Assembly (NCBI GenBank): GCA_023151255.1
Contig: JAKLJG010000016.1
Coordinates: forward strand, 1-47,195
From: Cyclobacteriaceae bacterium
GTDB lineage: Bacteria > Bacteroidota > Bacteroidia > Cytophagales > Cyclobacteriaceae
Direction: 5' to 3'
Length of the DNA: 47,195 nucleotides
The notes beneath the pieces were generated by a model, which searched no databases, was not told the origin of the DNA, and was given only the letters and a program-made list of their open reading frames with translations. Positions 1-47,195 of the stretch are shown piece by piece. The translations under genes and the position numbers were made by a program. Position 1 is the stretch's first letter. Each line of letters starts with the position of its first letter.

Positions 1-563
1 GCAAACGTAAACGGTCCCGCTGAACCGGCTACCGTCAGGTTGATTGCTCCGTTGAAGGGCGCCACGCAACGACTGTTATCGGTAACTACACTCGATAAGG
101 TCAGTGTCGGGGCGGTGTTGCCTACGTTGATGTTCGCTATCGCGGTACACCCGCTCGGTACATCGGTTACTGTTACGCTGTAGCTGCCGTCCTGGATGTT
201 CGACAAGTCTTCTGTCGTGTACGGTCCGCCAGGGCCTGTCCAGGCAAACGTAAACGGTCCCGCTGAACCGGCTACCGTCAGGTTGATTGCTCCGTTGAAG
301 GGCGCCACGCAACGACTGTTATCGGTAACTACACTCGATAAGGTCAGTGTCGGGGCGGTGTTGCCTACGTTGATGTTCGCTATCGCGGTACACCCGCTCG
401 GTACATCGGTTACTGTTACGCTGTAGCTGCCGTCCTGGATGTTCGACAAGTCTTCTGTCGTGTACGGTCCGCCAGGGCCTGTCCAGGCAAACGTAAACGG
501 TCCCGCTGAACCGGCTACCGTCAGGTTGATTGCTCCGTTGAAGGGCGCCACGCAACGACTGTT
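1..563. repeat. Perfect 243-bp tandem repeat inside the SprB-repeat gene
   Basis: Positions 1-243 and 244-486 are identical base for base, and 487-563 continues as a third identical copy until the first mismatch at 564. The period of 243 bp is 81 codons, so the array stays in frame. From 564 to about 806 a diverged copy of the same module continues, sharing the protein pattern but not the exact DNA. The array continues past the left edge, so the total copy number is unknown. Confidence 0.95.
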
Positions 564-1709
564 GTCGGTGACTACGCTCGTTAAACTAAGGGTTGGCCTT
601 GCATCCGGTACATTAATAATAGCAATTGCCTGACAGCCCGTAGTTAAATCGGTAACGGTAACTGTGTAAGCGCTATGTTCAATAGCTGTTAAATCTTCAG
701 TCGCATAGGGTCCGCCCGGGCCTGTCCAGCTAAAACTTAAAGCGCCAATGGCTCCGGTAACAGTTAGATCAATTGCTCCGTTGAAAGGAGCGGTACATTT
801 TGAATTAGGCGTTACCACACTAGAAACAGATAGTGTTTGAATGTTAACCGTAACGGAACCGTTCATAAGAACTGGAGAGCACAACCCATCCACAGCCTGG
901 ACAGTAAGCACATCGCCATTGGAAAACGAGCCGGAAGGCGCTGTAAGAGTTAATGGCCCGGGAGCAGCCGGGTTAGTTTGCGGTGCACCGATGGGTGAGC
1001 CATTTACAAGAATCTGGTAAGTAACAGGAGCCGCTTGCGTTGCAGCCAGTGCAATAGTAGCGTCATCACCCCCACAAACAACCTGCGGAGAAGGTGTAGT
1101 AACATTCTGGACAATCGGAGAAGGATCGGTAAGGACGATTGGGCCGACAGATCGGGTACAGTTCGTTCCGTTATCGCTAACGATAACCGAATAGCTACCT
1201 CCAACGAGGCCGCTTAAATCCTGTGTACCTGGATCTACAAATCCGGAAGGTCCTGTCCATTGATAAGAATAACTTCCGGTTCCACCGGATACCGTAATTT
1301 CAATGGCGCCATTTGGGGTGCTGCAACTACCATTATTTGTACTTGAAAAAAGGGAGGCGGATAAATCCGGTGAAACAGAAAATATCGTGACAAACTGAAC
1401 CGAACTGCCATCAGCATCCTGTACAATCACTAAATACGTCTTGCCACCGGGTAATCCTGGCAAGCCGGTAATTGGGAAAGGTACACCCACGGTAAGATTG
1501 TGTGGTCCCTGGTCAGGTGGGCCAAAAATAAAAGCCCGCAGCGGTGGCGGATTAGCGGATGATACCAGTATTTCGAATGAACCGTTATCCAATCCATCGC
1601 AGGCATCTTTTTTATTCTGTATGGTAAAAACGGGCTGTGCAAAAACGAAAGCGGTTGCAAAGGCAAACAGCAGCGAGAATGAAAGTTTAAAAAATAAAGG
1701 TCGTGTCAT
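1..1709 (-). CDS. SprB-repeat surface/adhesin-like protein, 3' end outside window
   Basis: Reading the minus strand from the ATG at 1709 gives a continuous frame of about 569 codons that leaves the window without a stop. It begins with a signal peptide (MTRPLFFKLSFSLLFAFATA, then FVFAQ). A first domain contains NKKDACDGLDNGSFEI, followed by Ig-like modules of the SprB-repeat type (NGAIxLTVxGxxGPFTFxWTGP...GSYSVTVTD). The last visible part consists of 81-residue modules that are identical in DNA. SprB repeats are known from Bacteroidetes gliding adhesins and other large cell-surface proteins, usually exported by the type IX system through a C-terminal signal; that end is not visible. The ATG lies 5 bp after the stop of a small secreted relative, so the two are probably co-transcribed. 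The surface role is inferred from family and signal peptide; the ligand is unknown. Confidence 0.85.
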   Translation of the reverse strand, partial: MTRPLFFKLSFSLLFAFATAFVFAQPVFTIQNKKDACDGLDNGSFEILVSSANPPPLRAFIFGPPDQGPHNLTVGVPFPITGLPGLPGGKTYLVIVQDADGSSVQFVTIFSVSPDLSASLFSSTNNGSCSTPNGAIEITVSGGTGSYSYQWTGPSGFVDPGTQDLSGLVGGSYSVIVSDNGTNCTRSVGPIVLTDPSPIVQNVTTPSPQVVCGGDDATIALAATQAAPVTYQILVNGSPIGAPQTNPAAPGPLTLTAPSGSFSNGDVLTVQAVDGLCSPVLMNGSVTVNIQTLSVSSVVTPNSKCTAPFNGAIDLTVTGAIGALSFSWTGPGGPYATEDLTAIEHSAYTVTVTDLTTGCQAIAIINVPDARPTLSLTSVVTDNSRCVAPFNGAINLTVAGSAGPFTFAWTGPGGPYTTEDLSNIQDGSYSVTVTDVPSGCTAIANINVGNTAPTLTLSSVVTDNSRCVAPFNGAINLTVAGSAGPFTFAWTGPGGPYTTEDLSNIQDGSYSVTVTDVPSGCTAIANINVGNTAPTLTLSSVVTDNSRCVAPFNGAINLTVAGSAGPFTF

Positions 1710-1714
1710 GCAAT

Positions 1715-2062
1715 TCAGTTAATGACCACTTCAATAAATTTCTGACAATAATCCGAGCCCTCCTTCTCGCCTGTTATCACAATTGCGTGCTTACCCTTCT
1801 TCAGGTTTCCTATCAAAACTTCAGTTGATTTTAATTTGGTTTTGCCGGAAGCGGTAAGTAAGTAAACGGCAAACTGAGAACGGTCAGCGGTGAAAGTCAG
1901 GTCAATACTGCCGTTGTTCAAGCCTCCGCTGGTGTCCTTTTTACTCCATGTAACCTGAATTTCGCTACACCCCTCGGCATAGCCATAGAATACAGGAAAA
2001 CCCTGTTGAAAGGATAATACTGTGCTCAATGATATGATTAATAGTGACTTAGATAATATCAT
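1715..2062 (-). CDS. Small secreted protein related to the N-terminal domain of the next gene
   Basis: This 115-residue protein has an N-terminal hydrophobic signal (MILSKSLLIISLSTVLSF) and no named domain I recognise. Its core, SKKDTSGGLNNGSIDLTF, lines up with NKKDACDGLDNGSFEILV near the start of the SprB-repeat protein encoded just downstream. Both then have a hydrophobic beta-strand pattern ending in a Gly/Lys-rich turn and an IVIT/VIVQ strand, so they look like paralogous secreted domains. It is first in a likely two-gene unit (5 bp to the next ATG), driven by a good Bacteroidetes promoter at 2079-2109. The start is ATG, with no Shine-Dalgarno. A role as partner or truncated duplicate of the surface protein is inference. 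Confidence 0.75.
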   Translation of the reverse strand: MILSKSLLIISLSTVLSFQQGFPVFYGYAEGCSEIQVTWSKKDTSGGLNNGSIDLTFTADRSQFAVYLLTASGKTKLKSTEVLIGNLKKGKHAIVITGEKEGSDYCQKFIEVVIN

Positions 2063-2078
2063 CTCATTAATAAGTTCA

Positions 2079-2109
2079 AAAAGTTACGCAATTATAAATA
2101 ACCTTCAAA
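2079..2109 (-). promoter_or_regulatory. Bacteroidetes-type promoter for the secreted protein/SprB unit
   Basis: On the minus strand TTTG (2109-2106) is followed by a 19-bp spacer and TAACTTTT (2086-2079), 7 of 8 matches to TAnnTTTG. It lies 16 bp upstream of the ATG at 2062. Spacing fits the known -33/-7 pattern. Confidence 0.55.
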
Positions 2110-2250
2110 AAATTATAGTAACCTTAAAAAGGCCTTTTGTGTCAATTTGTAAAGATCAAGTTTATTGCGTTGCCTTCAAAAAATCTGTTAGGATAAAAAC
2201 AGGCATCTCCTATCCTTGTAAGTTTTTATTTAAAAAATAACATTTCTGAA

Positions 2251-2817
2251 TCAAAAATGCTTTCTGTTGAGTATTTCGCTTAGGATAACGGCCTTTTTAA
2301 AGCCCTCGGGGTCGCGTAAGTCGCGGGTGTATTCTTCCAATAAATTTCGTTGGTTAGCTTTATCAAACTCTTTAAACCGTCCAAAATCCATCTTTACATC
2401 TTCCAGCCGGGTGGTTTCTTCCAGTGATTTCCGGTAAAAAGCCTGTTGCTTGGCTTCCTCAAATTCCTTATAAGTAGATTCCTTCTTGAAATCATAAGCC
2501 CGATCAGCCTCCTCAACTACCAATTCCTCTTCGTCAGTAACTTCATCATCATAATCCACATAATCCTGGGCAACCGGTTCTGTGCGCTTGTATTCTGCAA
2601 CAGGTTCATTCACCGGCTGTTTAGCTTCCGTTATTTCCTTTAAAAGTTCCTCAAAGGTTAACGGCCTGGGTTTTGATTGCGGCTGTGACGAGGCCGACCT
2701 ACCGACCGGGGGTTCATAATCAGTCGGACTTTGATCTGGTTGCTTTTTGGCTTTCAGCCAGTTATAAATCAGGTAAATCGCTCCGATGATGATGTAATAA
2801 AGAATGCTGTCGTCCAT
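2251..2817 (-). CDS. Membrane-anchored acidic protein of unknown function
   Basis: The protein has about 188 residues. It starts MDDSILYYIIIGAIYLIYNW, a single N-terminal transmembrane helix with few residues outside, followed by a Pro/Gln-rich linker, a strongly acidic middle (DYDDEVTDEEELVVEEA) and a charged helical C-terminus ending in VILSEILNRKHF. It is probably anchored by the helix with a cytoplasmic, partly disordered and coiled-coil body. I chose the ATG at 2817 over a TTG two codons upstream, because ATG places the hydrophobic segment directly at the N-terminus. It is transcribed away from smc, with 152 bp between the start codons. I do not recognise a family and assign no function. 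Confidence 0.75.
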   Translation of the reverse strand: MDDSILYYIIIGAIYLIYNWLKAKKQPDQSPTDYEPPVGRSASSQPQSKPRPLTFEELLKEITEAKQPVNEPVAEYKRTEPVAQDYVDYDDEVTDEEELVVEEADRAYDFKKESTYKEFEEAKQQAFYRKSLEETTRLEDVKMDFGRFKEFDKANQRNLLEEYTRDLRDPEGFKKAVILSEILNRKHF

Positions 2818-2871
2818 ACACAATTATTATCAAAAATAAGCAATTCGGCATTCATACCTTCCTGAATTTTA

Positions 2872-2903
2872 TTTGAATTGGCACCCCGATAAAGTTATCT
2901 TTG
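2872..2903 (+). promoter_or_regulatory. Bacteroidetes consensus promoter for smc
   Basis: TTTG at 2872-2875, a 20-bp spacer and TATCTTTG at 2896-2903 match the Bacteroidetes -33/-7 consensus at every fixed position. The predicted transcript starts near 2910, leaving a leader of about 60 nt before the smc ATG at 2970. Confidence 0.7.
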
Positions 2904-2969
2904 CCGTGTTTCTCACCTGCTGGCCGGGAACGAAAGATTTTTTAACTTCAAACAACCACACGTACTTCA

Positions 2970-5900
2970 ATGCAGTTAGCCAAGCTTGAGATCAAGGGCT
3001 TTAAAAGTTTTGCCGATAAGGTCGTAATTAATTTTGATGAGGGTATTACCGGTGTTGTAGGCCCCAATGGCAGTGGAAAATCCAACATTGTGGATGCCAT
3101 CCGGTGGGTATTGGGTGAACAAAAGACCAGCGCCCTCCGGTCAGAAAAGATGGAAAACGTGATCTTTAATGGCACTAGTGGCCGCTCGGCCCAGCAGATG
3201 GCCGAAGTATCGCTAACCATCAACAACACCAAAAACATCCTGCCTACTGAATATTCTCAGATAACCATCACCCGCAGGCTGTACCGCTCCGGTGAAAGCG
3301 AGTACCTGCTTAACGGTGTGCTCTGCCGGTTGAAAGACATTACCAATTTATTTCTGGACACAGGCGTTGCCTCCAACACCTATGCGATTATTGAATTAGG
3401 CATGGTTGATGACCTGCTCAACGACAAAGACAACTCGCGCAGAATGCTCTTTGAGGAAGCAGCCGGCATTTCAAAGTTTAAAAAGCGAAAGAAAGAAACA
3501 TTAAAGAAACTGGAAGATACGGATGCCGACCTGGAGCGTGTAGAAGACCTTTTGTACGAGATTGAGAAAAATATGAAAAGCCTGGAGAAGCAGGCTAAAC
3601 AAACCGAGGCCTATTACAAAATAAAAGACGAATACAAGCAGAAAAGTATAACACTTGCCCAGGTGGTAATGGCCAAGCAAAAAGAAAAATTTGCTTCACT
3701 TAGCCAGCGTATTCAGCAGGAAAATGACCGTAAAATTGCCCTTACTGCATCCGTTGCCGAAACCGAGGCTGCCATCGAAAATGCAAAGGCCGACCTGATC
3801 GCTCGGGAAAAAACACTATCAGCCCGACAAAAAGCCATCAACGAATTCGTAGCTCAAATCCGGCAATACGAGAGCGACAAACAGATAAAAAATGAGCGCC
3901 TGAAATACCTGAACGACCGGGCTGCCACGCTGCGCGATCAGATTGATCAGGACAGGAAAAGCAACGAACGCGCACGCTTCAGTATACAAAGCCTCGAAAA
4001 CGAGCGCGATGCCGCCCGCCAAACACTTACAGAAATTGAGCAGCGGCTAAATCAGTTGCGTGCTGAGTATGAAGAACAACGTAAATTAACAGGAACCCAG
4101 CAAGGGCAGGTTGACCTTCAACGACAGGCACTTCGGCAAAAACAGGAAGAAAGCTTTCAAACAAATAAAGCCGTTGAGATACGTGAAATCCAAGTGGCCA
4201 CGTTCCGCCAGGAATTAGACCGCACGGCCACCGACACCAGTCAGCAAAGCGCCAGTTTAGTGGAGTTTGAAAAAAAACTGGTACTCTTACAGGAAGAAAT
4301 TGAGGTAAAGAACAAGGAACTGGAGCAACTCCGGAAAGAGGAGACCGATAACCTCGAGAGGATTTCTTCGATGGAAAAAACCATCGAGATGATTCGCGAT
4401 GAGATGACGGCCACCAGCCGGAAACTTGATTCCAAACAAAATGAATATAACCTGACCAAATCCCTGGTCGAGAATCTGGAGGGCTTTCCCGAGGCCATCA
4501 AGTTTCTGAAAAAGAAAATCACCAAACACGCCCCGCTGCTTTCGGATGTGCTTACCTGCCCGGAAGACTACCGTGTAGCCATTGAGAACTACCTGGAGTC
4601 GTACCTCAATTATTATATTGTTGAGCATGAAGCCGAGGCCTATGAAGCCATTAACATCCTGAGCGATGCTTCAAAAGGCAAAGCCAACTTTTTCATTCTG
4701 GATGCCTTTGAGAAATTTGAGCCCACTCCTACCCGCATTTACGATAACGCCTACCCCGCAACCCAGGTCATTGAGTTCGACCCCAAGTACCGGAAACTTA
4801 TGGCCTACATCCTGGATAAGGTGTATGTATATGAAGGCGACATTAAAGGAATACCAGCCGATGATGATAATACCTTCATTACCAAAAGCGGTAAACTCAC
4901 TAAAAAACGGTTCAGCATATCCGGTGGTTCGGTCGGTCTGTTCGAAGGAAAGAAAATTGGGCGGGCAAAAAATCTGGAAAAACTGGATAAAGAGATTAAA
5001 GAACTTACCGCTAAATTGGGCGAAATTCGCGACAACCTGGTGCAGCGCCAAACCGACCTGGAACGGTTGCGGCAAACCACCATCCGCCAGCAGATTGACG
5101 AACTGCAGCATACCCTCCGGCAGATTAATGAAGAATACGTATCGGTGCGCACCAAACGGGAGCAATTCTCTGAATTCCTTAGCAACGCTGATTTACGGAG
5201 GGAAGACATTTTAGAAAAGGTTGATGCACTGCTAAACGAACTGGATGAACTGAAGCCGAAAGCCCACTTGTTGCAGCACGAAGTTGCCGAGCAGGAAAAC
5301 CAAATTGCCCAGCTAACTGAACTGCTTGCTCAGGAAAATGAATACCTGAACCAGAAGTCGGCCGCATTAAACGAACAAAACATTCACTACCACCAGCAGG
5401 AAAACCGGGTAACCAGCATCGAACAGGAAATCCGGTTTAAGCAAGAAGCAATGGAGCAAAGCACCCAGCGGATTGAACTGAACCTGGAGGAATTAAAGAA
5501 AAACGAAGAGGAAGCGCGTGCCATTGTTGAATCGACCCAGAGCCACGACACTGAACTTATTTCCATGTACGCCCAAAAAGAGATCATGGAAAAAGAACTC
5601 AACGAGGCCGAGAAACACTATTACCAGTCGCGTGGAGACATTGACCAGGCAGAAAAAGAATTACGTGAAGTGCAGCATACCAGGCAAAACATTGACAGCC
5701 TGCTGATGGAGCTGCAAAACCAGTTAAATGAAAATAAACTGCAGCTTAACTCGGTAAAAGAAAGATTATCGGTAGAATTTAATGTTGACCTTGAAACTCT
5801 AGGAGAACCGGCAAGCGAAGAAGATGCACGCCACCTGAAAGAAGCAGATGAAGACAAACTCCGCAACGAGGTAACGCGCATCCGCGAGCGGCTGGATACC

Positions 5901-6506
5901 ATGGGGCCTATTAACCCCATGGCCATGGAGGCCTATACCGAAATCAAAGAACGTAACGACTTCATTATTGCCCAGCGCGATGACCTGTTTAAAGCCAAGG
6001 AATCGCTGCTGAATACCATAACCGAAATTGAAGGTGTTGCCAGCCAAACCTTTATGGATGCCTTTAACCAGGTGCGCGATCATTTTAAACGGGTATTCCG
6101 ATCGCTATTCAACGAAGAAGACGACTGCGACATTAAACTCCTTGACCCGAACAATCCGCTTGAATCAGAGATTGACATTATCGCCAAACCAAAAGGCAAA
6201 CGGCCCATCACCATCAACCAGCTTTCGGGTGGCGAAAAAACACTAACCGCCACTGCCCTGCTCTTCTCCATGTACCTGCTTAAGCCGGCACCCTTCTGTA
6301 TTTTCGATGAAGTAGACGCCCCGTTGGATGATGCCAACATTGACAAGTTCAACAACATCATCCGCAATTTCAGCAAGGAAAGTCAGTTTGTAATTGTAAC
6401 CCACAACAAGCGCACCATGACAGCCACTGATGTGATATACGGGATTACCATGGTTGAAAAAGGCGTATCGAAAGTAGTGCCCGTTGATTTGCGCGAACTA
6501 GCCTGA
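2970..6506 (+). CDS. smc: Chromosome segregation ATPase SMC
   Basis: The 1178-residue length and full domain order match bacterial SMC. There is an N-terminal ATPase half with Walker A GPNGSGKSN at residues 31-39, a long coiled coil (about 165-500), a hinge at about 515-660, a returning coiled coil, then the ABC signature LSGGEKTLTATAL near 1084 and Walker B FCIFDEVDAPLDD near 1109-1121. SMC dimers with ScpA/ScpB organise and separate replicated chromosomes in the cytoplasm; scpA and scpB are not in this window. The start MQLAKLEIKGFKSFADK is the family's usual N-terminus. A consensus promoter lies 67 bp upstream of the ATG, so the gene heads its own transcript. No truncation or missing motif is seen. 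Confidence 0.97.
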   Translation: MQLAKLEIKGFKSFADKVVINFDEGITGVVGPNGSGKSNIVDAIRWVLGEQKTSALRSEKMENVIFNGTSGRSAQQMAEVSLTINNTKNILPTEYSQITITRRLYRSGESEYLLNGVLCRLKDITNLFLDTGVASNTYAIIELGMVDDLLNDKDNSRRMLFEEAAGISKFKKRKKETLKKLEDTDADLERVEDLLYEIEKNMKSLEKQAKQTEAYYKIKDEYKQKSITLAQVVMAKQKEKFASLSQRIQQENDRKIALTASVAETEAAIENAKADLIAREKTLSARQKAINEFVAQIRQYESDKQIKNERLKYLNDRAATLRDQIDQDRKSNERARFSIQSLENERDAARQTLTEIEQRLNQLRAEYEEQRKLTGTQQGQVDLQRQALRQKQEESFQTNKAVEIREIQVATFRQELDRTATDTSQQSASLVEFEKKLVLLQEEIEVKNKELEQLRKEETDNLERISSMEKTIEMIRDEMTATSRKLDSKQNEYNLTKSLVENLEGFPEAIKFLKKKITKHAPLLSDVLTCPEDYRVAIENYLESYLNYYIVEHEAEAYEAINILSDASKGKANFFILDAFEKFEPTPTRIYDNAYPATQVIEFDPKYRKLMAYILDKVYVYEGDIKGIPADDDNTFITKSGKLTKKRFSISGGSVGLFEGKKIGRAKNLEKLDKEIKELTAKLGEIRDNLVQRQTDLERLRQTTIRQQIDELQHTLRQINEEYVSVRTKREQFSEFLSNADLRREDILEKVDALLNELDELKPKAHLLQHEVAEQENQIAQLTELLAQENEYLNQKSAALNEQNIHYHQQENRVTSIEQEIRFKQEAMEQSTQRIELNLEELKKNEEEARAIVESTQSHDTELISMYAQKEIMEKELNEAEKHYYQSRGDIDQAEKELREVQHTRQNIDSLLMELQNQLNENKLQLNSVKERLSVEFNVDLETLGEPASEEDARHLKEADEDKLRNEVTRIRERLDTMGPINPMAMEAYTEIKERNDFIIAQRDDLFKAKESLLNTITEIEGVASQTFMDAFNQVRDHFKRVFRSLFNEEDDCDIKLLDPNNPLESEIDIIAKPKGKRPITINQLSGGEKTLTATALLFSMYLLKPAPFCIFDEVDAPLDDANIDKFNNIIRNFSKESQFVIVTHNKRTMTATDVIYGITMVEKGVSKVVPVDLRELA

Positions 6507-6508
6507 CC

Positions 6509-6526
6509 GGCTGATAAAGATCAGCC
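6509..6526 (+). other. Hairpin just after smc
   Basis: GGCTGAT (6509-6515) and ATCAGCC (6520-6526) form a perfect 7-bp stem with an AAAG loop 3 bp after the smc stop. There is no T-run, so it is at best a weak terminator or an mRNA 3'-end stabiliser. Confidence 0.35.
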
Positions 6527-6581
6527 TTCAGTACTGACCTTCACCAGCAGAAAGCACCTGAAGAGTTTACAACTTAGCGGT

Positions 6582-7109
6582 ATGAATAAGTTAATCGGTA
6601 TACTGGGTTTACTTGCGTTATTTGCCTGCGACTCGGTTAAAACTGAATACAAAGACGGAATTGATTTCAGCACGTATAAAACATTTTGCTGGTTAGAAAA
6701 CTGCTCGTTTTTTTATACCGGACCCGCCTACCTGAACCGGCCCGAGGTTCAGGAAACCATCAGGAAATCCATTATAGATAACCTGACTGGCAAAGGTCTT
6801 CGCTTTGACAGCGACAACCCTGATTTACTGGTTGACTTTCATGTAACCATCGAGGATACGATAGTCATCCGCTACCACAGCCAGGAAGACGAGCCCTATT
6901 ATTACAAAACTCCGTTTACCCGCACCGATGAAATTCATGTAACGAAGGGATCCCTTATCATTCACCTGATTGACCGGCAGCGCGGAGAATTGGTGTGGGA
7001 AAGTCATACCGAAGGTTTTTTGGAAACTCCACCTGATTTATCAGAGAAAAATATCCGGGCCGGCATCGATAAAGTGTTGAAGGATTTCCCGCCCAGACCA
7101 CAACAATAA
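6582..7109 (+). CDS. DUF4136 lipoprotein
   Basis: The 175-residue protein has a lipoprotein signal (MNKLIGILGLLALFAC, acylation Cys16) followed by a DUF4136-type domain. That domain shows the early DFSTYKTFCWL strand, a conserved middle DNPDLLVDFHVTIED and a late IIHLIDRQRGELVWES strand pair. DUF4136 proteins are abundant in Bacteroidetes and Proteobacteria and sit on the periplasmic or outer-membrane side; their function is not established. The gene follows smc by 75 bp with a weak hairpin between them. It converges with the thioesterase gene, 18 bp apart at their 3' ends. Confidence 0.85.
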   Translation: MNKLIGILGLLALFACDSVKTEYKDGIDFSTYKTFCWLENCSFFYTGPAYLNRPEVQETIRKSIIDNLTGKGLRFDSDNPDLLVDFHVTIEDTIVIRYHSQEDEPYYYKTPFTRTDEIHVTKGSLIIHLIDRQRGELVWESHTEGFLETPPDLSEKNIRAGIDKVLKDFPPRPQQ

Positions 7110-7125
7110 ATTCAGGCGCCAGGCG

Positions 7126-7146
7126 CCTTAATGAAAAACATTAAGG
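7126..7146. terminator. Possible shared hairpin between convergent genes
   Basis: CCTTAATG (7126-7133) and CATTAAGG (7139-7146) make a perfect 8-bp stem with an AAAAA loop. It overlaps the stop codon of the minus-strand thioesterase and lies just after the DUF4136 gene. A direct GGCGCC duplication (7114-7127) is next to it. A U-run is lacking, so termination is only a guess. Confidence 0.3.
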
Positions 7147-7517
7147 ATGTCGCGTTCAATCCTACGGGGCTTCATCGTTTGCGCATCCAGCAGGCACCAG
7201 TTGGTTTTTGCCCGTATCAGCATTTTGCCGGTTTTTTGATTAAACAATTCAACATGCCGTTCGGAGCGTACGCCTTCGGAATGATGCACCCAAGTACGGG
7301 CATTTATCACATCATTCAGATATGCCGGAGCAAAGTATTCAATTTCATGTTTAAGTACTACCCAGGAATACCGTTGTTTCATCTCAGTGGAAGCAAGTGA
7401 ATTCCAGTGAGCCGAGGCAACCTCCTGCACCCATTGAAGATAAACTACATTATTAACATGATTTAATTCATCAAGGTGTTCGGCCTTAACGGTAATTGCC
7501 TGTTCAAATGCTTTCAC
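7128..7517 (-). CDS. Acyl-CoA thioesterase, hot-dog fold (4HBT/FadM-YbgC type)
   Basis: This 129-residue protein has the length and motifs of single-domain 4HBT thioesterases. It shows an N-terminal strand, then HLDELNHVNNVVYLQWVQEV, in which the Asp/Asn-His-Val-Asn-Asn pattern marks the active-site loop, followed by the central helix and alternating strands (WVVLKHEIEYFAPAYLND). Such enzymes hydrolyse acyl-CoA thioesters in the cytoplasm; the substrate cannot be read from sequence. The start is GTG, 10 bp downstream of the stop of the DUF1080 gene, so the two form a likely operon read from about 8300. No ATG is available in frame between that stop and this GTG. Confidence 0.88.
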   Translation of the reverse strand: MKAFEQAITVKAEHLDELNHVNNVVYLQWVQEVASAHWNSLASTEMKQRYSWVVLKHEIEYFAPAYLNDVINARTWVHHSEGVRSERHVELFNQKTGKMLIRAKTNWCLLDAQTMKPRRIERDILNVFH

Positions 7518-7527
7518 GTCTTTATCG

Positions 7528-8295
7528 TCAGTGTTTACCCCTCAACGCCATCAACTCCACCCGCTTAAACTCAATGGGATGACTCTCCGACTGCAGGGCT
7601 ATGTAACCGGATTTAACGGGGGTTCCTTCTGGCTGAGGATAATTTTCAGGTAAATAACCACCACCAATAACCGGCTTGGAATAGGTCATTACCGTATCAC
7701 CATTAATCACATGATGGATGATGCTGTCGCCATAAACAATCAGTTCGGCCGTTACCCATTCATTTGGTAAAAAGGTTCGTGTTTTTGCACTGATGCAATG
7801 CTGCGTAACCAGCGTATCGGCCATGTACACGTGCATACCCGGAGTGCATAAGTTTCCGGTGGAGCGTTCGCGCTCAGGGGTACCACCCAAAAACTGCGCC
7901 TCCAGCGATACCGGAAAATTCTGATCAACCCCCATGCTTTCCGCAGACTGTGAATGAAACATTACCCCGCTGTTCATAAAAGCCCATTGCTGCCCACCCT
8001 TCGGTTGTTCGCCAACAAAGCGGTATTCAACGCGCAACCGGTAATGGGAATAAGGTTCCTTATAAAACAAGTGCCCGAACTCACGGGTAAACGAGTCATA
8101 CTCAGCATACGAAACTTTCAGGATGCCCTCTTCTACCCGAAAGGTGTTCTTGTAATTCACCCCGGCTTCATAGCCGGAAATTTTGGGTGTCCAGCCGTCA
8201 AGATTTTTACCATTAAATAAACTTATCCACTCTTCGTTTGCTTTTTGTGAACAAGCAACCACCAGGAATGAGAAAAGGAACAGCCATCTTATCAT
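7528..8295 (-). CDS. DUF1080 (3-keto-disaccharide hydrolase-like) lipoprotein
   Basis: The 255-residue protein starts with a lipobox signal (MIRWLFLFSFLVVAC, Cys15) and continues with the DUF1080 opening WISLFNGKNLDGWTPK. The jelly-roll core includes NSGVMFHSQSAESM, EAQFLGGT and the final SGYIALQSESHPIEFKRVEL strand. Some family members hydrolyse 3-keto-glycosides and most are uncharacterised, so sugar binding or hydrolysis outside the inner membrane is a family inference. An ATG start is used. A TATCTTGG box (7 of 8 to the -7 consensus) lies about 25-30 bp upstream on the minus strand. The thioesterase follows 10 bp after the stop. Confidence 0.88.
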   Translation of the reverse strand: MIRWLFLFSFLVVACSQKANEEWISLFNGKNLDGWTPKISGYEAGVNYKNTFRVEEGILKVSYAEYDSFTREFGHLFYKEPYSHYRLRVEYRFVGEQPKGGQQWAFMNSGVMFHSQSAESMGVDQNFPVSLEAQFLGGTPERERSTGNLCTPGMHVYMADTLVTQHCISAKTRTFLPNEWVTAELIVYGDSIIHHVINGDTVMTYSKPVIGGGYLPENYPQPEGTPVKSGYIALQSESHPIEFKRVELMALRGKH

Positions 8296-8350
8296 AACCG
8301 AGATTTAGTTTGATTGCCAAGATAGTGAAGGCCGGGATGCATAAAAACAA

Positions 8351-8389
8351 AAAACGGGAATACATCAATTGCTTGCGTATTCCCGTTTT
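8351..8389 (-). terminator. Strong intrinsic terminator, minus strand
   Basis: AAAACGGGAATAC (8351-8363) and GTATTCCCGTTTT (8377-8389) form a perfect 13-bp stem with a 13-nt loop. Read on the minus strand it is followed by TTGTTTTTAT (8350-8341). It therefore ends a minus-strand transcript arriving from the right, yet no protein gene ends between here and the next terminator at 8772. This suggests an RNA gene or a double terminator. Confidence 0.8.
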
Positions 8390-8625
8390 GTTGCACAACA
8401 ACCGTAGCTGCCCTGCAACCCTAAGTCAAGTTGCCCCGATTAAAACCTGCCCCGGTTTTCTTTCGATTACCGTTCTGAGTTTCATGCCCGCGCCTGTTGT
8501 TTCCGCGAGATGCGTGCATAACCGGCATTGTCCGCTTTTTTGTGTTCCGGTTTCCGTGGAAACGGGAGATTTGTTTACGGACACTACCGCATCAACCGGT
8601 CAATAATCGGCTTAGTGGTATGAAG
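8390..8625 (-). ncRNA. Possible structured RNA of unknown family
   Basis: This protein-free interval lies directly upstream of a 13-bp intrinsic terminator on the minus strand. It contains several self-complementary pairs: TGTCCG with CGGACA enclosing GTTTCC/GGAAAC, GCAAC with GTTGC, and TTGTTG next to CAACAA. A weak -7-like TACCTTCA lies just to the right on the minus strand. The 98-aa plus-strand frame here has no recognisable protein features. I could not match it to tmRNA, RNase P RNA or SRP RNA; none of their hallmark segments is visible. A 6S-like or lineage-specific RNA remains possible. Confidence 0.3.
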
Positions 8626-8655
8626 GTATGTTGCGCAGTATGAATCACAAAATAA

Positions 8656-8699
8656 TTATCCAAAAAGTAGTGAACAACTTTTCAACCGGATTATCCACA
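8656..8699 (+). other. Two DnaA-box-like sites
   Basis: TTATCCACA at 8691-8699 matches the canonical DnaA box exactly, and TTATCCAAA at 8656-8664 differs by one base. Both are on the same strand with starts 35 bp apart, in an intergenic AT-rich stretch. Two sites are too few to call a replication origin, and dnaA is not in the window. Confidence 0.3.
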
Positions 8700-8771
8700 G
8701 TAGTTAAAATAGGGCCCTATCATGCGGTTAACAGAATTACCTTAAGTGCAAGTTTAAATGGCTGTAAAAAC

Positions 8772-8800
8772 AAACCCCGGCTTTTACTAAGCCGGGGTTT
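8772..8800 (-). terminator. Intrinsic terminator of the met operon
   Basis: AAACCCCGGCTT (8772-8783) and AAGCCGGGGTTT (8789-8800) form a perfect 12-bp stem with loop TTACT. On the minus strand it is followed by TGTTTTTAC. It lies 24 bp after the stop of the 36-aa basic protein and is the natural end of the transcript that begins at the SAM riboswitch. Confidence 0.85.
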
Positions 8801-8824
8801 TGTTCAAGGCTGTTTTAGCAGTAT

Positions 8825-8935
8825 TTACATGCGGTTTTTCTCTTCGCGCTTGGCCCGCTTTTCCGCACGCTTTTCCATCAGCGTCTTCTTCGCCTGCTTT
8901 TTACCTTCTTTTTTGCGATCCATTGATTTTGACAT
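8825..8935 (-). CDS. 36-residue highly basic protein
   Basis: The minus strand from the ATG at 8935 to the TAA at 8825-8827 encodes MSKSMDRKKEGKKQAKKTLM followed by EKRAEKRAKREEKNRM. More than half of the residues are Lys, Arg or Glu, and the pattern suggests one long charged helix, possibly nucleic-acid or ribosome associated. I recall similar very short Lys-rich proteins of unknown function in many Bacteroidetes genomes. It follows metF by 63 bp and precedes a strong terminator by 24 bp. That placement supports expression as the last cistron of the met operon or from its own promoter. Confidence 0.65.
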   Translation of the reverse strand: MSKSMDRKKEGKKQAKKTLMEKRAEKRAKREEKNRM

Positions 8936-8998
8936 AATCCAAACGTTTTATTGTGGCTTAAGTTAATTTGATTTTTATTACAATAAAAGCATCCAATC

Positions 8999-9955
8999 TC
9001 AAAACAATTCCTTCGCGATCCTGTAAATCGGATCCGATTTGCCCATAGAATAAAAGTGCAAGGTAGGCACACCGGCATTTATTAATTCGCGCGATTGGTG
9101 CACCGCCCATTTAATGCCCACCTCTTTTGCGGCCGTATTGTCTTTACATTTCTCCACTTCATCGGCCAGTTCTTCCGGAATATCAATGTGGAAGGTCGTA
9201 GGCAACACACTGATCTGCGATTTGGTGGTAATCGGTTTAATACCCGGTATAATGGGCACGGTAATGCCCACTTCCCGACAACGTTTTACAAAATCAAAAA
9301 ATTTTGAGTTATCAAAAAACATCTGTGTAACAATGTACTCTGCACCCAGGTCAACTTTCAGTTTCAAATATTTTAAATCGGTTTTCAGGTTAGGTGCCGC
9401 AAAATGCTTTTCAGGATAACCGGCCACCCCTATGCAAAAATCGGTTGGCGCAGTGTTGAGTAACTCGTCATCGAGATAAATGCCTTTATTCATGCGCACC
9501 ACCTGTTGCAACAAATCCGAAGCATACTGATGACCGTCTGGTTCGGGCGTAAACCTTCCTTCATTTTTTATGGCATCGCCCTGCAGCACTAGTACGTTAT
9601 CAATGCCCAGAAAGTGCAGATCGATGAGTGCATTTTCAGTTTCTTCTTTACTGAAACCTCCACAGATAATGTGGGGCACTGTATCTACTTTATAATGATT
9701 TTGAATGGCGGCACAAATTCCAACGGTACCCGGCCGTTTGCGAACCGACCGTTTTTCCAACAGGCCGTTCTCCTGCTTCTTATAAACATACTCTTCCCGG
9801 TGATAGGTAACATCAATAAACGGAGGTTTGAACTCCATCAGCGGATCCATGTGGTCGAAAAGCGAACGTATATTTTCGCCTTTCAGGGGAGGCAGGATTT
9901 CAATGGTAAATAACGTTTTACCGTTAGCTTTCTTTAAATGATCAATAACCTTCAT
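8999..9955 (-). CDS. metF: 5,10-methylenetetrahydrofolate reductase
   Basis: MetF reduces methylene-THF to methyl-THF, the methyl donor for MetH, using a flavin. The protein of about 318 residues has the family length and motifs: TLFTIEILPPLKGENI near the N-terminus (the catalytic Glu region), then PFIDVTYHREEY, a Thr/Gly-rich flavin region (TVGICAAIQNHYKVDTVPHI, GGFSKEET) and FFDNSKFFDFVKRCREVGI. The ATG at 9955 is preferred (MKVIDHLKKANGKTLF); a GTG two codons earlier is possible. It starts 7 bp after the stop of the metH C-terminal gene, so it belongs to the riboswitch-controlled operon. Confidence 0.95.
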   Translation of the reverse strand: MKVIDHLKKANGKTLFTIEILPPLKGENIRSLFDHMDPLMEFKPPFIDVTYHREEYVYKKQENGLLEKRSVRKRPGTVGICAAIQNHYKVDTVPHIICGGFSKEETENALIDLHFLGIDNVLVLQGDAIKNEGRFTPEPDGHQYASDLLQQVVRMNKGIYLDDELLNTAPTDFCIGVAGYPEKHFAAPNLKTDLKYLKLKVDLGAEYIVTQMFFDNSKFFDFVKRCREVGITVPIIPGIKPITTKSQISVLPTTFHIDIPEELADEVEKCKDNTAAKEVGIKWAVHQSRELINAGVPTLHFYSMGKSDPIYRIAKELF

Positions 9956-9962
9956 AAACACA

Positions 9963-12647
9963 TTAAATATCGTACGATAAATTAGGCGCCAACCATTTTT
10001 CTACATCAGCAACCTTCATCCCTTTACGTTCAGCATATTCTTCAACCTGATCGCTATTAATTTTACCAAGCCCGAAATAACGCGCCTCAGGATTGGCAAA
10101 ATAATATCCGCTTACCGAAGCTGCAGGATACATGGCGAATGATTCGGTTAACCGGATGCCGGCTTTACGTTCAGCTTCCAGGATTTCAAAAACCGTTCGC
10201 TTCTCCGTGTGGTCGGGGCAAGCCGGGTAACCGGGGGCCGGGCGGATGCCTGAATACTTTTCGGCTATCAGTTCTTCGTTAGTCAGGTTTTCGGCCCTGG
10301 CATAGCCCCAAAATTCTTTTCGCACCTTTTCATGCAAACATTCCGCAAATGCTTCCGCCAGCCGGTCGGCCAGCGCCTTGGCCATAATTTCTGAATAATC
10401 ATCGTGGGCTGCCTTGTACCGCTCAACCAGTTTTTCCAAACCAATACCGGCAGTTACGGCAAATAACCCGATGTAATCTTCCTTGCCGGTAGCCTGCGGA
10501 GCAATAAAATCAGCCAGCGAAAAGTTAGGTAGTCCCGCTGCCTTTTTATTTTGTTGCCTGAGGAAATGCAGGGTGGCAAATGGCCGATCTGCTCCGGCAT
10601 CAAACAACTTTACATCATCGGTCGGTGTACTTGCGGCACGGTAAAAAGCAACAACCCCGTTGGCGCGCAAACTTTTTTCGGCAATAATATTATCGAGCAT
10701 ACGCTGGGCATCGTTGTATAATTTTGTTGCTTCACCACCAACTACGGCATCATTCAATATTTGCGGGTAACGTCCGGCCAGCATCCAGGTTTGAAAAAAC
10801 GGTGTCCAGTCGATGTACTTCCGTAACTCATCCAGCGGAAAATCAAGCAACACCTTTTTACCAATAAATGAGGGTTTCGGTGGGTTGCAGGTGTTCCAAT
10901 CGATTGCCAACCGGTTGCTTCGCGCTTCCACTAAAGAAATGTAGTTTTTCTGTTCCTTACGCGATTCGTGCGCCTCGCGCAATTTCCGGTACTCTTCCTT
11001 TGTTTTGGCTTTAAAGCCTAAACGTGTAACCCCACTAATCAACTCGCTGGCCACCGGCACACTGCGCGAAGCATCGAGCACATGCACTACGGGGCCATCA
11101 TATACGGGATCAATTTTAACAGCCGTGTGAATACGGGAAGTGGTGGCTCCGCCAATCAGCAGCGGAACTTCGAACTGCTGGCGTTGCATTTCTTTCGCCA
11201 CGTGTACCATCTCATCGAGCGAAGGGGTAATCAGCCCGCTGAGCCCGATGATATCAACATTCTCCCGCTTAGCTGTCTCCAAAATCTTTTCAGCAGGCAC
11301 CATTACGCCCAGGTCGACAACATCGTAGTTGTTGCAGGCCAGCACTACCCCAACAATATTTTTGCCGATGTCGTGTACATCGCCTTTAACGGTGGCCAAA
11401 AGGATTTTAGCGGCAGGTTTTCCGGTTTGTCCACTTAGTCGCTTCTCTTCCTGCAGGTACGGCTCCAGGTAGGCCACTGCCTTCTTCATCACCCGCGCAC
11501 TTTTTACCACCTGTGGCAAAAACATTTTACCGGCACCAAACAAATCGCCCACTACATTCATGCCTTGCATCAAAGGCCCTTCAATAACTTCAAGTGGTTT
11601 GCCGTACTTCTGGCGGGCTTCTTCGGTATCCTGATCAATAAAATCAATAATCCCCTTTACCAATGCATGTGTGATGCGTTCTTCAACTGAGCCGTTGCGC
11701 CATGCCTCATCGGTTTCTTTCTTTTTTGCTAAACCTTTCACGGTTTCGGCAAATTCGAGCAGTCGCTCTGTAGCATCATCCCTGCGGTTCAGCAATACAT
11801 CTTCAACACGCTCCAATAACGCTTTATCAATTTCATCATACACCTCAAGCATGGTTGGATTTACAATGCCCATGTCCATACCATGCTGAATGCCATGGTA
11901 CAGGAAAGCTGCGTGCATGGCTTCGCGTACTTTCTGATTTCCTCTAAAACTGAATGAAACGTTACTTACCCCACCGCTAACGTGCACATGCGGCAGGTTC
12001 TCCCGAATCCACCGGGCGGCCTTAAAGAAATCAAGCGCGTAATTACGGTGCTCTTCAATGCCAGTAGCCACCGGAAAAATATTTGGATCAAAAATGATAT
12101 CCTGCGGAGGAAATTTTACGTTGTTTACAAGTATATCGTATGCGCGTTTACAAATAGCAATGCGCCTTTCAAACGTATCGGCCTGGCCTTGCTCATCAAA
12201 GGCCATAACAACAACAGCAGCCCCGTAGCGCCTTACAAGTTTAGCCTGGCGGATGAATTCTTCTTCGCCTGCTTTCAGGCTGATGGAGTTAACAATGCCC
12301 TTGCCCTGCAAACACTTCAATCCCGCTTCAATCACTTCCCATTTGGATGAGTCAATCATTACCGGCACGCGTGCAATTTCCGGCTCTGCGGCCATCAGGT
12401 TAAGGAACTTGACCATAGCGGCTTTTGAGTCGAGCATGCCTTCGTCCATGTTCACGTCAATCACCTGGGCACCTCCCCGCACCTGGTCGAGTGCAACTTC
12501 AAGCGCTTCATCGAACTTATCTTCTTTGATGAGCTTAAGAAATTTTGCTGAACCGGTAACGTTGGTCCGCTCTCCGATGTTGATGAAATTCGAAGCCGGG
12601 GTAATGGTAACGGGTTCGAGGCCGCTTAGTCGAAGATATTTATGCAT
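9963..12647 (-). CDS. metH: Cobalamin-dependent methionine synthase, C-terminal part (folate, B12 and activation domains)
   Basis: This 894-residue protein carries the last three functional parts of MetH. It has a pterin/methyl-THF-binding domain ([27 protein letters not shown]), a B12 cap and B12-binding domain with [10 protein letters not shown] (His is the lower cobalt ligand), [13 protein letters not shown] and LLIGGATTS, and an AdoMet reactivation domain with [16 protein letters not shown]. The homocysteine-binding domain is missing because it is encoded by the separate gene just upstream, whose last 8 bp overlap this start. An exact GGAGGTGA lies 3 nt before the ATG, unusual for this phylum, and probably drives re-initiation. 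The split form is known in Bacteroidetes. Confidence 0.96.
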
Positions 12648-13671
12648 GAATCACCTCCACCGCTCTGGGCTTATAGCGTGCTGCAACCTCCGCAATCTTC
12701 CGGATGTGTTCCGGTGTGGTGCCGCAACAACCGCCTACAATATTCACAAGACCTTCCTTCAGATATGCTTCTATTTGAACCGCCATCTCATCGGGTGTCT
12801 GGTCGTAATGACCGAACTCATTTGGCAAGCCCGCATTCGGATAAGCACTTACAAATGTTTCTGATTCTTTAGCCATTACCTGCAGGTACGGGCGCAACTG
12901 GTTGGCGCCTAACGCGCAGTTTAGCCCAATGCTTAACAAGGGAACATGCGAAACAGAAATCATAAAGGCCTCGGTAGTTTGCCCCGACAGGGTGCGCCCG
13001 CTTGCGTCCGTAATTGTTCCCGAAACCATGATAGGTAACGGGCCTACATCTCCCCTTAAGGGGGAACTGAGGGTGGTGTGCTCTTCAAAGTACTTTTCAA
13101 TGGCAAACAAGGCTGCCTTGGCATTGAGCGTATCAAAAACTGTTTCAACTAAAAGCAAATCAACACCACCTTCAACAAGACCGGCTGTTTGTTCATAATA
13201 AGCTTCGACCAACTCATCGAAAGTAATGGCCCGGTATCCTGGGTCATTTACATTGGGAGAGATGGAGGCAGTTTTGTTCGTTGGGCCGAGGGCTCCTGCA
13301 ACAAACCGTTGTTTTGCCGGATTATCCATCGTGAACTCATCAGCTACTTCGCGTGCAATTTTTGCTGATTGAAAATTTAATTCATACGCCAGCGATTCCA
13401 ACTGGTAGTCGGCCTGAGCAACGCGTGTACTGCTAAAAGTATTGGTTTCAATAATGTCGGCCCCTGCTTCAAGGTATTGGCGATGAATCGCTTTAATGAT
13501 GTCAGGCCGGGTAATCGAAAGCAAGTCGTTATTCCCCTTTAATGGTCGGGGATGATCCTTTAACAGTTCACCCCGAAAATCCTGTTCATTAAGTTGGTAG
13601 CGCTGAATCATGGTACCCATAGCACCATCCAGCACAAGAATTCGCTCTTTTAAAATTTCGCGTATACTCAT
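12640..13671 (-). CDS. metH: Methionine synthase, N-terminal homocysteine S-methyltransferase subunit
   Basis: This 343-residue protein is the zinc-dependent homocysteine-binding barrel of MetH. It shows [16 protein letters not shown] (13-28), [26 protein letters not shown] and the three zinc-ligand cysteines Cys252 (GLNCALG) and Cys315/Cys316 (GGCCGTTP). It hands homocysteine to the B12 and folate domains encoded by the overlapping downstream gene. It is the first gene after a SAM-I riboswitch, so SAM presumably represses it. Residues about 197-212 ([16 protein letters not shown]) are an extra loop encoded by a palindromic repeat element, inserted in frame just before the conserved MVSGTI strand. 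Confidence 0.95.
12649..12658 (-). promoter_or_regulatory. Strong Shine-Dalgarno for metH C-terminal gene
   Basis: On the minus strand GGAGGTGATT lies within the last codons of the upstream metH gene and directly before the ATG at 12647. It is a near-perfect anti-Shine-Dalgarno complement with 6 nt between GGAGG and ATG. Other genes here lack such sites. It likely keeps the two halves of MetH in balance by translational coupling. Confidence 0.65.
13049..13078. repeat. Palindromic repeat element read through in metH
   Basis: TCTCCCCTTAAGGGGGA followed by ACTGAGGGTGGTGT lies inside the metH coding sequence. Its core is an inverted repeat and its downstream part closely matches the element at 19884-19914. 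On the coding strand it encodes [12 protein letters not shown] and keeps the frame. Confidence 0.6.
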
Positions 13672-13691
13672 GACTCTCTGTGCATTCGTTA

Positions 13692-13826
13692 TTATCCAGA
13701 GAGCCCGGTGGGTGGGTTACTTATCTTTATCTGACGCAACGGCCAGACTGGGATTTAGCACAACGCCCCCTACGGACAGGATGCTAAGACGTCACAGGGC
13801 CCATTCCCTCGGTCTTTCTGGATAAG
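13692..13826 (-). promoter_or_regulatory. SAM-I (S-box) riboswitch upstream of metH
   Basis: On the minus strand P1 is formed by TTATCCAGA (ending at 13825) and TCTGGATAA (13700-13692), a perfect 9-bp closing stem. Between them are hallmark S-box segments: GACCGAGGGAATGGGCCC with the purine-rich internal loop and kink-turn, GTGACGTCTTAGCATCC, and TGCTAAATCC pairing with TTAGCA. The first gene behind it is methionine synthase, a classic target. There is no terminator hairpin with a T-run before the ATG at 13671, so translational control is more likely. A TTTCTTTG box (7 of 8 to the -7 consensus) lies about 12 nt upstream of the riboswitch and may be its promoter. Confidence 0.9.
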
Positions 13827-13935
13827 CAATCGCAAAGAAACACAATCACCAACAAAAAGAAAAATAATCAGCACTTCATCACAACTTAACTTGATCAGGC
13901 TGCCGGTTTTATTAGGAGGTTGCCTTTTACAACAC

Positions 13936-13943
13936 TACCTTTA
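13936..13943 (+). promoter_or_regulatory. Putative -7 box of ppx
   Basis: TACCTTTA matches TAnnTTTG at 7 of 8 positions and lies 6 bp before the ATG at 13950. If used, the mRNA has almost no leader, and the upstream TTG start at 13920 is excluded. Confidence 0.4.
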
Positions 13944-13949
13944 CAGTCA

Positions 13950-14888
13950 ATGAAACTCGCTGCAGTTGACATCGGCTCAAACGCCATCCGCTTCCAGGTT
14001 TCATCGGTACTCGATCGCGGCAAGCATGTCATCTTCAAAAAAATGGAATACGTAAGGTTTCCCCTCCGGCTGGGGCACGATGTATTCAACAGCAACAGCA
14101 TCAGCCCCCGCAGCATTGAAAAATTCAAAAAGCTGATGCGCGTCTTTAAAATGCTGATAGAACTATACGAGGTTGACGACTACATGGTGTGTGCCACCTC
14201 GGCCATGCGTGAATCAGAAAATGGCCAGCAACTGGCTGATGAGGTCGAAAAAGAAATCGGCCTGATTATTCACATTATAGACGGTAAACGGGAAGCCGAC
14301 CTCATCAATCAGGCCATCATCTCCTACCTGTCGGATGCCTCCTACCTGCATATTGACGTGGGGGGTGGTAGCACCGAACTTAACCTGTACCTTCATGGAA
14401 AGAAAATAAAAACTCGCTCCTTTAAAGTGGGGTCGGTGCGGGTGCTGGAACATCACGATTCACCGCTGATGTGGGATGATATGGAAAAGTGGGTTAAGAA
14501 AAATGTAAGTAAAGAATATGGCAAGGTAACCGCCATCGGTACAGGCGGAAACATAAGCAAGCTGTATGAATTGGCCCAGTTAAAGCCCCACCGGTTGATG
14601 TCGCTGAAAAAAATGAAGGAGGTAAAGAAAATGATAGAAAAACACTCCATTGAAGAGCGGATTTACCAGTTACAGATGAATCCCGACCGTGCCGATGTGA
14701 TAGTGCCGGCCAGCGACATATATATTAAGGTAATGGAGTGGGCCGGGGCCCGGTATATGCAGGTTCCGGAAGTAGGGCTGAAAGACGGTATAATGCTGCA
14801 TTTATACAAGAAAAACGCCACCCAGAAGAAAATCGAGTTTGCCAACCTGCAGGACCAGAGCCAGGGACGGAAAATTATTCGGTTTTAG
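13950..14888 (+). CDS. ppx: Exopolyphosphatase, Ppx/GppA family
   Basis: This 312-residue protein is a Ppx/GppA phosphatase of the actin/Hsp70 fold. It has MKLAAVDIGSNAIRFQVSSV at the N-terminus (phosphate-1 loop), VCATSAMRESENG, the second phosphate loop YLHIDVGGGSTELNLY and AIGTGGNISKL. The family removes terminal phosphates from polyphosphate or hydrolyses pppGpp. The presence of ppk1 and ppk2 within 14 kb favours polyphosphate, but the two activities cannot be told apart by motif. I chose the ATG at 13950 rather than a TTG at 13920 because the ATG begins exactly at the conserved first strand. It lies divergent from the metH operon. Confidence 0.9.
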   Translation: MKLAAVDIGSNAIRFQVSSVLDRGKHVIFKKMEYVRFPLRLGHDVFNSNSISPRSIEKFKKLMRVFKMLIELYEVDDYMVCATSAMRESENGQQLADEVEKEIGLIIHIIDGKREADLINQAIISYLSDASYLHIDVGGGSTELNLYLHGKKIKTRSFKVGSVRVLEHHDSPLMWDDMEKWVKKNVSKEYGKVTAIGTGGNISKLYELAQLKPHRLMSLKKMKEVKKMIEKHSIEERIYQLQMNPDRADVIVPASDIYIKVMEWAGARYMQVPEVGLKDGIMLHLYKKNATQKKIEFANLQDQSQGRKIIRF

Positions 14889-15100
14889 TCCCATTTAAAT
14901 TTGATAAAGGCTTTAAACTATTTACAAGGCCTTGGCTTCAGAACATCAGGCAAATACAAGAATTTCCACAAAATCCCCTTTTTAAGGGATTCGCTTGGAT
15001 TAATGATTTTACCTATCTTGAAGATTGAATCCGGTTTTACCTAAATCGGTAAGGCGGAATAAAGGAATAAATCAAACTAACCATTAACCAAAACTTGCTT
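14889..15100. other. Intergenic stretch upstream of the secreted module
   Basis: No gene is seen between ppx and the S74 protein. The stretch holds an imperfect hairpin near 14972-14992 (AATCCC...GGGATT) that may end ppx transcription, and a -7-like TATCTTGA near 15013-15020 that is a weak promoter candidate for the downstream operon. Confidence 0.35.
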
Positions 15101-15136
15101 CCTCCCTCTCCGCTGGAGAAGGGCGGAAGGTGAGGT
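15101..15136. repeat. Palindromic repeat element, intergenic copy
   Basis: CCTCCCTCTCCGCTGGAGAA followed by GGGCGGAAGGTGAGG forms an inverted repeat with a GTGAGG tail. It resembles elements at 13049 and 19884 and a type common in Bacteroidetes genomes. It lies 16 bp upstream of the first gene of the secreted module. Confidence 0.6.
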
Positions 15137-15151
15137 AAAACAAACAACCTT

Positions 15152-17965
15152 ATGAAAAAAATTCTACTCTCGGTTTTGATCATGATGGGTACAGCCGCAG
15201 CGTTTGCGCAGGTGCCCGGTACGCTTTCCTATCAGGGAATTCTGGTAAAGACAAGCCCCCCAGCTGATGCCGGTAAGCCCGTTGACGATGGGGTTCATTT
15301 TGTCAGGTTCCGGTTTTTTAATGTTCCTACCGGTGGAACGGCTGTGTACTCCAGTACCGGAACAGGCTCAGGTAATTCGGTTACTACCTATAAAGGGATG
15401 TTCTCGTTTATTATAGGGTCAGGTTCGGCAGGCAATGACCCTATCCCGGCAGGCATTTTCAACGAACAACTCTATGTTGAAATTGAGGCAGATGGAGTAA
15501 CGTTAACACCGCGTATTCCATTAACCACAACACCCTATACATTCAGAGCGCAAACGGCTAATTCGGCAACTGCGCTTACCACAACCCTGGGCATTGCCGG
15601 TGGCGGTACCGGTGCCACTACTGCGGCTGCCGCTCGGACGAACCTGGGGCTTGGTTCACTTTCAACATTAAGTTCAGTGGGCTCATCAGAAATTACAGAT
15701 GGCTCCGTTGCAACTGTTGATCTTGCAGATAACTCCGTTACCTCAGCAAAAATTGTTGATGGTACGGTAGCTACAACTGATTTAGCTGACAACTCCGTTA
15801 CAGCCGCAAAGATTTCAGACGGCACCATCGCCAATGCCGATATCAATGCTGCAGCCGCTATTGCCGTAACAAAACTGGCCGCTGGTACTAACGGCCAGGT
15901 ATTAACCACCTCGGGCGGTGTACCCACCTGGACAACCCCCTCAGCAGGTGGCACAGTAACCAACGTGGCCACAGGTACCGGCCTGACAGGAGGCCCCATA
16001 ACAACTACCGGTACCATCAGCATTGCTACTGGAGGTGTAACTACAACGTTGCTTGCCGACAATTCCGTTACCAGTGCCAAGATTGTAGATGCAACTGTGG
16101 CTACTGCCGACCTTGCCGATGGCGCAATATCCACCGTGAAACTTGCCGACAACTCGGTTACCAGTGCTAAAATTGTGGATGCCACTATTACAACAACTGA
16201 TCTTGCTGATGCACTGATTACAACGGCTAAACTTGGAGATAACTCAGTAACTAGTGCCAAAATTGTCGATGGAACAATAGCCACGGCCGATATTGCCGAT
16301 GGCGCCATTACCGCAGCAAAATTAGCCGCAGGCTCTACCCTTTCAGGCAGCGGTGCAGCCAACCGCGTAGCCTTCTGGTCAGGCACCAGTGCCCTAAGTT
16401 CTTCATCAACACTAACGTGGAGTGGTACCAACTTTGGCATAGGCCCGGCAACGGCCAGTAACTTTCTTCATATCGCTGCCGATGTTACAGGTGCTTCCGT
16501 AGCAACAATGGAAGGACATTCGACAACCTCCAGCCGCGGACCAGGCATTACGTTTCTCCGGTCAAAAGGCAGTGTGGCAACGCCAAGCGCAGTCGCTGAT
16601 GGTGATTACCTTGGCGGCATTGGCGCTATGGGAAGAACGGCATCAGCTTATAACATCAGCAGTGGAATCCAGTTTGAAGTTGACGGAACTGTTTCGGGCA
16701 CCAGCGTACCCGGTCGGATAGTGTTTTCAACAACCACAACAGGCTTCTCCTCTACCAGTGAGAAAATGAGATTGACCAATAGCGGAAGGTTAGGTATTGG
16801 AACAAATGCCCCTGCCAGTTTTCTTGATGTAGCAACAGATGGAAACCAGTGGAACCTCTCTTCTACTGAAGGAGATTTTAAGATTGGATCCACAACACAC
16901 CGAATAAAAATGGGTATAGCAACTTCCGGGGGCGGTGCTGGCGATGCGTACATTGGTTCACAGGGTGGAACAAATCGGTTGTTTTTAGGCGCTGGTACAA
17001 CACTGGCACAGTTTCAGACGATGACATTAACAGGTGGTAGTGTCGGTATCGGTACTACGGCACCGGGAGCACTGCTTGATGTTAATGGCACTGCAGTATT
17101 CAGGGGATTTACTGGAATTAATACAACAACATCAATTGGTGCCTCAGTATTTGTTGCTTCAGGAACTGCTACTGCAGGTAATTATACCGGTATGTATCTT
17201 AATGGATCAGATGCCGCAAGTTTTCCTTTCTACGGCTATGCAACAGCTGGGGTAGCCAGAATGTGGCACTACTATAATGGTTCAACAGGAAATTGGGTAC
17301 TATGGAATGGTGGTGACCGTATGTTTGTTACCAATACAGGTAATGTAGGTATAGGAGCAGCACCAACCTTCAGGCTTGATGTAACTAATACAACAACGCC
17401 TGGAAGATTTTATAACTCAACTAATGGTACCGCATCTGACGTATTGTACTTACGAGGAGGAAGTAACACATCCTCGGGTTCTTGGTTTATTCTTTTCCAA
17501 CGAAATGATGGAACATCTATTGGAACAATCTCCCAAGCTTCAGCAACTTCCGTTGCTTACAATACAACCTCCGATCTTAGGTTAAAAAATATTTTAAGAG
17601 AGTCGAATAAAGGATTATCCGATTTAATGAAAATCAAAGTCTACGATTACTATTACAAGGACGATAAAGAGAAAAATGTAAGAATGGGTTTCATTGCCCA
17701 ACAAATTGTTGACGTTTATCCTCAGGCAGTTACCCCTCCCCAACCAGATAAAAACAATGATCCAAAAGAAAATCCGTGGGTGATGGACTATGGAAACGTA
17801 ACACCTCTTTTAGTCAAAGCGGTTCAGGACCAACAACAACTAATTAACGCACAGAACGAAACTATTAATGGTCTGAAAGCCGAACTGGCCGAACTCCGTA
17901 AAATGGTAATGGCACAGCAGCCCAAGGAAGGAACGACCACTACGGCCTCAGTAGGTAAAGAATAA
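15152..17965 (+). CDS. Secreted tail-fibre-like protein with C-terminal S74 self-cleaving chaperone domain
   Basis: The 937-residue protein starts with a signal peptide (MKKILLSVLIMMGTAAAFAQ). A beta-rich N-terminal domain runs to about residue 150, followed by low-complexity repeats at about 180-392 built on the unit DLADNSVTSAKIVDGT. A fibre region rich in GIGTxAPxxxLDV motifs spans about 400-790. The C-terminal intramolecular chaperone (Peptidase_S74) has SDLRLKNI with the predicted cleavage Ser807 and Lys812, then MGFIAQQIVDVYPQAV, and a final coiled coil. S74 domains trimerise phage tail fibres and then cut themselves off. Here it probably assembles a trimeric cell-surface fibre. It heads a four-gene co-directional run, 6 bp before the next gene. 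The role in this host is unknown. Confidence 0.88.
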   Translation: MKKILLSVLIMMGTAAAFAQVPGTLSYQGILVKTSPPADAGKPVDDGVHFVRFRFFNVPTGGTAVYSSTGTGSGNSVTTYKGMFSFIIGSGSAGNDPIPAGIFNEQLYVEIEADGVTLTPRIPLTTTPYTFRAQTANSATALTTTLGIAGGGTGATTAAAARTNLGLGSLSTLSSVGSSEITDGSVATVDLADNSVTSAKIVDGTVATTDLADNSVTAAKISDGTIANADINAAAAIAVTKLAAGTNGQVLTTSGGVPTWTTPSAGGTVTNVATGTGLTGGPITTTGTISIATGGVTTTLLADNSVTSAKIVDATVATADLADGAISTVKLADNSVTSAKIVDATITTTDLADALITTAKLGDNSVTSAKIVDGTIATADIADGAITAAKLAAGSTLSGSGAANRVAFWSGTSALSSSSTLTWSGTNFGIGPATASNFLHIAADVTGASVATMEGHSTTSSRGPGITFLRSKGSVATPSAVADGDYLGGIGAMGRTASAYNISSGIQFEVDGTVSGTSVPGRIVFSTTTTGFSSTSEKMRLTNSGRLGIGTNAPASFLDVATDGNQWNLSSTEGDFKIGSTTHRIKMGIATSGGGAGDAYIGSQGGTNRLFLGAGTTLAQFQTMTLTGGSVGIGTTAPGALLDVNGTAVFRGFTGINTTTSIGASVFVASGTATAGNYTGMYLNGSDAASFPFYGYATAGVARMWHYYNGSTGNWVLWNGGDRMFVTNTGNVGIGAAPTFRLDVTNTTTPGRFYNSTNGTASDVLYLRGGSNTSSGSWFILFQRNDGTSIGTISQASATSVAYNTTSDLRLKNILRESNKGLSDLMKIKVYDYYYKDDKEKNVRMGFIAQQIVDVYPQAVTPPQPDKNNDPKENPWVMDYGNVTPLLVKAVQDQQQLINAQNETINGLKAELAELRKMVMAQQPKEGTTTTASVGKE
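15690..16325 (+). repeat. In-frame degenerate repeats in the S74 fibre protein
   Basis: Repeats of 16-17 codons encode variants of DLADNSVTSAKIVDGTVATT. DNA copies have diverged (mixed codon use) while the protein pattern is kept, unlike the DNA-identical array at 1-563, so this array is old and under protein-level selection. Confidence 0.8.
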
Positions 17966-17971
17966 TAAGCC

Positions 17972-19849
17972 ATGAGAAACCTCATTCTTATTTTGATATT
18001 CCTGGCCGGAGGATGGCACGCACTCGCACAGGTGCAAATACCCATGCAAACCTTCATCTCCGGGGGCACGGGTACTTTCCAAATGGGCGCGATAGCCTCC
18101 TTTGGTAATATCGGTCAGCCGCTGGTATTTCCCCGCACAACAGCCACCAGTTCCGGTGGCGGGGTTGCCGTTGCAGCCGACCTGATGTTTTCGGACGTGG
18201 CCATTGATAACAATCCCCCTGCGTTTGTCGGTTCACCAACTATCACGGTTACCAAGTCTTCTGGCGGAATAACCGGTACCCTTTCGGCTAATGCTACCGA
18301 TGCCGAAAGTACGCCCCGTGTGTATATGTATCACCGCCCGATTGCCGGTGGCGGTACGTATGACTCTACTCAACTCACCGGGGCAGGCCCGTTTACGCTG
18401 GATTTGAGTACGCTAACCGAAACAGAATACGACAACATGGGTATTGAGTATTATCTCAAAGCGTTTGATTCCAAACCAAATGTTGCTCGGCATCCAATTT
18501 CAGGTACCTTACTTGGGCGGATGACGGATCCGGATGCCAAAGTGCCTGCAGCACTGCTATCTTATGGCAACCAACAAACGAACTACCGAATAATCGGTAT
18601 TCCTTATACCCTTAGCGGTGCAATCGCTGAGGTGTTTACGGATATTGGTCCTGCTGATAAAGCTAAGTATCGCATTTTCAGGTATGAAAGTTCCCAAAGT
18701 TACGTAGAGGGACCAGGTGACTTTAACACCATCGATCGCGGCAAAGGGTATTTTATCATCCAAGCTGCTAACCGAAGCAATGTTGTTCTTAAAATGGGTT
18801 CACAACAAGCGCCTAACAACAACCGAAACAGTCTCTATCAAATGAGCCTGCACAATGGCTGGAACCTGATTGGTAATCCCTACACGGTTCCCATCAACTG
18901 GGATAACGTAAAAGCCTATACGGGTAACAACGGCTCAGCACTCGGTCAGTTAAAAGTGTACGGAGCCGGTGGATACACAAATGCTACACAACTGGAAGCC
19001 TTCCAGGGTGCGTTTGTAAATGTAACCGGTAACCAAACTGTTACCATTCCGTTCCTCGGTCAAACCACACCCGGTGGCCGCGAAAAACCGGAGTTCGTAA
19101 CGGATATCAGTCAGCCTAACTGGAAAGCGGGCCTCACCATCACCCAGGGCGAACTGACCAACCAACTCAGCGAATTCGGTATGCACCCGGTCGCTTCCGT
19201 GCAGGCCGATGAAACGGATGATTTCAATCCGCCACCGTTGTTCGATTTTGTGGAGATCAACTTCCCCCATCCCGAGCACCAGCTTGGCGCCTTCGCTACC
19301 GATATTGTTAACCCGCAAGCCGAATATGTGTGGCGCTTCAATGCCGATGTAAGCCGGCCCGATGATGCCGAGTTGTCGTGGAGCAACCAACACTTCGGCA
19401 ATAATAACCTTGAATTGTACCTCTATGATGTACAGACCAACCGCATCATCAACATGCGCGAAGACAACCGGTATGTGTTTAGTCCCGCACAGTCCAAGCA
19501 ATTCAAAATTTATTACGGAGTTGATATCCGCGAACGAATCGGCCCGGATGAAATACAAGTGCTGGAGCCCTACCCAAACCCGTTTGCTTTAAAGCAGCCG
19601 CTAACATTTTCCATCGGGTTGCCTGAAAATCCGGGGAATAGAAAATATGCTGTTAACCTGGTTATCCGCAACAACATGGGCCAACCGGTATTCACGTATG
19701 GCGACCAGTTAAATCCGGGCGTACATACCATTACCTGGGACGGCCGCAGACCCGATGGCGAGGCCAATGCCCAGGGCTTTTATGTGTACTCGGTTAAAGC
19801 CGGCAACCGCACCTTTACCGGCAAAATCCTCTTCCTAAACAGCCATTAA
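17972..19849 (+). CDS. Secreted multidomain protein with T9SS C-terminal sorting signal
   Basis: The 625-residue protein has a signal peptide (MRNLILILIFLAGGWHALAQ), an Ig/fibronectin-like region with YDSTQLTGAGPFTLDLS, and a central beta-rich part containing HNGWNLIGNPYTVPINWDNV. The C-terminal domain of the T9SS type A kind starts at VLEPYPNPF and shows the FlgD-like pattern VRNNMGQ...GVHTITWDGRRPDG...GFYVYSVKAG. The C-terminal signal sends proteins across the outer membrane through the type IX system, usually leaving them on the surface. It begins 6 bp after the S74 gene and ends 1 bp before the next ATG, so all three are surely co-transcribed. Its ligand or activity is not recognisable. 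Confidence 0.88.
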   Translation: MRNLILILIFLAGGWHALAQVQIPMQTFISGGTGTFQMGAIASFGNIGQPLVFPRTTATSSGGGVAVAADLMFSDVAIDNNPPAFVGSPTITVTKSSGGITGTLSANATDAESTPRVYMYHRPIAGGGTYDSTQLTGAGPFTLDLSTLTETEYDNMGIEYYLKAFDSKPNVARHPISGTLLGRMTDPDAKVPAALLSYGNQQTNYRIIGIPYTLSGAIAEVFTDIGPADKAKYRIFRYESSQSYVEGPGDFNTIDRGKGYFIIQAANRSNVVLKMGSQQAPNNNRNSLYQMSLHNGWNLIGNPYTVPINWDNVKAYTGNNGSALGQLKVYGAGGYTNATQLEAFQGAFVNVTGNQTVTIPFLGQTTPGGREKPEFVTDISQPNWKAGLTITQGELTNQLSEFGMHPVASVQADETDDFNPPPLFDFVEINFPHPEHQLGAFATDIVNPQAEYVWRFNADVSRPDDAELSWSNQHFGNNNLELYLYDVQTNRIINMREDNRYVFSPAQSKQFKIYYGVDIRERIGPDEIQVLEPYPNPFALKQPLTFSIGLPENPGNRKYAVNLVIRNNMGQPVFTYGDQLNPGVHTITWDGRRPDGEANAQGFYVYSVKAGNRTFTGKILFLNSH

Positions 19850-19850
19850 T

Positions 19851-20645
19851 ATGAAGCTATTAAAATATATTAACCCAATTATTTCCCCCCTTCAGAGGGA
19901 AGTGAGGGGGGTGTTACTAGCCTTTCTGTTAGTCTCAGTGTTCACCTCCAACGCCCAAACCGTAGCCATTTCATGGGTTGAAATCTCGGGAACTAAAATA
20001 ATTGTCCACTACGACCTCGAAACCAGCAACCCTAACCACGAATTCACGATAAATCTTTTTTCATCAAAAGATAACTTCTCCGCGCCCCTTACCAAGGTTA
20101 CCGGAGACGTGGGTAATGAGATTAAGCCCGGAAAGGATAAAAAGATAATCTGGGACGTAGTGGCCGAATTGGGAAGTTTTAAGGGCGATTTGGAGCTTGA
20201 AGTGCGTGGGAAAATTTTTGTACCTTTCATGAAACTCACGAATTTCGACACCGAAAAAAAGTATAAAAAGGGCAAAAGCTACCCGCTCACATGGACCTCC
20301 GGCAATATGGGTGGCCAGATTGATATTGAACTTTATGATGGCCAAACCCGCGTACACAGCGACCGGAACGTTGCCAACAGCGGTAAGTTTGAATGGGTAA
20401 TTCCGGGCAGCGTGAAGCCTGGGAGCAATTACCGGCTAAAGTTCACTGATACTAAAAATCGTGAAGAAGTGATTTATACAAAGGAGTTTAGAATTGTGCC
20501 GAAAATGCCTATGGCTGCAAAAGCACTTATTGGCGTAGCTGTAGCCGGTGGCCTTGCAGGTGCCTTAATGGCCGGTGGCGGTGGCGGAGGTGACGGAAAC
20601 ACCTCAGCCGATTTACCGGGGCCACCCCCCCCTCCGGGCAACTAA
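19851..20645 (+). CDS. Secreted Kre9/KNH-like domain protein with glycine-zipper C-terminus
   Basis: This 264-residue protein has a hydrophobic signal (VLLAFLLVSVFTSNAQ) preceded by PIISPLQREVRG, which is encoded by a palindromic repeat element and supplies the basic residues of the signal peptide. The body has two beta-sandwich modules; the second, KGKSYPLTWTSGNMGGQIDI ... WVIPGSVKPGSNYRLKF, resembles the Kre9/KNH (Ser-Thr-rich membrane-anchor) domain. Near the C-terminus AAKALIGVAVAGGLAGALMA is a glycine-zipper-like membrane segment, followed by poly-Gly and a PGPPPPPGN tail that includes a run of eight C at 20625-20632. It lies 1 bp after the T9SS gene and 50 bp before the caspase gene. 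The function is unknown. Confidence 0.75.
   Translation: MKLLKYINPIISPLQREVRGVLLAFLLVSVFTSNAQTVAISWVEISGTKIIVHYDLETSNPNHEFTINLFSSKDNFSAPLTKVTGDVGNEIKPGKDKKIIWDVVAELGSFKGDLELEVRGKIFVPFMKLTNFDTEKKYKKGKSYPLTWTSGNMGGQIDIELYDGQTRVHSDRNVANSGKFEWVIPGSVKPGSNYRLKFTDTKNREEVIYTKEFRIVPKMPMAAKALIGVAVAGGLAGALMAGGGGGGDGNTSADLPGPPPPPGN
19884..19914. repeat. Palindromic repeat element read through in a signal peptide
   Basis: TCCCCCCTTCAGAGGGAAGT followed by GAGGGGGGTGT matches the element in metH in order and spacing (inverted core, then GAGGG(G/T)GGTGT). It encodes SPLQREVRGV, without breaking the frame, at residues 12-21 of the KNH-like protein. Confidence 0.65.
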
Positions 20646-20695
20646 CGATTTTGTTAATACGTAAACTAACCTGACTAATAAATAAGCAAACACCG

Positions 20696-21925
20696 ATGAA
20701 AAAATTAATCGCCCTCTCGCTTGTGTTTCTAATCACCACACCCGCGTTGTTCGGGCAAACGATTAGCGCAAAAACCAACAAGGTATCGGTTGATTTTACG
20801 AATGCAAAGAATGATACCAACTCTTCGTTCCCGAAGATAAACTGGATAACCCCGGTAAACGAAACAGTTTTCCAGAAGGATGCCAAATTCGAAGTGAAAT
20901 TCAACATCGAATCGCGCGATCCACTGGTTAAGGTAACCGTTAACGTCCGCGAGAAGGACTCTTCGCCTTCCCTTCGCGGTGGAACCACAGTTTCGCAGGG
21001 TGCCCTGCGTGGATCCATGCCGGTGGAAGTAAAGGAAGGGGATAAATACAACATGCTGGTCGAACGCAAAATCACCCTGCTTGATGGCGTTAACGAAGTG
21101 GAGATCATCGCAGAAAACCAGCAGGGCGTTAAGGCCTCCAGTTCACGCTTTGTGCATGTGGGCGAAACACTGACAGCCGATGCCGGCAAACTTCAACGTA
21201 CCGACTATGCGCTTATTATTGTAACCGATAAGTACGAAAACTGGCCGAAGCTTACCAATCCGGTATTTGACGGCCGCACCATTGGTCGCGAGTTGGAGAC
21301 AGCTTTCGGGTTTAAAGTAGATATTGTTGAAAACCCTACCCAGGATCAGATTTGGGCCAAATTGCGCGAGTATGCCGAAAAGAAATATATGCCACTTGAC
21401 CAACTCTTTATTTTTGTTGCCGGGCACGGCCACTTTGATGATACCTTTAAAGAAGGCTACCTGGTGGTTAAAGAATCACTCATCAACGATGCCGGTAACT
21501 CTACCTACATCTCGCATAACCGGTTACGTAACAACATCAATAACATCCCATGCGAACACATCTTTCTGACCATGGATGTATGCTTTGGAGGAACATTTGA
21601 TGACGCAATTGCTTCCTCCCGCGGAGCGATGGAATCACCGTATAAGGAAATTTCCCAAAGCGAATTCATTACCCGTAAACTGGCCTACAAAACCCGCAAG
21701 TATTTAACCAGTGGAGGCAAAGAATACGTTTCCGATGGAACCCCCGGACACCACTCTCCTTTTGCTTCACGGGTAATTGCAGCCCTGAAAAGCCGTGGCG
21801 GTAACGATGGTATACTTAGTCTTAACGAACTGCTTACTTACGTTGAAAAACTTAATCCCGAACCAAAGTTCGGTAAGTTTGGTAGCGATGCACCCGGCAG
21901 TGAGTTTGTATTTGTGGTTAAGTGA
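20696..21925 (+). CDS. Secreted caspase-fold (C14) cysteine protease
   Basis: The 409-residue protein has a signal peptide (MKKLIALSLVFLITTPALFG), a beta-sandwich domain at about 45-155, and a C14 caspase domain at about 168-400. The catalytic dyad is visible as His244 in FIFVAGHGHFDD and Cys296 in LTMDVCFGGTFDD. The usual first strand (YALIIVTDKYENW) and the FDGRTIGRELETAFGF helix are also present. Caspase-fold enzymes cleave after basic or acidic residues and often process partner proteins; the signal peptide puts this one outside the cytoplasm. It is last in the S74/T9SS/KNH gene run and is followed by an intrinsic terminator. Residues 89-106 (SSPSLRGGTTVSQGALRG) look like another repeat-derived insert. 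Substrate and activation are unknown. Confidence 0.9.
   Translation: MKKLIALSLVFLITTPALFGQTISAKTNKVSVDFTNAKNDTNSSFPKINWITPVNETVFQKDAKFEVKFNIESRDPLVKVTVNVREKDSSPSLRGGTTVSQGALRGSMPVEVKEGDKYNMLVERKITLLDGVNEVEIIAENQQGVKASSSRFVHVGETLTADAGKLQRTDYALIIVTDKYENWPKLTNPVFDGRTIGRELETAFGFKVDIVENPTQDQIWAKLREYAEKKYMPLDQLFIFVAGHGHFDDTFKEGYLVVKESLINDAGNSTYISHNRLRNNINNIPCEHIFLTMDVCFGGTFDDAIASSRGAMESPYKEISQSEFITRKLAYKTRKYLTSGGKEYVSDGTPGHHSPFASRVIAALKSRGGNDGILSLNELLTYVEKLNPEPKFGKFGSDAPGSEFVFVVK
20961..21010. repeat. Possible repeat-derived insert in the caspase gene
   Basis: This stretch encodes SPSLRGGTTVSQGALRG inside the N-terminal beta-sandwich. The SPSLRGGTT string resembles peptides produced when short palindromic genomic repeats are read in frame. 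It contains GCAGGGTGCCCTGC as a local inverted repeat. Membership in the same family as the 13049 and 19884 elements is not certain. Confidence 0.35.
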
Positions 21926-21941
21926 TTAAATCAGTAATCAT

Positions 21942-21971
21942 AAAAAAGCCCGGAGCGTTCCGGGCTTTTTT
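21942..21971. terminator. Bidirectional intrinsic terminator
   Basis: AAAAAAGCCCGGA (21942-21954) and TCCGGGCTTTTTT (21959-21971) form a 13-bp stem with loop GCGT and T-runs in both directions. It lies between the caspase gene and the convergent ppk1, serving both. Confidence 0.93.
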
Positions 21972-22012
21972 ATTTGTTGTTATCTGATAGGCAGCAGTAA
22001 ATGAAGCCGAGG

Positions 22013-24139
22013 TTAAAATAAACTTACGTTCATTACAGCTTCCTTGTTTACAAAATAAAATTCCTTGTGAACATTAAATGGAGGCTCCCCGTTGATTTCC
22101 TTTAAGGCATACGTGCCATCTTCTTTCATCACATAGGCATTTACATTGTCCAGCAGGTTAAACCGAAGAATATTCATGGCCTGTTTTTTCAAAATCTCCT
22201 CATCAAGCATAAATAATGACTCAATCCTCCGGTCGAAACTGCGAACCATAGCATCGGCACTGCCAATATAAACTTTCGGCTGGCCGGCATTATGGAAATA
22301 ATAAATCCGCGAATGCTCCAGGTACTCGCCTACTATACTGATGACTTCGATGTTTTCGCTCAGGCCCTTGCGGCCGGGCCTCAGGCAACACATCCCCCGT
22401 ACAATGAGTTTAATAGGCACTCCAGCCTGCGAAGCTGCGTATAATTCGTCAATAAATTCCTTGTCTTGCAACGAATTCATCTTAATCACAATACCACTTG
22501 GCAATCCGTTTCGGGCATTGTCGGCTTCTCGTTTTACCAGGTTACACAACTGAATGCGCATGTCGCGGGGCGAGGTGATGAGGTTGCGATAGGCTGAAGG
22601 CTGTGAATGACCGGTGATGACATTAAAGAACTCAGATACATCGTGGGCATAAATTTCCTTGGTGGTCAGCAGCCCGATATCGGTATAAAGCCGTGCGGTG
22701 GTTTCGTTGTAATTGCCGCTGGCCAGGTGAACATACCGGTATACTTTATCATCTGGTTCTTTTCGTACAATTAGCAGCAACTTGGTGTGTGTTTTTAAAC
22801 TACCTACACCATAAATAACAAAGCACCCCGCTTTTTGGAGGCGCTGGGCTTCGCGCAGGTTGTTTTCTTCATCAAACCGGGCTTTAACTTCAAACAGCAC
22901 GGCAACGTGCTTCCCGTTTTCGGCCGCACGGTATAGTGCATTGGTTACGCGCGATTCTTTTGCTACACGGTAAATTGTAATTTTAATAGAAAGTACCAGC
23001 GGATCATCGGCAGCTTTTTCGAGCAGTTCTAGCACCGGCTCCATCGAATTATACGGATGATGAAGCAGGATGTCCCGCTGTTTAAGCACCTCAAACAGGT
23101 CAGGCGACTCTTCTTCAGGATAATTAAGTGGTTTAATGGGGTCTGGAAATTTTGTTCTGCGGGCTTTAAATTCCTTATGACCAACCACCTGGTTTAATCC
23201 GCCAAAGTCAAGCAGGCTTTGCTGGGGTATATGGAAGATATTATGATCATCAATATCCCATTGAATTTTCAATAGCCTGATCATCCACGGGTCGGGAGTT
23301 CCCTGCACTTCCATGCGCACCACGCGTCCGGTTCTGCGGGTTTTTAGCTTTTGCTTCAGGTCTTCCAGAAAGTTCGATTCGATATCATCACTTTCATCAA
23401 GGGCAAAATCACCATTGCGGTTAATCCTGAAGAGATTAACGCTTTGAATATCCACATTCCTAAACAAGTTGTGGATATTATGCCGCACAATATCTTCTAC
23501 CGGCACAAATACCAGCATACCGTTTTCCTGAATCTCGAAGAACCTTGGAATGTTACTGGGTATCTGGATAAACGATATCCGGTTTTGATGTTGCCCATCG
23601 TTTGCCACCTTGGTTACAACGCCAAACAACAGCCGGTTATTTTTAAGGATAGGAAATGCATGGTAGCTGTCAAACGCCATTGGAGTGAGCATCGGAAAGA
23701 TGGTGCGGCTGAAATAATGATTGGCCAGTGCGGTATGTTCTACGGAAAGATCGGCATAAGCACGAATACAGAAGCCGTTTTCCTGGAACAGGGGCTTTAG
23801 TTTGAGCAGGTAGTATTCATTCTGATCCTGCACGAAATTGCGGATGGCATTGAGCAAAAGTCTTCGGAAAGGCTCTTCACGCAGACCGCTGTAATCGAAA
23901 CGTTCTTTGCCGTAATCCAGGTAATTGTATAAACTGCCAAGCCTGATCGTACAGAATTCATCGAGATTTGATGCGGTGATACACAGAAATTTCAGCCTGT
24001 CGAAAATGCTACGCCCGGTATGCTTGGCTTGGTCGAGCACGCGGTAATTAAACTGCAGCCAACTCAAGTCGCGGCTGATGTAGCGGCTCTCCTCAATGGT
24101 GCTTGCAATCCGATCATGAACTGATGTTACCGCTTCCAT
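22013..24139 (-). CDS. ppk1: Polyphosphate kinase 1
   Basis: The 708-residue protein matches PPK1 in length and order. The N-terminal domain is SRYISRDLSWLQFNYRVLDQ with ITASNLDEFCTIRLGSL. The head domain follows, then the two phospholipase-D-like catalytic domains with the active-site His451 in GSLKTHTKLLLI, ASGNYNETTARLYTDIG, and the second histidine His616 in IYYFHNAGQPKVYIGSAD. PPK1 makes polyphosphate from ATP reversibly and is usually membrane associated. The ATG start is followed directly by family sequence. A TATTTTTA box lies 14 bp upstream. It converges with the secreted module across a shared terminator; ppx lies on the far side of that module and ppk2 beyond gyrB. Confidence 0.97.
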   Translation of the reverse strand: MEAVTSVHDRIASTIEESRYISRDLSWLQFNYRVLDQAKHTGRSIFDRLKFLCITASNLDEFCTIRLGSLYNYLDYGKERFDYSGLREEPFRRLLLNAIRNFVQDQNEYYLLKLKPLFQENGFCIRAYADLSVEHTALANHYFSRTIFPMLTPMAFDSYHAFPILKNNRLLFGVVTKVANDGQHQNRISFIQIPSNIPRFFEIQENGMLVFVPVEDIVRHNIHNLFRNVDIQSVNLFRINRNGDFALDESDDIESNFLEDLKQKLKTRRTGRVVRMEVQGTPDPWMIRLLKIQWDIDDHNIFHIPQQSLLDFGGLNQVVGHKEFKARRTKFPDPIKPLNYPEEESPDLFEVLKQRDILLHHPYNSMEPVLELLEKAADDPLVLSIKITIYRVAKESRVTNALYRAAENGKHVAVLFEVKARFDEENNLREAQRLQKAGCFVIYGVGSLKTHTKLLLIVRKEPDDKVYRYVHLASGNYNETTARLYTDIGLLTTKEIYAHDVSEFFNVITGHSQPSAYRNLITSPRDMRIQLCNLVKREADNARNGLPSGIVIKMNSLQDKEFIDELYAASQAGVPIKLIVRGMCCLRPGRKGLSENIEVISIVGEYLEHSRIYYFHNAGQPKVYIGSADAMVRSFDRRIESLFMLDEEILKKQAMNILRFNLLDNVNAYVMKEDGTYALKEINGEPPFNVHKEFYFVNKEAVMNVSLF

Positions 24140-24195
24140 ACTGTGAGATTACTAAAAATAGCCGGCAGCCCTACCGGCAGTTCGTTAAAAAAATG

Positions 24196-26154
<1,959 letters not shown>

Positions 26155-26173
26155 TTAGCTTCTAATAAACCGA

Positions 26174-26204
26174 CAAAAATACGGAATTTTGCCCTGAAAA
26201 CGAA
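26174..26204 (-). promoter_or_regulatory. Bacteroidetes-type promoter of gyrB
   Basis: On the minus strand TTCG (26204-26201), a 19-bp spacer and TATTTTTG (26181-26174) give a perfect -7 element with one mismatch in the -33. It lies 23 bp upstream of the gyrB ATG. Confidence 0.55.
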
Positions 26205-26422
26205 TGATTTATCGTGTTTATACTCATAAAGTTCATTGTATTTCCAGGCTGATTTGAGCCATGTAAAATGACCTTATAGGCCTGCACCCGTATGCCCAAA
26301 ATCCTATTTATCGTTGTCGTTAATACCTTGGAGTCTATCCCTGGCCGGCCATTGGCCAATTGAACCTGACTGACCGATTATAGAGAACTCACACAATTAC
26401 GGGTGCTATAAATAAACGATAA
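26205..26422. other. Gene-free stretch upstream of gyrB and the LRR remnant
   Basis: Both strands are interrupted by stops in every frame of any length, and I see no RNA-like stem or promoter except the gyrB one next to it. It includes GGCCGGCCATTGGCC, a local palindromic cluster near 26343. It may be decayed coding sequence of the LRR gene whose end is preserved just downstream. Confidence 0.3.
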
Positions 26423-26560
26423 CCAGTTCACAACCGTTCCGGAACCCGTGCTGGCTTAACTCAACTTAAAAACCTGGGTGTATCCGGTAATAACTTAAGG
26501 CACTTGCCACTTGAACTGCAGCACTTTTCAAAACTGAAAAATATTGGTTTTGATAAATAA
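26423..26560 (+). pseudogene. Remnant of a leucine-rich-repeat gene
   Basis: An open stretch of 45 codons with no start codon, bounded by TAA at 26420-26422 and TAA at 26558-26560, encodes GLTQLKNLGVSGNNLRHLP and then LELQHFSKLKNIGFDK. This is a clear 23-residue-period LRR pattern (LxxLxxLxxSxNxLxxLPxxL). The lack of an upstream frame shows it is the 3' end of a lost or truncated LRR protein. The rest is not visible nearby. It ends 77 bp before the 3' end of ppk2. Confidence 0.6.
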
Positions 26561-26637
26561 CCGTTGGGAGAACCCGCTGATGTGGAGTTGGTCTGTAAAC
26601 CCTTGCCTCGCAAGGAACGATTATTCATCAGTAACCG

Positions 26638-27633
26638 TCAGGCTGTTGCCTCGGCCTTGGTTTTCTTATTGCTTTCCTTCTTCTTGTTTTCCTTACCAGT
26701 ACTCTTTCTTTTCTCTTTGCCATTACCTCCCGTGCCATTCTCGGCCATCAGGTGCATTTTGGCTTTCTGAAGTTCCTGCTTTTGTGCTTCCGTAACCGTG
26801 GGGTAACTCAATTTAAGCTGCTCAAACTGGCGGTAGATAATAAAAGCAATAGCGAGGCGGGCATACCATTTATCGTCAGCGGGAATGATATACCATGGCG
26901 CATGCTCTTTTGATGTGTTATTAAACACGTCTTCATAAGCCTGTTGGTAATCATCCCAGAAGGCCCGTTCTTTCAAATCAGACAGCGAAAATTTCCAGTT
27001 CTTTGACGGATCGTCAATCCGTTCCATAAATCGCTTCTTCTGCTCCTTTTTGGAAACATGCAGGAAGAACTTCATGATGAGGGTTCCGTTTTGCGCAAGG
27101 TTTTTTTCAAACCGGTTGATTTGTTTATACCGGTTCTCCCAGAATTTTTTATCAATGTCTTTAACTGAATCGATTCCGGGAATATTTTCATTTAGTATCC
27201 ACTCCGGATGTACCTTGGTTACCAGCACATTTTCGTAGTGCGACCGGTTATGGATGGCAATCTCCCCGCGTGCCGGCATGGCCAGGTTGTGCCGCCAGAA
27301 GAAATCGTGATCAAGCTCGGTGGAATTGGGCGCTTTAAAACTGTACACTTTTACCCCCAGCGGATTAAAGCCCGACATGATGTGTTTTACGGCACCGTCT
27401 TTTCCGGCCGCATCCATCGCCTGGAAGATGATGAGCACACTGTATTGATTATGGGCATAAAGCTTATCCTGTATTTCGGCCAGGTGCCTGCGTCCAAAAT
27501 CAAGCAGAGCTTCGGCATCGCGCTTATTCAATTCTTTGCCCTTATATTTTGTATCCCAGTCCTTCAGTTTTACTTTTTTTCCGGGTTTTACTAAAAAATC
27601 CTTGATTTTTAGCAGCTTATCATCTGACAGCAT
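26638..27633 (-). CDS. ppk2: Polyphosphate kinase 2 family phosphotransferase
   Basis: This protein of about 331 residues belongs to the PPK2 family of P-loop kinases. It has Walker A in IIFQAMDAAGKDGAVKHI (about 68-85), followed by GFNPLGVKVYSFKAPNSTEL, DFFWRHNLAMPARGEIAIHN with the conserved Arg and the lid, LIMKFFLHVSKKEQKKRF, and WYIIPADDKWYARLAIAFII. PPK2 enzymes transfer phosphate between polyphosphate and nucleotides. The sequence resembles the class that phosphorylates AMP or NDP, but class is not decided by motif here. The last 40 residues are a Lys/Glu-rich tail. I chose the ATG at 27633 over an upstream GTG at 27684, since the family sequence begins there (MLSDDKLLKIKDFLVKPGKK). 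Confidence 0.92.
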   Translation of the reverse strand: MLSDDKLLKIKDFLVKPGKKVKLKDWDTKYKGKELNKRDAEALLDFGRRHLAEIQDKLYAHNQYSVLIIFQAMDAAGKDGAVKHIMSGFNPLGVKVYSFKAPNSTELDHDFFWRHNLAMPARGEIAIHNRSHYENVLVTKVHPEWILNENIPGIDSVKDIDKKFWENRYKQINRFEKNLAQNGTLIMKFFLHVSKKEQKKRFMERIDDPSKNWKFSLSDLKERAFWDDYQQAYEDVFNNTSKEHAPWYIIPADDKWYARLAIAFIIYRQFEQLKLSYPTVTEAQKQELQKAKMHLMAENGTGGNGKEKRKSTGKENKKKESNKKTKAEATA

Positions 27634-27832
27634 AGGCGTATTGTTTTTATGGAAGTAAGGTACATGATTACCACTACCGGGCACATGACGAAGATCATAA
27701 TTTCAGTGGTCTTTCAAGGAATCCTTATAAAAAATTTATAACTTCCCTCACCCCTAAGTTCTGACCGGATAATTGGTTTTTAAAGACATACGGGGCTATA
27801 ATCGGATTTGCTGCCTTTAACCTATAAACTGC

Positions 27833-28339
27833 ATGCCTATGAACAAAGCAATTCTGGTTTTTCTGAGCATTGCCCTTGCCGTTAACCCGGCACTGAGCCA
27901 GGGCAAGACTAAAAGTAAAAGTTCCGCATCCGCCAATGACGAATCGGTTATCAAGTCGCTGATTGAAAAGGAAACAAAGGCATTTTTTGAAATTGATTAT
28001 ACCGCCTGGGCCGATTGTTGGGCGAAAGCACCTTACGCCTTCTGGTCGTTTGCCGATACAACCGATGTAAATTCATTTACCGGTTGGGAAGCAATTAACA
28101 AAGGTTTCGCTAATTACTTTAAAACATCAAAGCCATCAACAGCAAAAATTGAGAGAACATGGCGGGATATCCGCATTTACGGTAATGGCGCCTATGCCCG
28201 CTTTACCCAGCATGTACGGGATGAAACTGACCGGCCACCACAGGAAGAGGTTCGCGTACTGGAAAAAGTAAATGGACAGTGGAAAATTGTTTGCGTATCC
28301 GTTATAGCCATGCAAAAGGAAAATCAACCCGTCCGATAA
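27833..28339 (+). CDS. Secreted NTF2-like (SnoaL/DUF4440 type) protein
   Basis: The 168-residue protein has a signal peptide (MPMNKAILVFLSIALAVNPA, cleavage near LSQG). It is followed by a cone-shaped NTF2-like fold: helix SVIKSLIEKETKAFFEIDYT, then WADCWAKAPYAFWSFADTTD, and alternating strands ending RVLEKVNGQWKIVCVSVIAM. The pattern of helix, Trp-rich segment and final VNGQWKI strand is typical of DUF4440/SnoaL-like proteins, which bind small molecules or act as isomerases; the ligand here is unknown. Two ATGs lie 2 codons apart; either may be used. It ends 1 bp before the stop of the convergent CoA-binding protein gene. Confidence 0.8.
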   Translation: MPMNKAILVFLSIALAVNPALSQGKTKSKSSASANDESVIKSLIEKETKAFFEIDYTAWADCWAKAPYAFWSFADTTDVNSFTGWEAINKGFANYFKTSKPSTAKIERTWRDIRIYGNGAYARFTQHVRDETDRPPQEEVRVLEKVNGQWKIVCVSVIAMQKENQPVR

Positions 28340-28340
28340 T

Positions 28341-28712
28341 TTAATACTGCCCGGTGCGCAACATCACCAATGTACAGCCCTGAATGGCCTGGATACCCTG
28401 CAGGGTCAACAGTTTTTCGAGTTCTGCGTTTTCAGTACCCGGATTAAAAATTACGCGGGCTGGTTTTAAGGCCAAAATATAGTTGTACCATTCCGGCTGA
28501 TGCTGTGGCCCGATATAAAGGGTTACCGTATCCACATCCTGTACGCTTGGACGCTGCCGAATATCGAGGATTTGTTTACCTAAAACCTCGCCTTTTTTAA
28601 TTCCAACCGGAACAATTTCATGGCCATATTCGGTAAGCATTTCAGCTGCCAGGAAAGCATATCGCGAATGATTGGTTGAAGCTCCGATGATGACTGTCCT
28701 TTTACTAATCAT
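28341..28712 (-). CDS. CoA-binding domain protein (YccU type)
   Basis: This protein of about 123 residues is a single Rossmann-like CoA-binding domain. It shows TVIIGASTNHSRYAFLAAEM at the N-terminus, HEIVPVGIKKGEVLGKQI, DTVTLYIGPQHQPEWY and RVIFNPGTENAELEKL. Homologues are cytoplasmic proteins of unknown role that resemble the CoA-binding part of succinyl-CoA synthetase. I place the start at the ATG at 28712, where the conserved MISKRTVIIGAS begins, rather than 45 bp upstream inside the preceding gene. A TAACTTTA box (28725-28718) sits 5 bp before that ATG and would give a very short leader, although it overlaps the stop codon of the upstream flavoprotein gene. Confidence 0.85.
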   Translation of the reverse strand: MISKRTVIIGASTNHSRYAFLAAEMLTEYGHEIVPVGIKKGEVLGKQILDIRQRPSVQDVDTVTLYIGPQHQPEWYNYILALKPARVIFNPGTENAELEKLLTLQGIQAIQGCTLVMLRTGQY

Positions 28713-28722
28713 TCTTGTAAAG

Positions 28723-30312
28723 TTATCGGGTTGATCCAATAGTTTTCGGTGTACCATTCAGGACCTTGTATATTGCTTCGGCACAACGCTCGCCATCCAT
28801 CGCTGCCGAAACAATACCACCTGCATACCCGGCACCTTCGCCACAAGGGTACAGCCCTTTTACCTGGGGATGCTGAAAGACCTCGTTACGCGGAATACGC
28901 ACGGGTGCCGAGGTGCGACTCTCAACGCCCACCAGTTGTGCTTCGTTGGTCAGGTAACCTTTCATTTTAGTTCCGAAATTTTTCAAGCCTTGTTTCAGGG
29001 CTTCCGAAATAAAATCCGGCAGTATGGCTTTGAGGTCAACCGCTGCAAGACCGGGTTGATAGGAAGTGCCATTTAGTGTGTCAGAAACTTTTCCATTCAA
29101 GAAATCGACAAGCCGCTGTGCCGGAGCAGTTTGGGTATTGCCGGCTGCCCTGCAGGCACGTTTTTCGATCTCAGCCTGGAAATGCATACCCGCTAAAGGC
29201 CCCAATGAAATATGCTTGCCAAAATCTGAAGGTTCTACCGCTACCACAATACCTGAATTGGCAAACCGCGAATCGCGCCTGGAGGGGCTCATGCCATTAA
29301 CCACCACTTCGCCAGGGGCTGTGGCTGCGGGCACGATAAACCCACCGGGGCACATACAAAACGAAAATACACCCCGCTGTTTGCCATTTACTACGGCCTG
29401 GTGTACCAACGAATAGGAACTTGCCGGTAAATATGGATCACGTAAGCCGGTACAATGATATTGTATCTTATCGATCAACTCCTGCGGATGTTCAACCCGT
29501 ACCCCCAAGGCATAGGGTTTAACTTCCAAAGCAATTTTCTTTCTGTGAAGTAATTCGTAGATATCCCGGGCCGAATGGCCGGTGGCCAGAATTACGGCCT
29601 CTCCTTTTATCACGTCCTGCGAAGCCCCAACTACACCAATAATTCTATCACCTGAAATTTTAAAATCAACCACCTTCGTATCGAAATAAATTTCACCCCC
29701 GGCCTGTATAATGGTGTTTCGGATAGCCTCGACTAAGGCAGGAAGTTTATTAGTGCCAATGTGCGGATGAGCATCGAACAGGATATCGTTTCGGGCGCCA
29801 TGGGCTACAAGGATTTTCAAGATACGCTGCACATCACCGCGCTTTTTTGATCGGGTGTACAGTTTACCATCGGAGTAGGTGCCGGCACCGCCCTCGCCAA
29901 AGCAATAGTTCGACTCGGGGTTAACAATATGGCTTTTGTTGATGGCCGCTAAATCCCTTCTGCGCCTGCGCACATCGCTTCCGCGTTCGATTACTACAGG
30001 TTTTATGCCCAGTTCAATTAACCGAAGTGCGGCAAACAAGCCGGCCGGTCCGGAACCCACAATAACCACCTGCCGGCTGCTGCGAACATCATGATAATCA
30101 GGAAAAATATTTTCTTCTTTGCAGGTAGAAGGGACAATCTCACACGCAACCCGTACAACCACTTTTTTTCCGCGGGCATCGATAGAGCGCTTTACAGGAC
30201 GTACCCAAAACTCACCACTTGGTTCAATGCCCAATTGATCATTCAATACCTTTTGAAAAAGGTCTGACCGAAAGGCCTCTTCAGGAGAAAGGATTAGCTC
30301 TCTGGTTTGCAT
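28723..30312 (-). CDS. FAD-dependent dehydrogenase-like protein (COG2509)
   Basis: The 529-residue protein matches the uncharacterised FAD-dependent dehydrogenases of COG2509. It has an N-terminal domain of about 80 residues, the dinucleotide-binding VVIVGSGPAGLFAALRLIE (about 84-102), a Cys-containing NYCFGEGGAGTYSDGKLYTR, the second nucleotide-binding strand AVILATGHSARDIYELL, CMCPGGFIVPAA, and the C-terminal FAD motif GLYPCGEGAGYAGGIVSAAM. The fold and motifs imply a flavoenzyme in the cytoplasm; the substrate is unknown. An ATG start is used. It is upstream of, and in line with, the CoA-binding gene (10 bp between stop and start), so the two may be co-transcribed. Confidence 0.92.
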   Translation of the reverse strand: MQTRELILSPEEAFRSDLFQKVLNDQLGIEPSGEFWVRPVKRSIDARGKKVVVRVACEIVPSTCKEENIFPDYHDVRSSRQVVIVGSGPAGLFAALRLIELGIKPVVIERGSDVRRRRRDLAAINKSHIVNPESNYCFGEGGAGTYSDGKLYTRSKKRGDVQRILKILVAHGARNDILFDAHPHIGTNKLPALVEAIRNTIIQAGGEIYFDTKVVDFKISGDRIIGVVGASQDVIKGEAVILATGHSARDIYELLHRKKIALEVKPYALGVRVEHPQELIDKIQYHCTGLRDPYLPASSYSLVHQAVVNGKQRGVFSFCMCPGGFIVPAATAPGEVVVNGMSPSRRDSRFANSGIVVAVEPSDFGKHISLGPLAGMHFQAEIEKRACRAAGNTQTAPAQRLVDFLNGKVSDTLNGTSYQPGLAAVDLKAILPDFISEALKQGLKNFGTKMKGYLTNEAQLVGVESRTSAPVRIPRNEVFQHPQVKGLYPCGEGAGYAGGIVSAAMDGERCAEAIYKVLNGTPKTIGSTR

Positions 30313-30352
30313 GAGGAAGGGAGTTAACCTTCAGGCCTGCAAAGATAGGTTA

Positions 30353-32125
30353 TCACTGCGAAAAAATATTACCGAAATTAAGCCCAAAGTTAAGCGTGCC
30401 GACCAGTGATTGCTGGTTTACCTCACTAAAGTACTGTTCATTACCGGGAGGGGCATCAAAGTTGCGGTAGCCCAGGTCGCCACCAAGAAAAATATCCAAT
30501 GTAAATCCTCCCGCATTATTGCGTTGCATAACCCGGTAGCCCAAAACAACACCATATTGAATACGCTGTTCCGATGAACTAAATGTGATGATGCTGCCAG
30601 GTGTTACCTCCTGATTGATAAAATGACCTACATTGGTAAACCGGATTTCATGCCCGAAATACCACATGCCCGCCTTGATGGGATTGTAGAATTTCTGACG
30701 GATAGCCATGGAGTACCCGCGTTCAAATAACTTGTTGGGTGCGATTTTATCGTCAGCCGTAAAGAACGGGTCGCGGATACCCACGAATTCGAACTCGTGC
30801 CCGAGTCGCTCCTGCGAATAAAATTCCACAGCCAGCGGCAGCCGGCCTGCAAACATAAACATCGGATTGCCGCCAATGATTACGCCCCGAAATTCATTGG
30901 TACGTTCATCAAAGTAGGTAAAGCGGTTTGCTTTGCGGGCTACTGTTTTACGCTGGCTTAATGAAACGATTTCGTTGCTTAACTTTTTCTGGTCGTAAAA
31001 AGGTTTGTAATATCCCGTAAGCGTACCATCGGGTTCATAAATTTCCCAGGTGCCCACCCGCAGATCATCGTTTAGTTCGCCTTTTGTTTGAAGGGCTCCA
31101 TTGGGATAATAGCCTTTGTATATTCCTTTGCTATTTTCATACTCGCATTCGCCCTCTTTTTTACCGTCTTCGTAAAAAAACTTCCATAGTCCTTCGCGCT
31201 TATTATCCACTATCAGGCCGATAACTTTCAATTTGCCGCTCGGGTAGTATTCGCGGTATTCACCCCTGCCGTTGGAAAAGGTTACTTCGCTTAATTTCTT
31301 TCCATCTTTAGTTTGTGAACGCCAGTACCCGTTTTTCTGGCCGCCAATAAACTCGCCCGATGAACTGAGGCTTCCGTCTTCAAAATAGTATTCCCACAAG
31401 CCATGAGGTTCGCCATCGGCATACAGGCCTTGTGCGGCAATCCGCCCCGAAGGATAGTACGTAATCCACAGGCCCTGCCTCTTGCCGTTTTCATAATCGC
31501 CTTCGCTTTGCAGTGTACCGTCCTTTTCGGAGTAATAGCGCCAATGTCCAACCGGTTTGGTGCCTGACTTGGGGCCTTCACCGGCTACTTTTCCGGAATG
31601 ATAGTACTCTGTACAGCGACCGTAATCATCGGTAAACTCGCCTTCGCTTTTCAGAACACCATCTTCATAAAACGATTTCCATACTCCGCTTCGCTGGTTG
31701 TTTTTATAACTTCCGGTTTCTTTTACCGATCCGTTTTCATAATATAGTATCCACTCGCCTTCACGGCTTTTACCATTCACGGTACCTTCCATGCTTTTGG
31801 TGCCACTTTCGTAAAAATATTCCCAATGTCCGAAGTTGGTATTGCGCTGCAAAGCTCCGCGCATCTTCAGGTTGCCCGACTCATAGAAAAATTCCCATAT
31901 ACCGGTGGTTTCGTTATTGGTAAAAAAACCTTTCGATTCAATATTACCATTAACAAAGTATGAGGTATAACGTCCGTGCATCACGTTACGCACGGTATCT
32001 TTTACCACGAATACTTCTTTCAGGTTTCTTTTTTCCGGGTCGTGCCAGGTTTGCCGGGTAAAGCCCTGAGCAAGGGCGCCAACTGAAAGTATCACCAAAC
32101 CCTTAAGCAAAAACCACGCTTTCAC
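30353..32125 (-). CDS. Secreted MORN_2 (YwqK-type) repeat protein with C-terminal beta-barrel-like domain
   Basis: The 590-residue protein starts with a signal peptide (MKAWFLLKGLVILSVGALAQ, GTG start). Residues about 45-385 are some 14 repeats of about 23 residues with the pattern GxWxxYYExGxLxxxGxYxNxxR, the MORN_2/YwqK repeat. The last 190 residues have alternating hydrophobic strands and end LVGTLNFGLNFGNIFSQ, with a terminal aromatic-rich strand suggesting an outer-membrane barrel or porin-like fold. MORN_2 proteins are common in Bacteroidetes as surface or periplasmic proteins, and the name antitoxin attached to some YwqK repeats is not informative here. It lies 40 bp upstream of, and in the same direction as, the flavoprotein gene. 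Confidence 0.85.
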   Translation of the reverse strand: MKAWFLLKGLVILSVGALAQGFTRQTWHDPEKRNLKEVFVVKDTVRNVMHGRYTSYFVNGNIESKGFFTNNETTGIWEFFYESGNLKMRGALQRNTNFGHWEYFYESGTKSMEGTVNGKSREGEWILYYENGSVKETGSYKNNQRSGVWKSFYEDGVLKSEGEFTDDYGRCTEYYHSGKVAGEGPKSGTKPVGHWRYYSEKDGTLQSEGDYENGKRQGLWITYYPSGRIAAQGLYADGEPHGLWEYYFEDGSLSSSGEFIGGQKNGYWRSQTKDGKKLSEVTFSNGRGEYREYYPSGKLKVIGLIVDNKREGLWKFFYEDGKKEGECEYENSKGIYKGYYPNGALQTKGELNDDLRVGTWEIYEPDGTLTGYYKPFYDQKKLSNEIVSLSQRKTVARKANRFTYFDERTNEFRGVIIGGNPMFMFAGRLPLAVEFYSQERLGHEFEFVGIRDPFFTADDKIAPNKLFERGYSMAIRQKFYNPIKAGMWYFGHEIRFTNVGHFINQEVTPGSIITFSSSEQRIQYGVVLGYRVMQRNNAGGFTLDIFLGGDLGYRNFDAPPGNEQYFSEVNQQSLVGTLNFGLNFGNIFSQ

Positions 32126-32174
32126 GGTGAGCAGATTTAGAAAGCGAAGTTACGAAATTTCAATATGCTGCAGG

Positions 32175-33125
32175 CTAGCGCATAAAAGCCGCTTTGCCCC
32201 AGTCGGCTTTTTCCTGTTCAGTCCATAATTCGGGGAAGAATATGATTTTTTGAAACCGCGGAGGAAGGTACTTTTGCCAGTTGGTGCCACCTGTAGCCTT
32301 AATGTCTTCGGGGTCTTTTTGCAGGTAGCGTCCAGCTGATTTCATATGAGCAAGCGGCCACAACACATTGGCCAGCGTATCAAATTCACGAAGGCGGTTT
32401 ATAACCTCGTTATTGCCTTTAAAATTGCGCTGATAAAGTCTAAGCAAATTGGTATTTCGGTACTGATCGCCAAGCCTGCGAAATTCGGGCATGTACTTTT
32501 CTTCGAATTGCCGGAGGGTTAAGGTTTTCTTGCCGGTGGCCAGTTCGGTTGCCCCGCTGCGCCAATATAACTTTTCAAGTACCTCATTAATATCGTCAGG
32601 ATTTTTAACCGATGGCCGATCCGTTATGCTCACCAGGTTAATCATATCGGTTGAACAGATTTCAATAAACCGGTATTGGGCCGACTGAAATCCACTGGCA
32701 GGAAGGAGCGCCATCCGGAATTTAAGAAACTGATCCTTCTCCATGCCGTCAACCATAATATCGAACGAATTGGCCAGGTTGCGGAAATACCGATTGATTC
32801 GATCCAGGCGTTCGGTAAAAAATTTTTCATTCAAATTTTCTGTTGTAGCAATCTGCTCAATCTCCCACAACACCAGGCGGAAATACAATTCGGTTATCTG
32901 ATGGTAAATGATGAATACGGTTTCATCTTTAAACCGGGTTTTGGGGTTTTGCAAACTTAGCAGTGTATCGAGGTGAATATAATCCCAATAGGTCAGGTAA
33001 TCCGAATAAAGCAGGCCATCCAGGTAGGCCGATAAGTCCTGGCCCATCACATCATACTTGGCCTTAAGTTTTTGCAGTTGTTCGTTCAGGTCGGGTTGGG
33101 TGGTTGGTTTCTGATGCGGATTCAC
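32175..33125 (-). CDS. kynA: Tryptophan 2,3-dioxygenase
   Basis: KynA opens the indole ring of tryptophan with O2 to give N-formylkynurenine, the first step of the kynurenine pathway. The 316-residue protein has the family's helical heme fold: YLTYWDYIHLDTLLSLQNPK, then ETVFIIYHQITELYFRLVLW, FRMALLPASGFQSAQYRFIE, and LAHMKSAGRYLQ with the expected heme ligand His260, followed by KATGGTNWQKYLPP and FFPELW. The GTG start gives MNPHQKPT; no better ATG lies upstream before the divergent gene. The gene is divergent, with 67 bp between starts, from a glutaryl-CoA-dehydrogenase-like gene, consistent with tryptophan catabolism. Loop residues differ from the classical GTGGSSG, but position and length match. 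Confidence 0.93.
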   Translation of the reverse strand: MNPHQKPTTQPDLNEQLQKLKAKYDVMGQDLSAYLDGLLYSDYLTYWDYIHLDTLLSLQNPKTRFKDETVFIIYHQITELYFRLVLWEIEQIATTENLNEKFFTERLDRINRYFRNLANSFDIMVDGMEKDQFLKFRMALLPASGFQSAQYRFIEICSTDMINLVSITDRPSVKNPDDINEVLEKLYWRSGATELATGKKTLTLRQFEEKYMPEFRRLGDQYRNTNLLRLYQRNFKGNNEVINRLREFDTLANVLWPLAHMKSAGRYLQKDPEDIKATGGTNWQKYLPPRFQKIIFFPELWTEQEKADWGKAAFMR

Positions 33126-33192
33126 GGTTATCGATGGGTTTGATTAAATTGCGCCTGCCTGCAGGACGCGGGCACTAAATAACTAAAAACCT

Positions 33193-34410
33193 ATGGTATC
33201 GCATACTGCCGAAGCTAAAGCCAAGAAATCCCTGAAACAGGATACGTTCGACCACCCCGATTTTTACGCGATTGATTCGCTGCTTACCGAAGAGCATAAA
33301 CTCATTCGCAGTTCCATACGCGATTTCGTAAAACGCGAGATCAGTCCGTACATTGAAGACTGGGCGCAACGCGCGCATTTTCCATACGAAATCGTTAAGA
33401 AATTCGGGGAGATTGGCGCGTTTGGTCCTACCCTGCCGGTAGAATATGGTTGTGGCGGACTGGATTACATTTCCTATGGACTCATTATGCAGGAGATTGA
33501 GCGGGGCGACAGCGGCATGCGCTCAACCGCTTCGGTGCAGGGTTCGCTGGTGATGTACCCCATTTACAAGTTCGGCAACGAACAACAGCGAAAAAAATAT
33601 TTACCAAAACTCGCCTCAGGCGAATGGCTCGGATGTTTCGGGTTGACTGAACCTGATCATGGTTCCAACCCATCGGGCATGGTGACCAACTTTAAAGATA
33701 TGGGCGACCATTACCTGCTGAATGGCGCCAAGATGTGGATTTCCAACTCGCCCAAAGCAGATATTGCGGTAGTATGGGCCAAGAACGAACAGGGCCGTAT
33801 CCACGGCCTGATTGTAGAACGCGGCATGCCCGGATTTACCACACCCGAAACACACGGCAAATGGTCGCTACGGGCTAGTGCTACCGGTGAACTGGTTTTT
33901 GATAATGTAAAAGTGCCGAAGGAAAACCTGCTGCCTGGCAAGAACGGATTGGGCGCACCCATGATGTGCCTGGACTCAGCCCGTTACGGCATTGCATGGG
34001 GTGCGATTGGCGCAGCAATGGATTGTTATGAGTCGGCCCGGAAATATGCGCTGGAGCGCATTCAGTTCGGCAAGCCGATTGCATCCTTCCAGCTGGTTCA
34101 GAAAAAACTGGCCGAGATGCTCACCGAAATCACCAAAGCTCAATTATTGAACTGGCGGCTGGGAACCTTAATGAATGAAGGCAAAGCCACTACCGCACAG
34201 ATATCGTTAGCTAAACGAAACAATGTGCACGTTGCACTCGAAATTGCGCGCGAGGCACGCCAGATACATGGCGGCATGGGCATTACCGGTGAGTACCCCA
34301 TAATGCGCCACATGGCTAACCTCGAATCGGTAATTACCTACGAGGGCACACACGACATTCACTTACTGATTTTAGGCAAGGAAATTACGGGCATACAGGC
34401 GTTTGTGTAA
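33193..34410 (+). CDS. gcdH: Acyl-CoA dehydrogenase, glutaryl-CoA dehydrogenase type
   Basis: The 405-residue protein is an FAD-dependent acyl-CoA dehydrogenase. Its features point to glutaryl-CoA dehydrogenase: RSTASVQGSLVMYPIYKFG around 110, CFGLTEPDHGSNPSGM at about 150, WISNSPKADIAVVWAKN, and the catalytic Glu384 in TYEGTHDIH near the C-terminus. GcdH converts glutaryl-CoA to crotonyl-CoA and CO2, linking lysine and tryptophan breakdown to central metabolism. The divergent tryptophan dioxygenase supports this. A generic short-chain acyl-CoA dehydrogenase is the alternative, but the SVQxSLVMxPI segment and the late EGTHDIH favour GcdH. The ATG start precedes a charged N-terminus typical of the family. 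There is no obvious operon partner. Confidence 0.88.
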   Translation: MVSHTAEAKAKKSLKQDTFDHPDFYAIDSLLTEEHKLIRSSIRDFVKREISPYIEDWAQRAHFPYEIVKKFGEIGAFGPTLPVEYGCGGLDYISYGLIMQEIERGDSGMRSTASVQGSLVMYPIYKFGNEQQRKKYLPKLASGEWLGCFGLTEPDHGSNPSGMVTNFKDMGDHYLLNGAKMWISNSPKADIAVVWAKNEQGRIHGLIVERGMPGFTTPETHGKWSLRASATGELVFDNVKVPKENLLPGKNGLGAPMMCLDSARYGIAWGAIGAAMDCYESARKYALERIQFGKPIASFQLVQKKLAEMLTEITKAQLLNWRLGTLMNEGKATTAQISLAKRNNVHVALEIAREARQIHGGMGITGEYPIMRHMANLESVITYEGTHDIHLLILGKEITGIQAFV

Positions 34411-34423
34411 GTACCTTAACCCC

Positions 34424-35506
34424 TTACTCCGCATATGCTGATACCATAATGCGGTGCACGGGATTTTGCGGGTCGTTGGAATAAACCGTTACAGCTTTGG
34501 TTTGAGTTCCTTTCCGGTCTTCGGGAGTGAATATAATTTTTATAGTACCGCTCTCGCCCGGCCTCAGGTTTTCTTCATCAACTACGGCCTGCAAACAAGA
34601 GCAATTGCCCTGAATATTTCGAATTTCAAGCACGGATTTTCCGGTATTGCTGAAAATGATCTCCTTTGTTGCTGAGGTGTTGAATTTAATGTTACCTAAA
34701 TCAATATTCATCTCTGCAATAGAAAGCCGGGGAGCATTGTCCAGTTCGCGGGCTGAAAGCGGCACAAAGTAATCTTCAAGGGTGGCATACACTGTAAATG
34801 CTTTAGCCGGCTGGCCCTCATCATCTGTATAAAGAGTAATCTTATCGGAGTGAAATCCGTACAAACCCTTCTTTAATCCATTGTATCCAATCCGGATTTC
34901 TCCCCGCTGCCCTGGTTGAATTGTTTTAGGAAAAACATCCACCCGGATGTGCGCAGGGGCATCAAATTTATCGAGGTAGGTTACAGCCTTATCGCCCGCA
35001 TTGACAAAATCGATATTGCGCTGGGTAAACTCATCTTTTCTAAAAACTTTTCCAAGGTTAAACGATAAACTTCTGAATCGCAGCATGCCGCTTGTAGCCT
35101 GGTACTCCGAAGAAATGGATGATGTATTCCGTGAAGTAACCTGGCCTTTGATGTACAGGGTTATCGGCTGGCCGTCATAATCCGTGGTTACCGTTAACGA
35201 TTTGTGAAAATACCCAGGTCTTCCCTTCGGATCGTACTGCGCTTTTACAATTCCACTTTTACCCGGCAGGATTAGCTCTTTCGACCACTCCGGGGTAGTA
35301 CACCCACAGGACGGTTTTACCGATAATATTGTAACAGGCCTGTCGGAAGTATTGGTAAAGGAGAACGTATGTGTAACCGGGCCATCTTCTTCTACGATGG
35401 TGCCAAAATCAAATGTCTCTTCAGTAAACCGTACCGGCTTTGCCATCTGGGCAAGCAGCGGAATGGTTACCCCTACCAGCAATCCAATCAATCCGACTTT
35501 GTTCAT
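34424..35506 (-). CDS. Secreted DUF1573 protein, two or more Ig-like domains
   Basis: The 360-residue protein has a signal peptide (MNKVGLIGLLVGVTIPLLAQ) and repeated DUF1573 modules. The first (about 22-125) has ETFDFGTIVEEDGPVTHTFS and the diagnostic SVKPSCGCTTPEWSKELILP. A middle module spans about 145-250. The last (about 265-360) has MNIDLGNIKFNTSATKEI, the equivalent IQGNCSCLQAVVDEENL and FTPEDRKGTQTKAVTVYSND. The Cys-x-Cys pairs occur in both end modules. DUF1573 proteins are abundant secreted Bacteroidetes proteins of unknown function with an ASH/Ig-like fold. A TACTTTTG -7 box lies 17 bp upstream of the ATG. It lies convergent with gcdH and divergent from trpS. Confidence 0.9.
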   Translation of the reverse strand: MNKVGLIGLLVGVTIPLLAQMAKPVRFTEETFDFGTIVEEDGPVTHTFSFTNTSDRPVTILSVKPSCGCTTPEWSKELILPGKSGIVKAQYDPKGRPGYFHKSLTVTTDYDGQPITLYIKGQVTSRNTSSISSEYQATSGMLRFRSLSFNLGKVFRKDEFTQRNIDFVNAGDKAVTYLDKFDAPAHIRVDVFPKTIQPGQRGEIRIGYNGLKKGLYGFHSDKITLYTDDEGQPAKAFTVYATLEDYFVPLSARELDNAPRLSIAEMNIDLGNIKFNTSATKEIIFSNTGKSVLEIRNIQGNCSCLQAVVDEENLRPGESGTIKIIFTPEDRKGTQTKAVTVYSNDPQNPVHRIMVSAYAE

Positions 35507-35523
35507 ACCAAACTCAAGTTTTA

Positions 35524-35531
35524 CAAAAGTA
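35524..35531 (-). promoter_or_regulatory. -7 box of the DUF1573 gene
   Basis: TACTTTTG on the minus strand matches TAnnTTTG exactly, 17 bp before the ATG at 35506. It sits inside the inverted repeat GTTTTAC/GTAAAAC. No clear TTTG is seen at -33. Confidence 0.45.
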
Positions 35532-35568
35532 AAACTTAAATCCTTATCGCTTTATTTCATTTATTTGC

Positions 35569-36546
35569 ATGAATATGACGCGCATTTTAACGGGCATCCA
35601 GAGCAGCGGCAGGCCGCATTTAGGCAACCTGCTGGGTGCCATTATACCGGCTATTACGCTCTCAAAAAAGCCTAACAACGAATCCTTCTTTTTTATTGCC
35701 GATTTGCATTCGCTTACCACCATTAAAGATGCCAAAATGCGCACGGATAATGTTCGGGCGGTAGCTGCAGCCTGGCTGGCTTTCGGATTTGATGTTGAAA
35801 AAAATTTTCTGTACCGGCAGTCGCGCATTCCCGAAGTTTGTGAACTAACCTGGTACCTCAACTGCTTTACACCCTTCCCTATGCTGGCTAATGCGCATTC
35901 GTTTAAGGATAAAGCCGATCGCCTTTCGGATGTAAATGCAGGACTGTTCACCTATCCGGTATTAATGACTGCCGATATAATTCTGTACGATGCCGACATT
36001 GTACCGGTCGGAAAAGACCAAAAGCAACACCTGGAGATAACGCGCGACATTGCCACAGCATTTAATAATCAGTATGGCGAAACGTTTGTAGTGCCTGAGG
36101 CAAAAATTGAAGAGCAGGTTATGACCATTCCAGGCACGGATGGACAGAAAATGAGCAAATCGTACGGAAATATTATTGACATTTTCCTGCCGGATAAAGA
36201 ATTGCTTAAGCAAATCAAGTCTATTATTTCCGACAGCACACCGCTGGAGCAGCCCAAGGATCCCGATAAAGACACAACCTTTGCAATTTATAGCCTGCTG
36301 GCATCACCTGAACAACGCGAAGCAATGCGAAAGAAATACCTTGCCGGCAATTACGGGTACGGCCATGCCAAGCAGGAATTGTATGAACTGATCATTCAGA
36401 AGTTTGCCGAAGAGCGAAAGGCTTTTAATTACTACTTCACCAACCCGGATGAACTGGATAAGAAACTGGAGCAAGGTGAAGAGAAAGCTCGGGTAATTGC
36501 ACAGAAAGTATTGGAGCGGGTAAGAAAAAAGCTAGGCTACAGGTAA
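35569..36546 (+). CDS. trpS: Tryptophanyl-tRNA synthetase
   Basis: TrpS charges tRNA-Trp. The 325-residue protein has the class I HIGH-type motif as RPHLGN (15-20) within ILTGIQSSGRPHLGNLLGA, the Trp-binding FFIADLHSLTT, DADIVPVGKDQKQHLEITRD, and KMSKS at 194-198 (PGTDGQKMSKSYGN). Length and motif spacing are normal. Two ATGs are possible, at 35569 and 35575. The second gives MTRILTGIQ, the usual N-terminus, and leaves room for the TTTATTTG box at 35560-35567; the first is listed to cover both. The gene is divergent from the DUF1573 gene and ends near a hairpin that may stop both converging transcripts. Confidence 0.96.
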   Translation: MNMTRILTGIQSSGRPHLGNLLGAIIPAITLSKKPNNESFFFIADLHSLTTIKDAKMRTDNVRAVAAAWLAFGFDVEKNFLYRQSRIPEVCELTWYLNCFTPFPMLANAHSFKDKADRLSDVNAGLFTYPVLMTADIILYDADIVPVGKDQKQHLEITRDIATAFNNQYGETFVVPEAKIEEQVMTIPGTDGQKMSKSYGNIIDIFLPDKELLKQIKSIISDSTPLEQPKDPDKDTTFAIYSLLASPEQREAMRKKYLAGNYGYGHAKQELYELIIQKFAEERKAFNYYFTNPDELDKKLEQGEEKARVIAQKVLERVRKKLGYR

Positions 36547-36554
36547 TAACGCAG

Positions 36555-36597
36555 GTTGGTTGTTTGCTGTTGAGTATTCGTATAATATACAACCAAC
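36555..36597. other. Inverted repeat between trpS and a convergent gene
   Basis: GTTGGTTGT (36555-36563) and ACAACCAAC (36589-36597) are a perfect 9-bp inverted repeat with a 25-nt loop, 6 bp after the trpS stop region and 2 bp before the stop of the opposing gene. There is no T-run, so this is a candidate two-way 3' hairpin only. Confidence 0.4.
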
Positions 36598-36599
36598 GA

Positions 36600-36956
36600 T
36601 TACTTTCCCTCCCAAACCAGTTGCTGTTTGTCTTTTAGTTTCAGGTAAATGCGCAGCGGGTTCACCTCTAACGCAAGCCGAACATCCTTGCCGGGCAATT
36701 TCTCCAGTTCAACCGGCACGCCATCGCCCAGGTAAGCAATGGGCATCAGCACATCGCTGTCAGGGCAATGTTCATCGTGAACTTTCTGCAATACACCCTC
36801 CAGGTACTCGCCATAAGCATCCTGAAAGTCGTCTTCCATATCATGCAGTTTTTCCTCTAAATCATCATACTGAGGATTGTTGTAGTCGATTTTCTTTAAC
36901 TCAGCCCGGGCTTTAACAATTTCTTGCAGGGCCTTATCCAACGCATTGATATCCAT
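36600..36956 (-). CDS. Conserved hypothetical acidic/helical protein
   Basis: The product has about 118 residues from the ATG at 36956 (MDINALDKALQEIVKARAEL). The first 70 residues are strongly helical and acidic (NNPQYDDLEEKLHDMEDDF). The rest is a compact beta segment with IAYLGDGVPVELEKLPGKDV and PLRIYLKLKDKQQLVWEG. I chose this ATG over one 16 codons upstream because the upstream segment (MPYNFLRLLRKQEQLI) is basic and unlike the rest. The protein looks cytoplasmic. I recall similar proteins only from Cytophagales-like genomes and do not recognise a function. It is convergent with trpS. Confidence 0.7.
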   Translation of the reverse strand: MDINALDKALQEIVKARAELKKIDYNNPQYDDLEEKLHDMEDDFQDAYGEYLEGVLQKVHDEHCPDSDVLMPIAYLGDGVPVELEKLPGKDVRLALEVNPLRIYLKLKDKQQLVWEGK

Positions 36957-37129
36957 AATCAGCTGTTCCTGTTTTCGCAACAATCTTAAGAAGTTATACG
37001 GCAATTCTCAAATACGAAATTTTATAGGGTCAACCGTCCAAAAATAGCCCTTTGATCAAACAAAATTTTTCGCATACACAGCCATTTCCTAAATTCCCAG
37101 GCACAGTAATAACCTTACCAGTTTACCAT

Positions 37130-37137
37130 TAACTTTA
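37130..37137 (+). promoter_or_regulatory. Putative -7 box of hppD
   Basis: TAACTTTA matches the -7 consensus at 7 of 8 positions, 21 bp before the ATG at 37159. No good TTTG is found at -33. Confidence 0.3.
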
Positions 37138-37158
37138 CAGCAGGCAATCCTTATAGTT

Positions 37159-38253
37159 ATGGCAACCGATTTTCTACCCATTAATGGCACCGACCACATT
37201 GAATTCTACGTGGGTAATGCCAAACAATCAGCCTTGTTTTATCAGTATGCATTTGGATTCGACCTGGTAGCCTATGCCGGTCCCGAAACCGGAGTGCGCG
37301 ACCGGGCCTCGTACGTACTGCGGCAGGGCAAAATTACGCTGGTGCTGACCACCTCACTACAGCCAGATTCTGAAATCTCCGAGCACGTGCGCAAACATGG
37401 CGATGGCGTAAAAGTACTGGCGCTGTGGGTGGACGATGCCCGCAAATCGTTTGACGAAACTGTAATGCGGGGTGCTGAAATTGCCCGCAAACCCGAAGTG
37501 CTTACTGATGAATTTGGTGAGGTGGTAATCTCTTCGATAAAAACCTATGGCGAAACCATTCACACGTTTGTAGAGCGTAAGAATTACAAAGGCCCCTTCC
37601 TGCCTGGGTACAAACCACGCCAAAGCACTTACAAAGCTCAGCCTATCGGACTAAAATACGTTGACCACTGTGTGGGCAACGTGGAATTGGGTAAGATGAA
37701 CACCTGGGTGGAGTTCTATGAGAAAGTGATGGGCTTCAGCCTGCTGGTAACATTTGATGACAAAGACATTTCTACCGAGTACAGCGCACTCATGTCGAAG
37801 GTGGTTTCGAATGGAAATGGGTACATTAAGTTTCCGATTAACGAGCCCGCCCAAGGCAAGAAAAAATCGCAGATAGAGGAGTATCTTGATTTTTACAAAG
37901 GCCCTGGCGTGCAACACATTGCCATCGCCACCGATGACATCATCCACACGGTTGGCGAATTGCGTAGGCGTGGCGTTGAGTTCCTGTATGTGCCGGAAAC
38001 TTATTATGAGGATGTGCTTGATCGGGTAGGAAAAATCAACGAGAGCCTGGAAGAACTCAAAAAACTCAATATCCTTATCGACCGGGATGAAGAAGGATAC
38101 CTCCTGCAGATATTTACCAAACCAGTACAGGACAGGCCCACGGTTTTCTTTGAAATCATTGAACGCAACGGGGCCAAATCATTCGGTAAGGGTAACTTCA
38201 AAGCATTGTTTGAGTCGATTGAACGGGAGCAGGCATTGCGGGGGAACCTCTGA
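37159..38253 (+). CDS. hppD: 4-hydroxyphenylpyruvate dioxygenase
   Basis: HppD converts 4-hydroxyphenylpyruvate to homogentisate in tyrosine and phenylalanine breakdown. The 364-residue protein has two vicinal-oxygen-chelate domains, with the iron ligands of the second all visible: His170 in GLKYVDHCVGNV, His253 in PGVQHIAIATDDI and Glu332 in TVFFEIIERNG. The conserved C-terminal GKGNFKALFESIEREQ is present, as is the first-domain HIEFYVGNAKQSALFYQYAF. Hydroxymandelate synthase is the only close alternative, but the GKGNFKALF end fits HppD. The homogentisate dioxygenase and fumarylacetoacetase genes are not within the window. A phosphoglucomutase gene follows after 40 bp. Confidence 0.95.
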   Translation: MATDFLPINGTDHIEFYVGNAKQSALFYQYAFGFDLVAYAGPETGVRDRASYVLRQGKITLVLTTSLQPDSEISEHVRKHGDGVKVLALWVDDARKSFDETVMRGAEIARKPEVLTDEFGEVVISSIKTYGETIHTFVERKNYKGPFLPGYKPRQSTYKAQPIGLKYVDHCVGNVELGKMNTWVEFYEKVMGFSLLVTFDDKDISTEYSALMSKVVSNGNGYIKFPINEPAQGKKKSQIEEYLDFYKGPGVQHIAIATDDIIHTVGELRRRGVEFLYVPETYYEDVLDRVGKINESLEELKKLNILIDRDEEGYLLQIFTKPVQDRPTVFFEIIERNGAKSFGKGNFKALFESIEREQALRGNL

Positions 38254-38293
38254 AAACTACCTTATCGAAAAAACTTCTCATCAGCATTAAGCA

Positions 38294-40024
38294 ATGACTG
38301 AACTATTAACAATTGTAAAACAAAAAGCCCGGCAATGGCTGGATAGCCCTGTAATTGATGGGGAAACCAAAAACCAGGTGGCTGAATTATTGAGCCGCCC
38401 TGACCCGCGCGAACTCATTGATAATTTTTATAAAGACCTGGAGTTTGGTACCGGGGGATTACGGGGCATTATGGGGGTTGGCTCCAATTGCATGAACAAA
38501 TACACGGTAGGTGTTGCCACCCAGGGGTTGAGCAACTACCTGCTGAAAAGTTTTCCGGGAAAAGCCATTAAAGTGGCTATCGCCCACGACTGCCGTAACA
38601 ATAGCCGGAATTTTACCGAAGTGGCAGCCAACGTGTTCTCGGCCAACGGTATTGATGTATACCTGTTTACGGATTTGCGCCCTACGCCTATCCTCTCCTA
38701 TGCCATCCGTTACCTTGGTTGTGATTCGGGCGTGGTAATCACGGCATCGCACAACCCAAAAGAATACAATGGGTATAAAGCGTATTGGAATGATGGCGCC
38801 CAGGTTGTGCCACCACACGATAATAATATCATTACCGAAGTGAAGGCCATTCGCTCATTTGAAGAAGTGAAGTTCAATGGCAGGCCGGAGAAGATTCATA
38901 CCATCGGTTCTGAAGTTGAAGCAGCTTATTACGAGGAGGTGAAAAAGCTTATACCCCGCAAGGAAACTGTTGAACGACACCGGAACATCCCCATCGTTTA
39001 TTCCAGTTTGCATGGTGCAGGCATTACGATGATCCCGGAATGCCTACGGCAGATGGGTTTTACGAATGTCCAAATAGTGGAAGAGCAGCGTAACCCCGAT
39101 GGTAATTTCCCCACGGTAAAATCGCCAAATCCGGAGGAACGCTCAGCTATGGAAATGGCCATTCAAAAAGGTACGGCTGTTGGTGCTTCCCTGGTAATGG
39201 CCACTGATCCGGATACCGACCGTGTAGGCATTGGTGTGCGTAAACCCAATGGCGAATTTATCCTGCTGAACGGTAACCAGGCTTTTTGCCTGATGATGTG
39301 GTTCATCATGAAAAACCTGGCCGATAAAACCAACGCCTACGTAGTAAAAACAATTGTTACCAGCGAACTGGTGGATATCATGGCTAAAAACTACGGTGTG
39401 GAATGCTACAATACCTTAACAGGCTTTAAATACATTGCTGAACTGATGCGCCACCTTGAAGGGCGCAAGAAGTTTATTGCCGCAGGCGAAGAAAGTTACG
39501 GCTATATGGTGGGCGATTTTGTGCGTGATAAAGACGCTGTGTCGGCCTGTGCATTCTTTGCCGCTATGGCAGCCTGTGCGGCTGATGAGGGCAAATCATT
39601 ATACGACTGGCTTATTGACATGTATGCGGAGCACGCCTTTTACAAAGAAGGACTAATCAACATCACCAAAAAAGGCCAACAGGGCGAACAGGAAATAAAA
39701 GCCATGATGGAACGCTTCCGTAATAACCCGCCTGATGCCATAGCCGGTGATAAAATCGTGCGGATTCTTGATTATAAATTGTTAAAAGAAACCAACCGGG
39801 TAAGCGGTGAAACGAAGCGGCTGGACTTTCCCGCATCGGATGTGCTGCAGTTTTATCTGGAAAGGGGCAGCAAAATTTCCGTGCGACCCTCGGGCACGGA
39901 ACCAAAAATCAAGTACTACATTAGTGTATGTACCAGACTTTATTCTCCTCATGATTATGATGCAGTTAGTCGCCAGCTTGACCAGCAGATTCAATCCATT
40001 GAACAATTTTTACTGAAAATCTGA
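38294..40024 (+). CDS. Phosphoglucomutase/phosphomannomutase family protein
   Basis: The 576-residue protein is an alpha-D-phosphohexomutase of the PGM2-like length class. The active-site loop VVITASHNPKEYNGYKAYW has the phosphorylated Ser152. The Mg-binding loop is ATDPDTDRVGIG (303-314), the sugar loop AAGEESYGYMVGD, and the phosphate loop RPSGTEPKIKYYISV is near the C-terminus. The start FGTGGLRGIMG at about 51-61 is typical. It interconverts 1- and 6-phosphates of glucose and probably mannose, feeding nucleotide-sugar synthesis; specificity between the two is not decided. It ends 5 bp before the DinB-fold gene, so the two are likely co-transcribed. Confidence 0.93.
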   Translation: MTELLTIVKQKARQWLDSPVIDGETKNQVAELLSRPDPRELIDNFYKDLEFGTGGLRGIMGVGSNCMNKYTVGVATQGLSNYLLKSFPGKAIKVAIAHDCRNNSRNFTEVAANVFSANGIDVYLFTDLRPTPILSYAIRYLGCDSGVVITASHNPKEYNGYKAYWNDGAQVVPPHDNNIITEVKAIRSFEEVKFNGRPEKIHTIGSEVEAAYYEEVKKLIPRKETVERHRNIPIVYSSLHGAGITMIPECLRQMGFTNVQIVEEQRNPDGNFPTVKSPNPEERSAMEMAIQKGTAVGASLVMATDPDTDRVGIGVRKPNGEFILLNGNQAFCLMMWFIMKNLADKTNAYVVKTIVTSELVDIMAKNYGVECYNTLTGFKYIAELMRHLEGRKKFIAAGEESYGYMVGDFVRDKDAVSACAFFAAMAACAADEGKSLYDWLIDMYAEHAFYKEGLINITKKGQQGEQEIKAMMERFRNNPPDAIAGDKIVRILDYKLLKETNRVSGETKRLDFPASDVLQFYLERGSKISVRPSGTEPKIKYYISVCTRLYSPHDYDAVSRQLDQQIQSIEQFLLKI

Positions 40025-40029
40025 GCACC

Positions 40030-40482
40030 ATGGAAAAAGACTTTCTAGCCTCACTCATAAAACTATTCGACCGTGACCTCACCACTTTGGAAAAGGAAAT
40101 TAACCTATACCCTACTGAAGGAGCCATCTGGAACCTTGGTGGTGAGATAAAAAACACGGCCGGCAACCTGTGCCTGCACCTGTGCGGCAACCTCCAGCAC
40201 TTTATCGGCACCGTATTGGGTCATTCAGGGTACGTACGCAACCGCGATTATGAATTTGCTGCCCGTGACTTAACCCGCGAGCAACTACTCCGCGAAATTC
40301 AAACCACCAAAGAGGCCGTTAAATCAACACTTTCACAACTGGATGAAGTCGCTCTCCAAAAAGAATACCCTCTGCAAACCCTGGGTTACCCAATGACCAC
40401 TTCATACTTCCTGGTGCATTTGTTCGGCCACCTAAACTATCATCTCGGACAAATCAACTACCACCGCAGGCTTGTTGCCTGA
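40030..40482 (+). CDS. DinB-fold protein (DUF1572-like)
   Basis: This 150-residue protein is a four-helix DinB/YfiT-like bundle. The characteristic metal-site histidines are present: His in LCLHLCGNLQHFIGT near 50-60 and the C-terminal HLFGHLNYHLGQINYH pattern near 130-145. Helix 2 starts with WNLGGEIKNTAGN. DinB-fold enzymes are mostly thiol-dependent transferases or of unknown role; this one has no clue to substrate. It is preceded by the phosphoglucomutase (5 bp gap) and followed by mtaB, which has its own near-leaderless promoter just inside the intergenic region. Confidence 0.85.
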   Translation: MEKDFLASLIKLFDRDLTTLEKEINLYPTEGAIWNLGGEIKNTAGNLCLHLCGNLQHFIGTVLGHSGYVRNRDYEFAARDLTREQLLREIQTTKEAVKSTLSQLDEVALQKEYPLQTLGYPMTTSYFLVHLFGHLNYHLGQINYHRRLVA

Positions 40483-40506
40483 TTTTTTCATCCGACAGCC
40501 GCAGTG

Positions 40507-40514
40507 TACCTTTG
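40507..40514 (+). promoter_or_regulatory. -7 box of mtaB, near-leaderless transcript
   Basis: TACCTTTG matches TAnnTTTG exactly and lies 10 bp before the ATG at 40525. A transcript from here would begin within a few bases of the start, so the GTG at 40504, which would put the box inside the coding region, is rejected. A T-rich stretch (TTTTTT, 40483-40488) stands at the -33 position. Confidence 0.55.
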
Positions 40515-40524
40515 CACTCCGGAT

Positions 40525-41844
40525 ATGAAGAAAGTAGCGTTTTATACCTTAGGCTGCAAGCTCAACTACTCAGAAACATCCACCATTTCGCGGATGTTCG
40601 AGCAGAAAGGCTATGTAAAAGCCAACTTCACCGACAAGCCGGATATCTTCATTATCAACACCTGCAGCGTTACCGAAAATGCTGATAAAAAATGCCGCAA
40701 GGTAGTGCGCGAAGCCAGAGCCATTTCGCCCGATGCATATATCGCCATCATCGGGTGCTATGCCCAGCTTAAACCAAAGGAGATTGCCGAAATACCGGGG
40801 GTTGATGCCGTACTGGGTGCTGCCGAAAAATTCAGGCTTATTGAACTGCTGGACGGATTTGTACGCAAACCGAGGACCGAGGTATATGCTTCTGATATTG
40901 AATCGGCAAGCACATTTAACACCTCGTATTCCCTACACGACCGTACCCGTACTTTTTTAAAAGTCCAGGATGGCTGCGATTATTCCTGCTCATTCTGTAC
41001 CATTCCACTTGCCCGTGGCAGCAGCCGCAGCGATACCATCGAAAATATAGTAAAAGCAGCAGGCGATCTGGCTAAAACTGAAGTGAGGGAAATTGTACTG
41101 ACTGGGGTGAACACCGGTGATTTTGGAATTCAGAACGGCCAGCGTCAGGAACATTTTATTGGTTTGATACGTGCATTGGATGACGTGGAGGGAATAGACC
41201 GGTTCCGGATTTCCTCCATCGAACCCAACCTGCTCACCGATGAGATTATTGAATTTGTAGCATCGAGTAAGCGTTTTGTTCCTCACTTTCATATACCGCT
41301 GCAGTCGGGCTCAGATAAAATCTTAAAACTGATGCGCAGACGCTACCTGCGGAACGTGTATGAAAACCGGGTGAGTAAAATCAAATCGGTAATGCCTCAC
41401 TGCTGCATAGGCGCAGATGTAATTGTGGGCTTTCCGGGCGAAACCCATGAAGACTTTTTGGAAACCTACAACTTTCTAAATGAACTGAATATCTCCTACC
41501 TGCACGTTTTCACCTATTCCGAACGGGACAACACGCTGGCAGCAACGATGCCCGGGCGTGTACCTGAAAAAATGCGGGCAGAACGTTCAAAAATGCTTCA
41601 TATACTTTCCGATAAGAAGCGCAGGCAATTTTACGAAGAGAATATTGGCCGCCAGGCCACCGTGCTGTTTGAAAACGATATTGAAAACGGGCAAATGCAC
41701 GGCTTCACCGAAAACTATATCCGGGTGGCAGCCACTTACGATCCTGTTTTGATAAATGAGCTTAAAACCGTGCGTCTTACAGGCATCAATGCTACCGGCT
41801 TGATGGAAGCCGAAGAGATTCATATCCCCGTTTTGTTGCACTAA
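40525..41844 (+). CDS. mtaB: tRNA t6A37 methylthiotransferase MtaB
   Basis: MtaB adds a methylthio group to t6A at position 37 of ANN-reading tRNAs, using radical SAM chemistry. The 439-residue protein has the N-terminal 4Fe-4S domain with Cys11 (TLGCKLNYSET), Cys47 (NTCSVT) and Cys78 (IIGCYAQ). The radical SAM cluster is Cys151/Cys155/Cys158 (DGCDYSCSFCTIPLARG). A TRAM-like domain ends the protein. The GCKLN motif at the first cysteine separates MtaB from MiaB and RimO. I start at the ATG at 40525 (MKKVAFYTLGCKLN), supported by the promoter overlap. It follows the DinB-fold gene by 42 bp. Confidence 0.95.
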   Translation: MKKVAFYTLGCKLNYSETSTISRMFEQKGYVKANFTDKPDIFIINTCSVTENADKKCRKVVREARAISPDAYIAIIGCYAQLKPKEIAEIPGVDAVLGAAEKFRLIELLDGFVRKPRTEVYASDIESASTFNTSYSLHDRTRTFLKVQDGCDYSCSFCTIPLARGSSRSDTIENIVKAAGDLAKTEVREIVLTGVNTGDFGIQNGQRQEHFIGLIRALDDVEGIDRFRISSIEPNLLTDEIIEFVASSKRFVPHFHIPLQSGSDKILKLMRRRYLRNVYENRVSKIKSVMPHCCIGADVIVGFPGETHEDFLETYNFLNELNISYLHVFTYSERDNTLAATMPGRVPEKMRAERSKMLHILSDKKRRQFYEENIGRQATVLFENDIENGQMHGFTENYIRVAATYDPVLINELKTVRLTGINATGLMEAEEIHIPVLLH

Positions 41845-42140
41845 GCTCTTTTTTTTACACACGGGTTAAAAATCTTCCATCATTTATCCAAGTAAACCCA
41901 ATTGTAAGTCATTACTTGTTTTTGAAGAATTTCAGGCAATTCTGTAACTGCTAACGCACAGTAAAACAAACAATTACAACGCTTTATATAATAACAGTTT
42001 TAAGTAATCATCCTTGTAAGGCTAAGGGTAAGACCGGCAAAATCGCCTTGAAAATGACATGAATTTTGCCCAGTAGGGTTATACTCTTACACATAACAGC
42101 CATCTACGAACAACGCAAAATGCAGGTGCAGGCGCCACGC
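41845..42140. other. Gene-free AT-rich stretch after mtaB
   Basis: I see no open frame or clear RNA. It contains an eight-to-nine-base T run right after the mtaB stop without a preceding stem, a short palindrome CCTTGTAAGG near 42012, and the promoter of the small lipoprotein just downstream. The stretch shows nothing else I can support. Confidence 0.4.
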
Positions 42141-42148
42141 TACTTTTG
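42141..42148 (+). promoter_or_regulatory. -7 box of the 53-aa lipoprotein gene
   Basis: TACTTTTG matches TAnnTTTG exactly, 38 bp before the ATG at 42187. No TTTG lies at the right distance upstream, so the promoter is moderate at best. Confidence 0.4.
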
Positions 42149-42186
42149 AACCATCATTCAAAACTAAAAGAACAGTAAAAAGATTT

Positions 42187-42348
42187 ATGAAACGCATCGT
42201 TATCCTTATCGCCCTTGTACTACTCCTCGGAACCCTGCTCTCATCCTGCAACTTTACCTCCAGCATGTGCCCGGCTTATTCGCACCAGAACAAACTGACG
42301 CCCTATGGAGAAAAGGCCCAGCTGAAATATACGAAGCGGAGAATCTGA
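42187..42348 (+). CDS. Small lipoprotein of 53 residues
   Basis: ATG at 42187 to TGA at 42346-42348 encodes a lipoprotein signal (MKRIVILIALVLLLGTLLSS, acylation Cys21) followed by NFTSSMCPAYSHQNKLTPYG and the basic end EKAQLKYTKRRI. The CPAY motif just after the lipobox occurs, as I recall, in many very short Bacteroidetes lipoproteins of unknown function. A -7 box stands 38 bp upstream, and the gene is convergent with the ABC ATPase gene, 7 bp from its stop. The combination of promoter, lipobox and motif supports a real gene despite the size. Confidence 0.75.
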   Translation: MKRIVILIALVLLLGTLLSSCNFTSSMCPAYSHQNKLTPYGEKAQLKYTKRRI

Positions 42349-42355
42349 TTTGTTT

Positions 42356-43021
42356 TCAGGAAGCAATAATGCCATCACGGATTACCAGCTTCCGGTCGGC
42401 CATGGCCGCAAATTCTTCATTATGGGTTACAATAATGAAGGTCTGATTAAACTGCTGGCGCAAATCAAAAAATAACTGGTGCAACTCTCTGGCATTTTTT
42501 GAATCCAGGTTCCCGCTCGGTTCATCGGCTAAAACCAGAGCCGGGTTATTAACCAACGCCCGCGCAACTGCTACCCGCTGCTGCTCCCCACCCGATAGTT
42601 CGGATGGCTTGTGAGATGCCCTGCTGCCAAGACCCAATAAATTCAACAACGCCTTTGCACGCTCTTCTGTTCTCTTTAATGGTTCCCGCGCAATCAGTGC
42701 GGGTATCATCACATTTTCCATAGCCGAAAACTCCGGCAGCAGGTTATGAAACTGAAATACAAACCCAACTGAGCGATTCCGAAAAGCAGCCAGTTTGGCT
42801 GCCGAATAAGCAAACACATCAACACCATCAAGCAGCACGTTGCCTTTGTCAGGGGTGTCAAGAGTTCCGATAATATGCAACAAGGTACTTTTTCCAGCCC
42901 CTGAAGCCCCGACAATAGCCACAACTTCTCCCCTGTTTATAGAAAGGTTAATTCCTTTAAGCACCTCCAGGGAGCCATAGGATTTATAAATACCTGAAAC
43001 TGAAACAAGAGCGTTACTCAC
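42356..43021 (-). CDS. ABC transporter ATPase, LolD/MacB type
   Basis: The 221-residue protein is a complete ABC ATPase. Walker A is GASGAGKS (about 38-45), the Q-loop is [20 protein letters not shown], the signature is [15 protein letters not shown], Walker B is [12 protein letters not shown] and the switch is IIVTHNEEF. The [16 protein letters not shown] and DEPSGNLD segments are those of the LolD/MacB group, which drive lipoprotein release or efflux with a FtsX-like permease. No permease lies nearby, so it probably pairs with one encoded elsewhere. Start is GTG at 43021 (TTG at 43024 also possible). It is divergent from sucC across 56 bp. Confidence 0.9.
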
Positions 43022-43030
43022 CAAGGCGGG

Positions 43031-43060
43031 TTTGAATTAAAAGGTAAATACGGTATTTTG
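43031..43060 (+). promoter_or_regulatory. Promoter of sucC
   Basis: TTTG at 43031-43034, a 19-bp spacer and TATTTTG at 43054-43060 give a promoter near the Bacteroidetes consensus (the -7 lacks one spacer base), 17 bp before the ATG at 43078. It overlaps the start of the divergent ABC gene. Confidence 0.45.
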
Positions 43061-43077
43061 CTCCAAAATACAACTTC

Positions 43078-44289
43078 ATGAACATACACGAATACCAAGG
43101 CAAAGAAATACTGAAAAAATACGGAGTAGCCGTACAGCGGGGCATCGTTGCTGATACATTGGATGGAGCCGTACAGGCAGCCAAAGAACTGGAGGCCGAA
43201 ACAGGCACCAAGTGGTTTGTGGTGAAATCGCAGATACACGCAGGTGGAAGAGGGAAAGGCACCATTAAAGAAACCGGCTCCAAAGGAGTTGTGGTTGCTA
43301 AAAGTATTCAGGAGGTGCCCGAAAAAGTTAAAGCCATTTTGGGCGGCACGCTGGTCACGCTGCAAACCGGCCCGGAAGGTAAGAAGGTAAATAAAGTGCT
43401 GATTGCCGAGGATGTGTATTATCCGGGCGAGTCAGAACCCAAAGAATATTACATGAGCATGCTACTGGATCGATCGAAAGGTGTGCCCGTTATTATGGCC
43501 TCAACCGAAGGCGGGATGAACATCGAAGAGGTGGCCGAAACACATCCGGAGAAAATTATCAAGGAATGGATTGACCCGACCATCGGCCTGCAGCCCTTTC
43601 AGGCACGTAAAATTGCCTTTGCCATGGGATGGAGCGGCAATGCCTTCAAAGAAGGCGTTAAATTTATCCATTCATTATACAATGCCTATGTTGGTCTTGA
43701 TGCTTCCATGTTTGAAATCAATCCGCTTTTAAAAACATCCGATAACAAAATACTGGCGGTTGACTCCAAAGTAAACCTTGATGACAATGCCCTTTACCGC
43801 CATAAAGATTTAGCCGAGTTGCGCGATATTACCGAAGAAGACCCGTTAGAAGTCGAAGCTGGAAAAGCCGGACTGAATTACGTTAAACTTGACGGTAACG
43901 TAGGGTGTATGGTAAACGGTGCCGGACTGGCCATGGCTACCATGGACATCATCAAACTGTCAGGCGGTGAGCCTGCAAACTTTCTGGACGTTGGTGGCGG
44001 AGCCAATGCCGAAACGGTAGAAGCCGGCTTTCGCATTATCCTCAAAGACCCGAACGTAAAGGCCATTTTGATTAACATTTTTGGAGGCATAGTACGGTGC
44101 GACCGGGTAGCCAACGGTGTCGTAGAGGCCTATAAAAAGATTGGAAACATTAACGTACCTATTATTGTACGGCTGCAGGGTACCAATGCCGAAGAAGGCG
44201 CGAAAATCATTGAACAATCTGGTTTAAAGGTATATTCGGCCATCCTGCTAAAAGATGCGGCCCGGAAAGTGAAAGAGGTACTCAAATAA
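43078..44289 (+). CDS. sucC: Succinyl-CoA synthetase (ADP/GDP-forming) beta subunit
   Basis: SucC with SucD converts succinyl-CoA, phosphate and nucleotide diphosphate to succinate, CoA and nucleotide triphosphate in the TCA cycle. The 403-residue protein has the ATP-grasp start [19 protein letters not shown], the nucleotide-binding [32 protein letters not shown] and the C-terminal CoA-ligase part with [13 protein letters not shown] and [15 protein letters not shown]. It is slightly longer than the E. coli enzyme, as is common in Bacteroidetes. The sucD gene does not follow; the next gene is an outer-membrane protein, so the subunits are unlinked here. Confidence 0.96.
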
Positions 44290-44341
44290 GGTTTTTACCA
44301 ATAGGTTATAATTTCTATTTTAGAGGGATAAATAGCCCGGA

Positions 44342-45121
44342 ATGAAGATTTTAAAAACCATCCCCGTAGTTATCTTTCTGCTTCCAAGCTTGGCTTGCGC
44401 TCAGAGTTTTTATGCTATCAGGAAAGAGAGAAGCCTTATTGGTAGCATTGGAACAGGAACTGCCAATTATTTCGGAGAAATGGTTAACCCTAAGGAATAT
44501 GGCAAAATCCGATACAACATTGTAATCGGTGCAGAGTATTACTTCACTAATCGTATAAGTGGGCGAGCAGAGTTGACTTACTTCAGAATTGCCGGAAGTG
44601 ACGCATTAGCCGATGATGATCGAATAGAAAGAAACTTATCATTTTTTTCGGGCAATATTGAGTTGAGTACTGTTGGCACTATCAGCCTATTCCCTATGGG
44701 GCAGCGGTTTTATCAGCGGCCTAAACTAAATGTATTTGCCTTTGCCGGGATTGGGGTATTATTCATGAATCCAAAGGCAAAGCGACAAAATGGTGAAACA
44801 GTTGCGTTGCAACCTCTTCAAACTGAGGGAATTAAATACAGTAGATTTCAACCAGTTATACCGTATGGACTTGGCTTAAAATACATGTTTGATCCATTCT
44901 TTAACATTACTATTGAAGGTGGGTACCGTACAACTTTTACAGATTATCTTGATGATGTCAGCATCGAAAGATATCCCGATCCCTCATCTCTTAAAAGTGA
45001 TCTATCCAGAGAAATGTCGGACCGAAGAAGGGAGCGGGATCCAAATTACCCAATATTACCCGGCTTAGGTAAGAGAGGCAACAAAAAGGCAACCCCAATA
45101 ATAATGATGGGTACTTTATAA
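44342..45121 (+). CDS. DUF6089-type outer-membrane beta-barrel protein, frameshifted near the 3' end
   Basis: The readable frame gives 259 residues: a signal peptide (MKILKTIPVVIFLLPSLACA), then beta-barrel strands with SLIGSIGTGTANYFGEMVNP, RYNIVIGAEYYFTNRISGRA, LNVFAFAGIGVLFMNPKAKR, LGLKYMFDPFFNITIEGGYR and TTFTDYLDDVSIERYPDP. This is the pattern of the DUF6089 barrel family of Bacteroidetes. The family normally ends with an RGN...NNDGYF stretch and a last strand. Here the frame reads KRGNKKATPIIMMGTL and stops, while the other frame supplies the missing end (see 45121-45222). Restoring one A in the A5 run at 45083-45087 would give about 293 residues. It is followed by a convergent gene 2 bp after the restored stop. 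Confidence 0.85.
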   Translation: MKILKTIPVVIFLLPSLACAQSFYAIRKERSLIGSIGTGTANYFGEMVNPKEYGKIRYNIVIGAEYYFTNRISGRAELTYFRIAGSDALADDDRIERNLSFFSGNIELSTVGTISLFPMGQRFYQRPKLNVFAFAGIGVLFMNPKAKRQNGETVALQPLQTEGIKYSRFQPVIPYGLGLKYMFDPFFNITIEGGYRTTFTDYLDDVSIERYPDPSSLKSDLSREMSDRRRERDPNYPILPGLGKRGNKKATPIIMMGTL

Positions 45122-45222
45122 TGAACATAAAGTTACAATACTACCTTCCTTACCAGTTTACTGAAAGTCAACGTAAACTCTATAATAGGAAACGAAAAGC
45201 ATATTACAGAAGACGTGGTTAA
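45121..45222 (+). pseudogene. Displaced C-terminal strand of the DUF6089 protein
   Basis: In the -1 frame the DNA from about 45088 reads GNPNNNDGYFIMNIKLQYY and continues LPYQFTESQRKLYNRKRKAY with YRRRG before TAA at 45220-45222. This matches the expected family end (NNDGYF, a final amphipathic strand, then a basic tail). It has an ATG at 45121 overlapping the TAA of the preceding frame (TAATG), so it could be translated by re-initiation, but most likely it is one gene interrupted by an indel. The 5-A run CAAAAAGG is the probable site. Confidence 0.75.
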
Positions 45223-45224
45223 AT

Positions 45225-47111
45225 TTACCTGGGTAGTTCGTATAAATTATTTTTATACTCAGGCACAATCTCTTTCATTAATGCGAGAATTTTTATTTCG
45301 TTTTTATCATTAAGAAGTTCTTCAAATAGTTCAATCATAGATAAAATATACGTGTAGTCATACTCCCTTACACGGGCCTTAAGGATTTTAGGGTGATGAG
45401 TTGGTATTGTATCCTCTTCATTGTTTAACAATTCTTCATAGAGTTTCTCTCCATCACGTAAACCAGTATAAATAATTTCGATGTCCTTTCCCGGCTCGAA
45501 GCCAGATAACCGAATCATTTTCTTCGCCAATTCGACAATACGGATAGGTTGGCCCATATCAAATATGTAAATCTCACCGCCCTTACCCATTGCACCGGCT
45601 TCCAATACCAACCGACAAGCCTCCGGAATAGTCATAAAATACCGTGTAATTTCCGGGTGCGTAACAGTAACCGGTCCGCCTTCTTCAATCTGTTTCCTAA
45701 ACATAGGTATTACCGAACCATTAGACCCAAGCACATTACCAAATCGGGTGGTAATAAACTGTGTATGATGAGGGTTTTCTCTGGCCATCTTATTCGAAAA
45801 TGCTTGGACATAAATCTCAGCAATTCGCTTTGAACAGCCCATAACACTGGAGGGATTTACTGCTTTATCAGTTGAAACCATAACAAACTTCTCTGCTTTT
45901 ACAGCTACTGCTAGGTCAGCAACAATGCGTGTACCAAAGACATTTGTAATAACGGCCTCTGACGGATTTGACTCCATAACCGGAACATGTTTATAGGCCG
46001 CTGCATGAAAAATTATCTGTGGAGTTGTCGATCGAAAGAGATTTTCAATCCGCCATTGATTCGTGATATCAGCTACAAAAAAATAAAGCTTAACATTTAG
46101 ATTAAGATCCCGCAATTCACGTTCAAGTTCATAGAGTGGGGTCTCTGCCTGATCGATAAGAATCAGGGCTTGAGGATGATACTGTATTAATTGCCTGGCT
46201 AATTCACCTCCAATAGATCCTGCAGCACCTGTAACACAAATCCGTTTATTAAAAAGAGAAGACATCAATGAGTCCTCTCCAATCTTAATTACATCCCGTC
46301 CAAGCAAATCATTAATATTAACCTCTTTGAGTTGATGAATTCGAAATTCACCTTTTACCCATTTTTCTGCTGCAGGGACAATCCGAACTTTTACATGACT
46401 GGACAAACAAGCTTCGACAATTTCGTTTTTACGATCATTGGATATGTCCTTGACCGCAATAATAAGTTCCTGGACATTTAGTCTTTCGACAACTCCTTCA
46501 AACTCTGACCAATGATAAATCCTGATACCATTAATAACTTTGTGGGTCTTGTTACTATCATCTTCAAAAAAACCTATTACTTTAAATTTACTTTCGCTAT
46601 CCGTTTCAATAACCGTCCGAGTTATCATTCCTAAGGAACCGGCCCCAAAAATCATAACATTGGCTTTCTTTACTATCTCTCCTTTATAGTATCCAAAAAT
46701 TGTTTTTACCAAAAGACGATAATAGAATAAGAACAAAAAGGAAGTGAAAAAGGTAATAAATAATACCGAATAAGGTATGACATTCTTTCCGACATTGTAA
46801 TAGTAAAGAAGGTTAACCAGAACAGCAAGCAGTAGGCTGAGAATCGAAGCATACATAATTCGCAGACCATCTTCTACCCCAGTATACCGGACAATGCCAG
46901 CATAACTTCGTGTTAGCAGGGTGGCTAGGAAACCACAAGCAACGGTTAACATCACACCGTAATGCGGGCGAAACTCATACACCTCAGCCAAATCAAAGTT
47001 AAAACGAAGCAGATAACCCAATGATGTAGCTATAAAAATAACCAAGATATCAATGATGATAATGATCCATCTCGGTAAAATGGTCAAACGATTGATAAAC
47101 TGGGCAAACAA
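45225..47111 (-). CDS. Membrane nucleotide-sugar 4,6-dehydratase (WbpM/PglF/CapD type)
   Basis: The 628-residue protein starts with about four transmembrane helices (first WIIIIIDILVIFIATSLGYL). A CoA/NAD-binding-like domain follows with VMIFGAGSLGMITR near 150. The extended SDR catalytic domain has GAAGSIGGELARQL (about 294-307), FHAAAYKHVPVMESNP, and STDKAVNPSSVMGCSKRIAE, where Met replaces the usual Tyr of the YxxxK motif, the hallmark of this dehydratase group. It makes 4-keto-6-deoxy UDP-sugars for surface polysaccharide or glycoprotein glycans. The start is TTG, 2 bp after the stop of an upstream gene; no in-frame ATG lies nearby. It is convergent with the frameshifted DUF6089 gene. Confidence 0.93.
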   Translation of the reverse strand: MFAQFINRLTILPRWIIIIIDILVIFIATSLGYLLRFNFDLAEVYEFRPHYGVMLTVACGFLATLLTRSYAGIVRYTGVEDGLRIMYASILSLLLAVLVNLLYYYNVGKNVIPYSVLFITFFTSFLFLFYYRLLVKTIFGYYKGEIVKKANVMIFGAGSLGMITRTVIETDSESKFKVIGFFEDDSNKTHKVINGIRIYHWSEFEGVVERLNVQELIIAVKDISNDRKNEIVEACLSSHVKVRIVPAAEKWVKGEFRIHQLKEVNINDLLGRDVIKIGEDSLMSSLFNKRICVTGAAGSIGGELARQLIQYHPQALILIDQAETPLYELERELRDLNLNVKLYFFVADITNQWRIENLFRSTTPQIIFHAAAYKHVPVMESNPSEAVITNVFGTRIVADLAVAVKAEKFVMVSTDKAVNPSSVMGCSKRIAEIYVQAFSNKMARENPHHTQFITTRFGNVLGSNGSVIPMFRKQIEEGGPVTVTHPEITRYFMTIPEACRLVLEAGAMGKGGEIYIFDMGQPIRIVELAKKMIRLSGFEPGKDIEIIYTGLRDGEKLYEELLNNEEDTIPTHHPKILKARVREYDYTYILSMIELFEELLNDKNEIKILALMKEIVPEYKNNLYELPR

Positions 47112-47113
47112 GG

Positions 47114-47195
47114 CTAGCTTTGTTTTTTTCTTCTTCTTACATCAAGAATACGCTTAACACCTAAACCAGCACCAATACTGATTAGAATCTCTATG
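47114..47195 (-). CDS. C-terminal end of an upstream gene, partial
   Basis: The minus strand enters the window in frame as IEILISIGAGLGVKRILDVR and continues RRKKQS before TAG at 47116-47114. A hydrophobic segment followed by a basic tail suggests a C-terminal transmembrane helix with a cytoplasmic end, as in polysaccharide chain-length (Wzz-like) proteins, but 26 residues do not allow a family call. It is translationally close-coupled to the dehydratase gene (2 bp). Confidence 0.5.
   Translation of the reverse strand, partial: IEILISIGAGLGVKRILDVRRRKKQS

What the first reader, a model, noticed from the sequence alone, without database searches (positions are those of the whole stretch)
15152..21925. 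Four-gene secreted module: self-cleaving S74 fibre, T9SS protein, KNH-like protein and secreted caspase-fold protease
Four genes with signal peptides run in one direction with gaps of 6, 1 and 50 bp and end at one strong terminator. A fibre with a phage-type S74 chaperone (Ser807) and an exported caspase-fold enzyme with an intact His244/Cys296 dyad are not a pairing I know as a named system. One possibility is a surface fibre assembled by self-cleavage and processed or armed by the protease, with the T9SS and KNH-like proteins as anchors. The family calls are seen in motifs; the joint function is inference.
Basis: partly seen in the sequence, partly recalled or inferred. Interest (0 to 1): 0.8.

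Follow-up and report, generated by a model that had tools for sequence, protein, structure and literature searches.

The report
Secreted caspase, Ig adaptor, T9SS adhesin
Three neighbouring genes for exported proteins (a caspase-like protein, a two-Ig-domain membrane protein and a surface-exported adhesin-like protein) stay together in many related environmental bacteria, and the phage-like fibre beside them here is an exchangeable extra, which points to an undescribed surface-protein system.

Summary
The conserved unit is three genes, not four. In 51 of 51 named Bacteroidota loci with at least 9 kb readable upstream, the caspase has a KNH gene and a type IX secretion (T9SS) cargo gene beside it; S74 occurs in 0 of 77 such loci. 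The KNH protein is two Ig domains, a hydrophobic helix and a C-terminal Pro-x-x-Pro tail. The usual cargo is giant (median 2,045 aa); here it is 625 aa, and a separate fibre gene lies upstream where it is short (4 of 4 readable loci, against 1 of 68 long ones). The fibre's S74 end is replaced in a close relative. The caspase has acids predicting Arg/Lys cleavage (74 of 74 aligned), but in two genera 6 of 6 sampled module caspases have lost the catalytic Cys, so proteolysis cannot be the whole function. Best reading: a cargo-dedicated surface-display set in which the Ig protein joins caspase to T9SS cargo. The gene association is shown; joint function is inferred. Seven literature searches found no description.

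The parts
15152..17965 (+). Exported fibre-like protein, 937 aa; tail-fibre-like repeats, no T9SS C-terminal signal found; accessory and variable
17570..17734 (+). S74 intramolecular chaperone domain, Ser807 and Lys812
17972..19849 (+). T9SS cargo with C-terminal sorting domain, 625 aa; short member of a family with median length 2,045 aa
19553..19846 (+). T9SS-type C-terminal sorting domain (FlgD_ig / Por_Secre_tail-like)
19851..20645 (+). KNH protein: signal peptide, two Ig domains, hydrophobic helix, Pro-rich tail; proposed adaptor
19959..20216 (+). Ig1 (residues 37-122): the part found beside or fused to other caspases
20217..20501 (+). Ig2, the Pfam Kre9_KNH domain (residues about 123-217)
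20511..20570 (+). Predicted hydrophobic helix, residues 221-240, preceded by conserved Lys218-x-Pro220
20616..20642 (+). Extreme C-terminal Pro-x-x-Pro motif (Pro258 55 of 55, Pro261 52 of 55)
20696..21925 (+). Exported C14 orthocaspase-type protein, 409 aa: beta-rich N-terminal part plus caspase fold
21269..21271 (+). Asp192 codon, predicted S1 acid (helix alpha-1)
21425..21427 (+). His244 codon of the catalytic dyad
21575..21583 (+). Asp294-Val-Cys296: second predicted S1 acid and catalytic Cys
21940..21973 (+). Terminator-like hairpin closing the gene run

Best explanation
It is a surface-display set dedicated to one T9SS cargo. SHOWN: three genes, T9SS cargo, tandem-Ig (KNH) protein and exported orthocaspase, are kept together and diverge together; the fibre is an exchangeable extra. 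INFERRED: all are exported by Sec. The KNH protein is held at a membrane by its hydrophobic helix and works as an adaptor, its Ig1 side facing the caspase and its Ig2/tail side facing the T9SS protein. The T9SS protein crosses the outer membrane and carries an adhesive head, built in as FN3, beta-propeller-like or laminin-G domains in the giants examined, and supplied in trans by the S74-type fibre here. The caspase, predicted to cut after Arg/Lys, trims or releases the cargo or the adaptor during export; in two genera the caspase fold is kept without catalysis, so it also has a binding role.
For: Conserved trio: 51 of 51 loci with >=9 kb upstream. Genome level: KNH in 44 of 52 family genomes with a caspase match at E <= 1e-60, against 16 of 144 others (only the best 14 and 9 candidates per genome were scored). 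Correlated distances r 0.89 / 0.82 / 0.85 over 50 loci, largest of 999 permutations 0.27. Ig1 without Ig2: 11 of 14 such ORFs lie within 6 kb of a same-strand caspase gene (two of the 14, L169 and L219, are pieces of ordinary KNH genes), and one 710-aa ORF fuses Ig1 to the caspase. Of 11 KNH gene runs that could be read to their end, 10 have the T9SS gene and 7 the caspase (regions picked by me, some because a caspase was known nearby). T9SS present: PorU in the own genome, 1317.7 bits. Asp192 and Asp294 invariant in 74 of 74, placed like TbMCA2 Asp95/Asp211 and MALT1 Asp365/Asp462 (PMC4357240, passages; that the second Asp lies two before Cys in those enzymes is recalled). Orthocaspases cleave after positively charged residues (PMC6426788, abstract). 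Fibre with short cargo 4 of 4, with long cargo 1 of 68.
Against: Genera g47 and g59: 6 of 6 sampled module caspases lack Cys296 (Val instead) and 2 of 6 also lack His244 (Tyr), while a KNH gene was found in three of the six genomes; so cleavage is not essential there. Three KNH-T9SS loci have no caspase (L197, L203, L225). No T9SS signal was found on the fibre, so its route to the surface is unknown. L069 has an upstream S74 gene although its cargo is long. The KNH helix has basic residues on its N-terminal side and an acidic/Pro tail, so its membrane and topology are unclear. Lys218 is missing in 4 of 55 KNH rows (one is Arg), which weakens it as a cleavage site. The Ig1/Ig2 division of labour rests on gene neighbourhoods; no complex was modelled.
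Confidence: 0.42

Rival explanations
1. The caspase-fold protein is mainly a non-catalytic chaperone or docking subunit of the KNH-T9SS pair, and proteolysis is a secondary or ancestral trait.
For: In two genera the caspase gene still follows the T9SS gene in 6 of 6 sampled loci although Cys296 is lost; KNH was found in three of those six genomes. Pseudo-orthocaspases are known but rare in Bacteroidetes, 10 of 1078 (PMC6426788, passages).
Against: His244, Cys296, Asp192 and Asp294 are invariant in the 74 caspases of A4, which implies selection on catalysis in most lineages.
Confidence: 0.22
2. One reading: a four-part machine in which an S74 self-cleaving fibre is processed or armed by the caspase, with T9SS and KNH proteins as anchors.
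For: Gene order and gaps; Ser807/Lys812 spacing fits autoproteolysis; fibre present where the T9SS head is missing.
Against: S74 in 0 of 77 named loci; fibre C-terminus replaced by a non-S74 domain in L061/L114; the trio occurs without a fibre in most loci.
Confidence: 0.1
3. The caspase is a secreted effector or defence protease (cell death, fratricide or anti-predator), and its neighbours only deliver it.
For: Programmed cell death, and a fratricidal role for extracellular forms, were suggested for prokaryotic caspase homologues (PMC3501461, passages); weak PADLOC 'caspase' match E 3.4e-4.
Against: No T9SS signal on the caspase, conserved position in sister genomes, co-divergence with an Ig protein and adhesin-like cargo, dead enzymes retained. 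An immunity gene was not searched for.
Confidence: 0.08
4. The genes are unrelated exported proteins that happen to be neighbours.
For: None beyond the different domain families.
Against: 51 of 51 conservation, one fusion of Ig1 with a caspase, no KNH beside 10 control caspases.
Confidence: 0.02

Closest known systems
T9SS type B cargo with a linked PorP/SprF-like shuttle (PMC12618676, outline and abstract; PMC9143113, abstract in the listing)
   Same: A T9SS adhesin-like cargo whose gene is linked to a dedicated partner that decides its export or location.
   Different: The C-terminal signal here matches type A-like profiles weakly, and the partners are a tandem-Ig protein and a caspase, not a PorP-like protein.
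PorU sortase and gingipains (C25, clan CD) of the T9SS
   Same: Clan CD cysteine peptidase tied to T9SS cargo (PMC4357240, passages; PMC8545088, abstract in listings).
   Different: C14, not C25; PorU is present separately in the genome; no T9SS signal was found on the caspase.
Bacterial orthocaspases / metacaspases (PMC3501461 and PMC6426788, passages)
   Same: p20 caspase fold, His-Cys dyad, acid on alpha-1 and before the Cys.
   Different: In the 2012 survey 529 of 671 sequences had no localisation call (98 membrane, 30 extracellular, 7 intracellular). This group is exported, without the extra N-terminal repeats seen in the longer control caspases, and tied to KNH and T9SS genes.
S74 phage fibres (T5 pb1, K1F endosialidase; PMC4690869, passages)
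   Same: C-terminal S74 chaperone with Ser and Lys in register; phage tail-fibre families match.
   Different: Exported by Sec from a chromosomal locus; the neighbours checked (ppx, ppk, gyrB, metH) are not phage genes; the S74 end is replaceable.

Membership tests
C14 orthocaspase | Caspase p20 domain | tested here: met
   Pfam C14 E 2.3e-15; Foldseek hits MALT1, caspase-9, caspase-1, AtMCA, best E 4.9e-9, TM-score by query length only 0.35-0.41
C14 orthocaspase | His-Cys catalytic dyad | tested here: met
   74 of 74 in A4; Cys lost in 6 of 6 sampled from two other genera
C14 orthocaspase | Acidic S1 pocket for Arg/Lys | tested here: met
   Asp192 and Asp294 invariant in 74 of 74, positions as in TbMCA2/MALT1; by sequence position only, cleavage not assayed
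T9SS cargo | Sec signal peptide plus C-terminal sorting domain | tested here: met
   FlgD_ig above cut-off; Por_Secre_tail 22.5 of 23 bits, just under; homologue L045 scores 34.1 against a cut-off of 27 on PF18962; signal peptide read by eye
T9SS cargo | T9SS in the same genome | tested here: met
   PorU model, 1317.7 bits over a 420 cut-off
T9SS type B cargo/shuttle pair | Adjacent PorP/SprF-like gene | tested here: not met
   No PorP/SprF match among the four module proteins or the neighbours ppx, ppk, gyrB, metH
Self-cleaving S74 fibre | Ser at the junction with Lys at +5 | tested here: met
   Ser807, Lys812
Self-cleaving S74 fibre | Actual autoproteolysis of a trimer | not testable with these tools
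   Needs protein
Eukaryotic KNH/Kre9 | KNH Ig-like domain | tested here: met
   E 7.2e-10
Eukaryotic KNH/Kre9 | Role in cell-wall glucan assembly | not tested
   Recalled family trait; not expected in a bacterium
Anti-phage defence caspase systems | Match to a defence model with its partner genes | tested here: not met
   Only weak matches, E 3.4e-4 for caspase and 3.9e-3 for the fibre, none for the other two

The most novel reading that the evidence does not exclude
A previously undescribed class of surface-display unit in Bacteroidota: each giant T9SS cargo travels with its own clan-CD processing enzyme and a tandem-Ig membrane adaptor carrying a new C-terminus (Lys-x-Pro, hydrophobic helix, Gly-rich spacer, Pro-x-x-Pro end). 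The cargo head can be detached and replaced by a phage-type fibre made from a separate gene, and the enzyme can turn into a non-catalytic subunit.
Probability: 0.35. Interest if true: 0.8.

Novelty: new variant of a known kind. Interest (0 to 1): 0.6.

Why it matters
Caspase-fold proteins of bacteria are often discussed as death or defence enzymes (my reading of the field; PMC3501461 also lists signalling and other roles). Here one is stably tied, with an Ig-domain protein, to type IX secretion of a large surface protein, and the set occurs in named strains of Chryseosolibacter, Chryseotalea, Ekhidna, Imperialibacter and Marivirga. That offers a testable non-death role for exported orthocaspases, a possible second kind of cargo-dedicated T9SS partner, and a natural comparison of active and dead enzymes in the same gene setting.

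Tried and rejected
I first thought that loss of the catalytic Cys and loss of KNH go together, because G062 and G074 have a dead caspase and no KNH match. Wider sampling refuted it: G469, G478 and G502 also have dead caspases but have a KNH gene. Chance adjacency was rejected. A mobile or phage origin of the module was not supported: the fibre matches phage tail-fibre families, but the locus keeps its place in sister genomes. A defence-system label was rejected. Lys218 of KNH as the cleavage site was considered but is missing in 4 of 55 rows. Solved-structure searches by sequence gave only weak caspase hits (best E 0.0016) and nothing for KNH below E 0.26. The S74 profile was built partly from wrong-strand letters; it was rebuilt and only the later result is used.

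Counting limits. The 78 loci are the best of 238 candidates, so they are the nearer relatives; one (L169) was dropped because its caspase ORF was not called, leaving 77. A4 holds the window and 73 of the 75 complete caspase ORFs listed; A3 holds the window and 54 of the 57 KNH ORFs listed there. The match tables were cut. Searches scored only the best 9, 14 and 9 candidates per genome, so their counts are lower bounds. The 52 strong-caspase genomes were copied by me from the table (E <= 1e-60). The KNH regions were chosen by me, some because one search showed a caspase nearby and some because it showed none, so the fractions describe that choice. For one search the fibre profile was seeded from seven fibres already noticed, nine loci known to repeat a fetched region were left out, further repeats may remain, the four short-cargo loci include two sister species, and L061, L062, L132 and L211 (short cargo, under 2 kb readable upstream) were not counted.
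Full report
WHAT IS THERE. Four + strand genes at 15152-17965, 17972-19849, 19851-20645 and 20696-21925 with gaps of 6, 1 and 50 bp, then a hairpin terminator at 21940-21973. They encode an S74 fibre, a protein with a T9SS-type C-terminal domain, a Kre9_KNH protein and a C14 caspase. Each begins with a signal peptide (read by eye) that ends before Gln; Gln36 (KNH) and Gln21 (caspase) are invariant in 55 of 55 and 74 of 74 aligned homologues, which fits the Bacteroidetes Q-rule (PMC5837995, abstract in the listing). The module lies between ppx and ppk; the sister loci L060, L061 and L062 agree as far as their stretches reach.

THE CONSERVED UNIT IS THREE GENES. The own genome has a second set on another contig: KNH, a 607-aa protein, a 2,309-aa T9SS protein and a caspase. 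In the 147 relatives searched, 70 have a caspase match and 55 a KNH match at E <= 0.001. A caspase profile brought 78 named loci, titled mostly Cyclobacteriaceae, Flammeovirgaceae or Cytophagales, some only 'Bacteroidetes bacterium'. Of 77 with a called caspase, 73 have the T9SS gene on the same strand within 4 kb of the caspase start; of 51 with at least 9 kb upstream, 51 have both T9SS and KNH; S74 is found in 0 of 77. The commonest order is KNH-T9SS-caspase (44 loci), then T9SS-KNH-caspase (8). As a control, ten related caspases of other architecture (508-1,053 aa; some with TPR- or WD40-like starts, by eye) have no KNH in the 15-17 kb held (0 of 10), and one has a T9SS-like neighbour. In a family-wide sample of 196 genomes, KNH (E <= 1e-20) is in 60 and the caspase profile in 67; KNH is in 44 of 52 genomes with a caspase match at E <= 1e-60 and in 16 of 144 others. 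In the class, 13 of 295 genomes reach E 1e-10 for KNH: 5 over most of the length, 7 over Ig1 only, 1 over Ig2 only. Pairwise distances of the three proteins correlate (r 0.89, 0.82, 0.85; 50 loci; largest permuted value 0.27); shared species history contributes to this.

THE KNH PROTEIN. The model (mean pLDDT 88) is two Ig-like beta domains and a helix at 221-240; fold search gives tandem-Ig receptors such as basigin with low TM-scores, so this is fold class only. After Ig2 comes Lys218-x-Pro220 (Lys 51 of 55, Pro 53 of 55), the helix (best 19-residue Kyte-Doolittle mean 1.4-2.5), a Gly-rich stretch and a C-terminal Pro-x-x-Pro (55 and 52 of 55). Ig1 also occurs with other C-terminal domains (DUF5683-like, below its cut-off; FGE-sulfatase; Fib_succ_major). 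Of 14 ORFs with Ig1 but not Ig2, 11 lie within 6 kb of a same-strand caspase gene (two of the 14 are pieces of ordinary KNH genes), and in L242 Ig1, an FGE domain and a caspase are one ORF. Among 29 KNH places in the regions, 11 gene runs could be read to their end: 10 contain the T9SS gene and 7 the caspase; these regions were picked by me, partly knowing that a caspase lay nearby. From all this I infer that Ig1 faces the caspase and Ig2 with the tail faces the T9SS protein.

THE T9SS PROTEIN AND THE FIBRE. The median of 59 complete T9SS ORFs in the named loci is 2,045 aa. Those examined carry FG-GAP, UnbV_ASPIC, FN3, laminin-G, kelch or Big_5 domains (three giants). The window's is 625 aa. 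Loci with a T9SS ORF of 500-800 aa and at least 2 kb upstream have a fibre-like gene in 4 of 4 cases (window, L060, L045, L046); loci with longer ones in 1 of 68 (L071) (Fisher p 5e-6, not corrected for relatedness). L061 adds a fifth short case by direct homology. L069, with a long cargo, has an upstream S74 gene with another N-terminus, which this count does not include. So the fibre probably replaces the missing head. Its first 500 residues are 90-97% identical to the sister L060 per 100-residue block, but later blocks fall as low as 25-32%, while the caspase is 98.5% identical; in L061 the fibre end is a different domain without S74. The S74 catalytic pair is present in the window (Ser807, Lys812), by comparison with T5 pb1 (PMC4690869, passages). 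No T9SS signal was found on this fibre, while the S74 proteins of L069 and L221 end in what looks like a T9SS tail (for L221 also a T9SS-profile match; for L069 read by eye).

THE CASPASE. The model (mean pLDDT 81; the loop 298-317 after the catalytic Cys is below 50) is of the caspase fold, with MALT1, caspases and a plant metacaspase among the hits at modest TM-scores. Asp192 (helix alpha-1) and Asp294 (two residues before Cys296) match the S1 acids of TbMCA2 and MALT1 described in PMC4357240 (passages), so cleavage after Arg or Lys is predicted. Against a purely proteolytic role: in genera g47 and g59 Cys296 is Val in 6 of 6 sampled module caspases and His244 is Tyr in 2 of 6; a KNH gene was found in three of these six genomes.

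LITERATURE. Seven searches showed no paper that describes this gene set in their listings; six of them bear on the caspase/KNH/T9SS question and on S74. The library holds open papers only. Papers seen: PMC4357240, PMC3501461, PMC6426788 and PMC4690869 in passages; PMC12618676 outline and abstract; PMC9143113, PMC8545088, PMC12421860 and PMC5837995 as abstracts in listings.

VERDICT. A real, conserved three-gene exported unit with an exchangeable fibre. Gene association is well shown; the adaptor model, the site of action and the substrate are inference.

Noticed in passing
9963-12647 and 12640-13671 (- strand): Methionine synthase MetH is split into two overlapping genes (homocysteine methyltransferase 343 aa; pterin/B12/activation part 894 aa).
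   Followed up: partly
L060:11265-11636: In the sister genome a 123-aa ORF sits between the two metH halves; in the window the halves overlap.
   Followed up: no
L048, L212, L235, L236, L237, L239: In two genera the module caspases have Cys296 replaced by Val (6 of 6), two of them (L048, L236) also His244 replaced by Tyr.
   Followed up: partly
L042:5050-6333, L069:14063-15439, L072:1735-3111, L173:11174-12550, L176:11189-12562: A papain-family (C1) gene follows the caspase in some modules: Pfam match for L042 and L069; the other three judged by similar N-terminal sequence only.
   Followed up: partly
L010:16020-17389, L040:13548-14911, L215:1293-2656: What looks by eye like a sigma-factor gene and a following regulator are divergent from the KNH gene of the second module type.
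   Followed up: no
L242:3083-5215: One ORF fuses Ig1, an FGE-sulfatase domain and a caspase; the FGE fold also builds the T9SS PorKN ring (PMC12421860, title and abstract in the listing).
   Followed up: partly
L120:2649-20061: Two tandem KNH-T9SS-caspase modules in Chryseotalea sanaruensis; one MAG (bin.177: L118, L134, L141, L155) holds four diverged copies.
   Followed up: partly
L046:8036-10030, L045:8053-9885, L075:8391-10432, L010:12922-14745: Other exported genes lie inside some modules: a VWA protein, carboxypeptidase-regulatory-like proteins, and a pair of similar proteins of which the one scanned had no Pfam match.
   Followed up: partly
L240:737-1665: In G019 the module-type caspase is broken into pieces; no KNH match was listed for that genome.
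   Followed up: no
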